From Candidatus Zambryskiibacteriota bacterium (lineage in GTDB: Bacteria; Patescibacteriota; Minisyncoccia; Phycocordibacterales; Zambryskibacteraceae), in assembly GCA_016180955.1 (NCBI GenBank), contig JACPAD010000002.1:1-45875 (forward strand): 45,875 nucleotides of DNA. Reading direction: 5' to 3'. The notes under the pieces are model-generated. The model searched no databases and was not told the origin of the DNA. It saw only the letters and a program-made list of their open reading frames with translations. Each line of letters begins with the position of its first letter. Within the stretch, counting starts at the first letter, position 1. Below are positions 1-45,875 of the stretch, one piece after another. Made by a program: the position numbers and the translations under genes.

Positions 1-1
1 G

Positions 2-73
2 TGCTCTCGGCAGGAATCGGACCTGCATTAGCGGATTAGAAGTCCACCGTTCTATCCATTGAACTACGAGAGC
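2..73 (-). tRNA. tRNA-Arg(TCT)
   Basis: Reverse strand folds as a cloverleaf: acceptor GCTCTCG/CGAGAGC, anticodon stem GTGGA-CTTCTAA-TCCGC giving anticodon TCT, T-arm GGTTCGA-like (CAGGTCCGATTCCTG). Confidence 0.93.
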
Positions 74-94
74 GTTAAGTGATACTATACTTTC

Positions 95-385
95 TTAGAG
101 TGAGGGGTCAACTGCCGGAGTTGTTGTATTTTTGATATTCTCGAATTCAAGCGCCCTATTCTCATAGTAAGAGACGGTTTCTTTAAGAGCGGCAATATCC
201 AGAGTATCCTCCTCTTCCGAGAGTCGTTCCACCAAAAAGATTTCTCCCTTGTCGATTTTTATAAAAACAAAAATACTCAAAAAAACGAAGAGAACTACAA
301 GAGTTGTCGCCGAACTGAAGATAATTTTCCAGTCATTTTCGGAATTTTTGCCTAGTTTGGGGAAATTTACGTGCGGCAGTTCCAT
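95..385 (-). CDS. small membrane protein at the end of the pilMNO cluster
   Basis: 96-aa ORF with one TM segment (TTLVVLFVFLSIFVFI), directly downstream of PilO-like ORF. Confidence 0.6.
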   Translation of the reverse strand: MELPHVNFPKLGKNSENDWKIIFSSATTLVVLFVFLSIFVFIKIDKGEIFLVERLSEEEDTLDIAALKETVSYYENRALEFENIKNTTTPAVDPSL

Positions 386-389
386 GTTT

Positions 390-914
390 TTAATTAAATG
401 AATTTAAAGAGAGTATAATCTTCGAGCGCCAGAAGATTTCTTCCCGATAGATGCTTGACTCCTCTATCATTACTCGATAGGGCAAGGTCTCGATAGCGCG
501 AAGAAAGGCTAGCGTCGGGGCCCAAGGACCCGCAGTCTCCATGACAATGCGGACCAGGTGCGGTTCGACCGGCTTGGCTTTCTTGTCTTCCACCTTTCCC
601 ACGGACAAGATGGAGATATTGAGGCCGAACGAACTGCCTGCCTGTTCAATCTTCTCGATGAGTGAGGCCAGTTTGCTATCGGAGATGACGAGATTATCAA
701 GCTGTTCAAGTTCTGTCGCGGCGGTGTTTTTTGTCATTCGTATAGACTGAGTCAATATCGCCTCTCTCTCGACTTCGTCCGCCAGAGCAAGCATTTTGGA
801 AGTTTCTTTGTTTTTGGTCCAGATGCCGTATGCTCCCAAGTAAAGAACGCCCAGAAGAATAATCGAAACGAGAGAAAGCGCGAACAGAAGTATTTTCGAA
901 TTATTGAAGGTCAT
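390..914 (-). CDS. PilO-like type IV pilus inner membrane protein
   Basis: N-terminal TM, coiled coil then ferredoxin-like C-term; third gene after PilM- and PilN-like ORFs. Confidence 0.6.
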   Translation of the reverse strand: MTFNNSKILLFALSLVSIILLGVLYLGAYGIWTKNKETSKMLALADEVEREAILTQSIRMTKNTAATELEQLDNLVISDSKLASLIEKIEQAGSSFGLNISILSVGKVEDKKAKPVEPHLVRIVMETAGPWAPTLAFLRAIETLPYRVMIEESSIYREEIFWRSKIILSLNSFN

Positions 915-1471
915 GGCTTTTGAACTGACGGGGTAGTGGAGCTCGGCGCGAATTTAATCTGGAAATCAATATCTTTATCCTGGGCCAGGTTGGAAATCGG
1001 CAAAGTCACTCCCGAGAAATGTTCAGAGGATTCGATGCTGTTTTCAAAGGCGATGAGCGCCTGGCGGTTCAAAGCTATACCATCAACGGAGAGAGCTACT
1101 TTGTTTTTTACCTTTACCCACGAGAAGCTGGTCAAGCGCACATTCGCTGTTTTCTGGTCCAGAACATTTTTGATAAAGACAGACGGCTGGTCGGGATAAG
1201 GATCCGGAGTAAGTGTATGAAGTTCCAGATTAAGCTTCGAGAGCCACGCTTTAAGCTCCACCTCCTCTCCTCTTTCTCCGGCATTGCTCTGAATTCTTAT
1301 GCGCTCAAGCACTTCGCTCTCCCGCGCGCTTGAGAGAAGATAGGACGGCAGAAACCCTACTATCCCCGTCGCAAGCACTAGAATAAGGGCAAAGAGAGCT
1401 ATGACGGCTCGGCGCCGCCCGTACTCGCGCGAAACTTCTTGTTCTATTTCTTCTGTAAGCAGTTTATACAT
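911..1471 (-). CDS. PilN-like type IV pilus assembly protein
   Basis: 186 aa, single TM (VIALFALILVLATGIVGFLPSYLL), follows pilM-like gene. Confidence 0.6.
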   Translation of the reverse strand: MYKLLTEEIEQEVSREYGRRRAVIALFALILVLATGIVGFLPSYLLSSARESEVLERIRIQSNAGERGEEVELKAWLSKLNLELHTLTPDPYPDQPSVFIKNVLDQKTANVRLTSFSWVKVKNKVALSVDGIALNRQALIAFENSIESSEHFSGVTLPISNLAQDKDIDFQIKFAPSSTTPSVQKP

Positions 1472-1472
1472 G

Positions 1473-2474
1473 TCAATGATGCGGCAGAACCAAACCTATA
1501 GCGGAGCAATAATCAAGAGACTCGTCCAGAGACATCTTTGAGTCCCTCCTTCCGAAAGAAGGGAAATTTGCCTGCACGTCAGCGGGTGCGTACGGGACGC
1601 TACTTTCGCTCAAGAACTTATCTATGAAATCTTTTCGGTTTGCTCCCGCTCCGCACAAAAGTATTTTGCCAATCTTTTTCCCCTGGCCACCCGGAGACTC
1701 TCCGCTGCGCGCGTCCCAGAAAGCGAAGACTTTGCGCATCTCCGCTTTCAGGTCGGGAATGCTCGGATATGAATCATCACCTCCGATGCCATAGGCCGGA
1801 GTGGTGGAGAATTGCACCACTCCGTTCTCGACTACATAGAAGCCGGTCCTTTTCCGTCCTAAGTTGATGATGAGAGTGGATTCGCGACTGCCTCGAGGAA
1901 TGATGGCTCGGGCGATTGCCCGGGACTCGATGTCGAAGGATACGGGAGTAAGACCGGCTGACTCCAGAAGCGCGGCATAAGAGTTAACGATATTTTTAGG
2001 CAAGACGGAGACTGCCAGTTTTGCCTCGCTTTCGCTCGAACTTTCTTCAATAACCTCAAGGTCGAAGACCGACTCGGCCAAAGACACCGGGACATTTTCC
2101 TCGATGATGGAGGCAACCGCGTCTTTAAGTTCACCGGCAGACACTCTATTGACTGAAACGGTAAAAAGATACGCCTTCTCTTCCGGCAGAGTGGCGTGAA
2201 CGTAGCGGATGCTCCGGCCAGGGACAATCGCCTTCAAAACAGGGGCGAGTTTGCCCGGGTCGTTGATGAGGCCGGATTCAACCGCCCCCGGTGGATTTTC
2301 TTGTTTATTAAAGCGAGCCAATTTGAATTCTTCTTTGAAAAGCTTCCTATGCAGTTCCACAAACTTGGTATCGTCGTCAGTGATGACGATACCGGCAGTC
2401 GAGAGCAGGAGATATTCTGGAACCGGGAAAAAATTCAGAAAAGTTTTTTTTCTGAGGAGGTTAGCCATGGTCAT
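1473..2474 (-). CDS. pilM: type IV pilus assembly protein PilM-like (actin-like ATPase)
   Basis: Actin-fold-like architecture (FDIESRAIARAIIPRGSRESTLIINLGRKRTGFYVVENG...), operon context with PilN/PilO-like ORFs. Confidence 0.75.
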   Translation of the reverse strand: MTMANLLRKKTFLNFFPVPEYLLLSTAGIVITDDDTKFVELHRKLFKEEFKLARFNKQENPPGAVESGLINDPGKLAPVLKAIVPGRSIRYVHATLPEEKAYLFTVSVNRVSAGELKDAVASIIEENVPVSLAESVFDLEVIEESSSESEAKLAVSVLPKNIVNSYAALLESAGLTPVSFDIESRAIARAIIPRGSRESTLIINLGRKRTGFYVVENGVVQFSTTPAYGIGGDDSYPSIPDLKAEMRKVFAFWDARSGESPGGQGKKIGKILLCGAGANRKDFIDKFLSESSVPYAPADVQANFPSFGRRDSKMSLDESLDYCSAIGLVLPHH

Positions 2475-2853
2475 TATTATACATTGTATCGAGAAAATTT
2501 TTAAGAATGAGTGCCGCAGCGGAGGCGTCAGTGAGCTGTGTTTGTCCCTGTAGTCTCCGTGCTTCGACAGTGGTAAAGACTTCCGGGTGCAAAATTACTT
2601 TTGCACCGCGCTCTTCGAGCATTTTTTTGAACTTTTCTATTTCAACAAAGATGGGATTAGGTTTACCATCGAGGTTTCTTGACTCTCCAATGACCACTTC
2701 TTCTATCCCCTCTTTCGACTTGAACTCAAATATTTTATCTAAGAGATGCTCGTCGTTAGGAAGCACCATTCTGGGCAGAGCGAAGCGGCCAGTCTCGTCG
2801 GTCGAGGCGATGCCTACACGCTTCTGTCCGTAATCTATGGCCATGAGCTGCAT
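2461..2853 (-). CDS. ruvX: Holliday junction resolvase-like RuvX/YqgF
   Basis: MAIDYGQKRVGIASTDETGRFALP ... VVIGESRNLDGKPN; canonical YqgF motifs. Track start 2862 overlaps the -10 box; start at 2853 proposed. Confidence 0.9.
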   Translation of the reverse strand: MQLMAIDYGQKRVGIASTDETGRFALPRMVLPNDEHLLDKIFEFKSKEGIEEVVIGESRNLDGKPNPIFVEIEKFKKMLEERGAKVILHPEVFTTVEARRLQGQTQLTDASAAALILKNFLDTMYNNDHG

Positions 2854-2860
2854 GAAGCTC

Positions 2861-2873
2861 ATTATAGTATAAT
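2861..2873. promoter_or_regulatory. palindromic divergent promoter: two abutting TATAAT boxes (ATTATA-G-TATAAT)
   Basis: TATAAT on each strand, each followed by exactly 7 nt and then ATG (2881 on +, 2853 on -). Confidence 0.7.
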
Positions 2874-2880
2874 CAAGCTT

Positions 2881-3117
2881 ATGGAATCTGTTGCTGCTTT
2901 GTCGCAGTTGATAGGAATAAGCCCTGTTTGGATTGCTTTGGTTATCCTTTGGATTCTGGTCTGGAAAGGTTTCGCTCTATGGCGCGCCGCACATCTTCAA
3001 CAAAAATACTGGTTTATCGTCATTCTCATCGTCAACACTTTAGGCATTCTTGAAATAATTTATCTCTTCTTCGTAGCGCGAAAATATAAGGTGGAAATTA
3101 TTGAACAAAACGAGTAA
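2881..3117 (+). CDS. small two-TM protein (DUF5652-like)
   Basis: MESVAALSQLIGISPVWIALVILWILVWKGFALWRAAHLQQKYWFIVILIVNTLGILEIIYLFFV; start placed at ATG 2881. Confidence 0.75.
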   Translation: MESVAALSQLIGISPVWIALVILWILVWKGFALWRAAHLQQKYWFIVILIVNTLGILEIIYLFFVARKYKVEIIEQNE

Positions 3118-3122
3118 AACTT

Positions 3123-3194
3123 GGCGGACTGCGTCCGCCGTAGCCCGACATGCTTGCGGCGACGAATCCCGCCGTCGCTAAAGCTATGGCGGGC
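3123..3194. repeat. cluster of GC-rich inverted repeats
   Basis: GGCGGAC-TGC-GTCCGCC perfect hairpin (3123-3139), GCGACG...CGTCGC (3159-3178), CCCGCC...GGCGGG (3168-3194) next to tRNA-Ser. Confidence 0.6.
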
Positions 3195-3199
3195 GAAGG

Positions 3200-3281
3200 C
3201 GGAGGGTGGAGGGCTCGAACCTCCAAGGGCTTGCGCCCGCCGCTTTTCAAGAGCGGTGCATTACCATTCTGCCAACCCTCC
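3200..3281 (-). tRNA. tRNA-Ser(TGA)
   Basis: Acceptor GGAGGGT/ACCCTCC, anticodon arm CCGCT-CTTGAAA-AGCGG, long variable arm, T-arm GGAGGTTCGAGCCCTCC. Confidence 0.93.
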
Positions 3282-3328
3282 AATGTTGAGCATAATAAAT
3301 CAAAACTTGTTGTGATACAATTTTATTA

Positions 3329-3799
3329 ATGAAACGCGCGGCGCCATTTAGAATAGAGTGGGATGCTCACGAATATGAGCATAAGGAGAGAAGCTTAGAT
3401 TGGTTTTGGGCTGTCTGGATTATCACGTTTTCAGTAGCGATTGCCGCCGTCATCTTCGGCAACATCATCCTTGGCATTCTCGTCCTTACCAGTGTCTTTG
3501 CCCTTGCTCTCTTTATCAATCGTCCACCGGAAAACGTCCATGTTATCGTCGACGAGAGAGGCATTACCCGCGGCAAGATACATTATCCTTACGAATCGCT
3601 TCATTCTTACTGGCTCGATACGGACCATCCCCATCCAAAAATAATCCTGCGCTCACAGAAAGCATTTATGCCGCTTATCATAGTACCCATAGGAGAGACG
3701 GACGCCCTAAAGCTGGATGCAACACTGGCCCAATTTTTGCCGGAGAAATACCATGCTATGCCTTTCGTCGAGAAAATTCTGGAATATTTAGGATTTTGA
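3329..3799 (+). CDS. hypothetical membrane protein
   Basis: 156 aa with TM hairpin (VWIITFSVAIAAVIFGNIILGILVLTSVFALALFI); TGATACAAT box 7 nt upstream of ATG. Confidence 0.75.
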   Translation: MKRAAPFRIEWDAHEYEHKERSLDWFWAVWIITFSVAIAAVIFGNIILGILVLTSVFALALFINRPPENVHVIVDERGITRGKIHYPYESLHSYWLDTDHPHPKIILRSQKAFMPLIIVPIGETDALKLDATLAQFLPEKYHAMPFVEKILEYLGF

Positions 3800-3803
3800 T
3801 TGG

Positions 3804-3875
3804 TGCTCTCGCCAAGAATCGAACTTGGATCGCAAGATCCGCAATCTTGCATTCTATCCATTGAACTACGAGAGC
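3804..3875 (-). tRNA. tRNA-Arg(GCG)
   Basis: Acceptor GCTCTCG/CGAGAGC; anticodon stem CAAGA-TTGCGGA-TCTTG gives anticodon GCG; T-arm CCAAGTTCGATTCTTGG. 5' half nearly identical to tRNA-Arg(TCT) at 2-73. Confidence 0.9.
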
Positions 3876-3909
3876 CGCGCCTACCGGGAGACAGGCTATA
3901 GAGTAGAGC

Positions 3910-4149
3910 TTACAGCTTTTTAATCAATTTCGAAAGTCGAGACTTTTTGCGCGCGGCGGTATTTCTTTTTAAGGTCTTCGCTTTAACCGCTTTGTCGAGC
4001 GCTTTCTGGACTTGACGAAAAGATTCTTGGGTGGGAGCTTTTTTGAAAGATTTAAGGGTGCTTGCCACCTTATTTTTGCGACGTAAATTAAATTCGCGCT
4101 TGCGTAATGAGCTTCGATGGGCTTTCTTGGCTCCTCGTGTAATTGCCAT
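3910..4149 (-). CDS. rpsT: 30S ribosomal protein S20
   Basis: MAITRGAKKAHRSSLRKREFNLRRKNKVASTLKSFKK...AARKKSRLSKLIKKL. Confidence 0.93.
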   Translation of the reverse strand: MAITRGAKKAHRSSLRKREFNLRRKNKVASTLKSFKKAPTQESFRQVQKALDKAVKAKTLKRNTAARKKSRLSKLIKKL

Positions 4150-4175
4150 GGGAGAGATGCTACACTAATCAATGT

Positions 4176-4760
4176 ATGATTTCAAGCCTTTCCGGCACTG
4201 TCAGGCATAAGGAATTAAACAACGTTATTGTAGATGTTTCCGGTGTGGGTTATAAAGTCTTAGTGCCAACAGACACAGCCTTAGAAGCCACCCTTTCACA
4301 GCCTATCTTTCTCTGGACGCACTTGGCTGTCAGAGAAACCTCTCTGGACCTTTTCGGATTTTTGGATAAGGAAACACTCGATGTTTTCGAACTCCTCATT
4401 ACCATCTCCGGCATCGGACCAAAGACCGCATTAGGAATTCTAAATGTCGCCGCCCCCAGCATGCTACGCCAAGCTGTGGCGAGCAGCGACACTTCTTATC
4501 TCACCCGAGTTTCGGGCATTGGCAAAAAGAACGCGGAGAAAATCGTGCTCGAGCTCAAAGATAAACTCAAGGTCACTCAAGAAGACGCTTCGACAGGTTC
4601 AGCGCAGGCAAGGGCCGATGGAGACGTTCTAGAAGCTCTGGTCTCCCTCGGCTACAGCGAGCGCGACGCCCGCGATGCGCTAAAAAAAGTTTCGAAAGAT
4701 ATCGAAGGTGCGAGCGAACGCGTCAAAGCCGCATTGAAGCTCTTGTCACGGCATGCCTGA
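4176..4760 (+). CDS. ruvA: Holliday junction branch migration protein RuvA
   Basis: MISSLSGTVRHKELNNVIVDVSGVGYKVLVP...ISGIGPKTALGIL...VSGIGKKNAEKIVLELKDKL. Confidence 0.95.
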   Translation: MISSLSGTVRHKELNNVIVDVSGVGYKVLVPTDTALEATLSQPIFLWTHLAVRETSLDLFGFLDKETLDVFELLITISGIGPKTALGILNVAAPSMLRQAVASSDTSYLTRVSGIGKKNAEKIVLELKDKLKVTQEDASTGSAQARADGDVLEALVSLGYSERDARDALKKVSKDIEGASERVKAALKLLSRHA

Positions 4761-5610
4761 ACTCCCTGAAGTCCAGACAACCGTTAACGGTTTAAATAGA
4801 ACAGTAAAGGGCCATAGAATAGCCGCTGTTTCGACAAGCTACAAGAGTTCTCACCATACAGGCAAAGATAACATCAAGGACCCGAAATTCTTCCCGTTCT
4901 TTAAGAGGAAAGTCGAGGGCGCGAGAATTCTCAAGGCAGAGAGGAGGGCCAAGAATGTTTTAATCCATCTTTCGAACAAATACACCATTATCGTTCACAT
5001 GAAAATGACGGGACACTTCGTCTACGACCGTCCGAATTATCCTTTCACCCGTCTGGATTTCGAATTAGATAATGGAAAAAATCTCTCTCTTTCTGATATG
5101 AGGAAGTTTGCGAAAGTGACGATTGTGAAAACTTCTGATGTCGAGAAGTGCATACACTTACAACATCTGGGACCGGAACCGCTGGACAAGAATTTTCAAT
5201 TTAAAATTTTCAATTTTCAATTGCAGAAAAGGTCAAAAGTAAAAATAAAACAGGTGCTTATGGATCAAAGCCTGATTGCGGGCATCGGTAATATTTACTC
5301 TGACGAAATTCTTTGGCGCGCCGGCGTCCACCCCCTCTCGCGTCCAAACAAGATTCCCCCGCGTCAAACGCGGTTAATATTCAAAGCTACCAAAGAACTT
5401 TTACAAAAAGGTATTCAGCTCGGGGGCGACTCTATGTCTGATTACAGAAACATAAAGGGAGAAAAAGGTAAATTTCAGGAGCACCACCGCGCTTATCGTC
5501 GCACAGGCAAGACCTGCGGGAAACCCTACTGCAAAGGTGTAATATCGCGCATCGTGGTTAATTCGCGCAGCGCCCACTTCTGCCCTGTGCATCAGAAACT
5601 ATTTAAGTGA
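4753..5610 (+). CDS. mutM: formamidopyrimidine-DNA glycosylase
   Basis: N-term MPELPEVQTTVNGL, H2TH region QSLIAGIGNIYSDEILW, C-terminal zinc-finger region; overlaps ruvA by 8 nt. Confidence 0.94.
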   Translation: MPELPEVQTTVNGLNRTVKGHRIAAVSTSYKSSHHTGKDNIKDPKFFPFFKRKVEGARILKAERRAKNVLIHLSNKYTIIVHMKMTGHFVYDRPNYPFTRLDFELDNGKNLSLSDMRKFAKVTIVKTSDVEKCIHLQHLGPEPLDKNFQFKIFNFQLQKRSKVKIKQVLMDQSLIAGIGNIYSDEILWRAGVHPLSRPNKIPPRQTRLIFKATKELLQKGIQLGGDSMSDYRNIKGEKGKFQEHHRAYRRTGKTCGKPYCKGVISRIVVNSRSAHFCPVHQKLFK

Positions 5611-5923
5611 ATTTTTGACGCGCTAGAAGAGCAAACTGCATGAAGTAGCGCTCAATGTCCGGCAAAGAATTTTGATACTCTTTCCCTCCAAGCACAGCGT
5701 CGGCAAAAACTTCCCTGGCCCGGTCTAGCTCCAGCCGGCGACTTTTCCATCTTTTATCCATTTGCGTTAAATCAAAAAGTTCCAGAGCGCGAGTCACAGC
5801 GCCCCAAAACGATTTCTCATCATTGCCTTGCCACTTGGCCGCTCGGCCGACCTCGCTTCCAATATTGCCGAGCTGTTCGGCCAAAGAAAGCGTCAGCCAT
5901 CTTTCTTTTGACACTAGAGCCAT
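5603..5923 (-). CDS. hypothetical helical protein
   Basis: 106-aa ORF, no recognised motif. Confidence 0.6.
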   Translation of the reverse strand: MALVSKERWLTLSLAEQLGNIGSEVGRAAKWQGNDEKSFWGAVTRALELFDLTQMDKRWKSRRLELDRAREVFADAVLGGKEYQNSLPDIERYFMQFALLARQKFT

Positions 5924-5924
5924 A

Positions 5925-6272
5925 TTATTTAACTAATCTGCTCACGATTTCTCGAATTTTATTCTGAATCTCTAAACTTTCGACGCCGCGCGTTTTATTG
6001 TCAAGTAGCGGCTTAAGGTTAATCATGGAATCAAATTCTATAAACTCATCCCCTGTCTTTTCCAAATATAAATTTATGCCCCAAGTATCTCGCCCTTGAG
6101 AATTCTCCTTTTCAATCAAAAGAGACTGGACATCGATGTGAAGTTCTCCACCGACACCCATGATCTCTTGCCCCACATCCACTACCGCCTTGATAATGTC
6201 TCCGTATTGTTCATGAGCTAGGTCCTTTAGTTCTTCCAGTCTTATTTTATCTTTAACAATCCTCGTTTCCAT
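5925..6272 (-). CDS. DUF5674-like hypothetical protein
   Basis: 115-aa ORF METRIVKDKIRLEELKDLAHEQYGDIIKAVVDVGQEIMGVGGELHIDVQSLL..., start codon paired with adjacent ORF. Confidence 0.6.
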   Translation of the reverse strand: METRIVKDKIRLEELKDLAHEQYGDIIKAVVDVGQEIMGVGGELHIDVQSLLIEKENSQGRDTWGINLYLEKTGDEFIEFDSMINLKPLLDNKTRGVESLEIQNKIREIVSRLVK

Positions 6273-6302
6273 GAGACTAGCTTAACATATAGAATACTTG
6301 GT

Positions 6303-6782
6303 ATGAGTAAATCTAAGACTTGCGTACTAATTCTTGAGAATCTTCGTAGCGTTGAGAATACCGGCTCGATTTTCAGAACCGCAGAAGGATTGGGTGTATC
6401 GAAAATCATTCTGGTGGGCACTACTCCTACCCCGATTGATAGATTTGGGAGAAAAAGAACAGATTTTGCAAAAGTTTCCTTAGGCGCGGAAGAGTTAGTA
6501 AGTTGGGAAGTTGGTAAGTCGGTAAGTTCAGGGATCGAAGAATTAAAAGAGCAGAACTTTCGAATCATTGCGCTCGAACAACATCCAAATTCAATTAACC
6601 TTAAAAACTTCCAGACTTCTAAACTTAAAAACTTCGCTCTGATTGTTGGCAATGAGGTAGGTGGCGTATCAAGGGCTACCCTTGATATTTGCGATGAAAT
6701 AGTCGAGATACCGATGCAAGGACAGAAAGAGTCCTTGAATGTCTCAGTCTCAACAGGCATCGCTTTATTTGTGTTAACATAG
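6303..6782 (+). CDS. TrmH/SpoU-family RNA methyltransferase
   Basis: ENLRSVENTGSIFRTAEGLGVSKIILVGTTPTP ... FALIVGNEVGGVS ... IPMQGQKESLNVSVSTGIALF SPOUT motifs. Confidence 0.92.
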   Translation: MSKSKTCVLILENLRSVENTGSIFRTAEGLGVSKIILVGTTPTPIDRFGRKRTDFAKVSLGAEELVSWEVGKSVSSGIEELKEQNFRIIALEQHPNSINLKNFQTSKLKNFALIVGNEVGGVSRATLDICDEIVEIPMQGQKESLNVSVSTGIALFVLT

Positions 6783-6786
6783 ACTT

Positions 6787-7191
6787 ATGCTTAGCCTTTT
6801 CCCAGACCTTTTGAATTACTCCTTCCTCGCGCCATTTATTTTGCGAGTGGTTATAGGCCTCATCTTTATCGATCTCGGCTTTCTGATATTCAAATCCGAG
6901 AAGAAAAGGTGGGTCGCTTCATTTGAAACATTAGGTCTCCACCCTGTCAGTTTCTTTGTCCCTCTCTACGGAGTGCTTCAGACTGTGGGTGGCATTCTCC
7001 TTCTCATCGGGCTCTGGACCCAAGCGGCAGCGCTTGCTTTCGCCATTCTTACCGGCGTAGAACTCTATATCGAGTGGAGAGCTCGCGAAGTACTCAAACG
7101 GGATATAGTCTTCTACATTCTCATTTTTGCCGCCTCCGTTTCTCTCCTTCTCACTGGTCCCGGCGCTTACGCCATAGACTTACCTCTTTAA
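6787..7191 (+). CDS. DoxX-like membrane protein
   Basis: Four TM helices, LRVVIGLIFIDLGFLIF and GVLQTVGGILLLIGLWTQAAALAFAILTGVELY. Confidence 0.75.
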   Translation: MLSLFPDLLNYSFLAPFILRVVIGLIFIDLGFLIFKSEKKRWVASFETLGLHPVSFFVPLYGVLQTVGGILLLIGLWTQAAALAFAILTGVELYIEWRAREVLKRDIVFYILIFAASVSLLLTGPGAYAIDLPL

Positions 7192-7216
7192 TTTCGGTAT
7201 AGTTTTTCTGTTTTAA

Positions 7217-7287
7217 CCCCCCATAGCTTAGTGGTAAAGCAACGGCCTTTTAAGCCGCTGACCTGTGTCCGATTCACAGTGGGGGGA
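7217..7287 (+). tRNA. tRNA-Lys(TTT)
   Basis: Acceptor CCCCCCA/TGGGGGG, anticodon ACGGC-CTTTTAA-GCCGC, T-arm CTGTGTCCGATTCACAG; CCA not encoded. Confidence 0.93.
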
Positions 7288-7288
7288 C

Positions 7289-8125
7289 ATGGCAAAAATT
7301 TTAGACGGCAAGAGTTTGAGCCAGCGGTTAGCTGTCAAGCTCTCAAAGAAAGTCAAGAAGCTGAAGATTAAGCCGAAAATCGTTATCATCCAGATCGGTG
7401 ACCTGGTGGAGTCCAATACCTACATCAAAAACAAAAAAAATTTCGGAGGAAAGATTGGCGCCGCGGTTGACCACAAAAGATATCCGAACAGTGTCCGGGA
7501 GTCGCGGATTATTTCCGATATCTTGAGATACAACCGAAATCCGTCCATCCACGGCATCATGGTGCAACTGCCCGCACCGAGGAACTTTGGCATCGAAAGA
7601 GTGCTCGAGACTATCGACCCCAAGAAAGACGTGGACGGACTAACTTCGCTCAACACCAAACATCTCTTTGACAACAGTGAGGCATTCATCCCCGCCACAG
7701 CCAAAGGAATCATCGCCCTGCTTGAAGAGTACAGAGTAAGGTTGGCTGGCAAAAGAATAGTAATAGTGGGCCAGTCATCACTGGTTGGCCGGCCGGCCAT
7801 GCTCGCGCTTTTGAACAGAGGAGCCACAGTTACTATGTGCCACAAGAATATCAAGAGCTTGGGGAAAGAAACTAAGCGCGCTGATATATTGATAACAGCT
7901 GTTGGCCGTCCCAAACTGATTTTGAAAAAGCATGTTTCCCAAAATCAGATTGTTGTCGATATCGGCATCAATATCGCAAAAGACGGAAAAATCGTCGGCG
8001 ATGTCGATTATAAAAATGTTTCAAAAAAAGTTAAGGCAATCACACCGGTCCCCGGAGGCGTCGGGCCAATGACTGTCGTTTCTCTCTTCCAAAACTTGCT
8101 TAGAGCCTATGTTCTACAAACTTAG
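7289..8125 (+). CDS. folD: bifunctional methylenetetrahydrofolate dehydrogenase/cyclohydrolase
   Basis: MAKILDGKSLSQRLAVKLSKK..., DVDGLTSLN, IVIVGQSSLVGRPAMLALLNRGATVTMCH, TPVPGGVGPMTV. Track start 7265 lies inside tRNA-Lys. Confidence 0.94.
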   Translation: MAKILDGKSLSQRLAVKLSKKVKKLKIKPKIVIIQIGDLVESNTYIKNKKNFGGKIGAAVDHKRYPNSVRESRIISDILRYNRNPSIHGIMVQLPAPRNFGIERVLETIDPKKDVDGLTSLNTKHLFDNSEAFIPATAKGIIALLEEYRVRLAGKRIVIVGQSSLVGRPAMLALLNRGATVTMCHKNIKSLGKETKRADILITAVGRPKLILKKHVSQNQIVVDIGINIAKDGKIVGDVDYKNVSKKVKAITPVPGGVGPMTVVSLFQNLLRAYVLQT

Positions 8126-8539
8126 AAGTACTTTCTCCACTAGAGTTTCTATTCCCCCTTGCCCGCGACGGACGCGATGGTAGCCCAGCACTAACTCCTC
8201 GGACAAGTTTTGAAGTTCAGCTGTTGAAAAATTTTTAAGGAAGCTTTTGGCTTTGTTGTACGGGAACGGCTTCATCTCGGTTTCTTGCACGTTTTTTGTC
8301 CTCGAAGCAATGAGCATATTCTTTACTTGCCAGACGACAACTCTAAAAAAGACGTCTTCCGGAGGCATGCCCGCAGCCAGCGCTTTCTCATAAAGCACCC
8401 AGGCATCGCGCCTCTTTCTGGCACCAATAGCGTCCGCTAAGGCAAAGATGTTAAATTCCGGCCCAGCTTTGGCGTCCAGAAGAAACGTTTCTTCGTCACT
8501 AACCACCGGCACATCTTTTCCGAAAAGATTTTTATCCAT
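8114..8539 (-). CDS. DNA polymerase III delta subunit C-terminal-domain-like protein
   Basis: FNIFALADAIGARKRRDAWVLYEKALAAGMPPEDVFFRVVVWQVKNML... matches HolA C-terminal collar pattern; no Walker/AAA+ region in ORF. Confidence 0.65.
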   Translation of the reverse strand: MDKNLFGKDVPVVSDEETFLLDAKAGPEFNIFALADAIGARKRRDAWVLYEKALAAGMPPEDVFFRVVVWQVKNMLIASRTKNVQETEMKPFPYNKAKSFLKNFSTAELQNLSEELVLGYHRVRRGQGGIETLVEKVLLSL

Positions 8540-10883
8540 AGTATTCCATTTCCCCCCAATTATCGCCGACGTGCGCCTCTGCCACGATTGGCACGCCAGA
8601 TAATTTTTCTTTTGGAATGACCGTCTCCATCATCTCTTTAAATTCCGCAACCGCCTCACTAACCAAATTTTCTTTTACTTCAAAGACCAATTCGTCATGC
8701 ACTTGGAGAACGAGGTGCGCATCATCTGAATGTTTCTGGACCTCAATATAATCGCTGATGCGCTTCATGGCAATTTTAATGATGTCCGCTTGAGTGCCTT
8801 GCAGCGGCGCGTTAATGGCCATGCGCTCGGCTTGCGCGCGCACGTAAGGCAGAGGCGATTTGAAGCCGGTAAAGTATCGTCGGCGGCCAAACATTGTTTC
8901 CGTATAGCCCCTGCGGGCCGTTTCCGCTTTAACTTTATCCAAATATTCGGCCAGTCCAGTGAAAGTCTTGAAGTACTCGTTGTAGAATTCCTGCGCTTCT
9001 TTTCTATCCGTGCCAAGATTGGCTCTCAAAGCATTGACCCCCATGCCGTAGAGGATACCAAAGTTGATGGTCTTGGCTTTGATGCGCATCGCTTTATCCA
9101 CCTTATCCCGCGGCACCTTAAAGACTCTTGCCGCTACGCCAGCATGCACGTCTTCTCTGTTTTTGAAAATTTCGATGAGTTTCTTGTCCCGCGAGAGAAT
9201 GGCCGCCAAGCGCAGTTCTATTTGGGAATAGTCCAGCGATAATAATTTGAATCCCTTCTGTGCAACAAAGGCCTTACGGATAGCGCGACCGAGAGCCGTT
9301 TTTACTGGAATGTTCTGGAGATTGGGGTTGTTGCTTGCCATACGGCCGGTAACTGCTCCTGACTGAAGAAAGGTTGAGTGCAAACGGGAATTTTTATCTA
9401 AAAGCGGCGGGATGGCGTCAATATAAGTCGAGAGAAGTTTGGAAAGCTCGCGATATTCCAAAATGTGGTCAACGATGGGATGCTTCTCGCGCAGTTTTTC
9501 CAATTCCGACTCTCGCGTCGAGAGAGCGCCCGTTGGGGTTTTCTTCTGCCTCTTTTCACCAAGCCCAAGCTTGGTGAAAAGAATTTCCGATAACATTTTC
9601 GGCGAATTAATGTTGAACTCCTCTCCCGCTTCCTGCCAGATTTTTTTCTCCAATTTACCGAGCTTCTCGTGATAGTCTTCGGAGAGCTTTTTAAGGACTT
9701 GCTTATCGACTTTTACTCCTCTCTCATTCATCTTCTCAACCACAGGAATAAGCGGCCTCTCGATATTTTCAAAAACTTCCCTAACTTTCCTCTTATCAAG
9801 TTCCCGCTCGAGAATTTTTCTCGCCTCATCCAGGCTTTTTGTCTTAGTAAAGCTCATGACATCTTCAATATTAGGGTTGGTAAGGTTTGAATCCATGACC
9901 CAGAGCATGAGACAAGACTCTTTAGATTCTTGAGGTTTGAACTCCTTAAGCGATGATGGCGTGTTTTTTTCTGCGGTCCCGGCTTTCTCGGCAAGCCTCT
10001 TCACCCTATCGCTCAAAGTGCGGAATCCGAGCGTGCGGAAAAGTTCCAACACTCTCTCAATATCCAAATTCTCCCGCCAATTTTTCGGTAAAACGAAATT
10101 TATCGGCGCATCAGTGCGGATGGTGGCCAAAGTTTTGGAAAAGAGCGCTTCTTCCTCATTCTCAAGCAAAAGATTTTTCATCCGTTCGCTTAATTTTGCT
10201 TTTTTCAGATTTTTATAGATATTTTCAATAGTGCCGAACTCCTGTATAAGCGCTGTTGCAGTCTTCTCTCCGATGCCCTTCACGCCAATGATGTTGTCTG
10301 ATGGGTCGCCGCGAAGCCCTTTGTAATCGATAAGTTTGCACGGTGGGAAACCGAAGCGCTCCACCACTTTTTTTTCGTCATAGAGAATGGTATCGTTTAT
10401 CCCCTTCTTCAACGTATAAACCATCACCTTCTTGTCATCCACAAGCTGCATGGTATCCATGTCTCCGGAGGCGATGATAATTTCCAGATTTGTGATTTGT
10501 GATTTGTAACTTGTGATTTCGTAAACTATAGTACCGATGATGTCATCTGCCTCAAAGCCCGGATGAGAATAAATGGGTATGCCAAAAGCGGTAAAGATGT
10601 CCTTGGCTCTTTCAAGCTGGAGCGCGAGATTTTCATCGGCCTCCTTCCTTCCGGCCTTGTAAGTCTCATAGGCCTCGTGGCGATGCGTCGGGCCAGGCAA
10701 GTCGAAGCAGGCAACAATAAAATCGGGCTTTAGATCATTTATTATCTTTATGAGCATGGCCACGAGGCCATAGAGAGCGCCGGTCGGCTCGCCGGTCGTG
10801 GCGGCCGTAAATTCAGGCAGGGCGTGATAAGCGCGGTGGATTATCGCGTGAGCGTCGAGAAGGACTAATCTTTTATCTCTCAT
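8532..10883 (-). CDS. polA: DNA polymerase I (5' nuclease plus polymerase; 3'-5' exo domain strongly reduced)
   Basis: MRDKRLVLLDAHAIIHRAYHALPEF; GDPSDNIIGVKGIGEKTA; SLDYSQIELRLAAILS; AKTINFGILYGMG; LQVHDELVFEV. Confidence 0.95.
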   Translation of the reverse strand: MRDKRLVLLDAHAIIHRAYHALPEFTAATTGEPTGALYGLVAMLIKIINDLKPDFIVACFDLPGPTHRHEAYETYKAGRKEADENLALQLERAKDIFTAFGIPIYSHPGFEADDIIGTIVYEITSYKSQITNLEIIIASGDMDTMQLVDDKKVMVYTLKKGINDTILYDEKKVVERFGFPPCKLIDYKGLRGDPSDNIIGVKGIGEKTATALIQEFGTIENIYKNLKKAKLSERMKNLLLENEEEALFSKTLATIRTDAPINFVLPKNWRENLDIERVLELFRTLGFRTLSDRVKRLAEKAGTAEKNTPSSLKEFKPQESKESCLMLWVMDSNLTNPNIEDVMSFTKTKSLDEARKILERELDKRKVREVFENIERPLIPVVEKMNERGVKVDKQVLKKLSEDYHEKLGKLEKKIWQEAGEEFNINSPKMLSEILFTKLGLGEKRQKKTPTGALSTRESELEKLREKHPIVDHILEYRELSKLLSTYIDAIPPLLDKNSRLHSTFLQSGAVTGRMASNNPNLQNIPVKTALGRAIRKAFVAQKGFKLLSLDYSQIELRLAAILSRDKKLIEIFKNREDVHAGVAARVFKVPRDKVDKAMRIKAKTINFGILYGMGVNALRANLGTDRKEAQEFYNEYFKTFTGLAEYLDKVKAETARRGYTETMFGRRRYFTGFKSPLPYVRAQAERMAINAPLQGTQADIIKIAMKRISDYIEVQKHSDDAHLVLQVHDELVFEVKENLVSEAVAEFKEMMETVIPKEKLSGVPIVAEAHVGDNWGEMEYYG

Positions 10884-11205
10884 GTTTGAATAGAATTCTC
10901 TTGGCATCTTTCGGGATGAGTCCCTCGACTCTTTCTGGCCACTCAATCAAAACTAAATTCTCCGGGTCTTTGACGATCTCTTTCCAGCCCAAATGCAGGA
11001 GTTCCTCTTCCTTTTCTATCCGGTAGGCGTCGATGTGGATTAATTTCTTAAAACCTCTCCAGTCTACATTGTAAATTTTCATAATAATGAACGTCGGACT
11101 ATGCATGTTTTCCGTTACCCCAAGAATTTTACCGAACGCTTGGGCAAATGTCGTCTTGCCTGAACCGAGTTCCCCTTGGAGCGCTATAACGGTGGCGCTA
11201 GTCAT
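10873..11205 (-). CDS. tsaE: tRNA threonylcarbamoyladenosine biosynthesis ATPase TsaE
   Basis: VIALQGELGSGKTTFAQAFGKILGV...SPTFIIMKIY...HIDAYRIE...LIEWPERV. Confidence 0.92.
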   Translation of the reverse strand: MTSATVIALQGELGSGKTTFAQAFGKILGVTENMHSPTFIIMKIYNVDWRGFKKLIHIDAYRIEKEEELLHLGWKEIVKDPENLVLIEWPERVEGLIPKDAKRILFKHER

Positions 11206-11211
11206 TACCGT

Positions 11212-11217
11212 ATTATA
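11212..11217 (-). promoter_or_regulatory. -10 box (TATAAT) 6 nt upstream of tsaE ATG
   Basis: Reverse strand TATAAT-ACGGTA-ATG. Confidence 0.7.
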
Positions 11218-11218
11218 C

Positions 11219-11244
11219 AAAAGGGCGGGACCGAAATCCCGCCC
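11219..11244 (-). terminator. Rho-independent terminator of the lipoprotein gene
   Basis: Reverse strand GGGCGGGA-TTTCGG-TCCCGCCC followed by TTTT; abuts the tsaE -10 box. Confidence 0.85.
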
Positions 11245-11256
11245 ATCATTGCCATG

Positions 11257-11631
11257 TTAAGGGCGACGGACTCGCTCGCACCCGAGACCGCCCCGTAGGG
11301 CGCTCACGTGCCAGACGTATTCCCGAGAGCTTCTCCGGCTCGTGGAGAAGCTCCGGCTCGTGGAGCCGCGCTTGACCTCCGAAACGTCGAGAGCCGTGAG
11401 AACCATGCTATAGTCGCGCCCCATGAAGCGTTCCAGCACGACTCTCATTTTCTCCCCATAACCGATTCTGCCGTGCTCGCCGTACAACGACTCGATGTCG
11501 AGCACCGAGCCCGGGCAGTCGTTAAACACAAAGACCTCTGCGGTAGGAAAGAGGTGCACTCTATACCCACCGCACCCTGTTACGAAAATCGCGAACGCTA
11601 TGAGCCACATGGCCCAAAAGAGCTTTTGCAT
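11257..11631 (-). CDS. small putative lipoprotein
   Basis: Signal peptide with lipobox FVTG-C, SD GGAGG upstream of ATG, followed by terminator 11219-11244. Confidence 0.7.
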   Translation of the reverse strand: MQKLFWAMWLIAFAIFVTGCGGYRVHLFPTAEVFVFNDCPGSVLDIESLYGEHGRIGYGEKMRVVLERFMGRDYSMVLTALDVSEVKRGSTSRSFSTSRRSSREYVWHVSALRGGLGCERVRRP

Positions 11632-11727
11632 AGCCCCTCCAATCTACTCTCATTATACCATACTTAGTATCAAAAAGTCAAGCCCGTAAAAGAGTTCCGC
11701 TTTCACGGGCTCTGATACAATTAAAAT

Positions 11728-13401
11728 ATGGTTATTTTTGACGAAGAGAAGCAGAAAGAGCGCCTCCGCGCTCTGCGAGGCCGTGAGGAAGAAGAGCTGG
11801 CGCAAACTCTGGCCGCTCATCATGGCATCCCCTACCTCGACCTCTCCGTCCACCCCATAAACATTGACGCCTTACGCGTCCTCAAAGAAGATGCCGCCCG
11901 GGACGCAGAGATGGCAGTATTTAACGCCACGGACAAAAATATCGACGTGGCCGTCCTCTCGCCGAAAAATGATAAGGCTAAGGCCGTCATCGAGGAGCTG
12001 AAGCAGAAAGGCTATGTGCCGGAAATCTATATGGTCTCACACGCCAGTTTAAAGAAAGTCTGGGACAGATACAAAGATTTATCATATTCCTTCGAGACTC
12101 AAACTGGCGCTCTCGATATCAGCAACGAAGAGATTCTCGAGATGACAAAAAAGGTCGCCACTCTTCCCGATATCAAAAAAATGATTGAGGAAGTACTCGA
12201 GCTCAAACGCACTTATCGCATCTCGCGCATTCTTGAGATTATTTTGGCGGGCGCGCTTTCCCTCAAAGCCTCCGATGTGCACTTCGAGCCAGAGGAAGAA
12301 AAAATCCGTCTGCGCTACCGGCTCGACGGCGTACTTACCGACGTGCTTTTCTTCGACAAAGAAACTTACGAGCTTCTGCTCTCACGCGTGAAGCTTATCA
12401 GCGAGTTGAAGCTCAACATCAAGGAGAGAGCGCAAGACGGCCGTTTCTCAATAAAGCTTGCCGAGACCGAGATAGAAGTACGCACCTCGCTTCTGCCCGG
12501 CCCGTACGGCGAATCAGTGGTCTTACGGGTACTTAACCCGGAGACGATTGGAGTCGAGTTCGAGAAGCTCGGCATCCACCCCCGTCTTTTGGATATTCTC
12601 AATAAGGAGGTAAGGAAGCCTAACGGCATGATACTTACCACCGGGCCTACCGGCTCCGGCAAGACCACCACTCTCTACGCCTTCTTGAAGAAAATTTATA
12701 CCCCGGAAATAAAGGTTGTTACCATCGAGAATCCCATTGAATACCACCTTGAGGGCATAGTCCAAACGCAGACCGATAGCGCCTTGGGTTATACCTTCGC
12801 CGAGGGGTTAAGGAGCGCTTTGCGCCAGGACCCTGATGTCATCATGGTCGGCGAGATTAGAGACGGAGAGACCGCTGCGGTTGCGGTCAATGCCGCGCTA
12901 ACCGGTCACCTAGTGCTCTCAACGCTTCACACCAATAACGCTGCGGGCTCTTTCCCGCGGCTCCTAGACCTCGGAGTCAATCCGAAGGTGGTAAGCTCGG
13001 CGCTCAATGTCTCCATCGCCCAACGATTAGTGAGAGTTCTCTGCGGTGAATGCAGAAAAGAAAAAATTCTTGAGGGTAAGGATAAGGAAGTGATTGAGAG
13101 AGTGCTCTCTGGCGTGGGCGATACAAGCTATCTCGAAGGCGTGCAAAAAGAGAAGGTCTGGGCGCCAGCTGGTTGTCCTAAGTGCGGCTTCCTCGGCTAC
13201 AAGGGACGTATTGGCGTTTTCGAAGTTATTCTTATTGATTCTGATATAGAGAAGGCGGTTATAGAGAACCCATCCGAACGAGATATCCGCGCGGCGGCAG
13301 AGAAACAGAAGCTTCTTACTCTTGCTCAAGACGGAGTATTGAAAGTGCTTAACGGCGTAACTAGTCTTGAAGAATTACAAAGAGTAGTTAATATTGAGTG
13401 A
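11728..13401 (+). CDS. pilB: GspE/PilB-family type II/IV pilus assembly ATPase
   Basis: GPTGSGKTTTLYAFL Walker A, RQDPDVIMVGEIRDGETA, ALTGHLVLSTLHTNNAAGSFPRLLDLG, zinc region CGECRKE...CPKCGFLGYKGRIGVFEV. Confidence 0.92.
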   Translation: MVIFDEEKQKERLRALRGREEEELAQTLAAHHGIPYLDLSVHPINIDALRVLKEDAARDAEMAVFNATDKNIDVAVLSPKNDKAKAVIEELKQKGYVPEIYMVSHASLKKVWDRYKDLSYSFETQTGALDISNEEILEMTKKVATLPDIKKMIEEVLELKRTYRISRILEIILAGALSLKASDVHFEPEEEKIRLRYRLDGVLTDVLFFDKETYELLLSRVKLISELKLNIKERAQDGRFSIKLAETEIEVRTSLLPGPYGESVVLRVLNPETIGVEFEKLGIHPRLLDILNKEVRKPNGMILTTGPTGSGKTTTLYAFLKKIYTPEIKVVTIENPIEYHLEGIVQTQTDSALGYTFAEGLRSALRQDPDVIMVGEIRDGETAAVAVNAALTGHLVLSTLHTNNAAGSFPRLLDLGVNPKVVSSALNVSIAQRLVRVLCGECRKEKILEGKDKEVIERVLSGVGDTSYLEGVQKEKVWAPAGCPKCGFLGYKGRIGVFEVILIDSDIEKAVIENPSERDIRAAAEKQKLLTLAQDGVLKVLNGVTSLEELQRVVNIE

Positions 13402-13403
13402 TG

Positions 13404-13525
13404 TCCAGCACATAAATCTCTAAGCAAAAGTCAAACTATTTCCTTAAGGATTGCCTCAGTCAGACTTTGGTCGGACCAAGACGTCCTCAGAAAATCGTCC
13501 GTTGCTTAGAGATTTATGCTCTGGA
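13404..13525. repeat. long inverted repeat (24-nt arms, 22/24 matched, 17 perfect)
   Basis: TCCAGCACATAAATCTCTAAGCAA (13404-13427) vs TTGCTTAGAGATTTATGCTCTGGA (13502-13525); inner palindromes TCCTTAAGGA and TTGGTCGGACCAA. Confidence 0.85.
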
Positions 13526-13571
13526 TTAAAGAACGGCTGTTGAGATTTCAGTTTAGCACAGAAAATTTTTT

Positions 13572-14570
13572 ATGTCAATAGAAGAAAAGAGCGTCCATTT
13601 GGATAAAGAACTGCGTCCTTCAAGTTGGGGCGAATATGTGGGCCAGAGAGCCATTAAAGAAAATCTCAATATCCTGATTAAGGCGGCGACTGACCGGGGC
13701 GCCCCGCCGGAACATGTGCTCTTCTACGGTCCGCCGGGGTTGGGCAAGACAACTCTTGCCCACCTTGTGGCGCGTGAGACCGGGCGCAATTTAAAAATCA
13801 CTTCCGGGCCCGCTATTGAGCGCGTGGGCGATCTCGCTTCCATACTCACGAACTTGTCGGCTGGTGATATTCTCTTCATTGACGAAATCCACCGTCTTAA
13901 TAAAACCATCGAAGAGGTGCTCTATCCCGCTATGGAATCCGGCGTGCTCGACATCATTATTGGCAAGGGTCCTTCGGCGAGAACGTTACAGCTGGAGCTG
14001 CCCGCTTTCACCCTTCTTGCGGCGACGACCAGAGTGGCCATGATTTCCTCACCTTTGCGAAGCCGCTTCTCCGGAGGAGTCTTTCGTCTAGAGTTTTACA
14101 GTGAAGGCGAGATTGAGGAAATTTTGCGCCGTTCAGCAAAAATCTTGGGAGTCAAACTAGAAAACGGAGCGGAAAAAGAAATTGCCAAGAGAAGCCGCTT
14201 CACACCGCGCACCGCTAACTACTTTTTGAAGCGCGCAAGAGACTTTGCCCAAGTAGAGAATCGCCCGCTTAATTGCGAGACCGTCAATCTTTCCTTAAAA
14301 CTCTTGGGAGTCGACGAGAAGGGCCTCACTCCCTCCGACAGAAAACTTTTAGAAGTTATTGCAGAAAAGTTTTCCGGCGGGCCGGTAGGTTTAGGCACTT
14401 TGGCGGCCGCGCTCTCCGAAGAAGAAGCAACAATCGAAGAGTTTAACGAACCATATCTTCTCCAACTTGGCCTCATCGAGCGCACCACGCGCGGCCGCGC
14501 GCTCACTGCCCACGCCTATACGCACCTCGGCAAAACCCCTCCTAAAAATTTGCAGAAAAAGTTACTTTAA
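13572..14570 (+). CDS. ruvB: Holliday junction branch migration helicase RuvB
   Basis: LRPSSWGEYVGQRAIKENL, HVLFYGPPGLGKTTLAHLVA, DILFIDEIHRLNKTIEEVLYPAME. Confidence 0.96.
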   Translation: MSIEEKSVHLDKELRPSSWGEYVGQRAIKENLNILIKAATDRGAPPEHVLFYGPPGLGKTTLAHLVARETGRNLKITSGPAIERVGDLASILTNLSAGDILFIDEIHRLNKTIEEVLYPAMESGVLDIIIGKGPSARTLQLELPAFTLLAATTRVAMISSPLRSRFSGGVFRLEFYSEGEIEEILRRSAKILGVKLENGAEKEIAKRSRFTPRTANYFLKRARDFAQVENRPLNCETVNLSLKLLGVDEKGLTPSDRKLLEVIAEKFSGGPVGLGTLAAALSEEEATIEEFNEPYLLQLGLIERTTRGRALTAHAYTHLGKTPPKNLQKKLL

Positions 14571-14578
14571 ATTTAGTC

Positions 14579-14608
14579 TCAGGTGCTATGATATATCATA
14601 GCACCTGA
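14579..14608. repeat. 30-nt perfect palindrome
   Basis: TCAGGTGCTATGATATATCATAGCACCTGA. Confidence 0.9.
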
Positions 14609-14642
14609 CTTTTAGAAAAAGTATTGTGATAAAATTGCTGGC

Positions 14643-14798
14643 ATGAGAAAGCGCTTTAAATCTAAACACCATTCATGTCCACTATGCAAGCCAAATAAAA
14701 CCGGCCATTCTTGCCGTTGGGCTGGCCGTGAATTTAATTTATTACGTGTTTGGGAAAGAGAAAAACTCACTATATTGCGCCATGGCTCATATGTGTAA
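14643..14798 (+). CDS. 51-aa Cys/His-rich small protein (not in ORF track)
   Basis: MRKRFKSKHHSCPLCKPNKTGHSCRWAGREFNLLRVWEREKLTILRHGSYV; TGATAAAAT box 7 nt upstream of ATG. Confidence 0.7.
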   Translation: MRKRFKSKHHSCPLCKPNKTGHSCRWAGREFNLLRVWEREKLTILRHGSYV

Positions 14799-14803
14799 TG
14801 CTA

Positions 14804-14827
14804 GGTGCTTTGATATATCAAAGCACC
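14804..14827. repeat. 24-nt perfect palindrome related to the one at 14579
   Basis: GGTGCTTTGATATATCAAAGCACC; differs from first palindrome by a mirrored A/T swap that preserves symmetry. Confidence 0.9.
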
Positions 14828-14866
14828 ATACGTTATCAGTTCACGACCGTGAATTTATAACGTATG
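14827..14866. repeat. hairpin 1 (10-bp outer stem, inner TTCAC-GACC-GTGAA)
   Basis: CATACGTTAT...TTCACGACCGTGAA...ATAACGTATG. Confidence 0.85.
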
Positions 14867-14870
14867 TGTA

Positions 14871-14910
14871 AATACATCTATCTTCTACGACCGTGAGTTA
14901 TAGATGTATT
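14871..14910. repeat. hairpin 2 (11-bp outer stem, same ACGACCGTGA core)
   Basis: AATACATCTAT...CTACGACCGTGAG...ATAGATGTATT. Confidence 0.85.
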
Positions 14911-14921
14911 GAAAATTAAAC

Positions 14922-14957
14922 AAAAGAAAAAGCGCCGTACCCGAAGGTCGTGCGCCC
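14922..14957 (-). terminator. terminator-like hairpin with TTCG loop and T-run
   Basis: Reverse strand GGGCGCACGACCTTCGGGTACGGCGCTTTTTCTTTTG; imperfect stem around TTCG then T-rich tract. Confidence 0.55.
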
Positions 14958-14988
14958 AATTAAGCCGTCGAGTCCCGTATCTCATCCT

Positions 14989-15162
14989 CTACCTCGAGAG
15001 GATTACGGTATTATCATGGTACCTCGCAGCCCTGATAGGTTCAGTCCGACCAGCCTGATTAGCGTCGTAGTTGATTTGAAGGAAAACATCCGCTAGAAAG
15101 CGGACTTCCTCATCATTTTCCGGCACCAGTCGAAGTTGACCATTTTGGAACTCTGCTTTCAT
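14989..15162 (-). CDS. 57-aa hypothetical protein
   Basis: Reverse strand TTGGAGGAGCCAATG gives SD and start for MKAEFQNGQLRLVPENDEEVRFLADVFLQINYDANQAGRTEPIRAARYHDNTVILSR. Confidence 0.6.
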   Translation of the reverse strand: MKAEFQNGQLRLVPENDEEVRFLADVFLQINYDANQAGRTEPIRAARYHDNTVILSR

Positions 15163-15246
15163 TGGCTCCTCCAACTTTAATCATACACCCAAAAATATAT
15201 TTTGTCAAGTCTTTCTTCCATATTCATTATTCATTATTCTTAGGCC

Positions 15247-15477
15247 ATGAGCGGACACAATAAGTGGTCTAAAATCAAACATAAAAAAGCAGGTGCTGAT
15301 GCGGCAAGGTCGAAGATTTTCTCCAAATTGTCACAAGCTATCGCCACTGCTTCGCGGGAGGCTAAGGGTGACGTGAATTCTCCTATGTTGCGCACCGCCA
15401 TCGAGAAGGCGCGCGAGTATAATTTCCCTTCAGATAATATTAAGCGTGCAGTAGAACGCGGCAAAAATGCAAAGTAG
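15247..15477 (+). CDS. YebC/PmpR-like protein, N-terminal domain only
   Basis: MSGHNKWSKIKHKKAGADAARSKIFSKLSQAIATASREAKGDVNSPMLRTAIEKAREYNFPSDNIKRAVERGKNAK then TAG. Confidence 0.85.
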   Translation: MSGHNKWSKIKHKKAGADAARSKIFSKLSQAIATASREAKGDVNSPMLRTAIEKAREYNFPSDNIKRAVERGKNAK

Positions 15478-15943
15478 AGTTTTAGCTGTAGACCCCGGCT
15501 TCGACCGGATAGGAGTAGCGATTCTGAAAAAAGACAATGTTCTTTTTTCTGCATGCATTGAGACGGACAGAAAGCTCCTCCACTCCGAGCGTCTGCTTGA
15601 TATCGGAGAAAATATAAAAAAGATAATTAAGAAGTGGAAACCAAAGTCTCTGGCTATTGAGAACTTATTTTTTAATCAAAACATTAGCACCGCTTTAAAA
15701 GTATCGGAAGCGCGAGGAGTGATTTTATACGAAGCCTCATTGGCTAAGTTGAAAATTTGTGAATATTCTCCGCAGGCAGTCAAGATGGCGGTGACCGGCT
15801 ACGGTAAGGCGGACAAAGTACAAGTAGCCAGTATGGTTAAGAAATTAGTGACTCTGCCAAAAAAATCTTCAAAGAGACTCGACGACGAACTCGACGCTAT
15901 CGCGCTGGGGATTACTCACCTTGCAACGAAAAAGGGTATCTGA
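15467..15943 (+). CDS. ruvC: crossover junction endodeoxyribonuclease RuvC
   Basis: VLAVDPGFDRIGVAIL, LAIENLFFNQNISTALKVSEARGVILYEA, YSPQAVKMAVTGYGKADKVQVASMVKKL, LDDELDAIALGITHL. Confidence 0.95.
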   Translation: MQSRVLAVDPGFDRIGVAILKKDNVLFSACIETDRKLLHSERLLDIGENIKKIIKKWKPKSLAIENLFFNQNISTALKVSEARGVILYEASLAKLKICEYSPQAVKMAVTGYGKADKVQVASMVKKLVTLPKKSSKRLDDELDAIALGITHLATKKGI

Positions 15944-15964
15944 TACAAATAAGTGCATTCGAAA

Positions 15965-15991
15965 AAACGCCGGTTTTAAATCAGGGCGTTT
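15965..15991 (+). terminator. putative terminator downstream of ruvC
   Basis: AAACGCC-GGTTTTAAATCAG-GGCGTTT followed by AT-rich tract. Confidence 0.5.
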
Positions 15992-16019
15992 GATTAAAAA
16001 TAATTAGATTATTTGCATT

Positions 16020-16193
16020 ATGGAAGACGATATCCTTAAAGACGATGAGCTTGAAGAGGGCGGCTTGCCTCTTGATGACGAGCTTGAAACTAAAAAGAAA
16101 GATTTGCTTGATGATGATGTGGAAAGTGCCGACGACTTAGCGGAAGAGGAAGATGAGGAAGAGGAACCGTTTGACGACGTTAACCCAATTTAG
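16020..16193 (+). CDS. 57-aa highly acidic protein (not in ORF track)
   Basis: MEDDILKDDELEEGGLPLDDELETKKKDLLDDDVESADDLAEEEDEEEEPFDDVNPI; overlaps tyrS 3' end tail-to-tail. Confidence 0.65.
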   Translation: MEDDILKDDELEEGGLPLDDELETKKKDLLDDDVESADDLAEEEDEEEEPFDDVNPI

Positions 16194-17341
16194 ACAATCT
16201 CAATCCTCAAGAAGCGGTGTTTGCCAATGCGGTAAACACCGCTTTCGATTTCTTTGATGGCTCCTTCTTTCTGAAGCCGGTTGAATTCTGTTTTGGAAGA
16301 AACTAACCCTTGCTTGAGAAGCACTTCGACAAGCGGAGTATTTTTACTTGCCCTTACCGTCTCGACGTCTTTCGGCACTCCCCCCTTCGAAAAAGTTTCG
16401 GCGAAATTTTCTTCTGCTTGTTTAGCCGCTTCTTCGCCATGATAGAGCTTAGTAATTTCAAAAGCCAAGCGCATTTTAGCTTCTTTAGGATGACTCTTGA
16501 TTATCGTATTTACTTCTTCCATAGGTAGTCTGGTACATGCTTCAAAATAGCTGGGAACCTGATCGTCAACCATACTCATAACTTTTCCATACATATCGTT
16601 TGGAATATCGTTGAAGTTTATGGTATTACCCCAGCTAGAACTCATTTTGCGTCCATCAAGGCCTAGAATTGGAAAGGTGGTCATGACAATACTTTGCGGA
16701 TCTTGGCCGAAGTGTTCTTGAAGTACTCGCCCGGACAAAAGATTGAAACGTTGGTCTATACCGCCCAATTCAACATCCGCCTTAGTGGCTACACTGTCAT
16801 ATCCTTGCATTAGTGGGTAAAGCACTTCCCGCAAAGAAACCCTTTTTCCCTCCGTAAGGCGCTTGGCAATATTTTCTCTGGCGATAAAATCTGAAACAGA
16901 GAATTGATCCGCATGTTCTCCAATTTCGCGGTAAGTAAGAGGTTCGAGCCACTCGGAATTATATCTGAGCTCTGCCTGATCCAGATTTATGAGTTTGCCT
17001 ATCTGTTCAAAATAACTTTTTTTGTTTTCTTCAATAACGCTGTGATCTAGCATTGGCCTTTCGCTTTCCTTATCAGAAGAATCTCCGATCACTCCTGTAA
17101 AATCTCCAACAATAAAAACTACCTGGTGCCCCAGCTTTTGGAAGTCGCGCATTTTGAGCAAGGGAACGGATCGGCCGAGGTGAAGGTTTGGACTAGTTGG
17201 ATCAATGCCTAGTTTTACTCTTAGTTTCTTACCAGATTCTAACTTCTTCTTTAAATCCTCTTTTCCAATAACCTCTGCCACCCCGCGCGAAAGGAGTTCT
17301 TCTACTCGTAGTGAGCTTGTCGAATCTACATCTTTATTCAT
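16190..17341 (-). CDS. tyrS: tyrosyl-tRNA synthetase
   Basis: KLGIDPTSPNLHLGRSVPLLKMRDFQKLGH, LMQGYDSVATKADVELGGIDQRFNLL, GRKMSSSWGNTI. Confidence 0.93.
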   Translation of the reverse strand: MNKDVDSTSSLRVEELLSRGVAEVIGKEDLKKKLESGKKLRVKLGIDPTSPNLHLGRSVPLLKMRDFQKLGHQVVFIVGDFTGVIGDSSDKESERPMLDHSVIEENKKSYFEQIGKLINLDQAELRYNSEWLEPLTYREIGEHADQFSVSDFIARENIAKRLTEGKRVSLREVLYPLMQGYDSVATKADVELGGIDQRFNLLSGRVLQEHFGQDPQSIVMTTFPILGLDGRKMSSSWGNTINFNDIPNDMYGKVMSMVDDQVPSYFEACTRLPMEEVNTIIKSHPKEAKMRLAFEITKLYHGEEAAKQAEENFAETFSKGGVPKDVETVRASKNTPLVEVLLKQGLVSSKTEFNRLQKEGAIKEIESGVYRIGKHRFLRIEIV

Positions 17342-17388
17342 GAGAACAATGTAGCATGAAACGGAATATGATAAAATCAATATTCCTA

Positions 17389-19452
17389 ATGAAATCTAAC
17401 CACTTTTTAGCTTTGGGTGCTGCTCTCCTTTTCGTTTCAGGTCTCTTTATTCTCTGGACGGCCTCACTCCGCATCCCTGCTCTTGAGTCTTTAAACGAGC
17501 GCCGGATAGACCAGTCGACAAAAATCTACGACCGTACTGGCGAGATCCTTCTCTACGATTTCTCACGGGATGTCAGGCGCGAGGTGGTGGCCTTCGAGAA
17601 TATCTCCCCAAATGCCAAGCATGCCACTATTGCCATAGAGGATAAGGACTTCTACTCCCACAACGGTTTTGATTTAAGCTCTTTTCTTCGGGCCGTCTGG
17701 GTCAACTTAACCACTCTCTCTTTCAGCCAAGGCGGCTCGACCATCACTCAGCAAGTAGTCAAAAATTCTATTCTTACTAAAGACAAAACCCCGACAAGAA
17801 AGCTTAAAGAGCTCATTCTCGCGCTTAAGCTTGAGAAAGTTCTTACTAAAGACGAGATACTCTCGCTCTACCTCAATGAGATTCCTTATGGCGGCACCGT
17901 CTATGGCATCGAGGAGGCTGCCGAAAATTTCTTGGGGAAAAGCGCGTCCGACTTGACTGCTGCCGAATCCGCTTACCTTGCCGCTCTTCCCAAGGCCCCC
18001 TCTTACTACTCGCCGTACGGCAGTCATCAGGATGAGCTTAAGGAGAGAAAGAATTTGATCTTGAAAGAAATGCTCTCGCAGAATTTTATCACCGAGGAAG
18101 AATATGGGAAGGCGCTTGTCGAACAAGTGGTCTTTAAAGAGCGCGAGAATACCGGGAACATCAAGGCGCCCCATTTCGTCTTTTTTGTCATCGATGAGCT
18201 GACAAAAATTTATGGCGAAGACGTACTTCAGTCGAGCGGCTGGAAAGTGGTTACCACTCTCGACTATTCGATCCAGAGGGACGCCGAGGCGCTGGCGAAG
18301 AAATACGGCGAGATAAACCAGGTCCAGTTCAACGGCAACAACAACGCCATCGTTGCCATCGACCCGAAGACCGGTGAGATTCTCTCTATGGTCGGCTCGC
18401 GCGATTACTTCGACCCCGAGATTGACGGCAACTTCAATGCCGCCTTGGGTCACAGACAGCCGGGCTCGACCTTTAAGCCCTTTGTCTACTCGGTTCTCTT
18501 CAACAAGGGCTACACCGACCAAACTATTCTCTTTGACGTGCCTACTCAATTCTCGCCCTCTTGTGCAAAAGATTTATTTACCACGGACGATATTTGCTAT
18601 TCTCCGGTAAACTATGACGATAAGTTCCGCGGTCCGATAATCATAAGAAACGCTTTAGCCCAATCCATTAACATCCCGGCAGTCAAGGCAGTCTATCTGG
18701 CGGGGGTTCGTGACTCCATAGAGCTCGCGGAGAGTTTGGGTATTAAGAGCTTAACGGAGCTTGACCGCTATGGACTCTCCCTTGTCCTCGGAGGCGGCGC
18801 AGTCTCTCTCTTGGACATGGCTTCGGCTTACGGAGTATTCGCCAACGACGGTATAAGAAATGAATACATGTCGGTGCTCTGGGTAGAGGACGCCGAGGGC
18901 AATATCATCGATAAGCACGCGCCGTTCCCGAGACGCGTCTTGCCGGAAGAAACAGCTCGCGCCATCTCAAGCATTCTCTCTGATAACACGGCCAGAACCC
19001 CCGGCTACGGTCCCAACTCTCCTCTCTATATTGGAGATAACGTGGCGGTAAAAACCGGTACTTCGAATGACTACAGAGACGCTTGGATTCTCGGTTACGC
19101 TCCCAACCTCGTCATCGGCGCCTGGGTGGGCAACAACGACAATTCTCCTATGGAAAAGAAAGTGGCTGGGCTTATCGTTTCGCCCTTATGGAGAGAGCTT
19201 ATGGATAAAGTTCTGCCGAATCTGCCTAGAGAAGAATTTATTTCGCCGACTACGGAAGATCTCTCCAGTTTAAAGCCAGTATTGCGCGGACAAGTTTCCG
19301 GCGCGCACTCAATACTTTACTGGGTCGACAAAGACAACCCTCGCGGACCCGTGCCATCTAACCCAGCAGACGATTCCCAGTTTATAAACTGGGAATACGG
19401 TGTCCAGCACTGGGTCTCTACTAATTCAGCGCCTCTGCCTACTGGCTTTTGA
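17389..19452 (+). CDS. bifunctional class A penicillin-binding protein
   Basis: GT51: IAIEDKDFYSHNGFDLSSFLRAV, QGGSTITQQVVKNSILT; transpeptidase: RQPGSTFKPFVYS, AVKTGTSNDYRDAW. Track start is 17356; ATG 17389 preferred. Confidence 0.93.
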   Translation: MKSNHFLALGAALLFVSGLFILWTASLRIPALESLNERRIDQSTKIYDRTGEILLYDFSRDVRREVVAFENISPNAKHATIAIEDKDFYSHNGFDLSSFLRAVWVNLTTLSFSQGGSTITQQVVKNSILTKDKTPTRKLKELILALKLEKVLTKDEILSLYLNEIPYGGTVYGIEEAAENFLGKSASDLTAAESAYLAALPKAPSYYSPYGSHQDELKERKNLILKEMLSQNFITEEEYGKALVEQVVFKERENTGNIKAPHFVFFVIDELTKIYGEDVLQSSGWKVVTTLDYSIQRDAEALAKKYGEINQVQFNGNNNAIVAIDPKTGEILSMVGSRDYFDPEIDGNFNAALGHRQPGSTFKPFVYSVLFNKGYTDQTILFDVPTQFSPSCAKDLFTTDDICYSPVNYDDKFRGPIIIRNALAQSINIPAVKAVYLAGVRDSIELAESLGIKSLTELDRYGLSLVLGGGAVSLLDMASAYGVFANDGIRNEYMSVLWVEDAEGNIIDKHAPFPRRVLPEETARAISSILSDNTARTPGYGPNSPLYIGDNVAVKTGTSNDYRDAWILGYAPNLVIGAWVGNNDNSPMEKKVAGLIVSPLWRELMDKVLPNLPREEFISPTTEDLSSLKPVLRGQVSGAHSILYWVDKDNPRGPVPSNPADDSQFINWEYGVQHWVSTNSAPLPTGF

Positions 19453-19716
19453 TTATCTATAGATAACTCGCGAGATAAAAATTTTGTGTCGTTCTTTGAG
19501 TTCCGTTTTTATCTGCTCTTCTTTTAAATTAATTTCGCTTTTGGCCGCGGCCCCCGAATTAATTTCCAAAATCCCGTCTTTGAAAAAAATTTGTTTAGGC
19601 AGAAGTTTTACTTTTGCTTTTTCCTGAACTATTTTAACGATTGTTTCTTTGGCTAGAGTTTCTTTATTTAAAACTTTTGAAAATCTTTCCAGAAGATTAA
19701 AAAGATTTTTCATCAA
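19453..19716 (-). CDS. hypothetical protein downstream of dnaN (possibly DUF721/DciA-like)
   Basis: 87-aa ORF abutting dnaN; basic, C-terminal beta-rich segment. Confidence 0.5.
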   Translation of the reverse strand: MMKNLFNLLERFSKVLNKETLAKETIVKIVQEKAKVKLLPKQIFFKDGILEINSGAAAKSEINLKEEQIKTELKERHKIFISRVIYR

Positions 19717-20820
19717 TTAAGACTGATTCATCGGCATCACGAGGTAGAGAAAGCTTGTATCACCAACGCCGGAGACGAGAACCGGTTTAGCCACACCGGA
19801 GAAATTAAGCGAAATGCTGTCGGTTGTGATGGATTGGAAGCAGTCGGTGAAGTAACGATGATTGATGTTAATAGAGATATCCTCGCCCTCAAGCGCAGCA
19901 TCAACTAAGTGGATACTTTCGCCAATATTCGAATTTTTGGATTCGATTTGGAAGCGTTTAGCCCCCGGAGAAAGTTTAAGGGTCATTTGATTGAAAGAGT
20001 CCGAGAAGATGAGGGATGTTTTGAGTGAATTTATAAGATCTTGTTTGAGAACAACTGCCGAGGTTGTGGTTTCTTTCGGGATAATTTGGCGATAATCGGG
20101 GAAAACACCTTCAATGATGCGTGAGGTGAGGTAAACCCCGCCGGAACGCAGAGCAAGCTGATGCTCTTCTATCGAAAGTGAAACTTCTTCGGTATTTGTA
20201 TCAAAAATTCTTATGACCTCGGCGGCATTCTTCTGCGGAATAAGAATTTGCTTGAAGTGGGGAATTTTCTTTATCTTTACCTTTTTCTCCGCTAAGCGAA
20301 ATGAATCTGTTGCGGCAAATACTAGAAAATCTCCTTCATGGGTAATAGCTATCGAGGAGAGTTCCGGTTTGATGCTTCCGGTAGCGGCGGCGTAAATTAC
20401 CGAGCGTACACCAAAAACTAGGTCGCGTGCCGGCATGGAGAAAGCGTTATCTTCTCCAATCTCCGGAATAATCGGAAATTCTTCGGTCGGAAGAGTTTTA
20501 ATATTGGTTTTGGTTGAGGAAGTTTTTATCTCAAGCGTTTGTTCTTTGGTGCTTAGAGTAATATTTTTGTCTCTTGACAGAGAAGAAATGAAGGGGGTAA
20601 TAATGCGCGACGGTATAACTACCGTACCTGGTTCAATAACCTTGACTGGAAGTTTGATTGAGATACCAATATCTAGGTTGGTGGCTTTAATGTTTAATAA
20701 GTTTTGTCTTGCGTCAAAATATAAACCAGAGAGTACAGCTAGAGTGGTGTTTTTACCAGCAATCTTGTCTGCTTTATTTAGCACTTCTTCCAACTGTTCT
20801 TTAATGCATTCTATTTTCAT
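19717..20820 (-). CDS. dnaN: DNA polymerase III beta sliding clamp
   Basis: MKIECIKEQLEEVLNKADKIAGKNTTLAVLSGLYFDARQN ... FLYLVMPMNQS. Confidence 0.94.
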   Translation of the reverse strand: MKIECIKEQLEEVLNKADKIAGKNTTLAVLSGLYFDARQNLLNIKATNLDIGISIKLPVKVIEPGTVVIPSRIITPFISSLSRDKNITLSTKEQTLEIKTSSTKTNIKTLPTEEFPIIPEIGEDNAFSMPARDLVFGVRSVIYAAATGSIKPELSSIAITHEGDFLVFAATDSFRLAEKKVKIKKIPHFKQILIPQKNAAEVIRIFDTNTEEVSLSIEEHQLALRSGGVYLTSRIIEGVFPDYRQIIPKETTTSAVVLKQDLINSLKTSLIFSDSFNQMTLKLSPGAKRFQIESKNSNIGESIHLVDAALEGEDISININHRYFTDCFQSITTDSISLNFSGVAKPVLVSGVGDTSFLYLVMPMNQS

Positions 20821-21028
20821 ATTTTATATATAAATACTAGAAGAGGATGATGAGTAGGGTGGATATGTGTATAAGGCATGATTTGCTTTAAATATTGGGT
20901 TTTTTAGAATTTTGAGAATGATAAGTTGGGTATAGTTTCTAATTAAGTTAATGTTTTTATTGATTGATTCCAATTTATTGACAATTCCACCACTCTTATT
21001 AACATCATTTAAGGTTTTTTTCCACATA
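20821..21028. other. putative oriC in dnaA-dnaN intergenic region
   Basis: AT-rich; DnaA box TTATACACA on minus (20866-20874) followed by ATATCCACC; TTTTCCACA (21018-21026) and TTATTGACA (20975-20983) on plus. Confidence 0.55.
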
Positions 21029-22378
21029 TTATGAGACAGCAAGTAGTCCCCTAATCTGCTCAATCTCCTCCAGAAGTTCGCGGTCTTCCTTAATATCGTT
21101 CTTTACCTTCTCACAGGAATGAATAACGGTAGTATGATCTCTGCCTCCCAGTCTATCTCCAATAGATGGATAGGAAATATTAAAATCCTCACGCAGAATA
21201 TACATTATAATCTGGCGCGGCCTGATGATTTCCTTATGTCTGGTCTTTTCGTAGATATTGTCTTCCTTAATGTTGTAAAAGTCTGAAATAATTCTGACTA
21301 CATCTTTGACAGCCATGATTTTCTTAGGTTTGACGTTGTTTTTAACGTAATTTCTAACATCAAGCAGTGATAATTCTTTGCCCTTAAGCTGCGCTTGGCA
21401 GAGAAGAGCATTGACGGCACCTTCCAGCTCGCGGATATTGCCGTTTATGGTGTGTGCCAAGTAATCCGTGACTTCTGCGGACAAGGTTACGCCTTGCTGC
21501 AAGGATTTGGCGGAAATGATGGCTGCTCTTGACTCTTTATCCGGCGCGGGCAGTTCTACCGTCATACCCACAAGAAATCTCGATTTAAGTCGGTCCTCAA
21601 GATTGGGGATGAAATGCGGGTGTTTGTCGGAGGAGAAAATAATCTGTCGATTGCTGTCGTAGAGGGTGTTAAAGAGGTGGAAAAGCTCCTCCTGGCAGCG
21701 TTGTTTATCTGAAAAGAGTTGGATGTCGTCGACTATCAAAACGTCGTACTTGCGGTATTTTTCCTTAAAGATATGAATCTTTTGATGCTGGAAGGCGTTC
21801 ATAAAATCTTGAACAAACTGCTCGGAAGTCATGTAATAGACCTTCTTGCCGGGAGAGGTCGTCTTGATATGGTTGCCGATAGCTTGAATTAAATGTGTCT
21901 TACCGTGGCCTGTTGAGCCGTAGATAAATAGTGGGTTGTACATGATGCCCGGATTTTTGATGACAGCTTGAGCGGCGGCATGTGAGAGCTCATTGAAGGG
22001 CCCCACGATGAATGATTCGAAAGTGTAGCGCGGATTAAGATTGTCCTCCTTATTTACGGTTATCTCCGGCAGAGGGAGCTCTCTGGTATTGGAGAGGTCT
22101 TTGGCCGGTCTGTCGTCGCGGCGGCGCGCCTCTTCCTTGTTGACCACGTACTCTACGGCATGGATAGAGTTCTCGATATTCCTTAAGCTTCTTAAGATGG
22201 AGTTGTGATACTTGGTTAAGAGCCACTCTTTGACAAAGGCGTTGGGCACTGACAAAACGACTACCCCGCCGTCTTCTTTAACGATGCGCGTGTCCTTGAA
22301 CCAAGTGGTGAAATTTGCCCTAGAGACCCCGAGCTCCATTTCCACCAGAACGTTTTGCCAAAGTTGTTTGCAGTCCAT
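21029..22378 (-). CDS. dnaA: chromosomal replication initiator protein DnaA
   Basis: NPLFIYGSTGHGKTHLIQAIGNHI, VLIVDDIQLFSDKQRCQEELFHLFN, GGRDHTTVIHSCEKV. Confidence 0.97.
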   Translation of the reverse strand: MDCKQLWQNVLVEMELGVSRANFTTWFKDTRIVKEDGGVVVLSVPNAFVKEWLLTKYHNSILRSLRNIENSIHAVEYVVNKEEARRRDDRPAKDLSNTRELPLPEITVNKEDNLNPRYTFESFIVGPFNELSHAAAQAVIKNPGIMYNPLFIYGSTGHGKTHLIQAIGNHIKTTSPGKKVYYMTSEQFVQDFMNAFQHQKIHIFKEKYRKYDVLIVDDIQLFSDKQRCQEELFHLFNTLYDSNRQIIFSSDKHPHFIPNLEDRLKSRFLVGMTVELPAPDKESRAAIISAKSLQQGVTLSAEVTDYLAHTINGNIRELEGAVNALLCQAQLKGKELSLLDVRNYVKNNVKPKKIMAVKDVVRIISDFYNIKEDNIYEKTRHKEIIRPRQIIMYILREDFNISYPSIGDRLGGRDHTTVIHSCEKVKNDIKEDRELLEEIEQIRGLLAVS

Positions 22379-22509
22379 TTCAGAAAATTCTGTTGCGTCT
22401 TATAGTACCCTTTTTGCTTCAGGTATCAAAACTTGTGAATGGCCCGAAAAATGTTTATAATATGTTTACAAGCTGTTAATAAAAATAGTTTGACCACAGC
22501 TCACTATAA

Positions 22510-22644
22510 ATGTCTACAACATATAAGCCGAAAAAGAGAAAGAGGCAAAGAAGGCACGGCTTCCTATCGAGGCAGAAAACTTCCACTGGCAAGCGAACTA
22601 TCAGGAACCGCCGCCGCAAAGGGCGATTTCGTCTAGCCGCTTAA
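22510..22644 (+). CDS. rpmH: 50S ribosomal protein L34 (not in ORF track)
   Basis: MSTTYKPKKRKRQRRHGFLSRQKTSTGKRTIRNRRRKGRFRLAA. Confidence 0.95.
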   Translation: MSTTYKPKKRKRQRRHGFLSRQKTSTGKRTIRNRRRKGRFRLAA

Positions 22645-22901
22645 TGGTTTCTGACCATTTCTATTTACACAGAAGACCCTCAAGCACTGTTCAAGTGGTT
22701 ATTTCCGTATCAAAAAAAATTTCTAAAAAAGCAGTCGTGAGAAACAGAATCCGCCGGCGCATTCGCCCGATCGTGCATGAATTTATTTCCGATCTTAAAC
22801 CGGCGACATACTTTATCGTTGCCAAGCCGGGAGCGGAAAATATCAAAGGAAAAGAATTAAAAGAAGAATTGTTTAGATTAATTAGGTCAATTAGAAATTA
22901 G
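22644..22901 (+). CDS. rnpA: ribonuclease P protein component (short N-terminus)
   Basis: VQVVISVSKKISKKAVVRNRIRRRIRPIVHEF; TAATG overlap with rpmH. Confidence 0.9.
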   Translation: MVSDHFYLHRRPSSTVQVVISVSKKISKKAVVRNRIRRRIRPIVHEFISDLKPATYFIVAKPGAENIKGKELKEELFRLIRSIRN

Positions 22902-22918
22902 GAATTATAATATTTTTT

Positions 22919-23629
22919 ATGTCTTATCTTTACCATACTTTTTTCTTCGACCCTCTTTATAACGTTCTTATACTGCTCTTTAAAATTTTTCCTTGGGCTG
23001 ATGCCGGCGTCATCGTCATTCTTCTTACTATATTGGTGCGGCTTGTTCTCTTCCCTCTCTCGCGCAAGGCGACTCTAACCCAGGCGAAGATGACTGAAGC
23101 CGGTCCAGAGCTCGAGAAGATCAAAGGGAAATATAAAGATAAGCCGGAAGAACAAACTCGCCGCACACTTGCTCTCTATCGAGAGAAAGGCATTAATCCA
23201 TTTTCCGGAATTCTTGTCATCATCATCCAGCTACCAATCATTCTTGCTCTTTACCAGATTTTTTTGCATTTCCCTGAGGTCAAAATTTCGCTCCTCTACT
23301 TTTTTGTGCCGGCGCCAGAAAGCATAGATACCACCTTCTTAGGTCTTTTTGATATTACCGGCAAGAGCCTGACTCTGGCATTTCTTGCCGGGGCATCAAC
23401 GTTTGCCCAGTTCAAAGTTTCAACGAAAAGCCAAACTGTTCCAAAAGGGAATTCTTTGGGGGACAATCTGGCTAAGAGCATGCAAACTCAAGCCAAATAT
23501 ATTTTCCCGATAATTATGTTCTTCATTGCTTACCAAGTATCCGGCGTGATAGGGTTGTACTTTTTCATTACCAACCTGTTCAGCATTGCCCAAGAAATTT
23601 TTGTGAGGAAAAATTTGAAAACTAGTTGA
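22919..23629 (+). CDS. yidC: membrane protein insertase YidC/Oxa1
   Basis: GVIVILLTILVRLVLFPLSRKATLTQAKM...ELEKIKGKYKDKPEEQTRRTLALYREKGINPFSG. Confidence 0.93.
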   Translation: MSYLYHTFFFDPLYNVLILLFKIFPWADAGVIVILLTILVRLVLFPLSRKATLTQAKMTEAGPELEKIKGKYKDKPEEQTRRTLALYREKGINPFSGILVIIIQLPIILALYQIFLHFPEVKISLLYFFVPAPESIDTTFLGLFDITGKSLTLAFLAGASTFAQFKVSTKSQTVPKGNSLGDNLAKSMQTQAKYIFPIIMFFIAYQVSGVIGLYFFITNLFSIAQEIFVRKNLKTS

Positions 23630-24839
23630 GTCGAATGGCCCAAAGGGTTTGGTCAGTTTTATTGATAAAAACTAAATAATCTTCATTGGAAGAAAGTTTT
23701 GGTTTAAGTACATCCAAGTCAATATCGAAATCCGTTTTTGGATTTGAGACAAGCTGGGCTGTCTCGGAGTTAGTATCGAAGCGCCAGATATAGTCGGAGA
23801 AATGCGTTTTGCCTAAGTACCAGTTGTCCGGCTCCTGTCCGGAGAGACCGATAAGCGGCGTACCGCAAAAGAAGGTATTGACTTCTTTTGAAGACCATAT
23901 GCATTTTTCCGCCAAAGTTGACGGCAGGATTTCGGAAGAAGCGCCGGTTTGGCTATTTTTTACAAATAACTTGGTGCCGTTATTTTCGAAGTAAGAATAA
24001 AGAATGCGGCTGCCGTTAGAGTTAGCAATAGCCGTAAGTCCTTGAAGCGGCCCCAGTATTTTACTCAAAGAGCCGCCGGCAGAATTTAAAAAATAGGCAA
24101 ACCCCGGAGCATTGGCGCTTGCTTCGGTATAAACGAGTAAGTTGTTGCCCGCTCTTTCCAGTCGCCAGTTATCGAATGCCGATTGGAAAAGTGTTCGTAG
24201 AGAAGTGCCGGTAAAAGTCGAAGAGACGATAGCATTTGTATCTCTAAGTACATAAAAGAGTGTGTTGCCTGCCTGTGCAGGCAGGCCCGAGCCAACAGCC
24301 ACAGAGTTTATATCTCCGCGCAAGAGAGTAGACGAAACGGTATAAAGAGCATCTGTAGAGGTGCTTTGTGGAGGAGTAAGAGCAAGGGAGAGATTTTCTA
24401 CCACACCAGAAGAATCATTCTCAAGAGATCTAAAGAGAACAGCGTTGCCATCTGGTCTGAAATAGGCCTCGTATATCTTGGGTAAAGTCTGGTTGGTGAT
24501 TTTTATCTTCCCATTCGTTTCCAGATTGACTTCGTAAATGTGGCCGGTGGCGCGGTCGACGTATCGCACCAGATTGCCAAACGTCGTAAAGCCTGCTACC
24601 GGTGTATTGGAGATGCGGAAGAGTTTATCTTCGGCAGTAATGTTATCGTCAAACGAAGTGGTTTCTCCCACGGTGTCCTCGCTAGTGCTTAAAGCAGGAA
24701 TATTAATATCTTCTCCCGAGCCGAACGGCAGGCCGTCTACGATTGTTTCAACGATCGGTATTTCAGAATCGCGCAGAATAAGCCACGCTCCAAAAGCGGC
24801 GATTACCAGAACACTAAGAATAATTAAAATCTTTTTCAT
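23622..24839 (-). CDS. secreted/anchored beta-propeller-like hypothetical protein
   Basis: N-terminal TM; repeated TolB/WD-like blades (e.g. KIYEAYFRPDGNAVLFRSLEND). Confidence 0.65.
   Translation of the reverse strand: MKKILIILSVLVIAAFGAWLILRDSEIPIVETIVDGLPFGSGEDINIPALSTSEDTVGETTSFDDNITAEDKLFRISNTPVAGFTTFGNLVRYVDRATGHIYEVNLETNGKIKITNQTLPKIYEAYFRPDGNAVLFRSLENDSSGVVENLSLALTPPQSTSTDALYTVSSTLLRGDINSVAVGSGLPAQAGNTLFYVLRDTNAIVSSTFTGTSLRTLFQSAFDNWRLERAGNNLLVYTEASANAPGFAYFLNSAGGSLSKILGPLQGLTAIANSNGSRILYSYFENNGTKLFVKNSQTGASSEILPSTLAEKCIWSSKEVNTFFCGTPLIGLSGQEPDNWYLGKTHFSDYIWRFDTNSETAQLVSNPKTDFDIDLDVLKPKLSSNEDYLVFINKTDQTLWAIRLN
24267..24286. repeat. palindrome GCCTGCCTG-TG-CAGGCAGGC within CDS
   Basis: 9-bp perfect arms; encodes GLPAQAGN in the 23622-24839 protein. 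Confidence 0.85.
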
Positions 24840-24840
24840 T

Positions 24841-25686
24841 TTAGTTCATGTATACGGAGAAGTGCTCACCGCTTATATAAGGGACGACAATAATAGTAAC
24901 TCCGAAGGGCAGTCCGGCGCTTATATATGCTTGACGCTTAACTTCAGTTGCAACTTCATATTCTACTCTTAATCCTTTTGCCTTAGCATTGTTTGCGAAT
25001 GTTGCGATACTGCTAGCAGTTGGGTTTAATAAACTAACATCAACCGAGGTGCCGTCGTACTGTGCTTGAGAGGCATGATTTACTGTTGGAGGCCAAGTTT
25101 CTGTAACTTGAAATGAAGGGTTGCCGGAAGTATCGCGCATGGCCTTCAATTTATTGCCCAAATCGGTATTCATTTGGGCCTGGGTGCCATTCACAATTTG
25201 ATTTTTGATGCTCAACCCGAAAGAGTTTGCATTCGAACATGAAGAGCAATTTCTGTAGCGAACAGTTACACCAGAACTATTTACATAAGAAAAAGGGCAA
25301 TTTCCCTGACACCCGGTACCTACACCTCCGCCTCCCCCCAGGGTGCTAGTAGCTATCTCTTGGACTGGAATATTTAGATTGAAATTTACCAAACCGGGAT
25401 TAATGGTATAGACGATGAGCCAAGCAGCCATGGCCAATAAGAGTCCCCAGAGCGCATTCTCGATAACTCCCTTGGCCTCGTTCTTGCCGCTGAAGGCGTC
25501 CGTCGACATGTACTTGATGCCGCCAAAGATGATGCGTACCACCGCCAGTACCCCGGCAATGCCGATGATGAGCCGGAAAAGCCCGGGAATATAAGTTGCG
25601 GTGGTCACAGTCTGAACCAATTCATTGGCTGGACCAAGAGGTAACTTTTCTAAAAGTGTGTATTCAGTTGGGTTCATCGTTTCCAA
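24841..25686 (-). CDS. CPR-type T4SS pilin fused to a M15-peptidase-like C-terminal domain
   Basis: Two-TM pilin segment (ATYIPGLFRLIIGIAGVLAVVRIIFGGIKYMSTDAFSGKNEAKGVIENALWGLLLAMAAWLIVYTINP) followed by ~150 aa ending NHASQAQYDGTSVDVSL...GLRVEYEV...GEHFSVYMN. Confidence 0.65.
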   Translation of the reverse strand: METMNPTEYTLLEKLPLGPANELVQTVTTATYIPGLFRLIIGIAGVLAVVRIIFGGIKYMSTDAFSGKNEAKGVIENALWGLLLAMAAWLIVYTINPGLVNFNLNIPVQEIATSTLGGGGGVGTGCQGNCPFSYVNSSGVTVRYRNCSSCSNANSFGLSIKNQIVNGTQAQMNTDLGNKLKAMRDTSGNPSFQVTETWPPTVNHASQAQYDGTSVDVSLLNPTASSIATFANNAKAKGLRVEYEVATEVKRQAYISAGLPFGVTIIVVPYISGEHFSVYMN

Positions 25687-26347
25687 ATTTTACTAAGAAA
25701 CTCTTTTTAGCAGACTGGAGTATTTTATTCGCACTTTTTACTTCAATAGAGATAAACGCTTCGCCCGAACCCTCTTCCGGCGCGCGGTAAGTGGCAGAAC
25801 TCTCGGTACTTGATTTTCCGCTATTTGTTCCCCATTGATAAGCTATGTCACTAGCGCTGAAAAAGAGCGGAAAGGTATCAAAAGTTACTTCCGGCTCTCG
25901 CAGGATGTAATTGCCGCCCACTTCCCTGTGGAACATGAAGCCATAAAGTGGGCTGTTCTCATAAACCAGAAGCGACGGCGAGACCGGAGTAATGACAGTA
26001 GAAGATTGCGCTAGAGTATCGCCTTCACTTGACACAATCTCTATCTTAATAGCTTGTGATTTGGAGAGCACGGAGTCGACAAATGACAGAGTATTTTTTC
26101 CCACCCCGCTAATGCTGCCGAGGACGGTGCCGTTCCGACTCCATTTGTAATTAAGAGCAGTTGAGTTGCCAAGCCCTTGTGGTACCGCAACCAAGGTAAT
26201 TCTTGACTGGCTAGACCAAAGCGTCCGCCCGTAATAAAAAGGCGGCGTATAGCCCTCTCCCTGCCAAAGGATGTCAACTGATTGCGCGAACGCGATTGCG
26301 GGAGTAAGAATTAAGAAGTAGAAAGTAAGAATGAAAACTTTTTTCAT
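25664..26347 (-). CDS. secreted hypothetical protein in T4SS cluster
   Basis: Signal peptide MKKVFILTFYFLILTPAIAFAQ; PKD/Ig-like segments; TATAAT 6 nt before ATG 26347. Confidence 0.65.
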   Translation of the reverse strand: MKKVFILTFYFLILTPAIAFAQSVDILWQGEGYTPPFYYGRTLWSSQSRITLVAVPQGLGNSTALNYKWSRNGTVLGSISGVGKNTLSFVDSVLSKSQAIKIEIVSSEGDTLAQSSTVITPVSPSLLVYENSPLYGFMFHREVGGNYILREPEVTFDTFPLFFSASDIAYQWGTNSGKSSTESSATYRAPEEGSGEAFISIEVKSANKILQSAKKSFLVKFGNDEPN

Positions 26348-26697
26348 CTTTTCATTATATCTAATTTTGTAATATCTGCTCCCGGAATAACTTCTTGAAT
26401 TTTTGATTGAAGGGCTAAGTAACTTACAGCGGCAGTCCAAGCGGGCAGAGCAGAAACAAATGGAATTATTTCAGCAACTGATGCGCCGCCAAAAGCAAAA
26501 AGTCGTTTCGGCTTCATAAAGCTTATTTCGTGTGTTCTAAACCATACGTAAAAGGTTAATGCGGCGAATATTCCCACCAGCCACCCCATGAAAATAAAAG
26601 TTAAAAGCGCTTGAAGGGCGTCGAAAAAGAAAGCCACTGAGATCATGAGTACAACGGTATTAGTTTTTAATCCTTTCTCTTTTTTCTCATCCGGCAT
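26344..26697 (-). CDS. hypothetical membrane protein in T4SS cluster
   Basis: 117 aa, several TM segments; overlaps VirB4 stop. Confidence 0.65.
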   Translation of the reverse strand: MPDEKKEKGLKTNTVVLMISVAFFFDALQALLTFIFMGWLVGIFAALTFYVWFRTHEISFMKPKRLFAFGGASVAEIIPFVSALPAWTAAVSYLALQSKIQEVIPGADITKLDIMKR

Positions 26698-28567
26698 TTT
26701 GAGCTTCTTTTATTTCTTTGTTTTGGGCTGCAAGAGCCGTTTCTTTGTCCTCCGCCGCTTCTTGCTTGGCTTTCTTTATGGCAAGGACTTGGGAGGGATC
26801 GGAAGTAATGATTTGGTCCTCGGTATAAGAGGCGATATTTTTTATCGCCACATGCTTCAGACCCGCAAAGAAAATCCCTTCGCCCACGTCGGACTCGAGC
26901 AAGAGATATTTCTCTTCGTCCGTGAGATTAAATGTTTTCTGGAGTTCGTCAATGGTGGCCGGAGATTGTTTGAGTAGCAGTTGGATGGAAGAGTTGGTAA
27001 TGATTGGCACGCCGTACGGACTCTTCAGGAAATCCCCTACGTCTTGAGTGATAGTAGCGACGCCTAAGAAGTATTTACGTCCGCGCTTGACAAGCCCCAT
27101 GAGGAAAGAAGCCGTATCATCGGACTTCATCATCCACCACGCCTCGTCAATGACTAAGAGGCGCTTCCTTAATTCTTTCCTGATGGCGTTCCAGATATAG
27201 TGCGTGACGATATACATAGCAATGGGCTTGAGCTCGTCCTCCATGTCGCGGAGAGAAAAGACTACGAACTTCTTGTTGATATCGACATTGGTCGGACGAT
27301 TGATGAAGCCGGCCCAAGTGCCCTTGGTATACTTCGAGAGTCGCTGAGCCAAGGACTCCCCACCCTCCATACCGGAGAGCACCAGCTCGAAGTCAGACAT
27401 CAAAGGTGGCTCGATATTGCTGAAATCAGACTCGACAGTGATGTCCTTAAGAGCATAAGTTTCGGTAATAGCGCGGTCGATAATGGCGTCTTCCTCGGCC
27501 GTCAGGCCCCCCATCATTAAACGGAAAAGACCTACGAGATTAATAATATTAGAACGTAAGACGTTCGCCGCGCTCTCTCCCGCCGTAGGTTGTGGCAGGT
27601 CAAAGGGGTTGATGTGGTGCTCGGAGTTAAGGGAGATTTTGAAGTAGCGGCCGCCGGTGGCCTCGGCCATGTACTCATACTCACGTTCCGGGTCAATGAC
27701 GATGACCTCGGTATCAAACATTAAAGTGCGTAATATCTCGAGCTTAGCGGCGTACGACTTGCCGGCGCCGGCCTTGGCGAAGATGACGGAGTTGTAGTTT
27801 TCAAGCGAGAAGCGGTCGAAGAGGACCAATGATGAATTATGCCGGTTGACGCCATAAAGGACGCCTTTGTCGGAAGTAAGGTCGAAGGAAGTGAATGGGA
27901 AGAGCGACGATAAAGGAGAGGAATTGAGCTTGGAGTGGACATTTAAAAGGTCGTTGCCTAAAGGCAGAGTGCTTTTATAACCTTGCTCCTGTTGGAAAAG
28001 AGCTGGCTTGACGTAGATAAGCTTGGCCTCGAGAATGGATTTGATTTCTGACTCAATCTTGTCGAGCTCGGCGTCGGAGTCACCGTAAATGGTGATGTAG
28101 AGCCCGACGTCGAAGAGTTTCTCTTGCGCCTGCTGGAGCTGGTCGCGCAGATTCTCGAGGTCCTGATAAGCAACGTCGAGCACCGGGTCGCGCACCAACC
28201 CCTTCTCTTCTCTCATGTGGATCTGGCTTTGTACTTCGGCCACCTTCCTCTGGAATTGGCGCAAAACTCTGGAAGTCTCAATCGGATGGATGAAGATAGC
28301 GACGTCGAAGACCTTGTCCATATTGATAATGGGAGCGAACCATTCTTCGGAGAGGAAGCGCGGGTAGGAGATGACGAAGAAACTCCTAAGGATTTTCTCT
28401 CCCAGATTGATCTCTTTGGGCGTAACCTTGAGAGCCGAAGGAGCGATGATGTCTTTGAGCTCCAAAACCCCGGCCTCGAATATTTCTTGAGGCAGAATGG
28501 AGGAGATATCAGGTTTATTCTCTCTTTTCTTAAATAATGAGCTGAAAATTGACATGGTGATTTGCAA
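26687..28567 (-). CDS. VirB4/TraC-like T4SS ATPase
   Basis: NSVIFAKAGAGKSYAAKLEILRTL (Walker A), VIDPEREYEYMAEATGG, LLVIDEAWWMMKSDDTASFLMGLVKRGRKYFLGVATITQDVGDF. Confidence 0.9.
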   Translation of the reverse strand: MQITMSIFSSLFKKRENKPDISSILPQEIFEAGVLELKDIIAPSALKVTPKEINLGEKILRSFFVISYPRFLSEEWFAPIINMDKVFDVAIFIHPIETSRVLRQFQRKVAEVQSQIHMREEKGLVRDPVLDVAYQDLENLRDQLQQAQEKLFDVGLYITIYGDSDAELDKIESEIKSILEAKLIYVKPALFQQEQGYKSTLPLGNDLLNVHSKLNSSPLSSLFPFTSFDLTSDKGVLYGVNRHNSSLVLFDRFSLENYNSVIFAKAGAGKSYAAKLEILRTLMFDTEVIVIDPEREYEYMAEATGGRYFKISLNSEHHINPFDLPQPTAGESAANVLRSNIINLVGLFRLMMGGLTAEEDAIIDRAITETYALKDITVESDFSNIEPPLMSDFELVLSGMEGGESLAQRLSKYTKGTWAGFINRPTNVDINKKFVVFSLRDMEDELKPIAMYIVTHYIWNAIRKELRKRLLVIDEAWWMMKSDDTASFLMGLVKRGRKYFLGVATITQDVGDFLKSPYGVPIITNSSIQLLLKQSPATIDELQKTFNLTDEEKYLLLESDVGEGIFFAGLKHVAIKNIASYTEDQIITSDPSQVLAIKKAKQEAAEDKETALAAQNKEIKEAQNAG

Positions 28568-28573
28568 AGTGAG

Positions 28574-29245
28574 CTAGCTCACTTTGAGCGGTTTTTCTGT
28601 TTCTCCGGGGTTGAAAGCTTTGTAGAAAAGCTCTATCACTTCTTCGGTGCCGAGTCTTGCGACACGGATGCCGGTGCGTACCAGTCCTTGTTCGACGACC
28701 GATAGACGTTCCTCGAGCTGACTCCTGTTTTCGTCAAACGCCGCCTCGCCTGCTAGAGCATTCTCTGAATTGTTGCCGACTTGTCCGCCAAAGCCTAGGC
28801 GTTGGCGGAAGTCGAAAGTTGAGACAATGCCACTTGCCGCCGCTGGATTTAATATTGTCGGAGAATAAGGGATTACCACGAAGAAGTGCTTGGTCATAAT
28901 GTTGGTGGATTCGGTGAAATTTTTTATGAACTCGATGTATTCGCGCACCTGTATCTTCATTAGATTGTTTGACTGCTCTTTCTCCTGTTCCTCAAGAAGG
29001 GCGATATAGGGTCTGATGTCGAGCTTGCGGCTCTGCACCAGTATCTCTATCGAGAAGTCGAGCGAGTTGAGGAAGTCCTGGAATTGGAAGAGGATGGCGT
29101 TCTTCTCGTCTGCGGACTTCAAGGAGAAGTTCATCGAAGAGCATAATAGAATGCCGCGCATGCCGCCATCCTTGAGGATAACAATGCCGTCTCTGACTTC
29201 CTTGATAGGAACAAACTCCTGTGTTGCATTTGTTGCCGCTGTCAT
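28574..29245 (-). CDS. VirB4 N-terminal/TraC-like protein
   Basis: FVPIKEVRDGIVILKDGGMRGILLCSSMNFSLKSADEKNAILFQFQDFLNSLDFSIEILVQSRKLDIRPYIALLEE; adjacent to VirB4 ATPase. Confidence 0.7.
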   Translation of the reverse strand: MTAATNATQEFVPIKEVRDGIVILKDGGMRGILLCSSMNFSLKSADEKNAILFQFQDFLNSLDFSIEILVQSRKLDIRPYIALLEEQEKEQSNNLMKIQVREYIEFIKNFTESTNIMTKHFFVVIPYSPTILNPAAASGIVSTFDFRQRLGFGGQVGNNSENALAGEAAFDENRSQLEERLSVVEQGLVRTGIRVARLGTEEVIELFYKAFNPGETEKPLKVS

Positions 29246-29274
29246 AGCTACATTATAGCCTAATATCAATTAAC

Positions 29275-29391
29275 CTAATTATTCTAATTAACCTAATTGA
29301 CCTAAAAATTTGGATTTTTAGAATAATTAGAGCAATTAGACTAATTAGAAATTTGAGAATTCGAATCCTGAGTTACAGGATTCGAATTCTC
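29275..29391. repeat. inverted 9-nt tandem arrays plus 16-bp perfect hairpin at the prgI-like 3' end
   Basis: CTAATTATTCTAA (29275-29287) / TTAGAATAATTAG (29318-29330); GAGAATTCGAATCCTG-AGTTA-CAGGATTCGAATTCTC (29355-29391). Confidence 0.85.
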
Positions 29392-29784
29392 TTTGATATC
29401 CAAGCTCCAAGTGAGTTCCTTAAGTTTGCTTTCCGAGAGTTTCGGCACATAAATTTGCTCGATAGGTTTTTTCTCCCTCGGTACGCCGGAGCTCTTGAGC
29501 GTAGGCGACTCTTTCTTCCAAATATAGAGCTTATTTCCCAGAGTATAGTTTAAAAATGACTCGATTAGATGAATAAATGGCTTCTCATTAACTTTGTAGA
29601 ATGCGAGCGCTGCCGTAAAGACGACAACTGGCAAAGAGAGGAGAATGGCTAGGAATTTTGGCAGAAAGGTAAGTAAAATGACGCAAATACCCGCTCCGCC
29701 GCCGAGATAGACGAATTGTTTGAAGGTCAAAGGGCCGAAAATCTTGTCCTCGACCTCGATAAATTGGGGAACTTGGAATCTCAT
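29341..29784 (-). CDS. PrgI/VirB3-like T4SS membrane protein
   Basis: MRFQVPQFIEVEDKIFGPLTFKQFVYLGGGAGICVILLTFLPKFLAILLSLPVVVFTAALAFYKVNEKPF. Confidence 0.8.
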   Translation of the reverse strand: MRFQVPQFIEVEDKIFGPLTFKQFVYLGGGAGICVILLTFLPKFLAILLSLPVVVFTAALAFYKVNEKPFIHLIESFLNYTLGNKLYIWKKESPTLKSSGVPREKKPIEQIYVPKLSESKLKELTWSLDIKENSNPVTQDSNSQISN

Positions 29785-29814
29785 AGGGTGGAATAATGAA
29801 TAAAGAATAATGAA

Positions 29815-30210
29815 TTATGAATAGAATTCACGAGATTTTTTGATTAATCCTCGGCAAATTTTCTCAACTTTTACCGCCTGTTCGTCAAGGATTTGAAAAT
29901 CTGAATTGTTCACGTAGCCAACGTCTCTGGATATAAGCAACTGATTTCGCACTTCAATTATAGAACCAAAAGCCATTTGATAAAAGTTGTGCTTATCCTT
30001 ATAAGATTGTCTACCAAATCCTTCCGCAATATTGGATGTAATAGAGACGACAGCACGTCTAATCTGGCTAGTTAGGCCAAAAGCCTCTTCTTTTGGAAAT
30101 AATCTGGAAATTTTGTATATCTGTATAACAAGCTGGTGCCCTTCTTTCCATACATTTAAATCTTGGAATTTTTCAATTTTCCCTATCTTTATTCCTAATT
30201 CGTTATTCAT
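29815..30210 (-). CDS. four-helix-bundle protein (23S rRNA-IVP/S23 family)
   Basis: FQDLNVWKEGHQLVIQIYKISRLFPKEEAFGLTSQIRRAVVSITSNIAEGFGR. Confidence 0.9.
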   Translation of the reverse strand: MNNELGIKIGKIEKFQDLNVWKEGHQLVIQIYKISRLFPKEEAFGLTSQIRRAVVSITSNIAEGFGRQSYKDKHNFYQMAFGSIIEVRNQLLISRDVGYVNNSDFQILDEQAVKVEKICRGLIKKSREFYS

Positions 30211-30226
30211 TATTCAATTAGCGTAG

Positions 30227-30808
30227 CTAATTCAGGGGTTCTCTATAAGGGTCTTTTCCTTCAGGATATCTGTAATCCGGTACGGGCATAGATAATTTCG
30301 GTTTCTCCGGCTTCGGCAGCTCGACTTCTGCCTTTGATTCTACATGGGGCACATCGTGGACTATTTCTCCCGACTCAACCATGGGGAGATTAGCGGGAAG
30401 AACCTCCGGAACCGTTGATTTCTGCTGCTCGGCTCTTTGGGATAATTCTTTCAGAGCATCTTCTTTTGTTTCTTGAGTTATGACAATGGGCCTTTCTGTC
30501 GTTACAACTCCCAATTCTTTGTATTTGCTGAAAATATTTTCCTGCAGATCTGCTTTGAGTGAAGAAAGTTCCTCATTTTTTTCACCACTTATTTCCGCGA
30601 TTTTCTGTATTGCCGTATCGAGTGTTTGTAGTCCGTACATTGCATAAAGAATTTCACTATCAGCAAGATTTATCTGTTCTTCTGGTAAGCCGTATTTTTC
30701 CAAGTTTGCAGATATAAATTCAGTTGTCTCATTAGACATAATAAAGTTCTGTGCTTCTTCTGGAAGTTTTTTGTAAGCCGCTTGCTGTTGTTCGCGTGAG
30801 TAGGTCAT
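30227..30808 (-). CDS. hypothetical protein in T4SS cluster
   Basis: 193-aa helical plus proline-rich ORF. Confidence 0.65.
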   Translation of the reverse strand: MTYSREQQQAAYKKLPEEAQNFIMSNETTEFISANLEKYGLPEEQINLADSEILYAMYGLQTLDTAIQKIAEISGEKNEELSSLKADLQENIFSKYKELGVVTTERPIVITQETKEDALKELSQRAEQQKSTVPEVLPANLPMVESGEIVHDVPHVESKAEVELPKPEKPKLSMPVPDYRYPEGKDPYREPLN

Positions 30809-30809
30809 G

Positions 30810-33146
30810 TTATGAGAAGTCTACTACGCCGGTATTAGCATCCCTCAACCAATCTCCGGTTGCTGTGCCAGCGGGGAATGTTACAAGAAGTAATGTGCGA
30901 AGAGTCTGAATATTTGCCGTGTTCATTTCTGTGGCCATCCTCTTTAACACATTTGGAGTATAAGCCCCTAGTACTATCGGGTTAGTCATGGTAGGCATAC
31001 CTAGGGCGGTTATTTCTTTTGGACTGAACTTGCGCAACTCATCTTGAGCTACAGCGGCATTGCCTGCAGCAATAGCAGTATCGAGCGGCTCTCTCCTAAC
31101 AGCCTTAAACTCATCTTTTTGTCTTCTTGTGAACTTGTTGCTCTTATTAATGGCTTCAACTTGACCTCCGCGTAATTGACCCACAAAGTCTTGGTCTGTC
31201 AGATATGCCGGGTTAATCATCTCAAGTTCTGGGTCTGACAAGGCCTTAATGTCTGCAGCTACTGCAGCTGCGCCTGCTCCACCTACAGCCATAGCGGCAT
31301 TAATCGTATTAAATCTCCTTGCCTTAAGTGTGTCTTTCTCTGTCTCAGAAATTTTGTCACTCTTGTTAAGAGCCTCGAGCTGTTTGACGCTAAGAGCATT
31401 TGCAAATGCCTGGCTCTCAAGCAATTTCCTGTTTGAGTCAACAATAGCTTCAATTTCCTTATCCGACATCTTTGCCATAGCCTTTTCCATTGCAGTAACA
31501 GCGCCGGCCGGAGCTCCAAGAGTTGCACCCGCGATAATATCGAGCTCGTTTTGTGCAGCCCTTCCTCTTTCTTGTCTCTTTTTATGTGCCTCTGTACCCG
31601 GTCTCTCAAAGAACTCTTCCACCGCTTTTCTTTCGGCTTCAATGCCGCCTTGTTGAGCTTGGCCAGCTTCAAGCCCAACTCCGGCTAATATGCCGCCTAC
31701 ACGAGAACCGCGAACATCAAACGACGCTTTTCTGGTTTTATCTGCGGCAGCAAGAGTGAGTCGAGCCATCGCACTATCAGGAGACCTTGCTTCAAGTCTC
31801 TTGTAGAGTTTGCTTTCTTTGAAAACTTCAGCTGCTCCACCCAAGCCGTATCTGCCTGCTCGTGCGGCTAGTCCAAATGTTGCACCTCCTGCTACTGTAC
31901 CCGTCGCCCAACTGGTAAGTTTGCCGATGCCACCGCCGGCTTTGTTGGCCCACTCTTTGGCAATCATGAGAGAGGCAATCAAAAGCACGATAACAATAAT
32001 GAAGTTAATGAGCATGATGAATGCTCCGCTGTTGATTGTACCGCCCACCACACTTGCCAATCCGCCAAGCCCCGCTTCAGAGCCGACCGCTGTTGTTCCG
32101 GCACCGAATGATTTTGTAACACCGCTTAAGATGCTAAGTGTTACCCACGTTAGCATAAAGTAAATGGGCGCAAAGAATGACTGCCCCAAGAGAGCGTCTA
32201 CCCACTGCTTTCTGTATTTTTCTATACCCGTGCCACTAGGAAGAATATAGGCAACGAATGCTATCGGCGAGAGAACTAAAACCAATATTAATATGACGTA
32301 ACGGATAATAAATAGGAGCGCTACAGCGAAAAATACGAAGGCCGCGATAAGAAGCATAATCGAACCAAAGACTCCTATGGTAATGATAGTGGTAGAGTTT
32401 AGATTTGGCGCTTCGTAAAGCGTCTGCAGGTTGAGGTGTTGCATGAAAGCGTTCGAAAGTCCTTTCTGCTCTGTCCAGTTGGCGTCAATACTTAGCGCTT
32501 CCGGCGCTATGGCATCGTAGAAGGTCAGAGCTAAAACATTTGAAATGTCGATAACCACTCTGGTAAAGAACAAGCTGAAGTTTATGAGAATGGCGACAGT
32601 CACCACCTTTACAATCAGTTTCTGATTGTCTTGGCTGGCGCCGATAATCTGCCTGATAGCGGCATAAAGGAGCACGAAGATGAAGCCCATGTTGGCGATA
32701 TCGCGCACTACTTTCCATGTTTCGCTTATGGTGGTGAGACTGGCGTAGTTTTCTGAAACTTTGACCACGGTGTAAAATACGGCGCCATTTAGAACAATAG
32801 CGGCAAGGCCGGTCAGATAGCTGGTCAATGTCAATATGAATGTTGCCAATCTCTTCAGTACCCACTCGACAACAGAGTTAGCAGCGTCATCAATACCTGC
32901 AGATAAGGTAGATTGTAGCGGTGCTTGGTTCAGAAAATCACCCAGAGTCTTGCCTTCACATGGAGCGTTCGTTGGAACATCCGGTATTGTTCCATTTGGG
33001 AATGGTACATATTCACACGGCTCATTAGGATTTTCTGGAGACGCATGCACTGTCTGCAGCAAAAGCAGGCCGTTCACTCCGAAAACAATTACGGAAGTCA
33101 GAAGAATTTTAGAGATGCGCGGGAAATACTTTTTCATTGGGTGCAT
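30810..33146 (-). CDS. TrbL/VirB6-like T4SS polytopic membrane protein
   Basis: Multiple TM segments (WKVVRDIANMGFIFVLLYAAIRQIIG, YVILILVLVLSPIAFVAYILPSG) and long Ala-rich cytoplasmic tail. Confidence 0.75.
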   Translation of the reverse strand: MHPMKKYFPRISKILLTSVIVFGVNGLLLLQTVHASPENPNEPCEYVPFPNGTIPDVPTNAPCEGKTLGDFLNQAPLQSTLSAGIDDAANSVVEWVLKRLATFILTLTSYLTGLAAIVLNGAVFYTVVKVSENYASLTTISETWKVVRDIANMGFIFVLLYAAIRQIIGASQDNQKLIVKVVTVAILINFSLFFTRVVIDISNVLALTFYDAIAPEALSIDANWTEQKGLSNAFMQHLNLQTLYEAPNLNSTTIITIGVFGSIMLLIAAFVFFAVALLFIIRYVILILVLVLSPIAFVAYILPSGTGIEKYRKQWVDALLGQSFFAPIYFMLTWVTLSILSGVTKSFGAGTTAVGSEAGLGGLASVVGGTINSGAFIMLINFIIVIVLLIASLMIAKEWANKAGGGIGKLTSWATGTVAGGATFGLAARAGRYGLGGAAEVFKESKLYKRLEARSPDSAMARLTLAAADKTRKASFDVRGSRVGGILAGVGLEAGQAQQGGIEAERKAVEEFFERPGTEAHKKRQERGRAAQNELDIIAGATLGAPAGAVTAMEKAMAKMSDKEIEAIVDSNRKLLESQAFANALSVKQLEALNKSDKISETEKDTLKARRFNTINAAMAVGGAGAAAVAADIKALSDPELEMINPAYLTDQDFVGQLRGGQVEAINKSNKFTRRQKDEFKAVRREPLDTAIAAGNAAVAQDELRKFSPKEITALGMPTMTNPIVLGAYTPNVLKRMATEMNTANIQTLRTLLLVTFPAGTATGDWLRDANTGVVDFS

Positions 33147-34894
33147 GGGAAAGCTTCATCAAGACGGCCTTCATCGCCGGGATTGTCTATCAGGAATCGC
33201 TCAATCTCTTCTGGAGTAGCACAGATATTATTTTCCTCAAGTTCTTCGGTTGTACACGGGAAAGCTTCTGGAATTCTACCTTCATCACCGGGGTTATTTA
33301 TGAGAAATTGTTCGACTTCTTCCGGCGTAGCACAAATATTGTTTTCTTCCAACTCCTCAAGCGTTACTTCAGGAGGCGGTTCTTCAGGCACTACCACATT
33401 ATCCACCGCCCGAATATTTGGTCTGCCACAGTCCCCGAATTTGTTCTTGATGTCTTGGAAGAAAGAGATGTTGTCCGTTACATATTTCTTAAGATTATCT
33501 ATACCCCCTCCACCATTGCCGATTTTTGCCAAGTCAAGATCGTTGCCGTCTCCGGCGAGAGAATCAACCACCTTACCTATATAATTGGCTAATCTATTTG
33601 TGCCAATTTCTATTTCATCGAAATATGGCGCACGATAGTTCTGGATAGCGGCCAATACTGCTTCAACGGAAGAATTTACTTCGCTCGCTCTGTTTGCCCA
33701 TAGCTCAGCATCGGCTTTATTCTTGAAGTTTTCTCCGTCCGATTCAAGTTGGTTGGCATGCGTATTGATAAATGTTTCGAAATCTTGCAGAGCAAAGAGC
33801 GATAAGTTGATTGCTTGGCAAACCGGCACGAAATACGGAGAACTTACGACAGCACTTGAAACAACACATCCTACAGCCGGATTTCCTCCATGATAACAAA
33901 TATCATTGTTGCTCTCCAACAAATTGTCTCTGTCTGCGTCATAGCCGTCCGGTATTCTATCCCCATCAACATCAATGGCGCTGGCCCGGCTACTGGTATT
34001 GGTGCCTAGTTTAGAACTTTTAGAACTCCCACTAGAGCCGCTTGCAAAGAGTCCCTGGGAACCGAAGACATAGCGGTTGAGAAGTCCGGAAGCGAAGGCG
34101 CTGATAAGCTGGTCGATACTTTGAGCCGATATTAATTTTTCCAATCCCGAGCCCAAGGCTTTGTCTAATTGAGTTTTGATTGTTTGCCCGGGTGTCACAA
34201 CTTGTTTGGCCCCGATGCAATCTTTCGTACCCGTTTCATTATTGAGAACCTCAGTTCCTAGACATTTTTCAAAGGAAAGAAAACCGCTGTTCCAGTTTAA
34301 CTGCTCTCTTTTTAGATGGGCTGCACTAGCAATTCTCGAATCCAATTCGACCTGGGCGTCTAAGAAAGCGCCATAGGGGTTATTTGAGCTGTTCTGGGTC
34401 ATGGAGAACCACGCATCCCAGCCGCCTTGGTCAAAGTCGTTGTAGAAAGCGTCGATATTGGCGACTGCGTCAGTCAAGGTGCACTGGAATTGTCTTCTCT
34501 GAAGGTACTGTTTCTGAAGAGCGAGCCGAATCTGCGTTTGAAACGGCGAACAGAGGAAATTCAGGTCGCTGCCGGCAATGAAATCGCCGGCAATTCCGTC
34601 AGCCAAGTCCGTGAAATATTGTTTGGGATTAGTAACATAAGCCGGGTTACCGTCAAATCCACTTTGAGCCCAGTTGACGGTTGAGCGTACCATATCGTCA
34701 ATCATTTTCTGTGCCACCTGCCGACCGATTTTTTCATATAAATATTGGAGAATCTGAGGAATACTTTCCAAGTTAAGATCCCCAATGCCAAATAAAGCAT
34801 CAGCTTTTTTGGCTTGGTGTGGGAGATAAAAGAACGGAGTAACTACGGATAGAATTAAGATAAATGTCAGAAATTTCTTAGTCATAGTGTTCAT
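33134..34894 (-). CDS. secreted T4SS-cluster protein with Ca-binding-like motif and C-terminal tandem repeats
   Basis: Signal peptide; DVDGDRIPDGYDADRDN; two ~37-aa repeats LEENNICATPEE(V/I)E(Q/R)FLI(N/D)NPGDEGR..EAFPCT. Confidence 0.75.
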   Translation of the reverse strand: MNTMTKKFLTFILILSVVTPFFYLPHQAKKADALFGIGDLNLESIPQILQYLYEKIGRQVAQKMIDDMVRSTVNWAQSGFDGNPAYVTNPKQYFTDLADGIAGDFIAGSDLNFLCSPFQTQIRLALQKQYLQRRQFQCTLTDAVANIDAFYNDFDQGGWDAWFSMTQNSSNNPYGAFLDAQVELDSRIASAAHLKREQLNWNSGFLSFEKCLGTEVLNNETGTKDCIGAKQVVTPGQTIKTQLDKALGSGLEKLISAQSIDQLISAFASGLLNRYVFGSQGLFASGSSGSSKSSKLGTNTSSRASAIDVDGDRIPDGYDADRDNLLESNNDICYHGGNPAVGCVVSSAVVSSPYFVPVCQAINLSLFALQDFETFINTHANQLESDGENFKNKADAELWANRASEVNSSVEAVLAAIQNYRAPYFDEIEIGTNRLANYIGKVVDSLAGDGNDLDLAKIGNGGGGIDNLKKYVTDNISFFQDIKNKFGDCGRPNIRAVDNVVVPEEPPPEVTLEELEENNICATPEEVEQFLINNPGDEGRIPEAFPCTTEELEENNICATPEEIERFLIDNPGDEGRLDEAFPCTQ

Positions 34895-35643
34895 ATGCCA
34901 GCTTCTGTAAGTTTTCGGCTGATTTCTGACAAGATCGCTACTTCCCTATTCGTACTGTTGCTAAGAGAAATTAATCCGGCGAATGCTTTGGCTGAATCTG
35001 TTTCGGTGTTAGCAATCGCTTTCATAGACTCGGTATTTAGCAAATAGGTATTGATTAACTCTACATGCAGTGTGGCAAGCGCTGATGGCACAACCATGTT
35101 CTTCAGCTTTGAAGCCGTATCGCTGTATATTGTGCTAGTGTCTGATGTCAGGGAGTAAAGGGTTGAATCGAGAACACCTATTTCTATTCCACTGTATTTT
35201 TTCTGGATACTCTCACTATATTTTTGGTGTATTTTGATAATCTCGTCCGCATACTTCTGGAAGCTTTCTTTACTATCAGAGACAATGTTGAGGTCTGTAG
35301 AATTTATAATTTGCGCTGTAGTCAAGCCAGGAATCCCATCTATGTATTTTTCTGCTAAGGTAGCTATTGTCTCCTCGGAGGATTGGCCGCTGGTAGCCAG
35401 GTCGACATACTCAAGAATTAGTTGCTGTCCCAAAAGATCTGTTTTTGGCAGCGATTTTACCGCCGTGGCGACCGCATTGCTCTCTGGTTTTAGGAAATAA
35501 TCCAGAAGTCCGTCTTCTTTCGCGCTTGGCTCAACAAGTGTCAGTTCGTAATTGACGGTCGCGCCATCACTCAAGCGAATCCAAAGAGCGCTTCCGATAA
35601 GAAAGATAGAAACAAAGAGCGCCAAATTAATCCGGGCGTGCAT
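34891..35643 (-). CDS. secreted hypothetical protein in T4SS cluster
   Basis: MHARINLALFVSIFLIGSALWIRLSDG signal anchor; TATAAT 6 nt before ATG at 35643. Confidence 0.7.
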   Translation of the reverse strand: MHARINLALFVSIFLIGSALWIRLSDGATVNYELTLVEPSAKEDGLLDYFLKPESNAVATAVKSLPKTDLLGQQLILEYVDLATSGQSSEETIATLAEKYIDGIPGLTTAQIINSTDLNIVSDSKESFQKYADEIIKIHQKYSESIQKKYSGIEIGVLDSTLYSLTSDTSTIYSDTASKLKNMVVPSALATLHVELINTYLLNTESMKAIANTETDSAKAFAGLISLSNSTNREVAILSEISRKLTEAGI

Positions 35644-35650
35644 GCCCAAA

Positions 35651-36466
35651 TTATAACAGAGAAATTGCCAATTTTTGCCACATTTCGGGGGAAATCTCCT
35701 CGGCGCGGGCATTTTCACTCAAATTAAGCATCTCAAATGTCTTTTTAATCCGGTTTTTGTCAAAAATAACGCCGAGATTTGAAGAAAGTTTCTTCCTTTT
35801 TGATTGAAACCCCGCTTTTACAAGCTTAAAAAATTTCTCCTCACTTGGAAGCTCAACCTCCAAGTTGTTATTCTTAGGCGTATTTTGAAAGAAATCTTTG
35901 GAAATCCTGTCAATTTTAATAATGGCCGAATCTACCTTTGGTGCGGGTACAAAAGAGCCGGCTCTGACAGTCTCGACATACCGTGGGGTCCCATAAGCTT
36001 TAACAGATATAGACAAAATACTTTCTTTCTGGTTTTGGGCTACTATTCTTTGTGCTACCTCTTTTTGCACCAGGAGCACCAAGCTCTCTGGCTGGTATTC
36101 AGATGATAAAAATTTTTCGAGGATGGCGCCGGTAATGTTATAGGGAATGTTTGCCACTAGCTTATAGGTGCTAGGTTCTAGCTGATAGTTTTTAAAATCA
36201 AAATCCAGAATATCATCGTGAATTAAATTCAATTGCCCGGATGAAATTTCTTTGTGAAATTTGTCTCTTAAAAATTCGTAAAGTTCGTCATCTTTTTCTA
36301 CCGCCGTCACCTCTGCTCCCGTTTGCAAAAGTTTTTCCGTCAAAACTCCCCGCCCCGGCCCGATTTCAAGAATCAAATCTTCAGGCGAAATTTTCCCCGC
36401 CTCAATAATCTTATTGAGTGCTCTCTCGCTTCTCAAAAAATGCTGCCCCAAAGATTTTTTAACCCG
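35651..36466 (-). CDS. rsmA: 16S rRNA dimethyladenosine transferase (KsgA) with in-frame REP insertion
   Basis: KSLGQHFLRSERALNKIIEAGKISPEDLILEIGPGRGVLTEKLL; LVANIPYNITGAIL; segment NTPKNNNLEVELPS is encoded by a REP copy. Confidence 0.93.
   Translation of the reverse strand, partial: RVKKSLGQHFLRSERALNKIIEAGKISPEDLILEIGPGRGVLTEKLLQTGAEVTAVEKDDELYEFLRDKFHKEISSGQLNLIHDDILDFDFKNYQLEPSTYKLVANIPYNITGAILEKFLSSEYQPESLVLLVQKEVAQRIVAQNQKESILSISVKAYGTPRYVETVRAGSFVPAPKVDSAIIKIDRISKDFFQNTPKNNNLEVELPSEEKFFKLVKAGFQSKRKKLSSNLGVIFDKNRIKKTFEMLNLSENARAEEISPEMWQKLAISLL
35843..35865. repeat. REP-like hairpin, copy A (inside rsmA)
   Basis: ACTTGGAAGCTCAACCTCCAAGT, identical to copies B and C. Confidence 0.9.
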
Positions 36467-37145
36467 CATATATACTTGGAAGCTCAACCTCCAAGTTGTT
36501 ATTTTTAGGTATATTTTCAAGTTCAATTACCACGTCTGCTCTCTTTTTTAAAATAGCTTTCAATGTACTTTCCGCAAATTTCTCAAATTCTTCTCTTGAT
36601 TTAAATTGTCCCAGTAACATTTCTTTTGAGCAAATGCTTGGATAAGCGTCGTCCATATATTCGCCCCAGCTAGAAAGGAAGAAGTTCTTACCCTCTTTTA
36701 ACTTATGAACTTTATAATTTAAATTTACATACACGCCCGCATGTAGCAGGTATTCGTTAGAACTAATATGGTTGGCCTTAAATCTCCCTTGAAACAACGC
36801 CCCGCTTCTCAAGTGTTTTTCATTAAAATATTTTGTGAACCCGGTGCCAAGCCGGTGCATAAACTTTTCAATGCCACGTTCTGCGACTTGCGTGAGAATA
36901 AAGTGGAAATGGTTGGGGTTTAGACAATAAGCTACGAATTCTATCAGCGGTCTGACAGGCTTATCAGACTTATCAAAAGATTTTTCATAAATACTGCCAA
37001 TTGGTTCAACTGTATTAAACTCCACCATACTATGGAAAAATCTTTCTAAATCATTTCTATCAGAAAATATAGACCTTTTATCTACTCCTCTATTGTAAAT
37101 ATGATAAAGTTCCCTCTCTACGAATGGCACCTTTCTTATACTCAT
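36459..37145 (-). mobile_element. REP-associated tyrosine transposase (RAYT / Y1 transposase) gene
   Basis: VERELYHIYNRGVDKRSIF, FVAYCLNPNHFHFILTQ (HUH-type HFH), GALFQGRFKANHISSNEYLLHAGVYVNLN. Confidence 0.9.
36474..36496. repeat. REP-like hairpin, copy B (3' end of RAYT gene, just upstream of rsmA)
   Basis: ACTTGGAAGCTCAACCTCCAAGT. Confidence 0.9.
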
Positions 37146-37166
37146 GGCAACATCTTACCACTTCTT

Positions 37167-37189
37167 ACTTGGAAGCTCAACCTCCAAGT
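37167..37189. repeat. REP-like hairpin, copy C (between helicase stop and RAYT start)
   Basis: ACTTGGAAGCTCAACCTCCAAGT. Confidence 0.9.
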
Positions 37190-37191
37190 GG

Positions 37192-39171
37192 CTAGAAATC
37201 GATGTTTAATAGAGGTTTGCGCAGACGGCTGGTTTCTTCCAAGTTTCCCTCCTCGACTAATTCTTGCGGGATATCGGAGATAAATTCGGAAGGCATGTTG
37301 ACAATCTGTCTTCCGAACATGCTGCGTACTTGCGCATAGGTAAGAATCACTTTTTTCCTCGCGCGAGTGAGCGCCACGTAGAAAAGCCGTCTCTCCTCCT
37401 CTGCTTCTTCCGGAGTTAAATAATCTTCATTCGTTTTCTTATTAGGGAGTTGTACCCGCTCATGTGGGAACAACCCTTCTTCAAGTCCGGCGATAAAGAC
37501 GACGTCGAACTCAAGTCCTTTGGCGGCATGCACCGTCATCAGCCGCACCGCTTTTTGTTCTTCTTTGAGCTCGTCTTGATCACTTTGGAGCGCCGAGTCC
37601 GTAAGAAGCGCCAAAATACCTTCTTCTGGCAAAAGAGTATCATATCGAGCGGCGAAGTTTACCAATTCGTACGCATTCTCCAGTCGCGTGGCGCCGTCTT
37701 CTCCGCTTGTTTTCCACTCCTCCTCCAATCCGGAACGCTTGATGATGAAAGCGACAGTTTCGCTCGGTTTTTTCTCCTGCGCGAACCCGTCAACCTCCTT
37801 AAGAATCGTACGGAAGCTCGAGAGTTTCGCGCGCGTGGGTATCGGCAAGTCGCTCTCCATGCCGGAAAACACCTTCGCAATGGTAGTCTTCCCTATGCCG
37901 CGCGCTGGAACATTAATAATGCGTTTTAAGTCTGCCAGACTCTCTGGATTAAGTGCGGCGCGGAGATACGAGAGCAAATCTTTAACCTCCTTGCGCTCGA
38001 AGAAGCGAGTCCCGAGAATCTGGTAAGGAATGGCATGTTTTAGAAATGCTTCTTCCAAAACGCGTGACTGGAAGTTGGCCCGATAAAGCACTGCTATCTC
38101 ATCAGCGGGAATCCCTCTGATCATCAATTCTTTCGCCTTACTCGCGATAAATTCCGCCTCGTCTGTCTCATCGAGATTTGTGAAGACACCGATCTTTTCT
38201 CCCCCGGCGTTAGCGGTGTAAAGGTTCTTTGGTCGCCTAATTTTGTTTTTCTCTATCACGGCATTGGCCGCCTCCAGAATATTTTTAGTCGAACGGTAGT
38301 TTTCTTCCAGAGTGATGACGGTGGTGTGAGGGTAGTCGTGCTCAAAAGCCAAAATGTTTTTGAGTTCGGCGCCGCGCCATGAGTAAATATTTTGGTCGAT
38401 ATCGCCGACGGCGCAAATATTGCACTCGGGACCGACGAGCATTTTGGAAATTTCATATTGGACGCGATTGGTATCCTGGTACTCGTCGATATGAATGTGG
38501 CGCCAGACATTCTGGTAATATTCTCTGATATTCCCTTTTTCTCTTAAAAGACTCTCCGTTTTTAACAGAAGGTCGTCGAAGTCCAGCGCATTATCTCTTT
38601 TCAATATTCGTTCGTATTCCGGCCAGACTTGAGCTACCACTTCGGCAATATAGCTGTGTCTATCGTTAAAGCTGGCCCATTCTTCAAAAGTGACACCGCG
38701 GCTTTTTTCTTTTGAAATAATGCTTAAGATGCGTCCCGGGTCGTGAGTTTTGGGATCGAAGCCAAGATTTACCAGTGCCTCTTTGACCGCACGTTTACTG
38801 TCATCGCGATCGAAGATGGCGAAGTGCCTCGTTACTCCGGCCGCGTGGGAGTGCTCGCGTAAAATATGTACACCGAGAGAGTGGAAAGTGCTTACGAACG
38901 GTCTTTCACTCATTGAAACTGGCCGGTTGATAGCCGGATCTTTTTGGAGCCCCAGTTCGATTCTCTCCCGCATCTCTCTTGCCGCTTTGTTGGTAAATGT
39001 GATGGCCAGTATTGAACTGGGAGCTACCCCGCATTTAACTAAATACCTGATTCTCTCGACTATGGTCTTAGTTTTGCCGGCACCGGCACCCGCAAGGATT
39101 AAAACTGGTCCGACGGTGGTCTCGACCGCTCTTTTCTGCTCGGAATTCAAAGGTTGATAAGTCACTGGCAC
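37192..39171 (-). CDS. UvrD/PcrA-family superfamily 1 helicase
   Basis: LILAGAGAGKTKTIVERIRYLV, AITFTNKAAREMRERI, DEYQDTNRVQYEI, EENYRSTKNILEAAN, LMTVHAAKGLEFDVVFIAGLEEGLFPH, ALTRARKKVILTYA. Confidence 0.95.
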   Translation of the reverse strand: MPVTYQPLNSEQKRAVETTVGPVLILAGAGAGKTKTIVERIRYLVKCGVAPSSILAITFTNKAAREMRERIELGLQKDPAINRPVSMSERPFVSTFHSLGVHILREHSHAAGVTRHFAIFDRDDSKRAVKEALVNLGFDPKTHDPGRILSIISKEKSRGVTFEEWASFNDRHSYIAEVVAQVWPEYERILKRDNALDFDDLLLKTESLLREKGNIREYYQNVWRHIHIDEYQDTNRVQYEISKMLVGPECNICAVGDIDQNIYSWRGAELKNILAFEHDYPHTTVITLEENYRSTKNILEAANAVIEKNKIRRPKNLYTANAGGEKIGVFTNLDETDEAEFIASKAKELMIRGIPADEIAVLYRANFQSRVLEEAFLKHAIPYQILGTRFFERKEVKDLLSYLRAALNPESLADLKRIINVPARGIGKTTIAKVFSGMESDLPIPTRAKLSSFRTILKEVDGFAQEKKPSETVAFIIKRSGLEEEWKTSGEDGATRLENAYELVNFAARYDTLLPEEGILALLTDSALQSDQDELKEEQKAVRLMTVHAAKGLEFDVVFIAGLEEGLFPHERVQLPNKKTNEDYLTPEEAEEERRLFYVALTRARKKVILTYAQVRSMFGRQIVNMPSEFISDIPQELVEEGNLEETSRLRKPLLNIDF

Positions 39172-39206
39172 ACTATAACACGAAGGGGTATAATGTATTT
39201 ACATCA

Positions 39207-40178
39207 ATGAAAGAACGTGGTCGCGTGGCTCTGTTGAGCCATTTTGTCATCTTAGGCCTTGTTGTGCCCCTCTTAGCTTCCGCTAAGCCTTTAGTGCTTA
39301 TTCCTGAGTCTAAGGAATCCGGCAACTCGCAGACCATGAACCTTCTGGAGGGCTATTTGAATACTAATCCAACCAGTATTGGCGGAGCTTTCGTGACTAT
39401 TATCGATGATACCGCACTTTCCGCCGAGGGGGATGATGGAAGCACTTTCGTCGACCCTGGTAAATCCGGTACCGGAGCGATCAGCGTCTATGTGGTGCGC
39501 CAAGGCGACACCTTGGGAGAAATTGCCGAGATGTTCGGTGTCTCGGTCAATACCATAAGATGGGCCAACGACCTTAAGAGCAATACTTTGAAGGTCGGCC
39601 AAGAGCTCGTCATTCTCCCCATCTCTGGCGTGCGTCACACTGTAAAATCGGGTGATACGTTAGAGTCCGTTGCCAAGAAATATAAGGCAGACCTCGATGA
39701 TATTCTTTCGTACAACAACATTCCGGCGAGTGCGAAGCTTGCTGTAGGCGACGTCATCATCATTCCCGATGGCGTTATGAGCTCGACTCAGACCTCTATC
39801 GCTTCTCAAACTAGTAACAATCAGACTGTCGCTTCCGGTTATTATTTAAGACCTATCTCGGGTGGGCGCAAGAGCCAAGGTCTCCACGGTCGCAACGGAG
39901 TCGACCTTGCTGCTCCAGTGAGCACCCCAATTCTTGCTTCCGCTGCCGGCAAAGTGATTATCTCCCGCATTGGCGGGTGGAACGGCGGTTACGGCACCTA
40001 TGTGGTTATAAGCCACTCTAACGGCACCCAGACTCTCTACGCCCACATGAGTATCAATAGAGTAGCGGTCAGCCAGTATGTGGACCAAGGCGAAGTAATC
40101 GGCGCCATCGGTCTTACTGGTAAAACTACCGGCCCCCACCTCCACTTCGAAATCCGCGGCGCCCGAAATCCGTTCTAA
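39207..40178 (+). CDS. LysM-domain M23-family metallopeptidase
   Basis: Two LysM domains (VVRQGDTLGEIAEMFGVSVNTIRWAND; HTVKSGDTLESVAKKYKADLDDILSYNNI) and HGRNGVDLAAPVSTPILASAAGKVI...LYAHM...GPHLHFEIR. Confidence 0.93.
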   Translation: MKERGRVALLSHFVILGLVVPLLASAKPLVLIPESKESGNSQTMNLLEGYLNTNPTSIGGAFVTIIDDTALSAEGDDGSTFVDPGKSGTGAISVYVVRQGDTLGEIAEMFGVSVNTIRWANDLKSNTLKVGQELVILPISGVRHTVKSGDTLESVAKKYKADLDDILSYNNIPASAKLAVGDVIIIPDGVMSSTQTSIASQTSNNQTVASGYYLRPISGGRKSQGLHGRNGVDLAAPVSTPILASAAGKVIISRIGGWNGGYGTYVVISHSNGTQTLYAHMSINRVAVSQYVDQGEVIGAIGLTGKTTGPHLHFEIRGARNPF

Positions 40179-40218
40179 ATTCTTTGCGTATTTGTTTTCC
40201 AGATCCTAGAATGATAGG

Positions 40219-40443
40219 ATGAAACTGAAGTTCCAAATTCACTTTCAGCAAAGAATTGTGGAGCGCAGCATCGATGTAGACCATATAAAATGGGCTATCA
40301 ATAATCCAGATCAAACAGCACAGTCTTTTGATGACAGAGTTGTGGTAATCAAGAAAATAGATTTCAGGAAGATAAAAGTAGTTTATATAAGGCCGAAAGA
40401 GAAAGACAATACTTACGTTATTATCACAGCATACTATCTCTAA
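40219..40443 (+). CDS. DUF4258-like small protein (putative toxin partner)
   Basis: FQIHFQQRIVERSIDVDHIKWAINNPDQTAQSFDDRVVVIKKI...KVVYIRPKEKDNTYVIITAYYL; paired with DUF2283 ORF. Confidence 0.7.
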   Translation: MKLKFQIHFQQRIVERSIDVDHIKWAINNPDQTAQSFDDRVVVIKKIDFRKIKVVYIRPKEKDNTYVIITAYYL

Positions 40444-40446
40444 AAT

Positions 40447-40680
40447 ATGAAAATCACTTACGATAAAATAGCTGATGCGATGTACGTATATTTTCGCAAA
40501 TCAAAAGTGGCTAAAACCATTGAGCTTAGTGATAATCTAATCGTAGATGTCGACAAACTCGGTCGCGTTATAGGATTAGAGGTGCTAGATGCCTCCAGGC
40601 AATTATCCGCAAACAATTCCAAAGCTCTAGAAAAAAGTTTAAAGCATGGTGTGCCGGTAAAAATGATTGCCACTGCTTAA
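40447..40680 (+). CDS. DUF2283-like small protein
   Basis: MKITYDKIADAMYVYFRKSKVAKTIELSDNLIVDVDKLGRVIGLEVLDAS. Confidence 0.8.
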   Translation: MKITYDKIADAMYVYFRKSKVAKTIELSDNLIVDVDKLGRVIGLEVLDASRQLSANNSKALEKSLKHGVPVKMIATA

Positions 40681-40703
40681 TTCCGCGGAGACAGGAATCC
40701 TTT

Positions 40704-41270
40704 CTAGTCCAATTTTCTTCCTGGGATAAATTTGTATTCAATCTGCCCTACAGCTTCTTTATATTTTGTAGAACGAATAATTTCTAGCCCCTTTTCTTCA
40801 AAAGATTTAAAACTTTCTGGGAGTATGTTAATTAGTCTTTGGGCTATAAAGTTTTGTGGGACAAGTGAAGTAGAAATATAACCAAGTCTAGCCAGATACC
40901 ATGCCGCAATAAAAAGTGAGCATGGGTATTTCTTTGTGCTTATGTAACTAGAAATTTCCTCCTGCAAACTTTCATTTTCAATCGATGTTAATACCTTGTC
41001 ACAAATTGGTATGAGCTGGGACTCTTTTAAAATAAGATCAGGTGCATGTCCTTCTTCTGACAACCACTGAATAAAAGATTGATAATCAAATGTTAGATCT
41101 GGAAACGAATAATCATCGACCATCACAACTAAAGAACTTGTACGATTAGTCAAATTCTTCTCTTTTTTAATTTCATTCAATATTTCTAAAGATAGTTTGT
41201 GCTCCTCGCCAATTTTGTCGTTCGTATAAATATGCGCATATTCAATTGAAAAATCTTTTTTAGACATCAA
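40704..41270 (-). CDS. hypothetical protein
   Basis: 188-aa ORF overlapping comM stop; no recognised motif. Confidence 0.6.
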   Translation of the reverse strand: MMSKKDFSIEYAHIYTNDKIGEEHKLSLEILNEIKKEKNLTNRTSSLVVMVDDYSFPDLTFDYQSFIQWLSEEGHAPDLILKESQLIPICDKVLTSIENESLQEEISSYISTKKYPCSLFIAAWYLARLGYISTSLVPQNFIAQRLINILPESFKSFEEKGLEIIRSTKYKEAVGQIEYKFIPGRKLD

Positions 41271-42801
41271 ACTTTTTCGGGCGGTATTCGATGGCTTCGA
41301 GAACGTGTTTATCCGTAACTTTTTCGGAATCTTCCAAGTCGGCGATGGTGCGGGCTACTTTGATCATGCGGTGATACACACGGGGGGAGAAACCGAGTCG
41401 TTCTGCAGCGAGATTTAGTACTTTCTCCACTTCTTTTTCCAGAAATACGAGTGAAACTAGGTCGCGCGCACTCATCTCGCCGTTTTTCAAAACCTGTCTG
41501 CCGGCAGACAGGTCTTTAAATCTTACCTGCTGAATTTTTCTGGCCTTTTCGACTTTTGTTCTGAAAATTTTGCTTTCTTCCCCTTCTCTACCGCCACTCC
41601 CTAATTCGTGCGGCTGGATTCTGTCTACCTCAACCCAAATATCAATGCGGTCTATAATTGGTCCGGACATTTTTCGGCGATAGCGCTGGAGTACTGAAGG
41701 TGTGCAGATGCATTGCTTGCCGCGGAAGCCATAATTGCCGCACGGGCACGGATTCATGGCCGCCACCAAAAGAACATTAGCCGGGAAAAGCGCCGTGCCT
41801 TTAGCCCGTGCGACCGAAACCACTTTGTCTTCGAGCGGTTGGCGTAGACTCTCTATAACTCTCCTTTCAAACTCGGGAAACTCATCCATAAATAAAACGC
41901 CATGATGGGCAAGAGTAATTTCTCCCGGCCGCGGCACAGCACCACCGCCGACAAGAGAGACATAAGAAGCGGTATGATGCGGCGCGCGGAACGGCGGATT
42001 GGTAATAAAAGTTTCGGAGAGCGTGCCCGCTACGGAGTGAATCCCCGTTGCTTCTAGCATTTCTTCAAATGTAAGTTTAGGCAAAATGCCGGCAAATGCT
42101 TTGGCCAGCATAGTTTTACCGGTACCGGGCGGACCATACATGGCGACATTGTGCCCGCCGGCCGCAGCGATGAGTAATCCGCGCTTCGCTCGTTCTTGGC
42201 CTCTCACGTCAGCGAAGTTGGTGGGACTCACGACGTAGTCGTGAGAAATTTCGGTCTTCTCTGCCGAATCAAGCAGCCCATCTCCCGAAAGGTGTTCGAT
42301 AAGTTCTTTTAAACTTGAAATGCCGAATACCAGTATTCCGTCAATAAGTGCCGCTTCCGCCGCATTTTCAAGAGGGACATAAAGTTCTTTGAAGTCATTA
42401 GCCTTGGCGAAACGCGCTATCGGCAGGACTCCTCTCACGGCGCGCACTTTCCCGTCGAGCGATAGTTCGCCTAAGAAAAGCTTTTTCTCCGGCTCAAACT
42501 TGATCTCGTCATTGGCCAGAAGATACGAGAGCGCCATAGCCAGGTCGAAATGCGGCCCTTCCTTTCTTACATCAGCAGGGGCAAGCGAGATGACGATTTT
42601 ATGATTGCGCTTTTTTGGTGATTCGAAACCAGAGTTTTTGATGGCTGCAGAAATTCTGTCGCGAGCCTCCTCCACCGCTTTATCTGGCAGTCCAACTACC
42701 GCAAAAGCATAGAGAGTATTCCGGTCAATATCCGTCTCAACCGAAACTGGTGTCACATTGAGCAAATTAGTCTGCGCGCTGTAAACTTTGGAAAAACTCA
42801 T
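41260..42801 (-). CDS. comM: ComM/YifB family Mg-chelatase-like AAA ATPase
   Basis: VDIRKEGPHFDLAMAL-like segment, NVAMYGPPGTGKTMLAKAFAGILP, FRAPHHTASYVSLVGGG, MNPCPCGNYG. Confidence 0.94.
   Translation of the reverse strand: MSFSKVYSAQTNLLNVTPVSVETDIDRNTLYAFAVVGLPDKAVEEARDRISAAIKNSGFESPKKRNHKIVISLAPADVRKEGPHFDLAMALSYLLANDEIKFEPEKKLFLGELSLDGKVRAVRGVLPIARFAKANDFKELYVPLENAAEAALIDGILVFGISSLKELIEHLSGDGLLDSAEKTEISHDYVVSPTNFADVRGQERAKRGLLIAAAGGHNVAMYGPPGTGKTMLAKAFAGILPKLTFEEMLEATGIHSVAGTLSETFITNPPFRAPHHTASYVSLVGGGAVPRPGEITLAHHGVLFMDEFPEFERRVIESLRQPLEDKVVSVARAKGTALFPANVLLVAAMNPCPCGNYGFRGKQCICTPSVLQRYRRKMSGPIIDRIDIWVEVDRIQPHELGSGGREGEESKIFRTKVEKARKIQQVRFKDLSAGRQVLKNGEMSARDLVSLVFLEKEVEKVLNLAAERLGFSPRVYHRMIKVARTIADLEDSEKVTDKHVLEAIEYRPKKFDV
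41492..41513. repeat. 22-nt perfect palindrome inside comM
   Basis: ACCTGTCTGCCGGCAGACAGGT, encodes DLSAGRQV. Confidence 0.9.
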
Positions 42802-42825
42802 CTCGTTGATTATACAACGCTAAAT

Positions 42826-43194
42826 TTAATCTACATTCATGTGCTCTATGCAAGTTCGCGCGGAAGGGTTGGCTTCGAGGCGGTCAGTCTCAATTTCTTT
42901 GCCGCAGATTTGGCAGAGGCCGTAGGTGCCGTGCTCAATTTTGTCCAAACCGCTCTTGATATCATTGTAGCGGGTCTCCAGCGTGTTGACGATAGCCATG
43001 TTGTCTTCGTAGCCCTCGATGGAGTCGGCGACGGTGTTCTCGTCCGCTTGCGAAGTGTCGCGGTCAATCGGAGGAGTGGCTTCCCAGTCGCTTGGATTGT
43101 CCGGGTTTCTGCGCCCTACTTTCTCAAGCTCCTGTTCTATCTCTTTCTTTTCTGCCAAGAGTTTCTTTTTAAAGTGTTCGTAGTCTGTTGTCAT
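42826..43194 (-). CDS. TraR/DksA-family zinc finger protein
   Basis: YGLCQICGKEIETDRLEANPSARTCIEH. Confidence 0.88.
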   Translation of the reverse strand: MTTDYEHFKKKLLAEKKEIEQELEKVGRRNPDNPSDWEATPPIDRDTSQADENTVADSIEGYEDNMAIVNTLETRYNDIKSGLDKIEHGTYGLCQICGKEIETDRLEANPSARTCIEHMNVD

Positions 43195-43212
43195 TTTTTA
43201 ATTTTAGCATAT

Positions 43213-44121
43213 TTAACGCGAAAGTAGTTCCCGAGTCAAGCGTTCAATAAGAATCTGAAGAGTTTCCAAGTCTTCGGTAATAATGAGCATCCTGTTGTCA
43301 AAAAAAGAATAAAGGATAATCGGCTCTTCCGCGGCAGAGAGGACCCGCACGTCTTTGTTCTTAGAGACAACATCTTTAAAGACGGATTCGAAATCGATAC
43401 TTTGCAAAAGCGGCGCGGTCGAGAAGAGCGGCCCAAGGTCTTCCGCTAAATTTTGCTCCCAATTAAGCATTCCGGCAAAGGCGTTTTCAAAGGAAGCGAG
43501 CTTGAAGATGACGAAGCGGCTTTCGTCACCAGCTATCGAGCCGGGAGCTCGATATGCTCCGAGCATAAAAAGTGGGTCAAGAGCGCGCACTAAATTCCCC
43601 GGCGCGCGCGTCTCGAGCATCTTTAGGAATTCAGCGGAAGTGGTATTGATAATCAAATGCTTGACTCCCGCCCGCGGGATTTCAGCGGCGGAATCGTTGA
43701 TTTTTAAAATGAGCGACTCGCGAGAGACGTCTGATACGTCAAGCTCTTCGCTCATTTCTGCCGAAATGAAACGGCTTTCGGGTGCCGCAATTGCCGGCGG
43801 AGCCGTCTTTCTTAAAAATTCGTTGTAAGCAAGATAGCCGCCGACACTGCCAAGAGCAATCAAAAGAAAGCCGCCAAAAAAGAATACCGAAGAGTGTCCT
43901 CTTGCATTACTATCGGAAGAGGGGGTGGTCCCGCCGCGCTTGGCGGCCTCCGTTCTTTGAATAGAAACCAGCGACTCTTTCTGTTGTTCAAGCGCCGTGG
44001 CAACGTCGCCTTGGAAAGTACGTATCTGCTTTAAAGAAGAAGGACTTGCCCCGAGCGGTTTATCCCGAGCTTTGTCGAGCGGAGTTGAGGGGTTAGATTT
44101 TTCTTCGCGGGGCTCTTCCAT
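43213..44121 (-). CDS. hypothetical single-TM protein
   Basis: 302 aa with TM SVFFFGGFLLIALGSVGGYLAYNEFL. Confidence 0.75.
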   Translation of the reverse strand: MEEPREEKSNPSTPLDKARDKPLGASPSSLKQIRTFQGDVATALEQQKESLVSIQRTEAAKRGGTTPSSDSNARGHSSVFFFGGFLLIALGSVGGYLAYNEFLRKTAPPAIAAPESRFISAEMSEELDVSDVSRESLILKINDSAAEIPRAGVKHLIINTTSAEFLKMLETRAPGNLVRALDPLFMLGAYRAPGSIAGDESRFVIFKLASFENAFAGMLNWEQNLAEDLGPLFSTAPLLQSIDFESVFKDVVSKNKDVRVLSAAEEPIILYSFFDNRMLIITEDLETLQILIERLTRELLSR

Positions 44122-44632
44122 CGCCTCCCATTATAAGATATTTTTTCGGATTTAAGTCGAGGTCGAAGAAATCGTCGCAGGCCTCAATCAGCCGGGCCGA
44201 AGAAGATTTGCCAAAGGCCACTACTTCTACCTGGCAACCGTGGGTGTTCTGGAGGTATTTGACGAGCGGTACGTAATCCCCGTCGCCTGATAAAAGGATG
44301 ACACTGTCGAGTTTGGGGGCCATGCTGACCGCATCAATCGCCAAGCCGACGTCCCAATCTGCCTTCTTGGCTCCGCCAAGGAAAATCTGGAGCGGTTTGG
44401 AGCGTATTTCGATGCCCGCTTTCTCGAGAGCGCCGAAAAAAGCACTCTCCTCCCCGCTTTCAGTGGTGACTACGTAAGCCAGAGCGCGCACTAGAATGCG
44501 TCCGTCAAGAACGTCTTTGACGATGGCGCTGAAATTGGCTTTGGCATGGTGAAGATTCTTGGCGGAGTGGTAAATGTTTTGCGTGTCTATGAAAATGCCG
44601 ACCCGCTGGGCTTTGTGTTTGATAACAGCCAT
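44093..44632 (-). CDS. NYN-domain (LabA/PIN-like) nuclease
   Basis: VGIFIDTQNIYHSAKNL ... KKADWDVGLAIDAVSMAPKLDSVILLSGDGDYVPLVKYLQ. Confidence 0.88.
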   Translation of the reverse strand: MAVIKHKAQRVGIFIDTQNIYHSAKNLHHAKANFSAIVKDVLDGRILVRALAYVVTTESGEESAFFGALEKAGIEIRSKPLQIFLGGAKKADWDVGLAIDAVSMAPKLDSVILLSGDGDYVPLVKYLQNTHGCQVEVVAFGKSSSARLIEACDDFFDLDLNPKKYLIMGGDGRAPRRKI

Positions 44633-44661
44633 TGATTCAAAAATTTAAAATTTTTAATTTA

Positions 44662-44701
44662 GAATTTTCAATCAATTTCAAAATTTTAAAATTGAAAATT
44701 C
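44662..44701. repeat. AT-rich inverted repeat upstream of NYN gene / downstream of rpsO
   Basis: GAATTTTCAAT (44662-44672) / ATTGAAAATTC (44691-44701). Confidence 0.7.
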
Positions 44702-44707
44702 TTCCGG

Positions 44708-44974
44708 TTATTTCTTTAGACCAAGTTTCCTCTGCAGCGCAGCCGCGCGCTTCGGGCTCCTCTTCTCCAAATACTTGAGATGCTTCTGGCGATTAGCCAC
44801 CATGGCTAAAAGACCCCGGCGCGAGTGAACATCCTTAACATTTTTCTTAAGGTGCTTGGAAAGCTCCTCAATACGCTTAGTCAGTATGGAAATTTGCACT
44901 TCAGGAGAGCCAGTGTCCTTTTCATGGATGGCCGCTTCCTTAATTATTTTCTCTTTTTTGGTCCTAGAAATCAC
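44708..44974 (-). CDS. rpsO: 30S ribosomal protein S15
   Basis: [67 protein letters not shown] start. Confidence 0.95.
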
Positions 44975-45073
44975 TTAAACAATATATCACAATAAGTCCA
45001 CATAAGTCAAAAGTAACGTAAAAGTAAGAAAAGCATTTGACAGTTTGTTTCTTTAGATTATAATAATATTATA

Positions 45074-45307
45074 ATGACTCAAAAAGTAATAAAAATCGGC
45101 GACTCCGCTGCGGTTGTCATTCCTAAAAAGTCTCTCAAGGAACTGGGTATTCGTCCCGGAGACAAAGTCAGCGTTGATATTGATAAGAAACAGCGCAGGG
45201 TTTCTATTGAGCCGGTAATCAAAGAAGTTGATAAAGAGCTTATTAGCTGGACTAAAAAATTCATTGAACGATATCGTCCAGCTCTCGAAGCGCTGGCTAA
45301 GAAATAG
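45074..45307 (+). CDS. AbrB/MazE-like antitoxin
   Basis: MTQKVIKIGDSAAVVIPKKSLKELGIRPGDKVSVDIDKKQRRVSIEP (swapped-hairpin AbrB). Confidence 0.88.
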   Translation: MTQKVIKIGDSAAVVIPKKSLKELGIRPGDKVSVDIDKKQRRVSIEPVIKEVDKELISWTKKFIERYRPALEALAKK

Positions 45308-45312
45308 ATTGA

Positions 45313-45705
45313 ATGAAATACCTCAAAGCCGAGGATATTCTTGTCATTCACTCAGAGGTTATAGATGAAACCGGCGGCCTGCACGGTATTCGTGATGTCA
45401 GTTTATTCCTATCTATAATCAAGAAGTCTCAGTCAAGGTTTGGCGGTAAAGATTTATATAAAGGAGTTTTTAAAAAAGCTGCAGTGTATCTGGAGTCGTT
45501 TGTGCAGTATCATATTTTTCTCGATGGCAACAAGAGGACTGGCGCCATATCAGCTGCCCGCTTTTTGTACGTAAATGGGTATGAACTATCGGCAACTAAT
45601 AAAGATTTAGAAAATTTTGTCATACAAGTAGTAGTTAAAAAATTAGACTTGAACATTATTACGGCCTGGCTCAAGAAACATTCTAGAAAATTAAAGAAAC
45701 AATGA
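45313..45705 (+). CDS. doc: Doc/Fic-family toxin
   Basis: Fic motif HIFLDGNKRTG; SEVIDETGGLHGIRD; Doc-like length 130 aa. Confidence 0.88.
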   Translation: MKYLKAEDILVIHSEVIDETGGLHGIRDVSLFLSIIKKSQSRFGGKDLYKGVFKKAAVYLESFVQYHIFLDGNKRTGAISAARFLYVNGYELSATNKDLENFVIQVVVKKLDLNIITAWLKKHSRKLKKQ

Positions 45706-45798
45706 AACCTTGCCAGCCAGCAGGCGGGTTGCAAACTTTTTTAACATCTGCTATTATAAAAAAGTAATAGCTACCCCGCCATGGCGAGGTGAAGAATC

Positions 45799-45828
45799 AA
45801 GGAGGATCGCCGTGAGGCGGTCCTTCTT
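45799..45828 (+). other. strong RNA hairpin with GTGA (GNRA-type) tetraloop
   Basis: AAGGAGGATCGCC-GTGA-GGCGGTCCTTCTT, 13 bp with two G.U wobbles. Confidence 0.6.
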
Positions 45829-45875
45829 CAATAAACAATCATGTTTGACTTAAGGGTAATAAATTCAGTGCTTTC

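Follow-up and report, generated by a model that had tools for sequence, protein, structure and literature searches.

Can the small genome of a patescibacterium house a RAYT (a TnpA-REP-like Y1 HUH transposase) together with REP hairpins of its own, and how do such hairpins come to lie inside housekeeping genes? This question is raised by a locus in the window, which here means the whole analysed stretch of 45,875 nucleotides from a Candidatus Zambryskiibacteriota bacterium. REPs are by definition extragenic, the GTAG tetranucleotide is the mark of their well-studied groups, and the role of RAYTs in spreading them is unproven. REPtrons, untagged RAYT-like TIRtrons and intragenic REPs have been described (Di Nocera et al. 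2013, PMC3733652); the literature searched contained no report of RAYT or REP in Patescibacteria. We interpret the locus, with a probability of about 0.8, as a REPtron with in-frame genic REPs. The assembly to which the window belongs (G000) comprises 488,197 bases in 7 contigs, is 85% complete and about 88% coding.

The RAYT locus and its three hairpins

Open reading frames and domain matches agree with the gene order uvrD - RAYT - rsmA given in the original prediction. All three genes are located on the minus strand. The upstream neighbour is a uvrD/pcrA-like helicase (37192..39171; PF00580 and PF13361), the RAYT gene (36459..37145) codes for 228 amino acids, and rsmA (35651..36469; PF00398, E 2.2e-52) codes for 16S rRNA dimethyladenosine transferase.

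The hairpin ACTTGGAGGTTGAGCTTCCAAGT is present in three exact copies, all on the minus strand and all at the positions first assigned to them. The 5' copy (37167-37189) comes to within 2 nt of the uvrD stop and occupies much of the 46-nt spacer between this stop and the RAYT start. The second copy (36474-36496) lies in the 3' end of the RAYT gene, codes for the C-terminal NLEVELPS of the transposase and ends 4 nt ahead of the rsmA ATG (36469). The third copy (35843-35865) sits in frame in rsmA and codes for the same peptide. A search of the window with up to 3 mismatches allowed returned no fourth copy, and the number expected by chance, estimated from 100 shuffles, is 0. Fold prediction for single-stranded DNA reproduced the proposed 9-bp stem, including one G.U pair, and the loop TTGAG. 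A RAYT with cognate REP-like hairpins at its two ends is confirmed in a genome from Patescibacteria (Parcubacteria/Zambryskibacteria-like).

The RAYT stop overlaps the rsmA ATG, and the REP found just 5' of the rsmA start (window 36459-36496) contains GGAGG. It may influence translation of rsmA.

The transposase

The protein was correctly recognized as a RAYT, even though it is, judged by its sequence, a divergent family member that falls below curated models. Pfam Y1_Tnp (PF01797) scores 22.4 bits, under the curated cut-off of 23, and NCBIfam REP_Tyr_transpos (NF047646) 24 bits, under the cut-off of 80. Searched against PDB sequences, the protein by itself gave no match, and a profile search gave weak matches to HUH transposases only. 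Positions invariant in an alignment with 26 relatives include N78, H79, H81 and Y139. H79-F-H81 forms the HuH motif, and Y139 is the candidate catalytic tyrosine, which we take it to be from its alignment to the E. coli TnpA-REP motif.

The AlphaFold (AF2) model of the protein (pLDDT 89.4, pTM 0.83) has as its best PDB match in Foldseek 4er8, the complex of the E. coli RAYT with a REP hairpin (E 1.1e-6). IS608 comes next (1.5e-4) and the ISDra2 transposase also ranks behind 4er8. The predicted fold is that of RAYTs rather than that of the bulk of IS200 transposases. Past residue 210 the model is poorly ordered, including the REP-encoded tail with pLDDT of 46-66.

RAYT relatives and their hairpins

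RAYT homologues were identified in 23 of the 31 genomes of the family. The closest ones (in G024, G021 and G018) are 64-76% identical to the window RAYT and have a window-type hairpin 13-17 nt 5' of their start, with compensated stems (GGAGG/CTTCC, GGAAG/CTTCC and GGAGG/CCTCC), which bears out the anticipated association of such hairpins with RAYT orthologues. An equivalent hairpin 13-20 nt 5' of the RAYT start occurs in several congeners. Most RAYTs of the family, and several from further GTDB relatives, are surrounded by a hairpin pair of their own. Relatives with organism names come from Candidatus Zambryskibacteria, Nomurabacteria, Moraniibacteriota and an unclassified Parcubacteria bacterium, most of them again with their own hairpins.

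A RAYT phylogeny, proposed at the outset as a check, places the window protein in a clade of 14 members (99/97). Almost all hairpins of this clade start with ACTTGG or ACTTAG; G017_C6 and G027_C4 are among those that do not, and no hairpin was seen for G020_C22. Clades outside this one have other hairpins, and hairpin type, as read from these sequences, follows the RAYT tree. Multi-copy palindromic families of the form ACTTGG N11 CCAAGT were found, among 380 genomes of the phylum, in the same order only. A phylum-wide hairpin family was rejected, as outside the order the matches listed were single and non-palindromic, like those of controls.

A RAYT gene adjoins rsmA also in G015, G017, G018, G020 and G021; with such a neighbour in at least five other congeners, the window gene looks resident. 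The gene is probably domesticated. It had been put forward as part of an active or recently active system; recent activity is what the near-identical copies, by themselves, suggest, and the place beside rsmA suggests a resident gene.

Two details of these relatives may be added. A RAYT-associated hairpin in L072 (1999-2038) has TTATCCACA/TGTGGATAA arms that resemble a DnaA box. RAYT genes at G017 C4:43290, C6:42139 and C5:219161, and at L261 offset +176, harbour the hairpin that belongs to them within their own reading frame, near codons 58-60.

Hairpin families in the genomes

Counting ACTTGGAGGTTGAGCTTCCAAGT and its variants (family A) genome-wide gave nine copies at up to 2 mismatches in G000, five of them identical, and the objection that no further copies exist therefore fails. 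Twenty palindromes with shuffled arms had 0 copies in the same assembly; this result, together with the zero count in shuffled sequence, led us to reject a chance repeat. Family A has 0 copies in the congeners G016, which is RAYT-free, and G017.

Two further RAYTs of G000 (C5:8331 and C5:3362), about 40-44% identical to the window RAYT, are each flanked on the two sides by a different hairpin of their own, which recurs in 1-2 dispersed copies. G017 contains five RAYTs, each beside its own hairpin, with 6-14 copies per family. There are also families with no matching RAYT in their assembly, namely a fourth one in G000 (family D) and family F in G017. Copy number is low, 3-14 per hairpin family. 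Across 13 genomes of the family, the copies of a hairpin family for the most part resemble one another inside one genome, and the families differ from genome to genome.

A copy of the hairpin family belonging to RAYT C5:8331 is found in the window as well, at 6667-6687 in an ORF of 172 amino acids (TATCAAGGGCTACCCTTGATA). Copies of family E in G017 are adjoined by GTGGATAA.

A Y1 transposase gene whose two ends bear identical hairpins in one orientation would also fit a recent IS200/IS605-like insertion sequence, mobile as a whole and bounded by these hairpins. We regard this as highly improbable: only the hairpin is repeated, the assembly (85% complete) has the window RAYT once, its two further RAYTs show only the identity given above and have other hairpins, and a RAYT gene stands beside rsmA in other species. 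A mobile whole element was rejected on the lack of a second copy of the window RAYT.

Extended copies and their putative donor

Similarity among family-A copies reaches beyond the hairpin. The RAYT 3' and rsmA copies match at 91% across 47 nt, compared with the 23 nt of the hairpin itself, and a 22-nt left flank is common to four copies among the nine, namely those at the RAYT 3' end and in rsmA, argS and rseP, which are situated on three contigs. Every pair of these four flanks is identical at 16-18 of 22 bases; identity of at least 16/22 was reached by 0 of 200,000 random flank pairs. The extended unit thus defined, flank plus hairpin, measures about 45 nt or 15 codons and spans 36474..36518 at the RAYT 3' end and 35843..35887 in rsmA, both on the minus strand. 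Since the flank is the RAYT's own C-terminal coding sequence, the extended unit is most simply derived from the 3' REP of the RAYT as donor, and the shared RAYT-derived flank ties these dispersed copies to the window locus. Plain local duplication as the origin of the RAYT and rsmA pair was rejected, because the 45-nt unit recurs on other contigs, in argS and rseP.

Hairpins inside genes

On one point the original prediction is incomplete: the repeats, rather than being extragenic, lie mostly in frame within genes. All seven dispersed family-A copies of G000 are located in ORFs, and of the 56 distinct ACTTRG palindrome sites examined, 35 are in genes for which an orthologue extends across the site. 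Host genes of family A in G000 are rsmA, argS, miaA, dnaE, a gyrB/parE-type gene, rseP and a gene for 413 amino acids, these names, except rsmA, being read off translations with no domain search behind them. The reading frame is preserved at the copies, which code for the peptides N-L-E-V-E-L-P-S, L-E-A-Q-[LF]-P-S and L-G-S-S-T-S-K. Intrinsic terminators were rejected, as most dispersed copies are inside ORFs with orthologues on either side.

Orthologous loops at hairpin sites are shorter or absent in some genomes and hairpin-longer in others. In RsmA, most orthologues have an empty loop, which the hairpin-bearing loop exceeds by about 12 codons; the corresponding gains are about 12 codons in DnaE, 14 in G017 GatB and 17 in a tRNA synthetase at G017 C5:230673. 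In GroEL and at site 1 of ArgS, loops with and without the palindrome have about equal numbers of codons, so that a clean insertion can be set aside for these two.

The 35 genic ACTTRG sites are distributed among codon phases unevenly, with 22 in phase 1, 13 in phase 2 and none in phase 0. With equal phases and independent sites, zero of 35 in the third phase has a probability of (2/3)^35, or about 7e-7, and the true value is weaker because some sites are orthologous. Palindromes in the absent phase would code for the hydrophobic T-W-[KR]-L-x-x-Q-V, and we read the missing phase as selection against this peptide, the alternative being an insertion preference.

Palindromes in genes beyond the RAYT families

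Perfect palindromes (stem of at least 9, loop of 3-5) were counted in the genes of three fully read genomes and compared with codon-shuffled genes. They number 73 vs 7 in G016, 58 vs 6 in G000 and 86 vs 6 in G017, whereas 42 kb of E. coli coding DNA contain 0 (0.5 expected). The roughly 10-fold excess is thus present in RAYT-free G016 too, where the palindromes listed are almost all unique, and another process must therefore also make or keep palindromes in genes, perhaps template switching. We claim involvement of the RAYT for the repeated families only. Examples of these mostly unique palindromes in genes are found in the window at 9551-9582, 13741-13762 and 41492-41513.

The same process might be extended to all genic palindromes: template switching at replication forks (quasipalindrome correction) would make and keep them, and the RAYT would merely use or tolerate hairpins. 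The excess in G016 fits such a view, as do palindromes reaching into their flanks, for example in recJ and miaA of G019 and miaA of G003, and one-arm chimeras of two families in G021 (ACTTGGCGG..CTTCCAAGT is an example). Template switching, however, does not spread one 23-mer, or a 45-nt unit with a RAYT-derived flank, to unlinked genes, and it leaves the genome-by-genome match to RAYT flanks unaccounted for. We consider this explanation unlikely. At C1:7123, C10:28739 and C8:2089 of G021, REPs have arms of mixed families or one altered arm, as if one of them had been converted.

Relation to known systems

Known REPtrons (E. coli 4ER8; Stenotrophomonas, Marinomonas and Pseudomonas; PMC8266576, PMC3733652) resemble the window system in the HUH Y1 RAYT fold, in REP hairpins on both sides of the gene and in the dispersal of cognate palindromes. 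TnpA-REP cuts its cognate single-stranded REP, and the GTAG motif matters (Corneloup et al. 2021, PMC8266576). The window system differs by having no GTAG, few and mostly genic copies, and a protein under the curated family cut-offs. The check for a conserved tetranucleotide beside the hairpin, proposed in the original prediction, gave no GTAG tag: GTAG or CTAC occurs within 8 nt of 3 of 72 copies, vs 4.6% at random, and membership in the GTAG-tagged REP class was rejected.

TIRtrons, with their TIRYT proteins (PMC3733652), have inverted-repeat flanks, some of them self-complementary, and are alike in the RAYT-like gene, the untagged flanks and the small repeat families. Flanks of the window type are instead hairpins of 19-27 nt with copies in frame in housekeeping genes, and the published GGGGWSAS motif is not evident among the hairpins listed. 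Members of the IS200/IS605 family (IS608, ISDra2) likewise have a Y1 HUH fold and are bounded by a hairpin at each end; here only the hairpins, not the gene, are repeated, and 4er8 fits the fold better than the IS transposases do.

Genic REPs are known from Opitutus terrae, Thauera and Rickettsia (RPE-4/6), and recB of two Xanthomonas species was hit at about one common site (PMC3733652). Rickettsia palindromic elements (RPE-4/RPE-6, RPE-1) are by description alike in being short in-frame palindromes in many unrelated genes of a reduced genome. The CGTC repeats among them (RPE-4/RPE-6) have no transposase association (PMC3733652), whereas the window family matches an adjacent RAYT. The window system differs from this earlier work in its lineage, in the lack of GTAG, in the mostly genic copies and in genic sites that are systematically shared between species although the palindromes at them are species-specific.

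Shared sites and the proposed mechanism

Genic REP sites of G000 with a comparable G017 orthologue coincide with a palindrome in that orthologue in 6 of 12 cases, and G017 sites with a comparable G000 orthologue in 6 of 17; the corresponding random-codon controls gave 10/167 and 1/124. Pooled, 12/29 sites are shared, vs about 4% at random codons. In RAYT-free G016 the comparable sites have palindromes in 0/9 and 1/21 cases (1/30 pooled). Palindromes at sites shared by G000 and G017 are usually of a different family. The RsmA site, for example, is occupied by family A in G000, by family B in G017 and by another palindrome in G019, and is empty in most other genomes. At ArgS site 1, ACTTRG-type palindromes of at least four different sequences are found at the same codon in seven genomes. 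They match a resident RAYT hairpin with at most 1 mismatch in G017, G018 and G025; there is no matching RAYT in the less complete assemblies (79-85%) of G000, G019, G021 and G029, whose "orphan" hairpins have GGCGG or GAGGCTGAGCCTC.

Either tolerant loops are hit repeatedly, or palindromes already seated are rewritten. In the latter case the RAYT would replace palindromes at fixed, tolerant sites of housekeeping genes with ones matching the current RAYT. We put this concerted turnover forward tentatively, as possible but doubtful; if it is true, a domesticated transposase re-edits the same protein loops across a genus. Different palindromes at one site and chimeric arms would also be produced by ordinary homologous recombination or gene conversion among older repeats, with the RAYT as a bystander, and the rsmA and RAYT copies lie 631 bp apart, which suits such an exchange. 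For RecA-type conversion, however, 23-45 nt of homology is very little, and the families match resident RAYT hairpins and are absent from RAYT-free G016, so we hold this origin to be improbable.

For a REPtron with in-frame genic REPs, the following course of events can be envisaged. The RAYT would recognize the folded single-stranded hairpin and cut beside it through Tyr139, and a unit of about 23-45 nt would be strand-transferred into single-stranded DNA elsewhere, the direction of copying presumably being from the RAYT-flanking REP to genic sites. Survivors would be found mostly in frame in tolerant housekeeping loops because the element is short, the genome is densely coding and the peptides read from most frames (LEVELPS, LEAQLPS and LGSSTSK) would be harmless. 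With a drift of RAYT specificity from one species to the next, genic sites of older date would be occupied anew, or rewritten with the current palindrome.

Very small genomes with several RAYT/REP pairs per cell would thus offer insertion histories readable in conserved genes, where empty sites can be seen along with chimeric arms and a turnover of palindromes site by site, and the hypothesis that RAYTs mobilize REPs becomes testable by comparison. They may also provide a link to the in-frame palindromes of the Rickettsia type, for which no mover is known, and would show where some loop insertions in patescibacterial proteins come from.

A second site in ArgS is occupied by a REPIN-like composite insert, AAGGTCTGACCTT-aaatacgaattctc-AAGGTCAGACCTT, coding for QGLTLNTNSQGQTL, in G019, G022, G027, G017 and G010. 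The same composite is found in leuS of G017.
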